DNA of 32,405 nucleotides, from IMG/VR virus record IMGVR_UViG_3300031857_000821, positions 1-32,405 of that record; one strand, 5' to 3'. This document shows, in pieces, positions 1-32,405 of this stretch. A model generated the notes under the pieces. That model made no database searches and was not told the origin of the DNA. It saw nothing but the letters and a program-made list of their open reading frames with translations. The translations under genes and the position numbers were made by a program. Numbering within the stretch: the stretch's first letter is position 1; every line of letters starts with the position of its first letter. This DNA is from a virus.

Positions 1-793
1 GGCCGGGGCCCCACGCGGAATCGGCTTGCTGACGAAAGCGGCAGGTGATGATCGGGCAGGAGCCGGCGCCCTCATAGGTGAGGTTCACCCGCTCCTTGTC
101 GTCGACGAAGATCCGGTAGCTCCACCGCTCAACGCCCGGCGTCGACCAGTCGCGGTCACAGCCCTCAACAATCCGTTGCTTCTTGTCCTTGCCGGCGCCA
201 CTGAACGCCGGGAAGATCGACCCCATCGACGCGCCCCAAAGCATGTTCTGCTCGGCCTGCGTCAGTTTCATCTCGCGCCACTTGCCGGTCACGGACCCGT
301 CCGGGCCGCGCTCCATCAGCAGGTCTGGAATCTCGATCGGCTGAAAATGCAGCGGGTTCAGTGGGCCCATGTCCGACAGGGCAACCGCCATTGCCGACAC
401 GCCCCAATAGGCGAAGCACTCCTGCGCGGCGTCCCAGTAGTTTGACCGCTCGATCTCAGCGAACACGGCGTCGCCGATCGCGGCAAGTTGCGGCGCGATC
501 TCGCGCTTCTGGCCCTCCGACAGGTCGTCGGCCGGCTCGAACATCACCCACCGCTCATGGCGCGGGGTGAAGGTCGAGATCATATCAGACGCAAAATCCT
601 CGGCGACGATCTCCAGCTCATTGTCGAACTGGTCGTCCTGCTCCTCAATGCGGAGCGAGGTATCCGATTTCTCATTGCATCGGCGATAGGTCGGCAGCGC
701 CAGGCGAAGCGTCTCGTCAATCCATGTGGCGTGACGCGCCTTGTCCTGCCTCGCTGCGGCGACGCGGGCGAGGATTTGCTTGGCGGTGGTCAT
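1..793 (-). CDS. Portal (head-to-tail connector) protein, N-terminal part
   Basis: About 264 residues are visible, from ATG at 793 running off the left edge with no stop. The protein starts MTTAKQILARVAAARQDKAR and reaches a segment CPIITCRFRQQADSAWGPG. The early acidic helical region, the stretch about a vulnerable 'TFTPRHERWVMFEP' segment and the late '..RF....WGPG' motif match the T7-like head-to-tail connector family (PF12236), which forms the dodecameric portal through which DNA is packaged and ejected. It follows the 102-residue gene with a TGATG stop/start overlap and lies downstream of the large terminase, the usual podovirus order. The C-terminal half is missing only because of the window edge. 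Family recognition is from memory of motifs, not a search. Confidence 0.8.
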   Translation of the reverse strand, partial: MTTAKQILARVAAARQDKARHATWIDETLRLALPTYRRCNEKSDTSLRIEEQDDQFDNELEIVAEDFASDMISTFTPRHERWVMFEPADDLSEGQKREIAPQLAAIGDAVFAEIERSNYWDAAQECFAYWGVSAMAVALSDMGPLNPLHFQPIEIPDLLMERGPDGSVTGKWREMKLTQAEQNMLWGASMGSIFPAFSGAGKDKKQRIVEGCDRDWSTPGVERWSYRIFVDDKERVNLTYEGAGSCPIITCRFRQQADSAWGPG

Positions 794-1101
794 CAGTACA
801 TAACCGAGAGGCTGCGATCAGCGGAGCCAAAGCGCGAGCCACCGGCAAAAGCGGTGCCAGACCCCGCGCCCGAACCGCCGGGCGAGCCGACGCCGGGGGT
901 CATCGGGCCGCCCACGATCGGAACGGACCCGCCACCACCGCCGGGCAGCGAGCCAAAACGACGATTGCGCCGGCCGGTTGCCCCCAGCAGCCAGGCTTGG
1001 GTCTCCTCTGTCCGCGCGTTCTCAGCCCGACGCTCCTCACGCTCGCGCGCGGCTTTGGTGGCCGGGTCTTCTTCGGGGAGCGTGACCTTCGGAGTCCTCA
1101 T
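793..1101 (-). CDS. Small glycine-rich protein between terminase and portal genes
   Basis: The 102-residue product has a charged helical N-terminus (MRTPKVTLPEEDPATKAARE, then repeated Arg/Glu) and a C-terminal half very rich in Gly, Pro and Ser. ATG at 1101 overlaps the stop of the upstream gene (ATGA), and its own TGA overlaps the portal ATG, so it is translationally coupled on both sides. A longer reading frame extends upstream but would cover the real neighbour, so the short start is preferred. Small proteins of this kind sit just before the portal gene in many alphaproteobacterial podoviruses. I do not know a function; a head-assembly or structural role is only inferred from position. 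Confidence 0.7.
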   Translation of the reverse strand: MRTPKVTLPEEDPATKAAREREERRAENARTEETQAWLLGATGRRNRRFGSLPGGGGGSVPIVGGPMTPGVGSPGGSGAGSGTAFAGGSRFGSADRSLSVMY

Positions 1102-1526
1102 GCCTGCCTGCTCTCGAACGCGGGTCGCGCACCTTGAGCAAGCAAATCGCGATAGAAGGCCTCCGGTCTCAACGCACGGGACCGCGCGCCGACCAGATGA
1201 GCCACCGCCGGCGTGCACCAGAACCCCAAGCGCAGCCCCGGATCGACAGGCTCGCCGACTGGCTCGAACGCAAGGATGCAGCGGTGGTCCGGCAGGGCCT
1301 CGACCCATGCGTCCATCTGGCTGGGCGTCAGCATGCGGATCAGGGTGCGGCGGGTGGTGACGTCGTACAGCAGCCACGCGGCCTGGTCGGCGCAATAGCC
1401 GAACGCGGCGACATGGCGAAAGCCGGTGCGGCACAGGCCCGACCACCAATACCGCTGATCGCCGTCGTAGAAGGCGACATACCAATGAGGCGGCATGCCC
1501 GAGAGAGTGTCGTCGGTCTCGATCAT
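1098..1526 (-). CDS. Conserved phage protein next to large terminase; possible permuted papain-like fold
   Basis: The product is 142 residues from ATG at 1526 (overlapping the terminase stop as ATGA); a second Met at residue 11 precedes the conserved-looking start PPHWYVAFYDG and could be the true start. Visible features are many aromatic residues, a His in 'GFRHVAAFGYC' near residue 40 and a late Cys in 'GFWCTPAVAHLVG'. His before Cys, with the Cys starting a helix, recalls circularly permuted NlpC/P60-like folds, and many phages carry a similar 'C..hhK.lLG' protein beside the terminase. That fold is my inference; no catalytic role is shown. A copy of the late 10-mer GTGCGTTGAG lies inside this gene. 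Confidence 0.7.
   Translation of the reverse strand: MIETDDTLSGMPPHWYVAFYDGDQRYWWSGLCRTGFRHVAAFGYCADQAAWLLYDVTTRRTLIRMLTPSQMDAWVEALPDHRCILAFEPVGEPVDPGLRLGFWCTPAVAHLVGARSRALRPEAFYRDLLAQGARPAFESRQA
1168..1177 (-). promoter_or_regulatory. Late 10-mer GTGCGTTGAG, copy 1 (inside coding sequence)
   Basis: The minus-strand 10-mer GTGCGTTGAG lies within the 142-residue gene, 66 nt before the ATG of the 102-residue gene. It is one of four exact copies, all in the same orientation and all in late genes. It is the only one inside a gene and the only one without a start codon about 30 nt downstream, so it may be a chance copy. Confidence 0.35.
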
Positions 1527-3148
1527 CGGCGAGCGCGGAACAGCGGTGCGCGCGATCCGCGATCGAACACGCGCGCCTGCACCTTGGTCTGGACCGCGGC
1601 GACGTTGCGGCCGGCGCCGAACAGCAGGTTGCCGCCCTCGCCCATACCCAAAAGTAAATATTGGAAGGCGTCATTTGTGTGAGAATATTGGTTCTTGACC
1701 ACGTCCGATGAGACGAACTCGCCGAACGAGGATTTGGTGACCTTGAACTGGTAGCCACCGCTCAGGCCCTGCACCAGCATGCGGCAGCCGGGGTCGATCA
1801 TCAGCGCCTGATAGCCGTCGACCTGACGCTCAAGCAGGCTGTCGACCACCTCCTTGCGCCCGCCGACCTTGGAGAACCGGTTGGCGCCGGGCGCCGGGCG
1901 AACCGGCATGCCTTGCTGGCGGAAAATGTCGAACGGGGTTTGCTCGTCAGTCTGTGACCGGACGGCGCTGCCAGGGTCGCCGATGAACTTGACGCGCGCC
2001 AGATCGAGCCCGCCAAAGCGGCGCAGGATCTCGCGCTTGACCACGGGCGCGAAGCTCACCGCGCCCACGCCCTCGGCGTAAAGCTCGCCCAGCACGAACA
2101 CCCGGCCGCGGATCGTCTGGCCAAACACGACTGCCGGGGTCAGGCCAAAGTCCATACCGACGTAAAGCTCCAGCTCGGGATTGAACTTGAGCGCGTTCGG
2201 GCTGACGTGGCTGTTGCGCTCACCCTCGCCGCGGAACAGCGGGTGCACCGCCTTGCCCTTCATCTGGCTGGCGGCGATGTTGCGGCAGTTGGCGTCGATC
2301 CACTGGCGCGTGACCCCGTGGATCTTCTTCGGGTAGTAGTCCGGCCTGAGCCAGCGCAGGTTCTCGGCGCCGGGGTTGACGCAGTACTCGACCTCGTCGC
2401 CCGGATTCAGCGGCTCCAGCCCGGAGGCCTTCAGCGCATCGTCAAGCACCAGCAGCGCCGGCGGCTGGACGTACAGGCACCAGCCGGGCGGGCGCCTGTG
2501 TTTCTGGACGTCGTCGGGCGTGAAATGGTCCGGCACGGGCGCCTTGCCAAACATGATGGGCGCCCAGTGCAGGCTCTCCGGCGCGTTCATGTCGGCGATG
2601 CCGCCGGACCAGTTGCACCCGCCGTTCTTGACCGACGGATAGCGGCCGCAACGCGACAGCCCCTCGGTCACCAGCATCAGGCTGATGTACTGGAGCTCGT
2701 TGAAATAGATCCCCGTGAGCTGCAGCGAGCGCAGCTTCTTGACGTCGTCGTCCTTGTCCAGCGCAAGGAAGATGAACTCGGCTTCCATGTCGCCATAGCG
2801 CATGTGGTAGGTGAACGGCGGCGACCACGACATCTCGCCGAACCCGCCTTGCGCCTCCGTGCCCTCGGGAAACAGGTTCACGAACGAGGGGATCGTCGTC
2901 GTCTTCAGCTCGGGGAAGGTCGAGCGGACGATGGCAAACCGGGAGCGGCGGACCTTGTCGCCCTGCGGCGGTTGCTGGCTCGCATGCCGGAACAGACGCA
3001 TGATCGCGGCGTCCGTCTTGCCTGAGCCGATCGGCCCCTGGATGATGTCGAACTCATTGTCCGCAAGCAGAAACGCCGACAGGATGCGGCCGTCAGGCTC
3101 AAAGCGGATCGGCTCGCGCGGTGGTTGGGATGCTGCCTTGCGGGCCAT
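1523..3148 (-). CDS. terL: Terminase large subunit (packaging ATPase and nuclease)
   Basis: The 541-residue protein powers DNA translocation into the prohead and cuts concatemers. Walker A is GPIGSGKT at residues 38-45 and the Walker-B-like strand ends FNE at 149-151. The RNase-H-fold nuclease shows acidic residues in YVGMDFG (D333), GDPGS (D391) and HTNDAFQY (D493). Length fits the family. ATG at 3148 was chosen because it starts MARKAASQ just before the fold; the upstream frame extension overlaps the endonuclease gene and looks non-coding. There is no clear Shine-Dalgarno, but the 10-mer GTGCGTTGAG lies exactly 30 nt upstream. The stop overlaps the next gene as ATGA. Confidence 0.95.
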   Translation of the reverse strand: MARKAASQPPREPIRFEPDGRILSAFLLADNEFDIIQGPIGSGKTDAAIMRLFRHASQQPPQGDKVRRSRFAIVRSTFPELKTTTIPSFVNLFPEGTEAQGGFGEMSWSPPFTYHMRYGDMEAEFIFLALDKDDDVKKLRSLQLTGIYFNELQYISLMLVTEGLSRCGRYPSVKNGGCNWSGGIADMNAPESLHWAPIMFGKAPVPDHFTPDDVQKHRRPPGWCLYVQPPALLVLDDALKASGLEPLNPGDEVEYCVNPGAENLRWLRPDYYPKKIHGVTRQWIDANCRNIAASQMKGKAVHPLFRGEGERNSHVSPNALKFNPELELYVGMDFGLTPAVVFGQTIRGRVFVLGELYAEGVGAVSFAPVVKREILRRFGGLDLARVKFIGDPGSAVRSQTDEQTPFDIFRQQGMPVRPAPGANRFSKVGGRKEVVDSLLERQVDGYQALMIDPGCRMLVQGLSGGYQFKVTKSSFGEFVSSDVVKNQYSHTNDAFQYLLLGMGEGGNLLFGAGRNVAAVQTKVQARVFDRGSRAPLFRARR

Positions 3149-3178
3149 ACGCGGAGAAGGCGCGGCGGGGCGCAGGGC

Positions 3179-3188
3179 CTCAACGCAC
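3179..3188 (-). promoter_or_regulatory. Late 10-mer GTGCGTTGAG, copy 2, before terminase
   Basis: This copy lies in the 49-nt gap between the endonuclease stop (3198) and the terminase ATG (3148), 30 nt from that ATG. The gap has no Shine-Dalgarno of note, so the element is the main candidate signal for separate expression of terminase. It does not resemble a sigma-70 pair, since no -10 box follows at 16-18 nt. Confidence 0.5.
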
Positions 3189-3197
3189 GGGGCGGTG

Positions 3198-3821
3198 CTA
3201 TGGCGTGGGCACGGCCTGAATGGCGGCCGCCTTGCGCAGAGCCCAGCCGCGCCGCTTGCCCTCTGACATTCGCGCACGGGCCTCGGCCGACTTCGGCACG
3301 CCAGTCACCTTCAGCCGCTGAGCCTCAGTGGCGGATGCCGGGCGCGCCCGCCCTGTGAGCGACGCGGAGATTCTGGCGCGGACCTCGGCGGACTGCGGGC
3401 GCCCCCGATTTGCCGCCCCGATGCGAGCCTTGTGCTCCGCGCTCAGCGGCCGACCCCGCATTTTTTCCGCAGCCCTCTCGATTGATTCTCGCGGCTTTTT
3501 CGTCCCAGCGTTACTGCCGGCGGCCACCCGCTGATTGAACCCGCCCTCGGTGTGCATCGCATTCATGCTGATGATCCATCGCTCCTCAGCGAGTGTCAGG
3601 TCGCCGGGTGGAATGTTTGCCTCAAGGGTCGAGAACACAAATGCGCTTTCGCCGTATTTGTCCCAGGCACGCTGAAGATGAAGATTGGTGTGGGTGCCCC
3701 GACGCAGCAGATAGCGATGCACGGCCATTCGATTGCAAAGCGCACCGATGGTCTGCCCGACATAGCACCCCAAGGAGCCGTCGGGGCGCGTGACGCTAAT
3801 GCAGTAGATGCCGGACCTCAC
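3198..3821 (-). CDS. GIY-YIG homing endonuclease with NUMOD3 repeats
   Basis: The 207-residue product begins with a GTG whose TGA overlap (GTGA) couples it to the upstream phosphoesterase gene. The nuclease core runs GIY (4-6) to YVGQT (20-24), then an Arg at 31 and an Glu in LAEERW near 79-80, the expected catalytic set. From about residue 110 to 190 there are several NUMOD3-type DNA-binding repeats of the pattern 'SAE.[KR]ARI' and 'GxPKSAEARARM'. A longer frame upstream overlaps the phosphoesterase and is rejected. It is a free-standing endonuclease lying directly before the terminase gene, typical of homing elements that target conserved phage genes; no intron or intein is visible. The likely target is a homologous site near terminase in competing phages. 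Confidence 0.9.
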   Translation of the reverse strand: MRSGIYCISVTRPDGSLGCYVGQTIGALCNRMAVHRYLLRRGTHTNLHLQRAWDKYGESAFVFSTLEANIPPGDLTLAEERWIISMNAMHTEGGFNQRVAAGSNAGTKKPRESIERAAEKMRGRPLSAEHKARIGAANRGRPQSAEVRARISASLTGRARPASATEAQRLKVTGVPKSAEARARMSEGKRRGWALRKAAAIQAVPTP

Positions 3822-5029
3822 GCCGACACCATCTCGGGCGTCACCGTCACGGACCCGACCTGCCCCCACCTCGAATGGTAGGTGTAGGCCGTCGCCTGCC
3901 GGTCGCTGTGCCAGCCGCCTCGGGCCGCATAGGCGTCGCGTGCTGCCAGCGTCGAGTGCTGGATAACCTTCATGCCCGAGTGCTCCTTGATTTCCTCGTG
4001 ATGCCGGTGGCCGGCATGGGCATACCGCCTCGTTGTCGCACCCCACTCGCGCGGGTACTGGGCGGCGAATAGCAGTGGCAGGCGCTCGTTCTTGGTCAAA
4101 TGTCCGTGATGAAAGGCCAGCATGGTCTCGCCGTGGACGTGCACGTAGTAGGGCAGCTCGCTGTCAATCACCTTCACGCGAGACTCATTCTCGTACAGGG
4201 CGCCGAACATGATGCGCAGCCAGACGCTTGAGGCGAGATCGTGGTTGCCCTCAGCCATGACGACGAACACGGTTTTGTGGCGGGCGAGCGCTAGGTCGAT
4301 CACGCGGCGCAGAACCCGGATGGCAACGCGGACCATTTTCGAGAAACGGCCGTCGGCGTCCAGCACATGCCCGTGACCCGGCGTCACCGGAAGCAGCCCA
4401 TCGTAGTGGAGAAAATCGCCGAGCTGATTGACGACGCAGGAGTCGGCGCGCGGCGATCGCTCGACCATCTGCTCAAAACATCCGACCAGCGTGTCCTCGG
4501 CAATCTGCATGTCCCAGTCCGCACCGCCCTCCTTGCGCCATGCCAACATGCCAACATGGGAATCGGTCAGGGTGAACAGGTTGCACAGCGCCTCGTTGGT
4601 GCTCGCCGGCGGGGCTATGGACGCAACGCGCGGAACCTCCTCGGACAGCGCGGCAAACGCCTCACGCAGCATCTCTGCCCGGCGCTCGTCATCCGCGCTC
4701 GATTTGTCCCACGACAGCACCTCGACGCGCTGGCCTGTGACCGGGTCCAGTTTGCGCAGGACAGATCGGCCCTTGAGCTTGAACCCGTCCGGCACCTGCT
4801 CGGTCATGCCGTACTCAGGCGCATGCCCCCCGGCAGCCGCACGCGCCTTGATGTTCGCCAGCATCCGCCGGAAACTGCGCTCGTCCGTGTTCAGGTGCTT
4901 GGCCGCGTGGGTGACGGAGCCAATGTCAATGACGGCCTGCACGCACTCCCGCTGGCGGTCGGTCTCGCAAAAGGCCATCAGCTCCGCGGTCGGCGGAGCA
5001 TCCTGCGGCGGGACAAAGCGGAGGGTCAT
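3818..5029 (-). CDS. Metallophosphoesterase with N-terminal helix-turn-helix
   Basis: The product is 403 residues. A helix-turn-helix-like segment at about residues 25-65 includes GSVTHAAKHLNTDERSFRRM. The calcineurin-like phosphoesterase core follows, with DSH (156-158), GD (204-205), GNHD (261-264), FHHGH (306-310) and GHRH (340-343), a complete di-metal ligand set, so it should hydrolyse phosphodiesters. ATG at 5029 overlaps the Rz1 stop as ATGA. Such proteins occur beside terminase in many tailed phages. The DNA-binding N-terminus next to terminase suggests a packaging-linked DNA-processing role, or a fused small-terminase-like function, but that is inference. Confidence in the enzyme fold is high; the substrate is unknown. 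Confidence 0.88.
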   Translation of the reverse strand: MTLRFVPPQDAPPTAELMAFCETDRQRECVQAVIDIGSVTHAAKHLNTDERSFRRMLANIKARAAAGGHAPEYGMTEQVPDGFKLKGRSVLRKLDPVTGQRVEVLSWDKSSADDERRAEMLREAFAALSEEVPRVASIAPPASTNEALCNLFTLTDSHVGMLAWRKEGGADWDMQIAEDTLVGCFEQMVERSPRADSCVVNQLGDFLHYDGLLPVTPGHGHVLDADGRFSKMVRVAIRVLRRVIDLALARHKTVFVVMAEGNHDLASSVWLRIMFGALYENESRVKVIDSELPYYVHVHGETMLAFHHGHLTKNERLPLLFAAQYPREWGATTRRYAHAGHRHHEEIKEHSGMKVIQHSTLAARDAYAARGGWHSDRQATAYTYHSRWGQVGSVTVTPEMVSA

Positions 5030-5292
5030 CCGCACAGCCCCCGCGCCGTGCCCGCCCGGCCCCACCCCTCGCGGCCCCAGTCCAGAACCTCAGACGCCCA
5101 TGCCAGCAGTTCGCGCGTGGCGTCCTTCTCGGCATCGGTCATCGGCGCCACCAGCCCGGCACCCTCAGGCAACTCCGGCTCCGCCCGGACCTCAGTGCAG
5201 AGGCTAGGCGGGAGGGGTTGCGGGCTGGAGGGCTTCGCGCAACTCGCCAGCAGGAACAAGCTCGCGCACAGCACAGCCTTGGGAATCGACAT
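5026..5292 (-). CDS. Outer-membrane spanin lipoprotein (Rz1-like)
   Basis: The 88-residue product begins MSIPKAVLCASLFLLASCAK, a lipoprotein signal with lipobox LASC, so the mature protein should start at that Cys and be tethered to the outer membrane. A short proline-rich stretch (PSSPQPLPP) follows, as in Rz1 o-spanins. The start lies inside the Rz-like gene in another frame (89-nt overlap), the classic Rz/Rz1 arrangement. The C-terminal tail is longer than in lambda Rz1. It would pair with the inner-membrane spanin to fuse the membranes in the last step of lysis. Confidence 0.82.
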   Translation of the reverse strand: MSIPKAVLCASLFLLASCAKPSSPQPLPPSLCTEVRAEPELPEGAGLVAPMTDAEKDATRELLAWASEVLDWGREGWGRAGTARGLCG

Positions 5293-5533
5293 GGATCGGC
5301 CTCTCGATAATGGTCTCGATGCGCCGGGCCGACTTGCGGGCCTCGTTCACGCGGGACAGGCACTGGTCGGCCTGGATCTGCGCGTCCGCCATTGCGGTGT
5401 CGCGGGCTTCACGCAGCAGTTTTAGTTCAGCATTGGCAATGACCAGCCCCGCCTTGAGCCGGTCGGCACGAAAGGTCTGGATGCCCGTCGCCAGCAGCGC
5501 CACAGCCAGCAGTGCGGCCAGCACGCGGATCAT
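5204..5533 (-). CDS. Inner-membrane spanin (Rz-like)
   Basis: The 109-residue product has one N-terminal membrane segment (MIRVLAALLAVALLATGIQ) followed by a charged, heptad-like periplasmic helix, LKAGLVIANAELKLLREARD, and a region with two Cys residues. This is the type II signal-anchor plus coiled-coil design of Rz i-spanins. It lies directly after the endolysin gene (ATGA overlap at 5530-5533), and the Rz1-like gene starts inside its 3' end. Function is inferred from topology, overlap and order rather than sequence identity. Confidence 0.82.
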   Translation of the reverse strand: MIRVLAALLAVALLATGIQTFRADRLKAGLVIANAELKLLREARDTAMADAQIQADQCLSRVNEARKSARRIETIIERPIHVDSQGCAVRELVPAGELREALQPATPPA

Positions 5534-5955
5534 CTGGCAAGCTCGAAGTGGGGACTGTCCGTCTCACCCTTCTCGCGGGCACGGCCGTCCTGATCCCAGT
5601 CGCCACCCCAGCGGATCTTGACGCCCAACTGCTTGCCGGCCTCGCGCATCGCCCGCGCGACCTTGTCAAACTGGCCGGGGTCTTTCCAGTCATACGGCTC
5701 CGGCAGCAGGTCGACCGCACGGCCAAACCCATCCGGCTGCTTGAAGTGGTTGCTGTTCAGCGTCCACGTCACCTTCTTGCCCGGCTTGGTGCGCCCCTGC
5801 GCGTACAGCTCTTTCTGGCGCTCCGGCGTGCGGACGCCCTCAATCACCATGAAATCAGCCGGCGTGATCTCAATGGCGCGAGTCACGACCGCGACCATGT
5901 CGGGATGAACACCAATCAGATTGCGCTTGGATCGGTCAGACAGACGGTACGGCAT
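5530..5955 (-). CDS. Endolysin, M15-family L-alanyl-D-glutamate peptidase
   Basis: The 141-residue product carries the zinc peptidase motifs of the VanY/M15 endolysins: the block SNHF at 68-71 with its Gly-rich continuation to GRAVDLLP (78-85), and the late DSPHFEL at 133-139. H70, D82 and H136 are the likely zinc ligands. It should cleave the peptide cross-links of peptidoglycan. It has no signal peptide, consistent with export by the adjacent holin. ATG at 5955 overlaps the holin stop (TGATG); a GTG one codon earlier is an equal alternative. It sits in a holin-endolysin-Rz-Rz1 lysis cassette. Confidence 0.93.
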   Translation of the reverse strand: MPYRLSDRSKRNLIGVHPDMVAVVTRAIEITPADFMVIEGVRTPERQKELYAQGRTKPGKKVTWTLNSNHFKQPDGFGRAVDLLPEPYDWKDPGQFDKVARAMREAGKQLGVKIRWGGDWDQDGRAREKGETDSPHFELAR

Positions 5956-6194
5956 CACGCCACCCCCCGGATTTTCTCAATCGTCTTCAGGCCCAGCATG
6001 GCAGCGCAGAAGGTCAGCCAAGCAACCAGATAACCCTCAGCCATCGGCTTCTCGATCGCGGGGCCAATCACGCCGGCATAGACCAGACCCGCCACAACGA
6101 CCCAGCCGGCAGTCGGTCGCCACAGACGGTCAAACATCTGCCACGCCCAGTGCGCGCGCATCGGGTGGTCGGGCAGTGCGGTGTGGTCGGTCAC
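5955..6194 (-). CDS. Holin of the gene-transfer-agent 3TM type
   Basis: The product has 79 residues and starts with GTG at 6194 (overlapping the upstream stop as GTGA). A short polar N-terminus leads to an amphipathic WAWQMFDRLWRPTAGW segment and two hydrophobic helices at about residues 30-47 and 55-72, ending in a charged tail. The 'RLWRPTAGW' block followed by these helices matches the holin family named for gene-transfer-agent release (PF11351). It would open the inner membrane for the endolysin encoded immediately downstream. Confidence 0.85.
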   Translation of the reverse strand: MTDHTALPDHPMRAHWAWQMFDRLWRPTAGWVVVAGLVYAGVIGPAIEKPMAEGYLVAWLTFCAAMLGLKTIEKIRGVA

Positions 6195-6430
6195 TGGCCC
6201 TCGCGCTTTTCTATGCGGTCCAACTGTTCCTTCATCGCCTGTGTCCGCTCATCCAGCCGGGCCAGCGTCCCGTCGGCCAGCGGCGCAACCGTGCGCTCCA
6301 GGCTCGACACCCGCTGATTGATCCCGCCGCCCCAGAAAACCAGCGCAGCGGCCTGCATGACCAGCGCGACAATCACGCCGATCATCGCCCAGTTCAGTTT
6401 GCGGGCATCAGAGTGCAGGGTCACAGACAT
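6191..6430 (-). CDS. Single-pass membrane protein with coiled coil, lysis accessory
   Basis: The 79-residue product has one membrane segment (about 14-35, AMIGVIVALVMQAAALVFWG) followed by a soluble helix with heptad character ending in Lys/Glu. It lies directly before the holin with a coupled GTGA junction. The topology resembles XhlA-like haemolysin or antiholin proteins, which often accompany holins. I infer a role in timing of lysis; there is no decisive motif. An 80-nt gap upstream contains copy 3 of the late 10-mer. Confidence 0.72.
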   Translation of the reverse strand: MSVTLHSDARKLNWAMIGVIVALVMQAAALVFWGGGINQRVSSLERTVAPLADGTLARLDERTQAMKEQLDRIEKREGQ

Positions 6431-6495
6431 GCCTCAATGCGGGTGGTCACGGCGCGCGATCGCATGCCCGCACCTCGCCCAGCAGGCGCGCCGCC

Positions 6496-6505
6496 CTCAA
6501 CGCAC
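6496..6505 (-). promoter_or_regulatory. Late 10-mer GTGCGTTGAG, copy 3, before lysis genes
   Basis: This copy lies 4 nt after the stop of the 83-residue gene, in the 79-nt gap before the lysis cassette (positions 6431-6509). Exactly 30 nt downstream is an ATG (6465) that opens a 14-codon frame ending across the start of the 79-residue membrane-protein gene. The lysis gene ATG itself is 65 nt away. Confidence 0.5.
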
Positions 6506-6509
6506 AAGC

Positions 6510-6761
6510 TCATGCCGACACCACGAAATGGATCGTGCCGGCCGGCAGCCCGACACCGCCCGGCGCGCCAGGCAGGATCTCGAACTCACCCGCCCCGTTA
6601 ACAAACACCCACCGGTCGTTAATCTTGGCCCCGTCGTCACCGACACCCATGACCCACAACGACTGGCCAGCACTGACCTGATCCACCAGCATCGTCGGGT
6701 CGCCCACCAGCACGCGCTGAATAGCCCCCGTGGCCGTCTCGATAACCACCGCCCGGCTCAT
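6510..6761 (-). CDS. Small protein after the appendage gene, unknown function
   Basis: The 83-residue product starts MSRAVVIETATGAIQRVLVG and is predicted mostly beta-rich from its alternating pattern, with several Gly and Val. It is coupled to the upstream appendage-like gene by an ATGA overlap. Small beta-rich proteins in this position often cap or assist a tail appendage, but I recognise no family. No membrane or signal segment is present. Confidence 0.65.
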   Translation of the reverse strand: MSRAVVIETATGAIQRVLVGDPTMLVDQVSAGQSLWVMGVGDDGAKINDRWVFVNGAGEFEILPGAPGGVGLPAGTIHFVVSA

Positions 6762-7438
6762 CGCTTGCGCTCCGTCACACTCAAAAACCGCGACGACGCC
6801 GTGGCCGTGGAAAACGTGTTCACCGAGACCTGGGTCGTAAGCTGGTAGAGGTAGCTCCCCGCCGCCGGCTGGTCCGTGACCACCACCGACTGCCAGCCAA
6901 AGGCAAAGTCGCCGCCCGTCGCCTCAACCACAAAGTCCCAGATCAGCGTGCCCTGCCGGTACAGCCGCAGCGTCGTGTCAATGCTCCCGCCCGCCGGGTG
7001 CCAGACGTTCAGGTAGAAACTGAAAAACACCTCCAGCTTTTCCCCCGTCGTCGTGAACGTCACGCCCTGACAGTTCTGCTCCGCCAATGTCAGCGTCTGC
7101 GATGCGTCCGTGAACGCCGACAGGCTGTTGGATGCGCCGGCCAACTGAATCGCCGCCGTCTGAACCACGGCCGTGTCCAACCCAGCAGCATTCGTGAGCT
7201 TCGACCCGTCCGTCCGATCCAGAAAGGGCTTCACATTGGTCGAGCCAACCTTCAGCCCCGTGAACGCAGCCGTGCCATCCAGCACGTCGTCTACGCGATC
7301 GTCGACACCATCAGCCACAGCCTCAGCCGCCGCGGCCGCAACCTGGGCCAGCTCAGCCTTCTTCGCCGCACGGGCGATCAACTGCTCCGGCGTCAGCGGC
7401 GTGCGTGTCGTCGGAATGCCGCGGCGAACAGTGGTCAT
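6758..7438 (-). CDS. Putative virion appendage protein with beta-sandwich C-terminus
   Basis: The 226-residue product begins MTTVRRGIPTTRTPLTPEQL, followed by an Ala-rich helix (about 20-50) and a beta-rich domain (about 100-226) with alternating aromatic and polar residues such as FYLNVWHPAGGSIDTTLRLY. This plan, a short helical N-terminus and a jelly-roll-like C-terminus, is seen in minor tail and appendage proteins. ATG at 7438 was chosen because the upstream extension runs through the poly-A tract and G-rich leader, which look non-coding. The long leader upstream could form a G-quadruplex. Function is inferred from composition and location only. Confidence 0.68.
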   Translation of the reverse strand: MTTVRRGIPTTRTPLTPEQLIARAAKKAELAQVAAAAAEAVADGVDDRVDDVLDGTAAFTGLKVGSTNVKPFLDRTDGSKLTNAAGLDTAVVQTAAIQLAGASNSLSAFTDASQTLTLAEQNCQGVTFTTTGEKLEVFFSFYLNVWHPAGGSIDTTLRLYRQGTLIWDFVVEATGGDFAFGWQSVVVTDQPAAGSYLYQLTTQVSVNTFSTATASSRFLSVTERKR

Positions 7439-7660
7439 GCGGGGTTCCGAGGTTTTAGAGGGGTGAAAAAAAAATGAGGTCCGGCTGAGAAATTTTGCGA
7501 GGGTGACACCCCACGGGACCATCGCCCCCCGCGTTTGCCCCCCGCCCCCCATACCCCCCGCCCCGGCGCGATCCGCCCGGCAACGCGGCCCGGCCGACAG
7601 GGGGCCGATCCGAAACGGCCGCCCTGAATCGGATGCCCATTAACCGGGGCCCCTAGGGGT
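7439..7660. other. 222-nt non-coding leader with A9 run and G-quadruplex motif
   Basis: No gene fits here. The stretch holds an A9 run (7466-7474), a short inverted repeat GGGTGACACCC (7501-7511, arms GGGTG/CACCC sharing the centre), five C-tracts (7525-7530, 7538-7543, 7545-7550, 7554-7559, 7561-7564) and a palindrome CCCCTAGGGG near 7651-7660. On the minus strand, the coding strand for the flanking genes, the C-tracts read as five G-tracts with loops of 7, 1, 3 and 1 nt, a strong G-quadruplex pattern in the leader of the appendage gene. The T9 run on the minus strand has no clear preceding hairpin, so I do not call a terminator. Confidence 0.6.
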
Positions 7661-8179
7661 CTATTCATCGTCCGACTCATCGCATCCAACTGGATGATAG
7701 TTGGACGCGTCATGCTGCAATGGCTGATACGGCGGGCTTTCGATCACACCGGGCATCTGACTAGCAGGCAGATGCCCTGTCATGTTGACCGTGTTCGTGA
7801 CGATCTGAACGAGCTGGCGCGCCGACTCGGGCATGGCATTGCGGGCCGCCTGATCCGCCTCGATGAATACCTTTGCCGCCTTAAGCCGCACGTCTTCGCT
7901 GTTCGCCTGCAGGGCAAGATCGGACACGGTTAGCCAGGCCCGCTCCGTTTGGGACGCCAACCACGCGCGCTTGACATGTAAACGAAAGGCTTTGACGTGC
8001 GGCTTGATCAGGGCCTTGGAAAGCGACTCCGTAGCGTATCCCGTGCGTTTGGCCGCGTCGGCCACTGTCAGCCCTTCATGAACGATCAGGGTGATGGCCG
8101 TGCGCAAAGCAGGGCTTACGCGGCCTTTTCGGACCGGTTCGCCGTCCCTAGCGACAAGATCGTGCGTTCCCGTGGGCAT
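7661..8179 (-). CDS. Terminase small-subunit-like DNA-binding protein
   Basis: The 172-residue product starts MPTGTHDLVARDGEPVRKGR. A helix-turn-helix at about 23-62 reads LRTAITLIVHEGLTVADAAK then a recognition helix with SLSKALIKPHVKAF, followed by a long helical region with Arg/Ala-rich blocks. This pattern (HTH, 'L..ALRKPHVKA', helical oligomerisation arm) is common in phage proteins annotated as small terminase. It is separated from the large subunit by lysis and appendage genes, which is unusual but not unknown, so the role is tentative. The stop TAG at 7661 lies just beyond the CCCCTAGGGG palindrome. Confidence 0.6.
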   Translation of the reverse strand: MPTGTHDLVARDGEPVRKGRVSPALRTAITLIVHEGLTVADAAKRTGYATESLSKALIKPHVKAFRLHVKRAWLASQTERAWLTVSDLALQANSEDVRLKAAKVFIEADQAARNAMPESARQLVQIVTNTVNMTGHLPASQMPGVIESPPYQPLQHDASNYHPVGCDESDDE

Positions 8180-8180
8180 A

Positions 8181-8579
8181 TCAGGTTGATTGTCGCTTAG
8201 GCGCCGGAACCGCACCCAGATTTGCGGCCATGTCAGCCGGCATGAGGACCAGGGCGACTCCGGCCGTCTCAAGCCAAATCTCCGCCATGAATGACAAGCT
8301 GATCTCGCCGTCCGGCCGATCCGGTGCGGGCGGGTCTATGGTGATCCGGGCCCGATAACCGTGCTCCGCCTTCGTCACATACCGATCCGACCATCCAGCT
8401 CGCCCGTCGAATTGCTCGCACGTCTCATTGCTGGCGATCCGGTGCGCGCGGAGGAGTGACGCGATATCGGCGCGGGAATGAACGATAACCGGGGCGGTGA
8501 TGCGATAGGCCTGATCCGCATACCGGACGGGGCGCGCCTCGCATCCTGCAGGGTCTCCGCGCTCTTGAACGTCAAACAA
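8181..8579 (-). CDS. Helix-turn-helix protein, XRE-like core
   Basis: The 132-residue product has an HTH-like core at about residues 35-75 (LLRAHRIASNETCEQFDGRA then GWSDRYVTKAEHG), similar to alphaproteobacterial and phage proteins with 'R....G.T.EE.D...G..D.Y..K.E.G'. No ATG fits. The chosen start is TTG at 8579 preceded by a G-rich ribosome-binding stretch six bases upstream. It is the first minus-strand gene next to the divergent repeat region, so it may regulate that region, but this is inference. Its stop lies 2 nt before the small-terminase-like ATG. Confidence 0.62.
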   Translation of the reverse strand: MFDVQERGDPAGCEARPVRYADQAYRITAPVIVHSRADIASLLRAHRIASNETCEQFDGRAGWSDRYVTKAEHGYRARITIDPPAPDRPDGEISLSFMAEIWLETAGVALVLMPADMAANLGAVPAPKRQST

Positions 8580-8681
8580 TGCTCGCCCCCCATGGATCGG
8601 GGCGGGATCAGTGACCTGGGGCGCGCCAACGCAAGGTCAATATGCGGGTTGCGGGTTAGCGCGGGGTTATCGCCGTTTTGT

Positions 8682-8950
8682 CGAGTGAGGCGATCGAGTG
8701 AGGACTCCCTAGTGTATATCTGTCTCCATATCGTTTATCGATATATATATACCCCCCCCCTATGAATCCTCACTCGCTCGGTTTTGGAGACGTAGGGGAT
8801 TGAGTAATAACGGGAATCTGGAAATATCGAGTGAGGATTCACGAGTCCTCACTCGACCCCACTTGCCCACGCGGCAGGTGTGATCCGGGATCGATACAAC
8901 CTTAGACTATCCAAGTGAGGATCGAGTGGGGATGGTTGAATCCTCACTCG
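8682..8950. repeat. Iteron-like repeats CGAGTGAGGANTC, each carrying a GANTC site
   Basis: Five exact copies of the 13-mer CGAGTGAGGANTC are present: 8695-8707 (+), 8764-8776 (-), 8828-8840 (+), 8843-8855 (-) and 8938-8950 (-). A truncated copy CGAGTGAGG lies at 8682-8690, and weaker relatives at about 8913 and 8922. Copies three and four form a 10-bp stem with an 8-nt loop (8828-8855). Every full copy ends in GANTC, the CcrM methylation site, and one more GANTC lies at 8814-8818. An AT-rich tract with alternating TA (about 8717-8751) followed by C9 sits between copies. Together with its place between divergent gene blocks this suggests an origin or a multi-operator control region. Confidence 0.75.
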
Positions 8951-9036
8951 ATTTACCTGCTCAGGTTGAAAGTATGGGCAATGTGAATGAGGGGGATTGA
9001 CGGGCCCGGATATGTGCTGGCATATACGCGGGGTCA

Positions 9037-9054
9037 GCCCCGACGCGGGGCGCC
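9037..9054 (+). promoter_or_regulatory. 5' leader hairpin GCCC-N5-GGGC-GCC, copy 1
   Basis: Arms GCCCC and GGGGC enclose the loop GACGC and are followed by GCC. The same plan occurs ahead of the genes at 9604 and 9967. Here the distance to the ATG (9086) is longer (31 nt) than at the other two. Confidence 0.5.
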
Positions 9055-9085
9055 AACCGGGCCACGCGCCCTAGGGAATAGAACG

Positions 9086-9313
9086 ATGCAAGTGCTGACG
9101 ATCGAAAGCGCAAAGGCCTATGTCACCGGCCATCATGAAACGAACGGCGAGACGGCCGACATTGAAGGCGCCGCGATCTTCACTAGCGACGACGGGATCG
9201 AGATCGTCCGCCTGAATGTCACGGTGATGACGGATCAGGGCGGCGCCTATGTCGCGGCCTGGGATGTCTGGTCCGAGCCCCTCATGGGCGGCGCCCTCTA
9301 TGGGGAGTGCTAG
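9086..9313 (+). CDS. Small acidic protein, unknown function
   Basis: The 75-residue product starts MQVLTIESAKAYVTGHHETN and is acidic, with an alternating hydrophobic pattern in its second half (IEIVRLNVTVMTDQGGAYVA). ATG 9086 follows AGGGAATAG; the upstream in-frame ATG lies in the leader and is rejected. It opens the plus-strand block. I do not recognise a family. Confidence 0.65.
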   Translation: MQVLTIESAKAYVTGHHETNGETADIEGAAIFTSDDGIEIVRLNVTVMTDQGGAYVAAWDVWSEPLMGGALYGEC

Positions 9314-9316
9314 GTT

Positions 9317-9505
9317 ATGGCATACGATCTCTTGAACGCCGATTGCGCATACCGTCGCCGCTATCTGGGCACCTTCGCCACTATCTCCGCCGCCCTGCAG
9401 GCTATCCCGTCGCCGATCATTCAGTCCGACTATGACGCGGACCACGATGCCGCCGACGCCTTCGCCGCTAACGGTTCGCTCTATGTTGTGGAGCGGGCCG
9501 CCTAA
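9317..9505 (+). CDS. Small protein, unknown function
   Basis: The 62-residue product starts MAYDLLNADCAYRRRYLGTF. It begins 3 nt after the previous stop, with GGGGAG upstream as ribosome-binding site, so the two genes form an operon. The second half is Asp/Ala-rich. A terminator-like hairpin follows at 9522-9548. No family is recognised. Confidence 0.62.
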   Translation: MAYDLLNADCAYRRRYLGTFATISAALQAIPSPIIQSDYDADHDAADAFAANGSLYVVERAA

Positions 9506-9521
9506 GCCGACGCTCTAGTTT

Positions 9522-9548
9522 CCGGCCGTCAATGGCGGCCGGTTTCTT
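9522..9548 (+). terminator. Terminator-like hairpin
   Basis: Perfect 7-bp arms CCGGCCG (9522-9528) and CGGCCGG (9536-9542) with a 7-nt loop are followed by TTTCTT. It lies 17 nt after the stop at 9505. The T-run is short, so termination may be partial. Confidence 0.6.
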
Positions 9549-9570
9549 GAACGCCTGCCGCGTTCTGTTT

Positions 9571-9586
9571 GCCCGATCCGGGCGCC
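9571..9586 (+). promoter_or_regulatory. 5' leader hairpin GCCC-N5-GGGC-GCC, copy 2
   Basis: Arms GCCC and GGGC enclose GATCC and are followed by GCC, TTTT and the ribosome-binding site GGAGAA, 17 nt in all before ATG 9604. The plan matches the leader of the gene at 9967. Confidence 0.5.
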
Positions 9587-9603
9587 TTTTGGAGAATAGA
9601 CCC

Positions 9604-9876
9604 ATGCGTCAATCAATCATCACCTATTTCATCGGCCCGACGAACGTCAAAGGCCCGCGGATCAAAGCGAAAGCGTCGGGCGGTTCATCCGTCACGCTGT
9701 CATGGGATCACGCAATGGACATTGCAGGCAATCACCGGGCCGCCGCAAAAGCCCTCGCCGAAAAGCTGGACTGGTCCGGCGAGTTCGTCGCGGGCGGTAT
9801 GGCCGACGGCGCGCGAGTGTTTGTCGATTGCAGCGGCGAGTTTGGCGACGGATTCCGATCGGGAGACAAGGCCTAA
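9604..9876 (+). CDS. Small protein, unknown function
   Basis: The 90-residue product starts MRQSIITYFIGPTNVKGPRI. A beta-like N-terminus with 'GPTNVKGPRIKA' and a helical middle (HRAAAKALAEKLDW) recall small phage and plasmid proteins that bind nucleic acid, but I cannot name the family. ATG follows GGAGAATAGACCC. The unit is bounded by a hairpin leader and a terminator-like structure, so it may be expressed alone. Confidence 0.65.
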   Translation: MRQSIITYFIGPTNVKGPRIKAKASGGSSVTLSWDHAMDIAGNHRAAAKALAEKLDWSGEFVAGGMADGARVFVDCSGEFGDGFRSGDKA

Positions 9877-9913
9877 CCGCCCCGCTTTCCCGCCCTGTCA
9901 CCGGGGCGGGTTT
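9877..9913 (+). terminator. Terminator-like region with two competing hairpins
   Basis: The right arm CGGGGCGG (9902-9909) can pair with CCGCCCCG (9877-9884), while the overlapping GGCGGG (9905-9910) can pair with CCCGCC (9889-9894). Both pairings end just before TTT. The structures are mutually exclusive, as in attenuators. It begins right after the stop at 9876. Confidence 0.5.
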
Positions 9914-9936
9914 GCCGGACGGTTAGAGTCCGCATT

Positions 9937-9952
9937 GCCCAGACTGGGCGCC
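9937..9952 (+). promoter_or_regulatory. 5' leader hairpin GCCC-N5-GGGC-GCC, copy 3
   Basis: Arms GCCC and GGGC enclose AGACT and are followed by GCC and the ribosome-binding stretch GAAAGGAA, 14 nt before ATG 9967. It is the closest match to copy 2. Confidence 0.5.
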
Positions 9953-9966
9953 GAAAGGAACGAACG

Positions 9967-10683
9967 ATGAAAACGGATCCCCTCAAACTCTATCAGGCCG
10001 CCGAATCCGGCGCCGGACAACCGGGCGCCCGCAAGCGTTGGCGCCTTGCCTGTCACGCCCTCGCCCCGCTTGTGACGGATGCGGCCGCCCTGCAGGCCTT
10101 TGAGACCGCCCAGACGACACACAAGCGCGCCGACTGGCGAACGGCCGCCAAAGCCCTTGCAAACGCCCTGCAGGGCATCACGCCCGCCCCGGCGCCGGTT
10201 AAGCCGGAACGCGCCCCCATGTCGCTTTGCGAATTCCTGTCCCGCGCCGGCGGCCTTCGCGATACGGGCGGAGATCTGCAGGCAATGGGCGCGCACCTAT
10301 GGCACCGGCGCGGGGCGTTCCGTCGCAAACTAGTGACGGACTCCGGCCTTGCGCTCGACTATGCGGCCGATCTCGCTTGCGAGCGCGGCTATGTGTCCGG
10401 CTATGCCTCGCCGTCACTGGGCATGGGCGCGGATCGGGATGACGAATTGCACCGGCTAGGCGTGGGCGCCCTGCTAGAGGCGATCGAGCGCGAGATCAGC
10501 GGGACTCCCTGCTATCCGGCCGAGTCGGACTGGGCGCCGTATGTCGAGCCGGAACCGGAGGATTATGAGTCCTTGTATGCGGAAACGTGGCCGGAGGATG
10601 CGCCGATTGTCGAGCCGGTCCGGACAATCCGATTCGTTGACGCCATGACCGGCGCCGAGTCGCATGTTCTGGAGGTTCGGTGA
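9967..10683 (+). CDS. Unknown protein with phage/mobilisation-type linker domain
   Basis: The product is 238 residues. The middle part (about 85-180) begins SLCEFLSRAGGLRDTGGDLQ and continues with RKLVTDSGLALDYAADLACE, then RGYV. This 'FL...GG[IL].D.GGDL ... GL.LD.AA..A.E.GY' pattern recurs as a module in relaxases and phage methylase or nuclease proteins of Alphaproteobacteria. The N-terminal third is helical and Ala-rich, and the C-terminal third is strongly acidic with Pro/Glu. The molecular role is unknown; nucleic-acid association is only inferred. The stop overlaps the next ATG (TGATG). Confidence 0.7.
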   Translation: MKTDPLKLYQAAESGAGQPGARKRWRLACHALAPLVTDAAALQAFETAQTTHKRADWRTAAKALANALQGITPAPAPVKPERAPMSLCEFLSRAGGLRDTGGDLQAMGAHLWHRRGAFRRKLVTDSGLALDYAADLACERGYVSGYASPSLGMGADRDDELHRLGVGALLEAIEREISGTPCYPAESDWAPYVEPEPEDYESLYAETWPEDAPIVEPVRTIRFVDAMTGAESHVLEVR

Positions 10684-10829
10684 TGGAGCAGGACCTGAAA
10701 ACCGCCGCCTTGCAAGCTATGCGCGCCGCGCTTTTCCTACTGGAAAGCCCGCTCAATGATCGGTGCATCCGCGAGTCACCCCGCGTGGCGCTATTGCGCG
10801 AGACCATCGCCAGACTGGAGGCCGCGTGA
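10683..10829 (+). CDS. Very small protein, unknown function
   Basis: The 48-residue product starts MEQDLKTAALQAMRAALFLL and looks like one or two amphipathic helices. ATG at 10683 overlaps the previous stop and is preceded by GGAGG; its own stop overlaps the next ATG (TGATG). Coupling on both sides and a good ribosome-binding site support it as real. Confidence 0.6.
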   Translation: MEQDLKTAALQAMRAALFLLESPLNDRCIRESPRVALLRETIARLEAA

Positions 10830-10987
10830 TGGATCCGTTTGCTAGACTGCAGAAAGCCCGAACGGTCAACAACGCCGCATGGGACAGATATTTCAAGCGC
10901 GGAGGGCAGATTCGCGATCTTGACCGGGCCGAAAAAGCCTATGCGGAATATTTGGCCGCTCTGTCCGCGTGGCGGGAGGCGGCGTGA
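10829..10987 (+). CDS. Very small protein, unknown function
   Basis: The 52-residue product starts MDPFARLQKARTVNNAAWDR and ends in an Ala/Tyr-rich helix. It starts with a TGATG overlap after GGAGG, and its stop overlaps the following ATG the same way. It is predicted fully helical. No family is recognised. Confidence 0.6.
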   Translation: MDPFARLQKARTVNNAAWDRYFKRGGQIRDLDRAEKAYAEYLAALSAWREAA

Positions 10988-11415
10988 TGGGACTGTTTCA
11001 CACCGGCCGCGTGCACGGCCTGCCCGTTACCTTCAAATCCACAATGGCCGAGTTCCGAGCGACGCGGGCAAGGCATCCGGAGTTTCCGCGCTATCTAATC
11101 CTGGCAAAAACCCTGCAGGAAGCTGAATCAATGGCCGCCGCGATATGGGCGGGCACCGCGCACTATCACACGACGGCGCGCGGGCAGGGATCCGACCGGA
11201 TTAGCATAGTCACCGGACTGGCTGCCTCCGAATCCGTCACCCTAGCCGACGGCGCCGCGGATCAATCCCTGATTCCCGGCGTGGCGGCCGTCCCCCTAAC
11301 CGCTCGCCAGCTTGCCCAGGAACGGGCCCGGCGCGAGGCAAGGCGCGGCGCTGCAGGCTTGCCTTGTGGCGGCCTATGGGATGAAACGGCGATCAATCAG
11401 GGGAGTCTGTTTTGA
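10987..11415 (+). CDS. Small protein, unknown function
   Basis: The 142-residue product starts MGLFHTGRVHGLPVTFKSTM, has an alpha/beta-like middle, and ends with an Arg/Ala-rich helix (LAQERARREARR) and a short tail. ATG at 10987 is coupled to the previous stop (TGATG) with GGGAGG upstream; an in-frame ATG 18 nt earlier lies inside the neighbour. The basic C-terminal helix could contact nucleic acid, but no motif supports a specific role. Confidence 0.62.
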   Translation: MGLFHTGRVHGLPVTFKSTMAEFRATRARHPEFPRYLILAKTLQEAESMAAAIWAGTAHYHTTARGQGSDRISIVTGLAASESVTLADGAADQSLIPGVAAVPLTARQLAQERARREARRGAAGLPCGGLWDETAINQGSLF

Positions 11416-11633
11416 ACGTCACCACGCCCGCCGATCTAAAGGCCGCCCGCCTCGCGCTAGGTTGGAGTCTCCGCGATATGGCGCGCGCCCTTCGCCTTGC
11501 CCAGGTTGAGACAAAGGGCCCGGACCGGGTGCGGGATATGGAGTCCGGCGCCCGGCCTATCAGCGGCCCGGTATCGGTCGCGGTTGAGGCATTCCTTACC
11601 GGCTTCCGGCCGGACGGTTGGCGCGATGAATAG
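11412..11633 (+). CDS. Small HTH-like protein with TTG start
   Basis: The 73-residue product starts at TTG (11412), overlapping the upstream TGA as TTGA, with GGGGAG nine bases before. The sequence ARLALGWSLRDMARALRLA followed by 'R.MESGARPISGPV..AVEAF' resembles short XRE-type regulators common in alphaproteobacterial phages and plasmids. A DNA-binding role is likely; the target is unknown. Confidence 0.62.
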   Translation: MNVTTPADLKAARLALGWSLRDMARALRLAQVETKGPDRVRDMESGARPISGPVSVAVEAFLTGFRPDGWRDE

Positions 11634-11835
11634 CCCCGCCCGACGCAAGGCTGCAGCCGCCCATGAATCCAAGCTGCAGGGCGAGGGTTGGCGCAAAGTC
11701 ACGTTCCGCGCCTCGCCTGATATGGCGGCCGCGCTCGACTCCCTGATCCTGCAGCACGGCACCCTGCAGGCCGCCATGCGGGCGATTCTGGCGCCCGCGC
11801 CCGCGCATATCTCGCAGCGTTCAAAGCCGGACTGA
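11626..11835 (+). CDS. Ribbon-helix-helix-like small protein
   Basis: The 69-residue product starts MNSPARRKAAAAHESKLQGE. The segment GWRKVTFRASPDMAAALDSL then QAAMRAIL fits the strand-helix-helix plan of ribbon-helix-helix proteins ('V.[FL]R.S......LD.L', then a short helix). It overlaps the HTH gene by 8 nt, so two probable DNA-binding proteins end the plus-strand block. It is followed by a strong bidirectional terminator. Confidence 0.6.
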   Translation: MNSPARRKAAAAHESKLQGEGWRKVTFRASPDMAAALDSLILQHGTLQAAMRAILAPAPAHISQRSKPD

Positions 11836-11863
11836 AACCGCGTCGCCAGATTTTCCAAAATCC

Positions 11864-11899
11864 AAGGCCCGACTGGCGAAAACGCCGGCCGGGCCTTTT
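11864..11899. terminator. Bidirectional intrinsic terminator between convergent blocks
   Basis: Arms AAGGCCCG (11864-11871) and CGGGCCTT (11890-11897) enclose an inner stem GGCG-AAAA-CGCC and are followed by TT on the plus strand (TTTT in all with the arm); the minus strand reads an equivalent A/T arrangement. It separates the plus-strand block from the convergent primase gene. Confidence 0.8.
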
Positions 11900-11923
11900 G
11901 CGTGGGCGGAAACCGATTCCAAA

Positions 11924-14290
11924 TCAGGACGTGCCGGGAGATGGCCGCTCGACAGAGACCCGATACGACTTGATCTTGTGGCCGCCTGCAGGCGGCTGAT
12001 CCTCACGCCGGTCAAGATCCCCGCCGTCGACCAGGCCGTCCAGCATGTCGCGAAGCTCCTTTGCCTTGAGCCGGTTCTTGAGCGACTGGGATATCTCCCG
12101 GAACGTCATCCAGCCACGCCCCTGCAGTGCACGAATGACACGCTGCGCCTCGCCCTGGTGCTGCGTCTCGGCCATATAATCGGCGGCCATCTCGACCGTC
12201 TGTTCCGCGGACCACCGTGCAAGCGCAATGCCCCAGTCCATGTCCTCGAGCGTGACGCGCGCCGCGGCACCGTCGCGACCGATCGCCCTGATTGTGGCCA
12301 TGCGCTGCGCCATCTCCGCCGAGCGGGTGAAGAACACCGCGTCCAGCTCGCGCCGCTCACACTCCTGCCCGAACGCCATGTAGGCCTGGTGCGCATACTT
12401 GTCGTCCCATGGCACGACGATCGAGGGGCCGTCTGAGGCGGCGTTGTGTGACGTTGCGCGACTGAGCGGAGGCAGGGACGCGACGATCGCGACCAGCCCG
12501 TCCGTGATCGCATCCGGCACGGCGGTCTTGTCCAGCAGCGGCTCGCGCTCCTCGACACGGGCATGGGTCGAGAAAATCAGGAAGCGATTGAGAAAGCCGT
12601 TGAAAACGTCCGCGCCGTCAAGGTTGGCGAAGAACTCCTCGTGCGTGGACACCCCGTAGATGCTCAACGCGGGGCTGAAGATCGGCTCCCCCACCCTGCC
12701 CGCCCATTCCGGCGTGGCCATCGTGTCAAAGCTAGAGCCCCAGGCCGAGCGCAGGGTGCGGGTGATCGCCTTCTCGTGCGGCGATGCCTTGCGCCCATTG
12801 ATGCGGCCCAGATACCCGCCGAACTCGTCAATGCAGGTGAGCGTGAGCGGCTGGCGATTGAGGCGCGAGACCAGCGCGGACATCGACATGAACTCGCCGG
12901 GCCCGACATGGGCGCCAAGCGTGGCCGCACGCAGCACGCGGTCGATCGCCTTGAGCGGGTGATCCTTTGCCGCGCCAGACGGCGCCAGAAACAGCCCATA
13001 CAGGTGCGTTCCGGTGCGTGTAGGGCCTGAAAACGTGCGTCCGGCAGCCGTTCCGACGATCTCCAGCGCCGCCATGAGCGCGCCGGCACGCTGAGGCTTG
13101 CGCGCCGTGTCGCAGATCCAGTCCGTGATCGAGCCGACAAGGCCGGGGGCGCGGGTGAGCGCATCGGGAAGTTCGCCGCCGAACACCTGCAGGCTATCAG
13201 AAACCGGCGCGGTGACAGGCTGTGGTCGATCGGGTGTGACCGGCGCCTTCACCCGCAAAGGCTCAGGCAGGTCGTCGTCGCCCACCGTCGGCATATCCAG
13301 CGCGATCACCACGCTGTCATCCTTCAGGCCCAGTCGCTCACGCAGCCAGTCCGTCGCCGCCGCTTGCTCGCAGTCCCGTGCGGCCATGACCAGGTCGATC
13401 GCCGAATAAGTCTGGTTCGTCCCAAAATCCTTGATGCCATCCCGCTGGATCGAGAGATTGCGCTTGCGGTCCGGGATCGCCTGCCCGGTGCTGGACGCCC
13501 GCCATGTCGCGACCGCCTCAAACCCACCGCGTGCAGGCCTGCATCCGTACAGGTCGAGGGCGGGAACCCACTTGTCGAGGTTGCTGAGGGCCGCCGCCTT
13601 CGTCTCAGACCAGATGTCGTCAGGGTCAAGCTCACCGCAACGGGGCGGGCGTGGCGCACTTTCCTTGCGCTGATTGCCGCCACGAACCCACCCGCACACC
13701 TCCAGCGCCTCCTCCAGCGCCGTCATGTCGTCATCCGTCAGGACGGGCAGCTCGTCCGCGCGCACGGGTCCGGCCAGCCAGACGTAGGGCTTGCCGGTTT
13801 CCGGGTGGATCGACGGAGGCACGACGGTCTGGCGCGTGTCGAACCCGGTCAGGCGATCGAGAAGGCGCCCGTCGGGACCGTCATACGAGGCGGTCTTCAG
13901 CGTCTTGGGTGCCAGATAGAACCGGCTCTCGCCCTTTGCGCCACGCTTGACCATCGGACTTGCGGGTGCCGAGCGCAGCAGGGTGTCCAGCACGTCGGCA
14001 TCCTGGGCGTCAAAATCCAGAACGACGACATGCAGATCCTTGCGCGCGACCGTGCCCATGAGCAGGCCGATGTTCGCGCCCGGTGCCTTGGCCCACAGCC
14101 CCAACTCGAACGCGGACGGCGTCGTGTCACGGAACCGTTGCCACTTGGACATGCCCTGCCAGCCGCCCGAGCGATACTCGCCGGGGCATTTGCCGCGACC
14201 GGCGTGTGATGACCAGTCGGCGGGGATCAGCGGCAGGACCGAGTAGCCGAGCGCCTGCAGGTCGGAGGCGGCTTGAGCGAAGGGGGTCAT
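11924..14290 (-). CDS. Primase-polymerase fused to helicase-like domain
   Basis: The product is 788 residues. The N-terminal 200 residues fit the bifunctional primase/polymerase family (PF09250): HVVVLDFDAQD gives the D-x-D metal site (D92, D94), with a basic 'KRGAKGESRFYL' strand and 'VVPPSIHPETGKPYVW'. The middle (about 370-640) resembles the DUF3987/helicase part of phage replication proteins: APSGAAKD at 436-443 at the Walker A position and TCIDEF (485-490) as Walker B. The Walker A lacks the usual second Gly. The C-terminus (about 720-775) looks like a winged helix. ATG at 14290 overlaps the methylase stop (ATGA). It is the only replication initiator or polymerase candidate seen. Confidence 0.85.
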   Translation of the reverse strand: MTPFAQAASDLQALGYSVLPLIPADWSSHAGRGKCPGEYRSGGWQGMSKWQRFRDTTPSAFELGLWAKAPGANIGLLMGTVARKDLHVVVLDFDAQDADVLDTLLRSAPASPMVKRGAKGESRFYLAPKTLKTASYDGPDGRLLDRLTGFDTRQTVVPPSIHPETGKPYVWLAGPVRADELPVLTDDDMTALEEALEVCGWVRGGNQRKESAPRPPRCGELDPDDIWSETKAAALSNLDKWVPALDLYGCRPARGGFEAVATWRASSTGQAIPDRKRNLSIQRDGIKDFGTNQTYSAIDLVMAARDCEQAAATDWLRERLGLKDDSVVIALDMPTVGDDDLPEPLRVKAPVTPDRPQPVTAPVSDSLQVFGGELPDALTRAPGLVGSITDWICDTARKPQRAGALMAALEIVGTAAGRTFSGPTRTGTHLYGLFLAPSGAAKDHPLKAIDRVLRAATLGAHVGPGEFMSMSALVSRLNRQPLTLTCIDEFGGYLGRINGRKASPHEKAITRTLRSAWGSSFDTMATPEWAGRVGEPIFSPALSIYGVSTHEEFFANLDGADVFNGFLNRFLIFSTHARVEEREPLLDKTAVPDAITDGLVAIVASLPPLSRATSHNAASDGPSIVVPWDDKYAHQAYMAFGQECERRELDAVFFTRSAEMAQRMATIRAIGRDGAAARVTLEDMDWGIALARWSAEQTVEMAADYMAETQHQGEAQRVIRALQGRGWMTFREISQSLKNRLKAKELRDMLDGLVDGGDLDRREDQPPAGGHKIKSYRVSVERPSPGTS

Positions 14291-14820
14291 GCTGCGAGCC
14301 GCACGAACCGGCCGTCGAGACCGCAGGACTCCAGAACCGCAGCGTCGGCCTCGCCATAGGCGCAAAGCACAGACGGCGCTCCGGCATTGGCTCCGCCCGG
14401 CCTGCCTTCAGCGGTGTAGAAGTTCAGCCGACCGGCAAGGAACAGGAGGGCGCTCGCGCGGTCCCAGACGCAATCGAAAAACGTCCGCGTCTCGGTGCGA
14501 GCGAAGATGAGTGCGGTGCCGTGCCCGTGGTCTGCCATACGCCCCATGAAGCGGCTGTAGGCGGGGCGACTGTAGGGCGGGTTCAACCAGACACGCCCCA
14601 TCCACGCCGATGTCAGGCCATTGTCCTCGATGGTGTAGCGCCGCTTGGCGGTCGGCCAAGGCATCGTCAGCGGCGTCGCAGGGTCCAGATCGAAACTGTC
14701 TGGCCCGCCCAGTGCGTCGATGATGAACGGCGGGGTCAGCCAGATGTCGGACGTATCCTGCCCGCTATGGTGCGGCTCCGCCTTGATTGCGACCGGCTCA
14801 AGGTCAAACAGACTGCTCAC
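14287..14820 (-). CDS. DNA N6-adenine methyltransferase (phage Dam-like)
   Basis: The 177-residue product from GTG at 14820 overlaps the upstream stop as GTGA; an ATG nine codons earlier would overlap the neighbour by 30 nt. It shows WLTPPFIIDALGG, then FDLDPAT, and the catalytic VWLNPPYSRP (NPPY), the plan of the phage DNA N-6-adenine-methyltransferase family (PF05869). It would methylate adenine with S-adenosylmethionine, probably to evade restriction or mimic host marks. The target sequence cannot be read from the protein. It lies three genes from a GcrA homologue, whose host counterpart reads adenine methylation. Confidence 0.88.
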   Translation of the reverse strand: MSSLFDLEPVAIKAEPHHSGQDTSDIWLTPPFIIDALGGPDSFDLDPATPLTMPWPTAKRRYTIEDNGLTSAWMGRVWLNPPYSRPAYSRFMGRMADHGHGTALIFARTETRTFFDCVWDRASALLFLAGRLNFYTAEGRPGGANAGAPSVLCAYGEADAAVLESCGLDGRFVRLAA

Positions 14821-15020
14821 CCCAGACCCCCCACCGGAATCGTCCACGCCGACACGATGCGATCGCCCGCGGCCTTGTTCGCCTCATTGACGATGATCAG
14901 GCAGAAGGTGACGTATTCGTCCGCGGTCAGGGTGCGCAGGTCGAACTTGCCCAGTGCGTCCAGGTGCGCGCCGCCGATCTCGGACGCGCGCTTGATGTCG
15001 TCGAGTGTGAGAAACTGCAT
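14817..15020 (-). CDS. Small protein, unknown function
   Basis: The 67-residue product starts MQFLTLDDIKRASEIGGAHL and appears helical with a hydrophobic middle (EYVTFCLIIVNEANKAAG). ATG at 15020 overlaps the previous stop (TGATG); a GTG one codon before is possible. It lies in the compact regulator/methylase cluster, with coupled overlaps on both sides. No family is recognised. Confidence 0.6.
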   Translation of the reverse strand: MQFLTLDDIKRASEIGGAHLDALGKFDLRTLTADEYVTFCLIIVNEANKAAGDRIVSAWTIPVGGLG

Positions 15021-15190
15021 CACTGAACCCCCACAATCTGACCTTCAGCCAGCAGCACGCGCTTGCCGTCCGGCAGCGCCTCCCAGTATTTCACCTGCAC
15101 GACGTCGCCCCGATCAGGCTTCACGTTCAGGACGATCTCGCCGGTTCGCGTGACGTAGCCGCCGGTGATTGTTGCGTTGAAGCGGGTCAT
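15020..15190 (-). CDS. Very small protein, unknown function
   Basis: The 56-residue product starts MTRFNATITGGYVTRTGEIV and ends VLLAEGQIVGVQ. The alternating pattern suggests a small beta-barrel or sheet. ATG at 15190 overlaps the GcrA stop, and its TGA overlaps the next ATG, so it sits without gaps between two accepted genes. This tight fit is the main support; there is no family assignment. Confidence 0.62.
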   Translation of the reverse strand: MTRFNATITGGYVTRTGEIVLNVKPDRGDVVQVKYWEALPDGKRVLLAEGQIVGVQ

Positions 15191-15639
15191 GCGACGAACC
15201 TCCGCAGGGACCGCTCGTATTCCTTCGCCTTGACCGTCGGGCGATAGACGATCGCGCGGTGGCCGGCGCAGTAGCTCGTGCCCCCGTCACACGGGTTGCA
15301 GCAGGCGTTGCCGTCGTCGAGAATCCACGAGCACTCGCGCATGGTCCGCGACAGGAACGGGCGCGCGGCCATGATGTCGATGACCACCGGCACCGCGACC
15401 ACCGCCTCGACACGCGGCGGCTTGGGCGGCTTGACCACCTTGAACTTCTTGACGCGCTGAGGCTTGGGCGCAGCCCTGGTTCTGATGCCGAGCGAGGCCG
15501 CGCCCTCGCGCTTAACGCCCATGCGCCACAGCCGCCCGCACACAGCGTTCCGGCTCATGCCAAAATACTGGGCGATTTGCTGCGCCGACTTGCCCTCGCG
15601 CCACAGGTCGCGCACGACACCCTCGTTCCAGTCGATCAT
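15187..15639 (-). CDS. gcrA: GcrA-family cell-cycle regulator
   Basis: The 150-residue product starts MIDWNEGVVRDLWREGKSAQ, followed by QIAQYFGMSRNAVCGRLWRM, a close match to the GcrA N-terminal HTH ('W...V..L..LW.EG.SA.QIA..LG..RNAV.G..HR.G'). A basic Pro/Lys linker follows (about 55-78). The C-terminal part has C103SW, further Cys residues near 113-117 and YC124AGH127, and ends with AIVYRP, matching the GcrA sigma-interacting region. In Caulobacter GcrA binds the sigma-70 holoenzyme and activates promoters with methylated GANTC sites. A phage copy could redirect that activity. ATG at 15639 overlaps the upstream stop. Confidence 0.9.
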   Translation of the reverse strand: MIDWNEGVVRDLWREGKSAQQIAQYFGMSRNAVCGRLWRMGVKREGAASLGIRTRAAPKPQRVKKFKVVKPPKPPRVEAVVAVPVVIDIMAARPFLSRTMRECSWILDDGNACCNPCDGGTSYCAGHRAIVYRPTVKAKEYERSLRRFVA

Positions 15640-16010
15640 GCCGCGACCCTCTCGCTGACCCATTCGCGCAGGTCGTCGGACAGTTGGTAGGTGCCGGTCC
15701 CGTAGGAGTTGGCGATGCGGCCAGGCGCGTTGAACGATGCCAGTTTGCGGCGCAGTTGCGAGATGCCGACCTTGACGATCGGGAAGTCAGGACCGTCGCC
15801 GCCCGGATATTCGTACACGTTCGCGTACACGATCGACTGCGACACGGGCCGCGACGTGTTCATGAACAGGGCGAGGATGCCCGCCTGCTTGGGTGTCAGG
15901 CCGAACTCCATGCGGAGGCGGGACTGGTAGTCGATACTGCCGGTCAGGCCAGACAGTTGCTCGCGCAGGTACTCGACCTCAGCGCGGAGGGATTCGATGG
16001 TCGCGGTCAT
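15636..16010 (-). CDS. Winged-helix DNA-binding protein, CtrA/OmpR-like without receiver
   Basis: The 124-residue product has an N-terminal heptad-like helix (MTATIESLRAEVEYLREQLS) and a response-regulator-type winged helix at about 38-112: LTPKQAGILALFMNT, VYANVYEYPG, VGISQLRRKLA, and a wing ending YGTGTYQLS. Only the effector half of an OmpR/CtrA-like regulator is present; the phosphorylated receiver is absent and replaced by the coiled coil, so control by phosphorylation is not expected. It is immediately upstream of and coupled to the GcrA gene. The longer frame upstream lies in the helicase gene and is rejected. Confidence 0.82.
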   Translation of the reverse strand: MTATIESLRAEVEYLREQLSGLTGSIDYQSRLRMEFGLTPKQAGILALFMNTSRPVSQSIVYANVYEYPGGDGPDFPIVKVGISQLRRKLASFNAPGRIANSYGTGTYQLSDDLREWVSERVAA

Positions 16011-17635
16011 GCCGCTTGCTCCTGTGATTGAGTGAAGCGGCGCGAAACGATGTTCCACCACTTTCCGTTTTTTTGAATTCCAATGAAGGCGGGCTGCGAA
16101 AGCTCGCTCCAACGCACCAAGGCGTCCTCGATCGTGTCCGGCACCGGCAATCGCCCGCCGTGCGCGACCCACCACTTCTCGGCGCGGTATCGTCCGGGCC
16201 CGCTGTGTTGCAGCAGCACCCACTCGGGGTAGGACATCAGCCCGGCCGAGTAGGTGACGCGCAGACTGTCCGGCGATCCGGCCTTGACGTGCCGACGCGC
16301 CATCCAGGTGACGACCGCGATCTCCTCCGGCGGTTGGTTGCGCAGATCCCGCGAGAGGATCGCGACGTCGTCCGCCTCCGCATCATGCCGGGCCTTGTCG
16401 AGCGTCCATTCGTGGCCACAGAAGGCGCAAGTCTGGGCGTTCAGCGCGGCGAGGGACTTGCAGGTCGGGCATTCCTTGGCGCGGACGTCCGTGACCTTCG
16501 CCGCGTCGGGCGCGCCCTTCTTGCCGGGCCGACGATCGACGGTGAGTGTGTCGACTGGGCCGAGGCGCCGGATGGAGCCACTGAAATCTAGGACAAGGCA
16601 GTCGGTCTTGCCGTCAGCGAGACGTGTGCCACGCCCGAGCATCTGGACCAGCAGGCCCGGCGACAGTGTCGGACGCAGCAATGCGATCAGGTCAAGGCTG
16701 GGGCTGTCAAATCCTGTCGTCAAAACTTGGCAGTTACAGAGGCAGCGAAGCCGCCCGGCCTTGAAGTCGTCGATGAACCGCGCCCGATCGCCCGGATGCG
16801 TCTCGCCCGAGATGACCTCGCACGACACGCCCTGCCGCACGAACTCGTCGCGGACATGGTGCGCGTGCTTCACGCCGGCGCAGAACGCCAGCCACGAGCG
16901 CCGCCCCTCGCCGAGGGTGATGATCTCCGAGACGGCAGCCTGGGTGATCGCGTCGTTGTCCGCTGCAGCCTCAAGCGCACCGGAGACAAACTCTCCGCCC
17001 CGCTTGGCCACCATCGACACGTCGATCTCAGTCGCGCCGGACTTGGACACCAGCGGCGACAGCCAGCCGTCGTCGATGCCTTTGCCGATGCCGTAGGAGA
17101 ACACGATCTCGTCGAACAGGCGGTCCTTGCCGTCGTCGAGGCGGCCCGAGTCCATGCGGAACGGCGTGGCGGTGAAGCCCGCAACACGCAGGTCCGGCCG
17201 CATCTCACGCAGGGCGTCCAGCAGGTGCCGGTACATGCCCTCGCCCGCCGACGGCACGAGATGCGCCTCGTCGATCAGCACCAGGTCAAACGCGCCAAGC
17301 TCCTTCGCGCGGCGATAGACCGACTGGATGCTGGCGAAGATGATCCGCTGCGAGGTGTCGCGGCGGCCTAGGCCGGCGGAGTAGATGCCGACAGGGGCTT
17401 GCGGCCAGAGGGAGAGCAGCGCCTTGGCGTTCTGGGCGACCAGCTCCCGAACATGCACGAGCATGAGCACGCGCATCTGGGGGTAGGCGCCCATGAGCCG
17501 CTGCGTCAGGTCGCCGATCGTGACGGACTTGCCGAGGCCGGTCGCCATGTCGACGAGGGGGTTTCCGCCGCCCGCGGTCCAGTAGTTCAGGACGGAGTCG
17601 ATGGCGGCGGATTGGTATGGGCGGAGGGTTGTCAT
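16007..17635 (-). CDS. SF2 (DEAH-type) helicase with zinc ribbon
   Basis: The 542-residue product shows LRPYQ near the start, motif I ATGLGKS (31-37), motif II DEAH (122-125), motif III TAT in FTATPFR (154-160) and motif VI QMLGRGTR (331-338). A CPTC...CAFC zinc ribbon lies at 389-406. This is the UvrB/RecG-like phage helicase type often paired with a RecB-like nuclease, as here. It should unwind or translocate on DNA or on branched intermediates during replication or recombination. ATG at 17635 overlaps the upstream stop as ATGA; the extension before it is not used. Confidence 0.92.
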   Translation of the reverse strand: MTTLRPYQSAAIDSVLNYWTAGGGNPLVDMATGLGKSVTIGDLTQRLMGAYPQMRVLMLVHVRELVAQNAKALLSLWPQAPVGIYSAGLGRRDTSQRIIFASIQSVYRRAKELGAFDLVLIDEAHLVPSAGEGMYRHLLDALREMRPDLRVAGFTATPFRMDSGRLDDGKDRLFDEIVFSYGIGKGIDDGWLSPLVSKSGATEIDVSMVAKRGGEFVSGALEAAADNDAITQAAVSEIITLGEGRRSWLAFCAGVKHAHHVRDEFVRQGVSCEVISGETHPGDRARFIDDFKAGRLRCLCNCQVLTTGFDSPSLDLIALLRPTLSPGLLVQMLGRGTRLADGKTDCLVLDFSGSIRRLGPVDTLTVDRRPGKKGAPDAAKVTDVRAKECPTCKSLAALNAQTCAFCGHEWTLDKARHDAEADDVAILSRDLRNQPPEEIAVVTWMARRHVKAGSPDSLRVTYSAGLMSYPEWVLLQHSGPGRYRAEKWWVAHGGRLPVPDTIEDALVRWSELSQPAFIGIQKNGKWWNIVSRRFTQSQEQAA

Positions 17636-18282
17636 GCGGCCGCCTCCATGACGACACCCAGACCGCCCCACTGCTCGGCCATTGCCGCCGCAACCCCAGG
17701 GAAGGTGCGCGATCGGATGGCCCAACGGTTCGGGCCCGGCGGCGCACGATGCACAGCAGACCACGCCTTGTGCTCGGGCGTTCCTGCCGGCGGCGTCATC
17801 AGCCGGTTGGTCGGAACCAAGGCCGGCAGACCGCGCAGGTACAGCCCCGTACCCTTGAAGGCCGGATCGCCGAACCACCAAGGCTGCACGGTCTGGGCGG
17901 CCGGCTGATAGTTTTCGATGAGCGCCTTGGCATGGCGATGCATGACCGGGTTTTCGACGGCAACCCGTTCGATGGGCGCGTTCCAGCAGGTCGAAAAGAA
18001 GGCGGCACCCTCCTCCAGCTCGGCCTGCATCTGGTCGACAGTCTTTCCTGGCGGCGGAGATGCCAGCCACCGGACGCCGGAGTTGCATAGCCGAGTGCAA
18101 GGCGGGTGGAAGACGGCCAGTAAATCCCAGCCGTCGTTAAGGTGATCGCGGATGTCGCCGGTGATGTGGTGGTTCGAGCCGTCTTCTGCGGGCAGCAGGT
18201 CGCACGACCACGCGTCATGCCCGCGGGCAGCGAACGCGCGACGGACCACGCCCGAGAACTCACAGCCGATCAGGACGCGCAT
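17632..18282 (-). CDS. Cytosine-C5-methyltransferase-like phage protein without target domain
   Basis: The 216-residue product begins MRVLIGCEFSGVVRRAFAAR and continues GHDAWSCDLLP, a cofactor-binding start like C5-methylase motif I. HPPC (59-62), followed by TRLCNSGVRW, corresponds to the catalytic PC loop, and ENPV (110-113) stands where ENV occurs. The family is widespread in phages and about this length, lacking the target-recognition domain. It may be a true methylase, a modified-base enzyme or a relative that lost activity; the ENP replacement and small size argue for caution. The start overlaps the nuclease gene by 13 nt. Confidence 0.75.
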   Translation of the reverse strand: MRVLIGCEFSGVVRRAFAARGHDAWSCDLLPAEDGSNHHITGDIRDHLNDGWDLLAVFHPPCTRLCNSGVRWLASPPPGKTVDQMQAELEEGAAFFSTCWNAPIERVAVENPVMHRHAKALIENYQPAAQTVQPWWFGDPAFKGTGLYLRGLPALVPTNRLMTPPAGTPEHKAWSAVHRAPPGPNRWAIRSRTFPGVAAAMAEQWGGLGVVMEAAA

Positions 18283-19211
18283 GTCGCACCCCCATCCACC
18301 CACACATCGCCGCTCGCGAGCCGGTACGTCACCCGCTCGTTCTCGTGGTCGACATCGGTCTGCTCGCCGGGCACTGCGTCCGGGTTGAACAGGTGCTGCG
18401 GACAGCCGGCCTTCTGCTCGTCGAGGCAGAGGTCGCGGTTGTGGCGGCCGCATGAAACGCGAGCGTCGCCGTCCAAATGGAACGTGACGTGCAAGCACGA
18501 GCGGCACGAGCGCGCCGGCATCAGCCCGTCGTTCGGCGCGCAGCCGTAGCCCGCCTTCAGGAAATAGACGGGGCACGAACACGCCGGGCGCCGGTCGCTC
18601 GTCACGATGCGCTCGGCCTTCGTCATCAGCCCGACCGCGAACAGGGCGTCGTACTCGATGCGCTCGCAGTACAGTTCGTCCGTGTTTTTATTCACGGAAA
18701 TGTACAAAGCCCGCGTCAGGCCCTGAAAGTGCAAGTAGGTTTGCACCTGGGCGAAGTGTTCCGGCTTGCCCTCGCGAACGCAGCCGGCCTTAAGCAGCGC
18801 CTTAAAGGCGCGGTCGTTCATGCTCTTGGCCTCAAAGACGTGCATGGTCTTCGGCGCTTCCGGCACGCCCATGACCTTGCCGTCGGTGCGGCCGGATGCG
18901 TGACCGCCTGCGAACACGATGCGCCATTGCTCGCCCGTCTCAGGGTCGAGGTCGTCGACGATCATGCCGGCGTCGCGGAGCCGCTGAACGAGGCGGGTTT
19001 CCCAGTGCTCGCCGGTCTCAAAGATCGAGAGCTTCTGGGCGTCAAAAATCTCAGCCGGGAACAGCCAGCGGAACTTGTCCCACTGTTGCCGCTCGCAGCC
19101 GCCTAGTCCCGACGCGGCAAGGCGCGGGTGCTGGTCGCGGCGCTGCTTTGATTCCAGGGCGGCGAAGATCGCGCGGGCGGTTGCGGGGGTGGTTTGCGGA
19201 ATCTCAGCCAC
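18270..19211 (-). CDS. PD-(D/E)XK exonuclease, Cas4/RecB-like
   Basis: The 313-residue product starts at GTG (19211). Core residues are visible as GRTDGKV (D110), HVFEAKSMN (E127, K129) and HFAQVQTYLHFQG (Q155, Y159), the RecB/Cas4 nuclease motifs. C39 near the N-terminus and a C-terminal Cys cluster (ACSC, YGC, SCRSC) could hold an iron-sulphur cluster as in AddB/Cas4 proteins. Its position with a Sak4-like ATPase, a DUF669 protein, RusA and a helicase fits a phage recombination and replication module, where it would resect DNA ends. Confidence 0.85.
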   Translation of the reverse strand: MAEIPQTTPATARAIFAALESKQRRDQHPRLAASGLGGCERQQWDKFRWLFPAEIFDAQKLSIFETGEHWETRLVQRLRDAGMIVDDLDPETGEQWRIVFAGGHASGRTDGKVMGVPEAPKTMHVFEAKSMNDRAFKALLKAGCVREGKPEHFAQVQTYLHFQGLTRALYISVNKNTDELYCERIEYDALFAVGLMTKAERIVTSDRRPACSCPVYFLKAGYGCAPNDGLMPARSCRSCLHVTFHLDGDARVSCGRHNRDLCLDEQKAGCPQHLFNPDAVPGEQTDVDHENERVTYRLASGDVWVDGGATCAS

Positions 19212-19380
19212 AGGTCACCTGCGGGCATGAGGGGCAGCCGCACTTGCACCGGGGATTGGCGCGCTCCTCGCGCTCCTCGCGGTCCCAGCCGTACACCTGC
19301 ATGGGTGTGACGCCGGTTCCATATTCACTGACGAAGTCGTCCGCCTCGTCTGCGGTCATCTGGTGATTGAGGCAGCCCAT
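19204..19380 (-). CDS. Small cysteine-rich protein
   Basis: The 58-residue product starts MGCLNHQMTADEADDFVSEY and ends with RCKCGCPSCPQVTCG, which contains six Cys in about 16 residues and could bind a metal. ATG at 19380 overlaps the previous stop (TGATG), and the 3' end overlaps the GTG start of the nuclease gene. No known family is evident; a zinc-binding accessory to the nuclease is only a guess. Confidence 0.62.
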   Translation of the reverse strand: MGCLNHQMTADEADDFVSEYGTGVTPMQVYGWDREEREERANPRCKCGCPSCPQVTCG

Positions 19381-19598
19381 CAGACCGCCTCGCCATGAAA
19401 CGCGCGGTCCAGCAGGCGTTGTGCTTGCGTGATCTCAAGGCGCCCGGCGACGGCATAGCCGCCCTGAAACTCGGTGCGGGCCTGCCGAATGATGTCGGCG
19501 ACCTGGGTGAGCAGGTCGATCTGCGCTTGGTGGGGGTTCAGGCGAGCCGCGAGATCGGCGGCATACTCGGTGTCGACAGAACGCAGTTGTTCGGTCAT
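19380..19598 (-). CDS. Small protein, unknown function
   Basis: The 72-residue product starts MTEQLRSVDTEYAADLAARL and is helical throughout, ending AQRLLDRAFHGEAV. ATG at 19598 has CAGGAG nine bases upstream; the longer frame covers a hairpin and is rejected. It is preceded by a non-coding gap with a strong inverted repeat. Confidence 0.65.
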   Translation of the reverse strand: MTEQLRSVDTEYAADLAARLNPHQAQIDLLTQVADIIRQARTEFQGGYAVAGRLEITQAQRLLDRAFHGEAV

Positions 19599-19645
19599 CG
19601 TCAGGGGCTCCTGCGATGCTGTTGTGAGACAGCGGGTTGGAAAGG

Positions 19646-19684
19646 CGCCCGGCGGTTCGGGTTGGTAGCTAGAGCCGCCGGGCG
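19646..19684 (-). terminator. 10-bp inverted repeat between DUF669 gene and next gene
   Basis: Perfect arms CGCCCGGCGG (19646-19655) and CCGCCGGGCG (19675-19684) enclose a 19-nt loop in the 95-nt gap after the DUF669 stop. On the minus strand only a short CCTTT follows, so it could be a partial terminator or an mRNA-stabilising hairpin that lowers expression of downstream genes relative to the recombination genes. Confidence 0.5.
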
Positions 19685-19693
19685 TTCGGGGTG

Positions 19694-20158
19694 TTAGGCA
19701 GCCTTCTTGCCCCACGGCGTCGAGGCCGTGGCTGCAGGTGCAGCGCCGGTGGCCGCGGGTCCGGCGGAACCGACCGCCTTGTAGCCCTTGACCTGGTTGC
19801 TCTCGCCGTACTCACCCTTGGCCGGCTGGATCGCGACGGTGATCTCGACCGGCTTGAAGTGCAGGCTCTCGCTGTTCGACAGGACGCCCGTGTGGCCGAC
19901 GGCCGCACAGATGCGCTTGAGCGAACGCTCGGCGATGGACTGGGCGTCGGGGTTGGAGTTGATGATGTTGAGATTTTCCCAGACCCGGCGCTTGGCCTTG
20001 GGTCCGTCGATGATCTCCCACGTCAGGCGCAGCATCTTGCCGCCCGTGCGCGTGTCGGCGAGCGAGGACTCGATGATCTGGGCGACGTAGTTGCCAGCCT
20101 CAAGGATCTCGCGATCATCGGTGACGGCATCCGGGTTGAATGAGCCGAGTTCGGCCAT
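19694..20158 (-). CDS. DUF669-type single-strand DNA-binding-like protein
   Basis: The 154-residue product starts MAELGSFNPDAVTDDREILE, with GNYVAQIIESSLADTRTGG, LRLTWEIIDGP, RRVWENLNI and an Ala/Pro-rich tail ending in GKKAA. This matches DUF669 proteins, found beside Sak4/AAA ATPases in phage recombination operons and thought to act as single-strand DNA-binding partners. ATG at 20158 has a good site AAAGGAG eight bases upstream. The acidic-to-basic disordered tail differs from the acidic tails of typical SSB. Confidence 0.85.
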   Translation of the reverse strand: MAELGSFNPDAVTDDREILEAGNYVAQIIESSLADTRTGGKMLRLTWEIIDGPKAKRRVWENLNIINSNPDAQSIAERSLKRICAAVGHTGVLSNSESLHFKPVEITVAIQPAKGEYGESNQVKGYKAVGSAGPAATGAAPAATASTPWGKKAA

Positions 20159-20182
20159 AGTCAGGGTCTCCTTTCGGGAGCG

Positions 20183-20971
20183 TTACGCCGCCTCAGCGAC
20201 GGGTTGATCGGCGGATGCCGATTGCGGGAAGAAGGGAGCGAGGGCCGAGAAGCCCTGGCCCTTCTGGTAGATGATGCGCGCGGGCATGTTGTAGCGGTTG
20301 CCGGCGGTGAACGCGGGCTTGCCCTCGGTGTAGATCCAGCGCGTGTCGCCACCGTCGGCACGGGCACGCTCGCCCTTGCCCTCGGTCTTGATGGTGACGT
20401 CCTTCTTGACCAGCAGGATGGCGTCGACCTCGCGCTTCAGCAGCGCCTCGGCCCGCTTGTGCAGGTCGATGTCGTAGCGGCTGTAGGACTGCGTCTCGGG
20501 ATCATCAAAGCGGCTGATGATCGCGTGACCGACCAGCACGACGGCCATGCCGCGCTCGTTGCGCAGGTAGTTCAGGCCGTCGAGCACCTGGAGCCAGAGA
20601 TTGTCCGCCTCGATGTAGCCCTTGCCGTAGCCGCCGCCCGCCAGCTCGATCGTCTTGACGTTCGAGTCGCGACAGACCTTGTCCCAGACCAGTTTCTGCA
20701 GGGCCGACACACTGTCCAGCACGACCGTCTGAAAACTGTGCTCCTCAGTGGCAAGCGAAGTGATCGCCTCGATGACCGACTCGAAACTGTCGAGCGAGCC
20801 GAAGCTGTCCAGCACCAGGTCGCCGCTCTCGCCGCGCTCCGTCTGCAGGAACACGGGCGCCGGGAACTCGGCGGCGAGCGTCGTCTTGCCCATCTTCTCG
20901 GGCCCATAGATCAGCAGCCGGGGCGGCTGATCGGCGCGGACCTTGCGCAGTGAAGCCAAACTAATCGCCAC
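20183..20971 (-). CDS. Sak4-like RecA-fold ATPase (AAA_24)
   Basis: The 262-residue product starts at GTG 20971. Walker A is GPEKMGKT in LLIYGPEKMGKTTLAAEFP (about 23-30), and the Walker B strand is TVVLDSVSAL. 'AVVLVGHAIISRFDDPE' and a conserved core follow. It is typical of the phage nucleotide-binding family (PF13479), which includes the Sak4 annealing/recombination ATPases. It overlaps the RusA gene by 11 nt and precedes DUF669, the standard pairing. It would promote strand annealing or recombination-dependent replication. Confidence 0.88.
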   Translation of the reverse strand: MAISLASLRKVRADQPPRLLIYGPEKMGKTTLAAEFPAPVFLQTERGESGDLVLDSFGSLDSFESVIEAITSLATEEHSFQTVVLDSVSALQKLVWDKVCRDSNVKTIELAGGGYGKGYIEADNLWLQVLDGLNYLRNERGMAVVLVGHAIISRFDDPETQSYSRYDIDLHKRAEALLKREVDAILLVKKDVTIKTEGKGERARADGGDTRWIYTEGKPAFTAGNRYNMPARIIYQKGQGFSALAPFFPQSASADQPVAEAA

Positions 20972-21530
20972 AATCTTCTCCTTCAGGCGCGTCGATGAAC
21001 CAGCCGCCGGTCGCGCCGTCCTTGTGCGGGTGGAAGTTGAGAGTGAGCGGGTCCGCCGGGCGCACCATGATGCGGGCGCGCGGGGTGCGGTGATTGCCTT
21101 GCGGCATCCACGCCAGCACCAGGCCGGTCACGAATCGGTCGTCGTCGATCACCTTGTGCAGAACCAGCAGGTCGATCGCCGCCTTGGCGGTATTGTCCAG
21201 ATCGGCACGCAGGCTCGCGCGCTCCACGCCCATGACGATCACCACCCTGCCCGGAACCCGGTCGCAGCCCTCACGGGTCATCTGCTCGCGCACCGTCCAG
21301 CCAGCCTCAGCCAGCCATGCTTTATAAGACGGCGTCTTGAAGCGACCGCGGACGCTGTTCGAGAACAGGTTGTTGACCGACGGCGGCGCAGGAATGGTGA
21401 GCGTGGTGCAGGCGGAAGCGCCGGGGATCGGTGCTCCCGCCTGCTGGCGCACCCCAGACACGGAAACCGCGCCGGGATTATTGAGGGCCGCGTAGTCGGC
21501 GGCCTCTGCGATTGGGCACGGACGGATCAC
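20961..21530 (-). CDS. rusA: RusA-type Holliday junction resolvase
   Basis: The 189-residue product starts at GTG 21530, overlapping the Cro-like stop (GTGA). The resolvase fold begins about residue 44 with LTIPAPPSVNNLFSN and carries ADLDNTAKAAIDLL and VIDDDRFV, the conserved acidic metal-binding set of RusA. The 43 residues before this look unstructured; a later start is possible but no ATG is available. It would cut four-way junctions during replication and recombination. Confidence 0.88.
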   Translation of the reverse strand: MIRPCPIAEAADYAALNNPGAVSVSGVRQQAGAPIPGASACTTLTIPAPPSVNNLFSNSVRGRFKTPSYKAWLAEAGWTVREQMTREGCDRVPGRVVIVMGVERASLRADLDNTAKAAIDLLVLHKVIDDDRFVTGLVLAWMPQGNHRTPRARIMVRPADPLTLNFHPHKDGATGGWFIDAPEGEDCGD

Positions 21531-21733
21531 AGCGACACCTGCTCAAGGACCGCAATGGTCTCGTCCGGCAGGTTGGCGATCGGTCCGATCTTGCGGCCCG
21601 TGGCACGATATATGCGTAGGGCGAGCCTTTGGTTCGGGACGCGACGACCGTTGGCAATGTCATAGGCATAGCCGCCGCGAGCGACGCCGCTGTCCTGCAA
21701 CTGCTTGGCAAATGAGGTGTCCGGGTTGTCCAT
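21527..21733 (-). CDS. Cro-like early regulator
   Basis: The 68-residue product from ATG 21733 starts MDNPDTSFAKQLQDSGVARG, followed by GYAYDIANGRRVPNQRLALR and IYRATG, the plan of small Cro-type HTH proteins. It is the first gene of the leftward early operon, divergent from the repressor gene, with operators between them. A longer frame from 21793 would run through the operators and is rejected. It probably competes with the repressor at the same sites. Confidence 0.82.
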   Translation of the reverse strand: MDNPDTSFAKQLQDSGVARGGYAYDIANGRRVPNQRLALRIYRATGRKIGPIANLPDETIAVLEQVSL

Positions 21734-21735
21734 AT

Positions 21736-21812
21736 TTGAAACATCGCAGAATGCGAGGTTAACAGCAAGGCTTAATCCTCGCATTTTCGACATGGACGAT
21801 CGCAGCCTGCGA
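21736..21812. promoter_or_regulatory. Right operator cluster and repressor promoter
   Basis: Three operator-like sites lie here: 21744-21758 (exact reverse of CCTCGCATTCTGCGA), 21777-21790 (CCTCGCATTTTCGA) and 21800-21812 (TCGCAGCCTGCGA). A plus-strand promoter is plausible: TTGAAA (21736-21741), 17 nt, TTAACA (21759-21764), with the first operator filling the spacer exactly. The repressor ATG is at 21792. Site three falls inside the gene if that start is used, or in its leader if translation starts at 21828. Confidence 0.75.
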
Positions 21813-22145
21813 TTTACCAGTCAGCGCATGGCCAGATCACCTGCAAAGCCCGCCGCCAACCACCTCCGCGCATGGAGAGAGTTCCGACGCATGACCCAGG
21901 AACAGCTCGCCGATTCGATCGGCACCGCCGGGAATGTGATTGGCTTGCTGGAGAGTGGCGAGCGCGGACTGTCCCATAAATGGCTGCTGAGACTGGCCCC
22001 GGTCCTTGGAACCACGCCCGGCTTCCTGCTGGATCATGACCCCTACGATATGGACACGTCATTTCTGGACGCCGTCATGTCGGTGCCGACGGAAGATCGG
22101 GCACAGGTGTTGGCGATCATCGAGACCTTTAAGAAACGCGCGTGA
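21792..22145 (+). CDS. CI-like repressor, short form without peptidase domain
   Basis: The 117-residue product (105 if ATG 21828 is used) has an XRE helix-turn-helix at about 35-85: RAWREFRRMTQEQLADSIGT then GNVIGLLESGERGLSHKWLL, and a short helical tail ending ETFKKRA. The S24/LexA-like peptidase half of lambda CI is absent, so RecA-stimulated self-cleavage is not expected. It lies between two clusters of one operator and divergent from the Cro-like gene. Neither start has a clear ribosome-binding site, as is common for repressors. Confidence 0.85.
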   Translation: MDDRSLRFTSQRMARSPAKPAANHLRAWREFRRMTQEQLADSIGTAGNVIGLLESGERGLSHKWLLRLAPVLGTTPGFLLDHDPYDMDTSFLDAVMSVPTEDRAQVLAIIETFKKRA

Positions 22146-22152
22146 GTCACGG

Positions 22153-22217
22153 CCTGCGAGGACGGCTGAAATAATACCTCGCATTTTGCGCTAGACAGCA
22201 TCCTCGCATTCTGCGAG
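22153..22217. promoter_or_regulatory. Left operator cluster
   Basis: Two operators, CCTCGCATTTTGCG (22177-22190) and CCTCGCATTCTGCGAG (22202-22217), lie between the repressor gene and the next plus-strand gene, with a half-site CCTGCGAGG at 22153-22161. The second shares 15 nt exactly with the first site of the right cluster. Repression here would control the rightward genes through integrase. I cannot place the promoter boxes with confidence. Confidence 0.72.
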
Positions 22218-22247
22218 CCTTCCCTCCTCAACACAGGAGGGCACAGC

Positions 22248-22592
22248 GTGTCGCACCCAAACCAAATCGCACTGCCTGTCGCAGTGTCGCGCTGGATCGA
22301 CCAGTCATATTGGCTGCCGGACGCGGTCGCCATCGCGCGTCTCAGCGAGAAGCTGGAGTTCATCACCGAGGCGATCGACGTGCTGGCGTCTGACACGGAT
22401 GACGTGCCGGTCGAGATTCGCGGCCTGTCCGTCATCGACCTGATGTCGGCGAGCGCGAGCCTGGCTGTCGAGATCGGCACGCGCCGCCGGCACGCCGAGA
22501 TCGGCGAGCGGGCCCGCATGCAACGCGAGGAGGCCGACGACTTCCGCCGCGCCAATCCGCTGGAGCCGGACTACCGGAGGCTGGACCAATGA
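22248..22592 (+). CDS. Early plus-strand protein, unknown function
   Basis: The 114-residue product starts at GTG with AGGAGG seven bases upstream, the best ribosome-binding site in the window. It starts MSHPNQIALPVAVSRWIDQS, has a helical middle (EKLEFITEAIDVL) and a strongly charged Arg/Glu C-terminal helix. It is the first gene after the left operators, so it is repressed in lysogens and could be a kil, antirepressor or host-takeover protein. No family is recognised. Confidence 0.72.
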   Translation: MSHPNQIALPVAVSRWIDQSYWLPDAVAIARLSEKLEFITEAIDVLASDTDDVPVEIRGLSVIDLMSASASLAVEIGTRRRHAEIGERARMQREEADDFRRANPLEPDYRRLDQ

Positions 22593-22789
22593 TCGACATG
22601 CAAGATCCCCGCGACCACCGCCGCGTCGCGGCCATGACCACCGACCAGGCCAGCCACCGTGGCTGGGACTTCCGCCCCTCCGACGAGCCTCCGATGTGGC
22701 TTCGCGCCGTGGCCGAGGTGCTTCGTCCTCGCAGCATTATCATCTTGGCTGCAATGGCCGGGGTGATCAGCCTGTGGTGGATGACATGA
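22589..22789 (+). CDS. Small tail-anchored membrane protein
   Basis: The 66-residue product starts MIDMQDPRDHRRVAAMTTDQ and has one hydrophobic C-terminal segment (SIIILAAMAGVISLWWM) ending almost at the stop, so it should insert by its tail with the basic N-terminal part in the cytoplasm. It is coupled to the previous gene by ATGA and to the next by the same overlap. Function unknown; a role in superinfection exclusion is possible from topology and location only. Confidence 0.65.
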   Translation: MIDMQDPRDHRRVAAMTTDQASHRGWDFRPSDEPPMWLRAVAEVLRPRSIIILAAMAGVISLWWMT

Positions 22790-23088
22790 CCCCCGACGAA
22801 TTCCCCGCTGATATGGAGGGGCTGATCGAGCGTTTCGCCTTACCGTGGATTGAGGCAGAGGAAATGTCTGTTGACCCAGAGGACCTGACAAAAGCTGGGC
22901 AAGCCGTCCGCGCCCTCCTGAAAGCATACCAAGAGCAGCGCCGGGCTTTGGTGGTAATCTCCAAAGGAGGCCCTGACACGAACCGCCCGCCCCGCCCAAG
23001 ATCATACAAGGACGGGTTTGACGAAGGCTGCGCGTGGGCTGGCCGCATCGCCCGACGTGCCCTCAACCAGAAAGGTGATGAACGATGA
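22786..23088 (+). CDS. Small protein, unknown function
   Basis: The 100-residue product starts MTPDEFPADMEGLIERFALP. It is acidic at the start and basic at the end (ARRALNQKGDER), with the block SYKDGFDEGCAWAGR, a pattern common in short phage early proteins. ATG at 22786 overlaps the previous TGA. No family is named. Confidence 0.65.
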   Translation: MTPDEFPADMEGLIERFALPWIEAEEMSVDPEDLTKAGQAVRALLKAYQEQRRALVVISKGGPDTNRPPRPRSYKDGFDEGCAWAGRIARRALNQKGDER

Positions 23089-23549
23089 GCGAGAAACTGG
23101 AAGCCCTGCTCCAAGCCGTCATCGACGCTGAAACAGACACGTCCTACTGCAACGCCATCGAAAGCCTAGCCGAAGCCGCGCCGCAGATTTTAGCACTGAT
23201 CAAGGCCCGCACCCCTGCACCAGAGGGGGAGGGAAAACGCCTGATGCTCGTTGATTTAGATGGTGCCCCGTTCGGGTCGGAGTTTCTAGACAACCTCAAC
23301 GGCTACGCTACGGGCGGCTCTGGCCGGTGTCTCGACATCCTGACGATGTGGGGCGCTACCCTCTACGCATCCCCTGTCGTTCCGGTAGGGGTGAGCAGGG
23401 AGGAGATTGCGAAGGCGCTGTTTGAGCGGCATTGGTCTGCCGTCTCGGCTTCGCCAAAATGGCCCGGCGATGATGACGGCTCGTATTGGCTTTGGCTGGC
23501 CGACGCCATCCTCGCAGTCCTTCGCCCTACCGATACAGGGGGGGAGTGA
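23085..23549 (+). CDS. Small protein, unknown function
   Basis: The 154-residue product starts MSEKLEALLQAVIDAETDTS. A helical N-terminus leads to a middle linker and a C-terminal stretch reading EEIAKALFERHWSAVSASPK then W...YWLWLADAILAVLRP. This C-terminal 'IA.ALFE.......W......YW..AD.IL..L' is frequent in phage proteins of unknown role that attach to variable N-termini. Coupled overlaps on both sides. Confidence 0.65.
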   Translation: MSEKLEALLQAVIDAETDTSYCNAIESLAEAAPQILALIKARTPAPEGEGKRLMLVDLDGAPFGSEFLDNLNGYATGGSGRCLDILTMWGATLYASPVVPVGVSREEIAKALFERHWSAVSASPKWPGDDDGSYWLWLADAILAVLRPTDTGGE

Positions 23550-23725
23550 TGGGAGACAAACTTACGGGCGCGATAGCCGCACTGCTGGTCGCAGCGTCTT
23601 GCGTTTTTGTCGTGTTCGCCTGCGTGAGCGCGTGGGTTCACTCCCCCGAAGGCATTACTTACAGCCTGATTTTCGCGGCGGCACTGATGTTCTTTGGCCT
23701 AAAACTTTGGAGCGCAAAACAATGA
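23549..23725 (+). CDS. Small two-helix membrane protein
   Basis: The 58-residue product starts MGDKLTGAIAALLVAASCVF and has two hydrophobic helices (about 5-27 and 36-52). It starts with TGATG coupling after GGGGGGAG, and its stop overlaps the next ATG (ATGA). It is an inner-membrane protein of unknown function in the early right operon. Confidence 0.62.
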   Translation: MGDKLTGAIAALLVAASCVFVVFACVSAWVHSPEGITYSLIFAAALMFFGLKLWSAKQ

Positions 23726-23958
23726 CCACCCCTGACATAGCCGGTCTGTGCAAGAAGCTGGACATCCTGCACGAATGGCAAAGCAGCCCCCGCGACCGGG
23801 AAACCATCACCTTGTCGAAGCACACCCTTGAACGCCAAGCCGCTGAGATGGAGAGACTGCGGGAGCTTCTGCGCTGTATCCGCGACACGCCAGCCAACGA
23901 GTTCGACGCGGTTGATGTGGCCAACCGCATCCGAGCCGCCCTTACAGGAGAAGGCTGA
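23722..23958 (+). CDS. Small helical protein, unknown function
   Basis: The 78-residue product starts MTTPDIAGLCKKLDILHEWQ. It has a coiled-coil-like centre (ERQAAEMERLRELLRCIRDT) and ends ANRIRAALTGEG. The last codons lie in a 14-nt sequence, CCTTACAGGAGAAG, repeated in the next gene. ATGA start and TGATG end couple it to both neighbours. Confidence 0.62.
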   Translation: MTTPDIAGLCKKLDILHEWQSSPRDRETITLSKHTLERQAAEMERLRELLRCIRDTPANEFDAVDVANRIRAALTGEG

Positions 23959-24200
23959 TGGGCGAGGTTATCACCCCGCTTCTCGTCCTCAAACAAGGCG
24001 AGGCCTACACCGTTGACGAAGATGGGGCAGTAGTCATTACGGGAGAGCACACCCACTCTGACATTCTGCGACACGTCGTTTCCGATATCGGGGGCGATGC
24101 AAGGTCGCTTTTAGAGGGTATCCTTACAGGAGAAGACACAGCCACGCTTAGGCTTTCCGGCAAAACTCAAACCGACGCCCGCACAAGGGGGGACGGATGA
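23958..24200 (+). CDS. Small protein, unknown function
   Basis: The 80-residue product starts MGEVITPLLVLKQGEAYTVD. It contains GILTGEDTATLRLSG, where ILTGE is encoded by the second copy of the 14-nt repeat (24122-24135). ATG at 23958 overlaps the previous stop and has AGGAGA upstream. The C-terminus is polar and looks disordered. Function unknown. Confidence 0.6.
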   Translation: MGEVITPLLVLKQGEAYTVDEDGAVVITGEHTHSDILRHVVSDIGGDARSLLEGILTGEDTATLRLSGKTQTDARTRGDG

Positions 24201-24556
24201 GCCTCCCGCCTCGCCTTCACCTGCCCCAGGTGCTCGCCCTCGCCGGCTACAGCCGGTCCACACTCCGCTCGCGCCAACGCGCGGGCGTCATGCCCATGCC
24301 GATCGACCGCGGCGGCCGGGGCGGGATCTATGACCGAGACGCGGTTCTCAAAGCTCTAGGGATGGCGCAGGATGAAACCCCCGACCCCGCCGATGCATGG
24401 ACATTCAAGCCCGATGCCTACCGTGACGCTCTCGCTGGGCAGATACGTCGTCCTCAAGAAGCGCGCCGACGGCACGAGCCGGGCGTACTTTCAGGTGCCG
24501 GCACGTCTGCGCCCCTCCGGCTGGTCTCCGGCCATACCGCTGCCTCGCACGGCTGA
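24197..24556 (+). CDS. Excisionase-like HTH protein
   Basis: The 119-residue product has an AlpA/MerR-type winged HTH near its start: RLHLPQVLALAGYSRSTLRS then RQRAGVMPMPIDRGGRGGIY and DRDAVLKALG. It precedes and overlaps the integrase gene by 143 nt in another frame, the typical place for a recombination directionality factor. The part after residue 70 is the overlap and may be little constrained. It would bend attR/attL DNA and favour excision. Confidence 0.78.
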   Translation: MSLPPRLHLPQVLALAGYSRSTLRSRQRAGVMPMPIDRGGRGGIYDRDAVLKALGMAQDETPDPADAWTFKPDAYRDALAGQIRRPQEARRRHEPGVLSGAGTSAPLRLVSGHTAASHG

Positions 24557-25571
24557 ACGGCGCGGCACGCTGGACGCGGCTGAGGTCGCTGCCATCAAGA
24601 AAGACGCTGAGGCCCTGTACGGTGCCCTCATGCAGGCAAAGACCGGCGACACTGTCCGACCGCCTGAGCGCAGCCTGTCGACGCTCGTGGACGCCCTGCA
24701 GCGGTCTCCTGAGTGGGCGGCGCTGTCGGAGAAGACGCGCGTCGGATATGAGACCGGCTTCAAGAAGATCCTGGCATGGTCGAAATCGTGCGGTCACCCG
24801 GACCCGACCGCCCTGCCCCGCTCCGCCATCCTGCAGTTCCTGTCCAGTTTTGACGCGGGCACAGAGCCGGACGGCACGGCGCGTGTCGCCCGGCACACCG
24901 CCAAGAAGCACACCGCCGCGGTCCTGCGCCTCGTGCTTGAGCAGGCGATCAACAAGGGCTGGCGCACGGATAACCCGGCGCGCGGCATCCGCATCAAGGT
25001 GCCGAAGACCAAGGCGACGATCTGGGAGCAGAAGGACGTCGACTGCTATGTGAAGGCCGCGCGCGATACGGGCGTGCCCTCGATCGCCCTCATCATCCTG
25101 CTGGAATGGGAGATCGGCCAGCGCCTGACCGACGTGCGCGCGTTCCGTCCGGGCGCCGAGTACGATGCTGAGCGCGGCGTCTTCTCGTTCCGGCAGTCCA
25201 AGACCGACGAGCCGGTGTCGATCGAGGTCTCGATGGGCCTGCGGGCGATGCTGGCCGAGACTGGTGACGGTCACCTGTTCCTGTTCCGCAACGACCGCAC
25301 CGGCAAGGCCTACACCGAGAACCGGCTGTCCAAGACCTTCGCCTGGGTGCGCGTCGCCGCGGTCAAGGCTGGCGGCCGGCCGCTGATCCTGAAGCAGCTC
25401 CGGCATTCCTGCATCGTGCAGTTGGCGCGCGCCGGGTGCACCGTGCCTGAGATCGCGGCGATCACGGGCCATGCGCTGACGAGCGTGAACTCGATCCTGA
25501 GCGTGTATTTGCCCCGCGATACGGCGGTGGCGAGGGCGGCTCAGGTCAAGCGGGGAATCGTCTCGGCGTGA
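24414..25571 (+). CDS. int: Tyrosine-type integrase
   Basis: The 385-residue product from ATG 24414 (MPTVTLSLGRYVVLKKRADG) has an arm-binding N-terminus with RAYFQVPARLRPSGW, a core-binding domain at about 85-190 and a catalytic domain at about 200-380. Catalytic residues are R237 (GQRLTD), K263 (QSKTDEP), R330 in LKQLRHS, H353 (ITGHA) and Y365 (SVYLPRD). The usual HxxR motif reads KxxR here (K327), a known variation. The stop is 86 nt before the tRNA-Pro-derived core, with arm-type repeats between, so it should act at that attP. Confidence 0.93.
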   Translation: MPTVTLSLGRYVVLKKRADGTSRAYFQVPARLRPSGWSPAIPLPRTAERRGTLDAAEVAAIKKDAEALYGALMQAKTGDTVRPPERSLSTLVDALQRSPEWAALSEKTRVGYETGFKKILAWSKSCGHPDPTALPRSAILQFLSSFDAGTEPDGTARVARHTAKKHTAAVLRLVLEQAINKGWRTDNPARGIRIKVPKTKATIWEQKDVDCYVKAARDTGVPSIALIILLEWEIGQRLTDVRAFRPGAEYDAERGVFSFRQSKTDEPVSIEVSMGLRAMLAETGDGHLFLFRNDRTGKAYTENRLSKTFAWVRVAAVKAGGRPLILKQLRHSCIVQLARAGCTVPEIAAITGHALTSVNSILSVYLPRDTAVARAAQVKRGIVSA

Positions 25572-25587
25572 ACCTTCCGTAAACAAA

Positions 25588-25796
25588 AGTTGGACGCCTG
25601 CCCATTTCAAAGTTGGACGCCCACCCTTCCCAAACCCCGCAAACCCTTGCTGTGATTGGTCGGAGTGAGAGGATTCGAACCTCCGACCCTCTGGTCCCAA
25701 ACCAGATTGTCACCGTTGAAATCGTTGAGGTCCGTCCAACTGTTTCTGAAATGTTCGCGTGTTATGAATCAAACACTTAGCATGGCGGTTGGACGG
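25588..25796. other. attP: attP: tRNA-Pro 3' half core with arm-type repeats
   Basis: On the minus strand 25657-25705 reads the 3' half of tRNA-Pro(TGG), from the anticodon stem-loop CTGGTTTGGGACCAG through a T-arm with GGTTCGAATCC to CACTCCGACCA. The 5' half is not present: no CACTCCG complement occurs where the acceptor arm should be. Arm-type repeats AGTTGGACG surround it: 25588-25598 and 25611-25621 (direct, AGTTGGACGCC, 23 nt apart), 25733-25741 (inverted) and 25788-25795 (GTTGGACG). Core plus arms beside the integrase gene is the structure of a phage attachment site. No gene lies in 25572-25834. Confidence 0.85.
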
Positions 25797-25834
25797 ATTT
25801 TGGTCGTCATTAGCGGGCCACTCGCTTTTAAGGG

Positions 25835-28483
25835 TCAGTTAATCAGGAAGCAGGCGCGCAGGGCATCTTCGATTGCCTTGATGCGCTGACTGTTGGCCTT
25901 CACCGCGTCATCGGTGGCCTGCGCTTCGGCCTCGACATACGCGGCGCTGACGTTTTGCCCGGCGTAGGTCGCAAACGACCCCTTGTTCGCCGTGCCGGTT
26001 CCCGCCGTCCAGCCGCTCTCGCTGGATATGACAAACGTCTTCATGGTCCCGCCCGACAGGACGGTTTTCCACTTGTCGTCGTCCATATAGGACAGGGTTC
26101 CGTAGCCGCTGACGTTGCCCGCGTTGAGGGCTTGCTGATCCCAATAGGTGTGGCCGACGATCTCTGCGCTGCTGGAGCCGAACGCCCGGATGCCCGCCGC
26201 CGGAGCCGCCGTGCCGTTGCCGAACAACAAACCGCCGTTGACGAAGTCGTATGTGGCTCGCGCGTAAACATCGGCGGTTTGTTTGCCGGACAGGCCGGTG
26301 TTCGACAGGTGCCACGACCAACGGTCGTCCCTGTCGATGGTGTTGAGGTTGTCCGCAGACGCGAAACCCCGATAAACCGGCTCGCCGGAACCGACCGACG
26401 TTTGCAGATCAATCGGGCCGCTGGACGAACGCCGTCCCAGGCCGGGGCCGAGAATGGTTATCCGGGTCGTCGCGTCAGTGTCATTGGTGACGGTCAGATA
26501 GCTGTTTTCGTCAACGCCGTAGCCATAAACAATCGTATGGTTTCCGCCCTGTCCGGTCTGCGCTGGCGAGGATTGTCCCTGACGGAAGCGCGGCCCGTTG
26601 TTCGTCTCCCAACGACAGTCGATATAGTTGTTCGACTGCCCGCCGTCATAGACGTGGTAATCTTCCGCCGTGCCTTCCAGCGAGCATCCGTGGAAGCTTG
26701 TGTGGTTGACCTGACTGAACGTCGCGTGGGGTACGATTTCAACGTGGCGAACACCTGAAACCGCCGTGCCTTCATCTGAGTAGTGGACGAAGTGACCGCC
26801 GAAAAAGATGTTGCTGTTGGTTGAGCCGCCAGCATCACCCACCAACACCTGAACATTGACCTTGTTGTTCAGAAGCATCGAGACGAACAGCTTATTGTGC
26901 AGACACGATTGCGTGTAGGACGTAAGCTGAACGCCAATCGCAAAGTTGGTGATGACGTTGAGCTTGACCTCGACGTTCTGGCAGTTGACCAAACGCAGGC
27001 CGATCCCCTGAGACGCCCAGCCCGTGCCGGGCTTCGTCATGTTAATCAGGACGGGCGTAACGATGTGCCTGCCGACTGATTGCGAGAAAATGGTGATGGG
27101 GTTCGCCGCATCGCCGGTCGAGATTTCACAGGCGATGGCGGGGGTCGAATACACATTCAGGGTGCAGAGCGTCCCGTCGAAACCGTCACAGTTGATGACG
27201 ATTTTTTCCTGAACGCGGAAGGTTCCGACAGGGCGGAGCATCCGCCCCGTCAGCTTGGCGTGGAGGATCGCCGCGATAATCGCCGCGCTGTCATTGGTGA
27301 CCGTGGCGTCCCCGATAGCCCCGAACTGGAAGAAATCGAGGGTGTCCGACAGGTTCAGCCAATAGCCGCCGTTGGTGGCGTCCGTTGACCCATCCGGCAT
27401 GATGCGGTCAGTCGTGCGGAAATAGGCGGCGGCGGGATAGCCCGCAGACGTGATGGTCGCCAGCGACATTCTGGTGTAGTCGCCGCCGCCATAGCCTGCC
27501 GTCGTGCGACAGTGCAGCCGCAGGGACTTGACCTCCGCAAGCACGGTCGCGGCTTGGGCTAGGGCAAGCGTTCCGTAAACTGGAACACCGAGATTCGTTC
27601 GCGCAGCCGGAGGCGAGGCAAGGTCGGAGAGGTTGTTTGCCTTCAGCGCGGCAGAGGCCAGAACAGCGGCAGCCGAGACCACATCCGCGCCGGTTTGCGC
27701 GCGGTCCAGCCCAGTCTGCACGCGGTCTGCGGCGGTGGCGACGGCGTCAGCAGCGGTGGCTACGGCGTCAGCAGCAGTAGCGTCGGCGTCGAGTCCGGTC
27801 TGGACGCGATCCGCAGCAGTGGCGACCGCGTCCAGCCCAGTCTGCACGCGATCGGCAGCGGTCGCGACACGATCCGCCTCAGCCAGAACCACGTCGGCCG
27901 CAGTCGCGACACGGTCCAGGCCGGTCTGGACACGGTCGGCGGCGGTCAGAACAGCCGCGGCCTCCGCGTTGGCCTCGGCCGTCTCGGCGTTGGTTTCGGC
28001 CAGTTCAGCCGCGACCTTCGCCGCCAGGGCGGACGCCAGATTTGCGGTGATGGTTGCGGCGGCAGCCTCAGCGGCGGCCACATCATCCTCAAAGCCGTCC
28101 AGCGTGGTCTCCACCTCACCGATCCGGCGAACATGATCCTGGCTGATTGCCATTTGCCGGTTCAGCGCCTGGTCGACGGATTGAACGGGCACGCTGCTCG
28201 CCGGCGCGAAGTTGCTCGTGCGGGCTGGGGCGACGTTGCGCTCGATCCGCACGGTGACATCGTCGACGGCCGTGTTCAGCGTGACCGTGCCGCCGTCGTA
28301 GCCGCCACCCTCAAGCAGCGTGCCCGTGAAGGTGAAGGCCGACTGGTTCAGCGCGACGTCGTCGACGAGCACGGTCAGGTCCGCCTTGGCGAACAGGCTG
28401 AACGTGATCGGGAATACGGTGGTCGACGTGACGACAGTGAACGTCGCGAACGTCTGTTCGTCGGGGATCGTCAGTCTGGCCAT
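25835..28483 (-). CDS. Tail fibre with T7-like anchor, heptad stalk and beta-helix
   Basis: The 882-residue product begins with a T7 gp17-like virion-anchor domain (1 to about 125: MARLTIPDEQTFATFTVVTS, later RIERNVAPARTSNF and SVDQALNRQMA). An Ala-rich helix follows and then fourteen heptads (178-275) alternating VATAADR and VQTGLDA. KANNLSDLASPAAARTNLGV-like linker at 281-300, a pectate-lyase-like beta-helix (about 355-700) and a C-terminal part ending in a short coiled coil complete it. There is no S74 chaperone. The ATG lacks a ribosome-binding site, but the late 10-mer lies 29 nt upstream. It should bind the host surface and may hydrolyse polysaccharide. Confidence 0.9.
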   Translation of the reverse strand: MARLTIPDEQTFATFTVVTSTTVFPITFSLFAKADLTVLVDDVALNQSAFTFTGTLLEGGGYDGGTVTLNTAVDDVTVRIERNVAPARTSNFAPASSVPVQSVDQALNRQMAISQDHVRRIGEVETTLDGFEDDVAAAEAAAATITANLASALAAKVAAELAETNAETAEANAEAAAVLTAADRVQTGLDRVATAADVVLAEADRVATAADRVQTGLDAVATAADRVQTGLDADATAADAVATAADAVATAADRVQTGLDRAQTGADVVSAAAVLASAALKANNLSDLASPPAARTNLGVPVYGTLALAQAATVLAEVKSLRLHCRTTAGYGGGDYTRMSLATITSAGYPAAAYFRTTDRIMPDGSTDATNGGYWLNLSDTLDFFQFGAIGDATVTNDSAAIIAAILHAKLTGRMLRPVGTFRVQEKIVINCDGFDGTLCTLNVYSTPAIACEISTGDAANPITIFSQSVGRHIVTPVLINMTKPGTGWASQGIGLRLVNCQNVEVKLNVITNFAIGVQLTSYTQSCLHNKLFVSMLLNNKVNVQVLVGDAGGSTNSNIFFGGHFVHYSDEGTAVSGVRHVEIVPHATFSQVNHTSFHGCSLEGTAEDYHVYDGGQSNNYIDCRWETNNGPRFRQGQSSPAQTGQGGNHTIVYGYGVDENSYLTVTNDTDATTRITILGPGLGRRSSSGPIDLQTSVGSGEPVYRGFASADNLNTIDRDDRWSWHLSNTGLSGKQTADVYARATYDFVNGGLLFGNGTAAPAAGIRAFGSSSAEIVGHTYWDQQALNAGNVSGYGTLSYMDDDKWKTVLSGGTMKTFVISSESGWTAGTGTANKGSFATYAGQNVSAAYVEAEAQATDDAVKANSQRIKAIEDALRACFLIN
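27659..27952 (-). repeat. Tandem heptad-coding repeats in tail-fibre stalk
   Basis: About fourteen 21-nt units, mostly in 42-nt pairs, encode VATAADR/VQTGLDA. Blocks such as CCAGCCCAGTCTGCACGCG recur almost unchanged near 27710 and 27834. The period of seven residues points to a trimeric coiled coil, and near-identical DNA allows stalk length to change by recombination. Confidence 0.75.
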
Positions 28484-28512
28484 AAGACCAGATTGCGGGT
28501 GGTGGTGTGAGG

Positions 28513-28522
28513 CTCAACGCAC
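28513..28522 (-). promoter_or_regulatory. Late 10-mer GTGCGTTGAG, copy 4, before tail fibre
   Basis: This copy lies 5 nt after the stop of the large virion gene in the 44-nt gap (28484-28527), 29 nt before the tail-fibre ATG. No Shine-Dalgarno is seen in the gap. The spacing matches copies 2 and 3 within one base. Confidence 0.5.
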
Positions 28523-28527
28523 GACGG

Positions 28528-31500
28528 TTACTCCGCCGAACGTGCCTCCTCGCGCCGCCGCACCTTGTCGGCCGCCATAACCTGCAGGTCGCTGGCGAAC
28601 ATCTCGCTCACGGCGGCCCGCGCTTCGTCGCGATAGGCGCTCATGACGTCCTTGATGTATTGGGCCTTGCCGCCCGACGGCCCGTCGTCCAGTGAATAGT
28701 AGAACTCACTGTCCGGGTGCCGCCCCTCAGCAACAGCGTTCAGGTGCTCAAACGCAGGTTCGCCCGACAGGCGCAGGAACTCGCTGTAGATGTCCGGGCG
28801 GTTCTTGAGCGACACCGTCTCGCCGGCATAACTGAGCGACCGTGCAGGCATGGCGACCCCGACGCCGTTGTTCAGGATCTCAAGGTCAATCGCCGAGCCG
28901 CCCTCTGCCCGCGTTTGCACAGGCATGATCGCGTCGTAAACCGTGCCCAGGCCGGTCTGGTAGGTGCGGGGCCTGCCCCACAGGTCGCGCTGCAGGGGCA
29001 AGTCGTCGGACAGCAGCGGCACTGTGTTGCGCAGGGCGTCTAGGGCGTTGTGCGTCTCGCGCATGTAGGGGTCTTGGCCGCGCCGGAACATGCGCGAGGC
29101 GCCGCTTGCAGGGACAAGCGCCGAGGCGCGCCCCATCAGGAAGCGTTCACCCTTGCTGACGTCGTTGGAGGTCATGGCCGACGTGAACTCGATGGCACCC
29201 TGCAGCATGGACTTGTCGAAATACGCCTGACCCAGCGCCAGCACGGCGTTCGCCGCGATCTCGGTGCCCTCCTGCATGTTGGCCCCGTCCCAATCGTCGT
29301 TGTTCAGAAGCTCGGCGAAATCGCCGATCAGGGACAGGTTGGAGCCGACCGGGTCCATGCGCTCATACGAGTACCAGCGGCCGCCCTGCTTGACGCTGTA
29401 GGGCTGCCACATCGGATTGCCGTACTCGTCCTCACGCATCATGGCCGCGCGCTGCTCGGTATTGGACGGGCCCGAGCCGGTAATCTGCCCGTCCATAGCC
29501 ATGCCCATCCACACCGACCACAACGCCGTGCCGATCGCGGCTTGAGCCTTGGCGGTCTCAGCCTCAGCGCCGCCCGCCCGCATGGAGGCACGGAAGCGGG
29601 CAGAGAACGGTGCCAGGGGCGACGAGCGCGCCGCCAGCGACATAAGGTTCATGGGCGTGCGCAGGAACGGCACATTGAAGGTCGCGAGCGGTACAGGGCC
29701 GGTGTTGTCGTCTGCCATCCGGCGCAGTTTCTGCAGCAGTTTCTCGGCCTGCCCGTCCGACCGGGTAAAGGTCAGCTCGTGCATCGCCTTCTCGGCGCCC
29801 ACCATCATGTCGTCGGTGGGGTTTTCGATCAGGTCAGCCATGCGCGCACGCGCGGCCTCGCCTTGCAGCCCCTCGCGCGCCGACATGCGCAGCGCCTGGG
29901 CGTGCAGCTCGCCGCGCGCGCTGACCACTTTCCAGAAGTCGTCGGTCACGCCGGTGATGTTGGACGGCGCCTCCACGATCATCTGCATGATGTCGAGAAA
30001 GCGACCCAGCGGGGTGTCCTCAGCAACGCGCCATGCGGCCGCGCCGAGCGGACGGGCGGCCCCGGCCATAGCGCCGGCCTCCTCACGCTCGGACCGGAGC
30101 GAGAGCCCCATCGCGTCACCAGCGTCGTCGATCCCCGGCGCCATGCCGCGGAACAAGCCCTTGCTACGCAGTTCGAGCGCATTGTCCGCGCCGATACGCC
30201 GTGCGGCCTCCATCGGATTGAGCTTGAAGACGTCGCGCGTGGCTTGAATATAGCCCGCCAGAAGAGCCGACGCCTCGCCGATCTGCGTCTCAGCCGTGCC
30301 GCCGAACGCGCCCGCAAGACGCGGTGACAAAGCGCGGGCCGCGACATGATAGAGCATGGCAATAGGTGTGCCGACCGCGTTGATAATCGGCGTCCCCAGC
30401 CCCGACAGCACGCTGTTTGTGAACACCAGCTTGATGATGTCGCGGCTGCGTGCCATCCAACCGCCCCGGACCATTTGGTTGAGCGCGACGTCGCCATTGG
30501 CTTTGGCCTCGCGGATATACCGTGCGAGATCCTTTGCAGTCCCCTGCCCGCCCATGTCCGCGAGCAGGCTGTCGATCTGGCGCAGGTACGTCGCCGGCGC
30601 GTCGGCAGGAATCTTGAAGGCGTTGAGCGCACGACCGGCCTCAGCGCGAGCGCCGAAAAACTCGTTCTGGATTGCCGCGTGCGTGGCGGCTGCCCGGCGG
30701 AGCGCAAACTGCAAGGCCAGATCCTCGTTCGCGCTGCGCTTGGTCGTGGTGTCCAGCAGCGCGCTCGACAGCTCGTCCAGTTTCGTTGCCGACGAGTTCA
30801 GCGCCAGTCGGTAGGCGGTGATCTCCTCCGCGTTCATCGCCTGCCCAACGCGGCGCGCACCCATGCTGTCGACCCAGTCGATGCCGTTTGCGGCCTCGCG
30901 GGTGGCTTCCTGCGAGATGCGGCCACGGCGAGCCAGGTCGACGTTGTCGCGCATCTTGTCAGCCATGCCGACGATGACCGCCTGCACGTCCTCGGGCGTG
31001 TTGATGCGCGCGAGGTTGATGTCGAAGACGTTGTCGGTGCTGGCGCGGACGTCGGCGGCGGTGATGGGCGCATCAGCGGCGTCGACTTTGGCTTGGAACG
31101 GAGTGATGACGGGGGCGTCGGCATCCTCTGCAAGAGCCCCAAATTTGCGGACGGTAAACCGCGGCCCCTCGGGATTGCCCAGCGCCTCACGCACGGCAGC
31201 CTGGACCTCGACACCGCGCGCGGCAGCCTCGTCCATCGCCAGCGTCGAATCGACCTGCAGGCCCTCGGCCTTGGCCGCGTCCCTCGCCGCCGACCTCACC
31301 TCGCGCGCGGCGCGCAGACGACGGATGCCGACGCCGATGACATCGGTCACGCCACCAAGGATCGTGCCCTCGATCACGTTCTTGAACCGGCCCTCGACCT
31401 CGCCGTCGTTTGGATCGGCGGCCAGCCAGTTGAGCGCCGGTGCCAGAGCCTCGGGGGCATGCTCGGCCAGCAGGTTGGACAGCCGCTCCTCTTGCCCGTC

Positions 31501-32405
31501 GAACGCGGTGAAGTCGGCCAGCGCGCCCTGCGCCATCGCCTTGCCGATGCGGCCTGCGTTGCCTGCGGTCTTCCAGCCCTGCAGCAGCTTGCCGCCGCCG
31601 ACCCAGCCGGACGCGAACTGGGACACGCCCTCGATCAGGCGGCCAGTGACAGACTCAGGACGCTCGGCCTCGCTTACAGGTGCGCGGAGCTGCGCCATGC
31701 CAAGGCGTTGCAGCCAGTTTGGCTGATCGCCGCCACGCGCCTCGGTCATGCGGCGCTCGGCTTCGTTCTGCGTGGTCAGGCGGATGCTCATGGGGGTCGA
31801 GGCGTCGCCGTCAAAGCCCTCCCACATGACCGTGCCAGGGACATACTGCTCGATCCAGTCGCCGGTCTCGTCGATCAGGTCCATCGTGGCGTTGAAGCCG
31901 CGCTTGACGCCCGACAGGACGGCACCGCCCATCTCCAGCCCGACACCCTTGGCCACGTCGCCGGCCACGGCGCCCGCACCGTCCAGCACGGCCTGCGGAA
32001 CCATCGCGGCCTGAATGATCTGGGCCTCCTCCTGATCCAGCGCCAGCGACTCGCGCGCGGCCTGACGCTCCGCATAGGCGCTGTCGAGAGGCGTGGGCGG
32101 CGCGGGGGCATTGTCATAGCCGACCACGCGGAAAATCTTGGACGGATCGTTCGGGTCGATCTGGTACTCGCCGCTCGCCAGCAGCCGCTGCGCCTCGCCG
32201 GGCGCGAGGTCTGCGGACGACTCGACGCGGTAGCCGGGCTGTTGCCCCGGACCCCCCTGCTCGCGCGGACGCCCGTCGACGGCGACGTGAATGTGGTCGC
32301 CCTCGTTCAGAAGCTCAGTCATGTTCAGGCCGCTGGACCGCAGGCGCGCCTCAAGCTGATCCATACTCTCGCCCGGCGCAGGCACGAGATCGACGGCGCG
32401 CGGGT
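28528..32405 (-). CDS. Large internal virion (DNA-ejection) protein, N-terminus missing
   Basis: At least 1291 residues are encoded; the frame is open to the right edge, so the apparent GTG at 32385 is probably internal. The first visible part (LVPAPGESMDQLEARLRSSG then NEGDHIHVAVDGR) looks like the end of a peptidase or transglycosylase-like domain. The rest is a long, mostly helical Ala-rich body with amphipathic segments, such as LIEGVSQFASGWVGGG and VIEGTILGGVTDVIGVGIRR, and no other enzyme motif. Giant helical proteins of this type just before the tail-fibre gene are the ejection proteins of podoviruses (like T7 gp15/gp16). Position and size support this; the detailed family is not certain. 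Confidence 0.75.
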   Translation of the reverse strand, partial: PRAVDLVPAPGESMDQLEARLRSSGLNMTELLNEGDHIHVAVDGRPREQGGPGQQPGYRVESSADLAPGEAQRLLASGEYQIDPNDPSKIFRVVGYDNAPAPPTPLDSAYAERQAARESLALDQEEAQIIQAAMVPQAVLDGAGAVAGDVAKGVGLEMGGAVLSGVKRGFNATMDLIDETGDWIEQYVPGTVMWEGFDGDASTPMSIRLTTQNEAERRMTEARGGDQPNWLQRLGMAQLRAPVSEAERPESVTGRLIEGVSQFASGWVGGGKLLQGWKTAGNAGRIGKAMAQGALADFTAFDGQEERLSNLLAEHAPEALAPALNWLAADPNDGEVEGRFKNVIEGTILGGVTDVIGVGIRRLRAAREVRSAARDAAKAEGLQVDSTLAMDEAAARGVEVQAAVREALGNPEGPRFTVRKFGALAEDADAPVITPFQAKVDAADAPITAADVRASTDNVFDINLARINTPEDVQAVIVGMADKMRDNVDLARRGRISQEATREAANGIDWVDSMGARRVGQAMNAEEITAYRLALNSSATKLDELSSALLDTTTKRSANEDLALQFALRRAAATHAAIQNEFFGARAEAGRALNAFKIPADAPATYLRQIDSLLADMGGQGTAKDLARYIREAKANGDVALNQMVRGGWMARSRDIIKLVFTNSVLSGLGTPIINAVGTPIAMLYHVAARALSPRLAGAFGGTAETQIGEASALLAGYIQATRDVFKLNPMEAARRIGADNALELRSKGLFRGMAPGIDDAGDAMGLSLRSEREEAGAMAGAARPLGAAAWRVAEDTPLGRFLDIMQMIVEAPSNITGVTDDFWKVVSARGELHAQALRMSAREGLQGEAARARMADLIENPTDDMMVGAEKAMHELTFTRSDGQAEKLLQKLRRMADDNTGPVPLATFNVPFLRTPMNLMSLAARSSPLAPFSARFRASMRAGGAEAETAKAQAAIGTALWSVWMGMAMDGQITGSGPSNTEQRAAMMREDEYGNPMWQPYSVKQGGRWYSYERMDPVGSNLSLIGDFAELLNNDDWDGANMQEGTEIAANAVLALGQAYFDKSMLQGAIEFTSAMTSNDVSKGERFLMGRASALVPASGASRMFRRGQDPYMRETHNALDALRNTVPLLSDDLPLQRDLWGRPRTYQTGLGTVYDAIMPVQTRAEGGSAIDLEILNNGVGVAMPARSLSYAGETVSLKNRPDIYSEFLRLSGEPAFEHLNAVAEGRHPDSEFYYSLDDGPSGGKAQYIKDVMSAYRDEARAAVSEMFASDLQVMAADKVRRREEARSAE

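Follow-up and report, generated by a model that had tools for sequence, protein, structure and literature searches.

What is a compact run of plus-strand genes doing between two blocks of minus-strand genes in a phage genome? The stretch analyzed here, referred to as the window, comprises 32,405 nucleotides of a temperate podovirus-like phage. At positions 9086 to 11835 it contains an island of nine open reading frames on the plus strand (g1 to g9), all of which we confirmed, tightly packed and in some cases overlapping. The minus-strand neighbors are terS (7661 to 8272) on the left and the primase gene (11924 to 14365) on the right. A preliminary description had noted this orientation, a start at an iteron region, and an end at a strong terminator, and these points were borne out: the island opens just to the right of a repeat cluster (8681 to 8952; TCGAGTGAGG / GAATCCTCACTCGA), and a GC-rich hairpin followed by a T-run lies on the plus strand in the gap that separates g9 from the convergent primase gene (about 11864 to 11899; folding z = -2.99). 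The same description regarded all nine genes as orphans and proposed an accessory module, for example for host takeover, anti-defence, or plasmid-like maintenance linked to the iterons. We conclude, with a probability of roughly 0.7, that the island is a modular accessory operon, most likely for counter-defence, in which genes are exchanged in slots and expression would be repressed by g9.

The island consists of exchangeable slots and constant parts

Islands are found at the same location, between terS and primase genes or their counterparts, in 10 related contigs (given here as L numbers), and the gene order is preserved across them. g4 and the C-terminal tail of g7 are present in all relatives, and g8 and g9 are present in most. 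These parts are under purifying selection, with dN/dS values mostly between 0 and 0.3 and, for the g7 tail, between 0 and 0.1 in most comparisons. Other parts are exchanged. g1 (9086 to 9313, plus strand, as are all island features; 75 amino acids [aa]) occupies slot A, where unrelated genes stand instead in L008, L009, L013, L014, and L017. g2 (9317 to 9505; 62 aa) is retained in L008 and in L010 to L012, and g1 and g2 are 90 to 93% identical in several relatives. Slot C holds g5 (10683 to 10829; 48 aa) and g6 (10829 to 10987; 52 aa), for which we found no relatives and whose status as genes is drawn solely from position and start-stop coupling.

When the island was aligned with its relatives, the alignment blocks broke at common points. 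The left edge of slot B falls at window positions 9491 to 9505 in seven relatives (stop codon at 9503 to 9505) and its right edge at 9871 to 9873 in nine (stop codon at 9874 to 9876). Both borders thus agree, to within a few bases, with stop codons at which two constant platforms begin. The right edge of slot C is at 11223/11224 in 10 of 10 relatives. Platform a (9503 to 9603) opens at the g2 stop codon and contains a terminator-like hairpin, a GAACGC/GCGTTC hairpin, a leader hairpin (GCCCG ATC CGGGC then GC; 9571 to 9585) upstream of the slot B gene, and a ribosome-binding site. Platform b (9874 to 9966) opens at the g3 stop codon and contains a terminator-like hairpin bounded by CTAACCG/CGGTTAG (z = -3.8), a leader hairpin (GCCCA GAC TGGGC then GC; 9937 to 9951), and a ribosome-binding site. 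A further leader hairpin (GCCCC..GGGGC then GC; 9037 to 9053) is located upstream of g1. An Rfam search gave no match.

These alignments suggest an operon with a single promoter, exchangeable slots, constant parts, and the regulators last. The platforms run from the stop codon of one gene to the ribosome-binding site of the next, and small genes fill the fixed slots as whole open reading frames, which would be swapped through homologous recombination in these constant noncoding sequences. We also considered and rejected integron-like cassettes. The outer stem of platform b resembles attC core sites, yet the consensus is complete in one relative only; platform a has no attC-like core, and each platform keeps its own location. 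The island is also dense in the palindromes GANTC, CTGCAG, and GGCGCC. The idea that it might serve as a palindrome-rich decoy was nevertheless rejected: the observed/expected ratio of GANTC is about 1 under a Markov model, and codon usage explains most of the density.

Slot B carries ArdA in some related phages

Slot B encodes ArdA in L010 (Pfam, 1e-36; PDB 2w82, 9e-9), L011 (3e-29), and L012 (phrog_2059, 4e-23) and ArdA-C-like proteins in L013 and L017; the remaining relatives have unrelated proteins there. The slot B protein of the window has no significant alignment with the others, while the adjacent g4 is 49 to 96% identical. In the window, slot B holds g3 (9604 to 9876; 90 aa), which matches phrog_3199 in a profile search (E = 2.9e-15; IGPTN..G.RIKA). 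The orphan status given to all nine genes thus does not stand for g3, nor for g8 (below), although the g3 family indeed lacks an assigned function. Over 100 phage records contain phrog_3199, and 80 or more viral contigs carry it. We gathered members of this diverse family through a DNA pattern for its motif, and GPTN..G.R.KA is invariant in 62 relatives that were themselves picked with this pattern.

g3 is not a recognizable ArdA (PF07275), since it has no profile match and does not align with the ArdA proteins encoded in slot B of the relatives. An ArdA- or Ocr-like fold was also rejected: the predicted structure of g3 is a good model (pLDDT, 88.5), yet it has no PDB match, and BFVD gave uncharacterized phage proteins only. 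No ArdA was found near members of the g3 family in 80 other viral contigs, and the family was absent from the plasmid collection. More generally, no window gene matched a known anti-defence protein; the known inhibitor family is in the homologous slot of L010 to L012. We suggest that slot B serves inhibitors of host defence, ArdA in these relatives and g3, in a comparable role, in the window.

g4 (9967 to 10683; 238 aa) is a constant core gene, of whose 3' end two versions exist. Its residues ~84 to 188 are homologous to a domain that large polyvalent virion proteins contain (tblastn, 2e-5 to 1e-12), with 19 invariant columns in 13 sequences. The domain recurs inside polyvalent proteins of 1200 to 2400 aa that bear LPD22 and LPD3, one of which also has the anti-CBASS protein Acb1 (1e-35). 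Judged by this homology, g4 represents, as a stand-alone protein, a domain of injected polyvalent proteins. Its structure prediction was of low confidence, and a prophage search gave a single distant match to the domain, in a Rhodospirillales MAG.

g7 (10987 to 11415; 142 aa) combines an exchangeable N-terminal part (residues 1 to 79) with an invariant 63-aa tail, ASESVTLADGAADQ...NQGSLF (11224 to 11412). QGSLF stands at the extreme C terminus in all versions of g7. The sliding-clamp motif is QLxLF (PMC4549789), and the tail possibly ends in such a motif. Together with g4, the g7 tail may act as a constant effector. A bolder and doubtful extension is a cassette system in two layers, with whole-ORF slots between terminator-hairpin platforms and, in g7, a clamp-docking tail that would deliver swapped N-terminal effectors to replication forks, the whole being shut off by a ribbon-helix-helix repressor of a type not described among Aca proteins.

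The resemblance of QGSLF to the clamp motif also lends something to a different reading, in which early genes do not block defence but redirect host functions, for example replication via the g7 tail and transcription via g8 and g9. It also speaks for such a takeover module that, in T7-like and other lytic phages, relatives of g3 belong to the leftmost early clusters. However, position 2 of the motif is G in g7 where the clamp motif has L, and the presence of ArdA in the same slot as g3 favors counter-defence. We consider host takeover unlikely.

A predicted operator co-occurs with g9

Transcription of the island would start at one predicted promoter beside the repeat cluster (TTGACG-17-bp spacer-GCATAT; 8997 to 9025). 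TTGAC(A/G)-17-GCATAT is conserved in all g9-bearing relatives; a simple sigma-70 scan did not list this promoter, and no sigma-70 site passed. Overlapping the -10 element is a near-palindrome of 16 bp, TATGTGCTGGCATATA (9011 to 9026), the predicted operator, which has no other copy in the window. L012, L013, and L017 have a second copy exactly 35 bp upstream. The operator is present in precisely the records that encode g9 (seven, including the window) and in none of the four without g9. In g9-bearing records it occurs at this promoter only, and other phage DNA, 2 Mb in total, contained it once. Phages without g9 and the operator form a separate group having other backbone genes, so the correlation is partly phylogenetic.

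g9 (11626 to 11835; 69 aa) has the pattern RKVTFRAS-PDMAAALDSLILQHG-TLQAAMRAIL, which fits a ribbon-helix-helix protein (CopG/MetJ/Arc) with a beta strand of alternating contact residues, two helices, and a G turn; profile and PDB sequence searches gave no ribbon-helix-helix match. In L012, the predicted DNA-contact strand is WRQIKFRAD instead of WRKVTFRAS, and both operator copies are changed from CTGG to GTCG. L017, which is as diverged elsewhere as L012, retains both the strand and the operator. Because the operator occurs exactly with g9 and changes with its contact strand, g9 is most likely an autorepressor of the island, comparable to Aca proteins in acr operons. By binding over the -10 element, it would end a burst of expression. 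g8 (11412 to 11633; 73 aa), a constant gene, matches the phage transcription-regulator family phrog_14076 (1.6e-7, profile search), with HTH_31 and HTH_3 below the cutoff, and is a candidate second regulator of the helix-turn-helix (HTH) type. The view that the last two genes encode DNA-binding proteins is thus supported, for g8 by its profile and for g9 by its pattern and operator covariation, and the operon has regulator genes at its 3' end as in the acr-aca type.

The operator also bears on whether the island is a plain hotspot for accessory genes (morons), in which unrelated small genes pile up between two transcription blocks and the platforms are merely conserved terminators and ribosome-binding sites. 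Morons typically insert at such places, where two transcription units oppose each other; most island genes match no known function, and the slot gene of L016 matches a phage family named "primase" rather than a defence inhibitor. Against this, ArdA or ArdA-C-like proteins occupy one and the same slot in 5 of the 10 relatives, the constant parts are preserved, and the promoter has a dedicated predicted operator. A mere hotspot is, in our estimate, slightly less credible still than host takeover.

A plasmid-like maintenance or replication module acting with the adjoining repeats is very improbable: the repeats and an AT-rich stretch are directly left of the island (8681 to 8955) and g9 has a weak KorA-like profile score (E = 0.03), but no partition, initiator, or toxin-antitoxin profile was matched, the replication genes are elsewhere on the other strand, the predicted promoter and operator of the island are to the right of the repeats, and we reject the link because in L012 the repeat cluster is absent or replaced while g1 and g2 stay at the same location with ~90% identity. 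Of the roles first proposed, the accessory, anti-defence one gains indirect support from ArdA in the relatives' slot, exchange between fixed borders, and the polyvalent-protein domain of g4, and the iteron-linked, plasmid-like one is dropped.

Comparison with known systems

In PeSLs, a stem-loop is paired with an early promoter. In T4-like phages they form promoter-terminator cassettes (Arbiol 2010 and Comeau 2014, cited in PMC4503421). The likeness is that conserved noncoding stem-loops between early genes permit whole-gene shuffling. The island platforms also have stem-loops, but the sigma-70 scan recognized no promoter in them, which sets them apart from PeSLs so described; each also closes with a short GC hairpin followed by a ribosome-binding site, and the phage groups are unrelated.

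Large polyvalent proteins (PMC5512222) of 1200 to 2400 aa share a core domain with g4. In contrast, g4 is only 238 aa long, stands alone with its own N-terminal helical part, and is encoded among early-type island genes, outside the virion gene block. As for ArdA (PF07275), slot B encodes it in L010, L011, and L012, whereas in the window the slot encodes g3 (phrog_3199), with no ArdA match by sequence or fold.

Phages and plasmids also carry acr-aca operons and anti-defence clusters, which are close parallels to the island in that they likewise have small exchangeable genes, one promoter, and DNA-binding regulators at the 3' end (PMC7648647, PMC9410906). Aca proteins repress acr operons (PMC9410906, PMC11065993), and acr genes have been found clustered with ArdA beside aca9 (PMC7648647); the island similarly has a predicted operator in its promoter and, in relatives, ArdA as a cluster member. 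The island differs in that no known acr gene is present, constant platforms with terminator hairpins delimit its slots, and its predicted repressor is of the ribbon-helix-helix class, whereas the ten described Aca families are all HTH (PMC9410906). With the operator and g9 as a sequence handle, further operons of this kind could be found, among them those with a repressor class that HTH-oriented Aca searches would miss. The fixed slots can serve as a finder for counter-defence genes, since the genes that relatives carry from platform a to platform b make up a short, testable candidate list that includes three clear ArdA proteins. Placement in this slot suggests a role for phrog_3199, which is very common in the early regions of lytic phages.

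Layout of the island and its phage

Judged by the genes of the window, which at 32,405 bases is a complete IMG/VR record, the phage is predicted to be temperate, and its internal virion and tail proteins are of the podovirus type. It encodes an integrase (24372-25571) and a cI-like regulator (21705-22145); Sak4, RusA, a Cas4-type exonuclease, a helicase, a primase/polymerase (11924-14365), terS and terL lie on the minus strand. Individual proteins have annotated relatives from phages of alphaproteobacteria and other aquatic bacteria, and at the DNA level the annotated phage collection contained nothing related to the island region.

We confirmed all nine plus-strand genes that the preliminary description had placed at 9086-11835: g1 (9086-9313), g2 (9317-9505), g3 (9604-9876), g4 (9967-10683), g5 (10683-10829), g6 (10829-10987), g7 (10987-11415), g8 (11412-11633, whose TTG start overlaps the g7 stop) and g9 (11626-11835). 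Overlapping stops and starts couple neighboring genes from g4 through g9. The strong terminator described at the island end is a strong hairpin followed by a T-run at about 11864-11899. No gene had been given a clear function, and after profile searches of the libraries seven remain unnamed; g3 was named as phrog_3199 (E = 2.9e-15, a family of unknown function) and g8 as phrog_14076, a transcriptional regulator (1.6e-7), in agreement with its proposed HTH-like nature.

The repeat region reported beside the island start was found at 8681-8952, left of g1. It contains TCGAGTGAGGANTC repeats in both orientations, most full copies ending in GANTC, together with an AT-rich stretch and a C-run (8735-8761), and is probably a replication origin. 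The relative L012 has other repeats (TATTTCTTTCCAC / GTAGAAAGAAATA) in place of this cluster. Within the island (9086-11835), GANTC occurs 7.3 times per kb versus 1.4 in the backbone, CTGCAG 4.0 versus 0.65, and GGCGCC 5.5 versus 1.0; in six relatives, GANTC likewise occurs about 4-7 versus 1-2 times per kb. The backbone avoids GANTC, encoding D/E-S dipeptides as GANTC in 19/46 cases versus 11/13 in the island, and island codon usage differs in favoring TCC, GCC and CTA.

Genes are exchanged at fixed borders

Searching with g4 and g7, we gathered ten related contigs that carry the island (L008-L017). In six of them (L008, L010-L013 and L017) the flanking genes are homologous as well, a terS region on one side and a primase on the other. 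The backbone genes of L009, L014 and L016 are different, yet g4 and the g7 tail are kept, as is g8 in L009 and L014; L015 is a fragment. When the window was aligned with each relative at the nucleotide level, the break points coincided across relatives. One common block, platform a, runs from 9491/9505 to about 9591/9609, and another, platform b, begins at 9871/9873 and continues into g4. Between them, at a place we call slot B, the g3 gene was shared with none of the ten relatives. Both borders of slot B fall on stop codons: on the left that of the gene before it (9503-9505), on the right that of the gene it holds (9874-9876). Within g7 there is a third border, 11223/11224, identical in all ten relatives; g5 and g6 are replaced in all ten, and g7 upstream of this border in most. 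A 54-aa gene (MISDTLSDAAATVRDYLRIEPETYADRQAR..), nearly identical in L008:8417-8581, L009:8417-8581 and L012:8192-8356, sits between g7 and g8, a position that is a further slot.

Slot B of L010 holds ArdA (Pfam PF07275, 1e-36; solved ArdA 2w82, 9e-9), as do those of L011 (PF07275, 3e-29) and L012 (phrog_2059, 4e-23; 91% identical to the L010 protein). The L013 and L017 proteins belong to phrog_25535 and match ArdA in part (phrog_2059, 1.6e-7 and 3.3e-6), L009 and L014 share one family with no named function, the L016 protein (308 aa) matches a family named primase, and the L008 protein fell in no recognized family. Because the neighboring g4 is 49-96% identical across the same phage pairs, slot B turns over and its surroundings do not. 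Judged by these family matches, the ArdA content is direct evidence that anti-restriction-type genes use slot B. For g3 an anti-defense role is suggested indirectly, by slot position only, because ArdA was not found near the g3 family in 80 other contigs.

Over 100 annotated phages encode a relative of g3; in many of them it lies within an early cluster or, in T7-like genomes, within the first kilobases. The motif GPTN..G.R.KA was present in all 62 aligned sequences, a set chosen by a DNA pattern for this motif. The AlphaFold model, which is confident (pLDDT 88.5), consists of strands and one helix; it had no fold match in the PDB and matched only uncharacterized phage proteins in BFVD. The phrog_3199 family is very common in early regions; its members from Xylophilus phage Lumi and from some contigs have a C-terminal extension.

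Residues about 84-188 of g4 match a domain within very large polyvalent-type proteins from Pseudomonas phage HU1, three viral contigs and one Rhodospirillales MAG. These proteins bear LPD22, LPD3 or, in the viral contig L034, Acb1 (anti-CBASS; 1e-35) and a methyltransferase domain, united with the g4 domain in 2268 aa (L034:5204-12010). Polyvalent proteins have been described as delivered conflict effectors (PMC5512222); g4 itself is a stand-alone relative.

The g7 tail and the platforms

The last 63 residues of g7 are invariant or nearly so in the relatives, and L008 and L009 have an N-terminal part with distant similarity to the window's (70% over matched segments, mostly tail). Tail dN/dS against the window was 0, 0.08, 0, 0.04, 0.05 and 0.10 in six relatives and 0.2-0.5 in L013, L014 and L017, the L013 value coming from very few changes. 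By this measure, the tail is conserved at the protein level. QGSLF closes it in every version, and the preceding residues vary. The sliding-clamp motif is QLxLF, often C-terminal in transposases (PMC4549789). Because QGSLF differs at position 2, it is a candidate clamp motif to be taken as a lead rather than a finding.

Three short hairpins lie in platform a, whereas platform b has a single long one with CTAACCG/CGGTTAG at its ends (z = -3.8 in the window and -5.8 in L010). All three leader positions (ahead of g1, ahead of slot B and behind slot B) carry the hairpin GCCCN(loop)N'GGGCG. On reading the listed sequences from the window and eight relatives, we found the fifth pair complementary in 27/27 hairpins, as C-G, G-C or A-T; thus, the structure is kept while the sequence varies. 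A promoter scan recognized no promoter within the platforms. We infer that they act at once as terminators, as 5' structures of mRNA and as sites of recombination.

g9 and its predicted operator

The predicted island promoter (TTGACG, 17 bp, GCATAT) overlaps a predicted operator, TATGTGCTGGCATATA (9011-9026), which occurs nowhere else in the window. Whole-record scans found this site in all six g9-encoding relatives and in none of the four g9-less relatives; g9 was sought in the same records by profile and by a low-threshold six-frame search. Other phage contigs (2 Mb, both strands) gave one match at up to two mismatches. In L012, L013 and L017 the site occurs twice, the additional copy lying exactly 35 bp upstream. 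In both copies of L012 the operator core is GTCG versus CTGG, and its g9 has WRQIKFRAD in place of the WRKVTFRAS found in all others. In ribbon-helix-helix proteins such as Arc and CopG, the strand positions changed here contact bases. L011 g9 has its C-terminal part in common with L012 but carries the common strand and operator, and L017 has diverged as much as L012 in g4 and primase, yet also keeps both. Such co-variation would be expected of a repressor and its operator, with two caveats: it comes from one specificity change only, and the phages lacking g9 form a separate group. Near 6440-6470 of L014, which is without g9, a different dyad, CGATATGTTTTATATCG, lies at the -10 of the island promoter and is possibly the operator of another regulator, e.g., g8.

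Comparison with known systems

The island resembles acr-aca and anti-defense clusters (PMC7648647, PMC9410906, PMC11065993) in its small exchangeable genes, in the ArdA of the relatives' slot B, in placing regulators last and in its predicted promoter operator. It contains no known acr, and its predicted repressor is of a type other than HTH; we therefore do not class it as a member of acr-aca. Although it differs from the PeSLs of T4-like phages, in that a platform promoter was not found, it is like them in the exchange of genes between conserved stem-loop elements.
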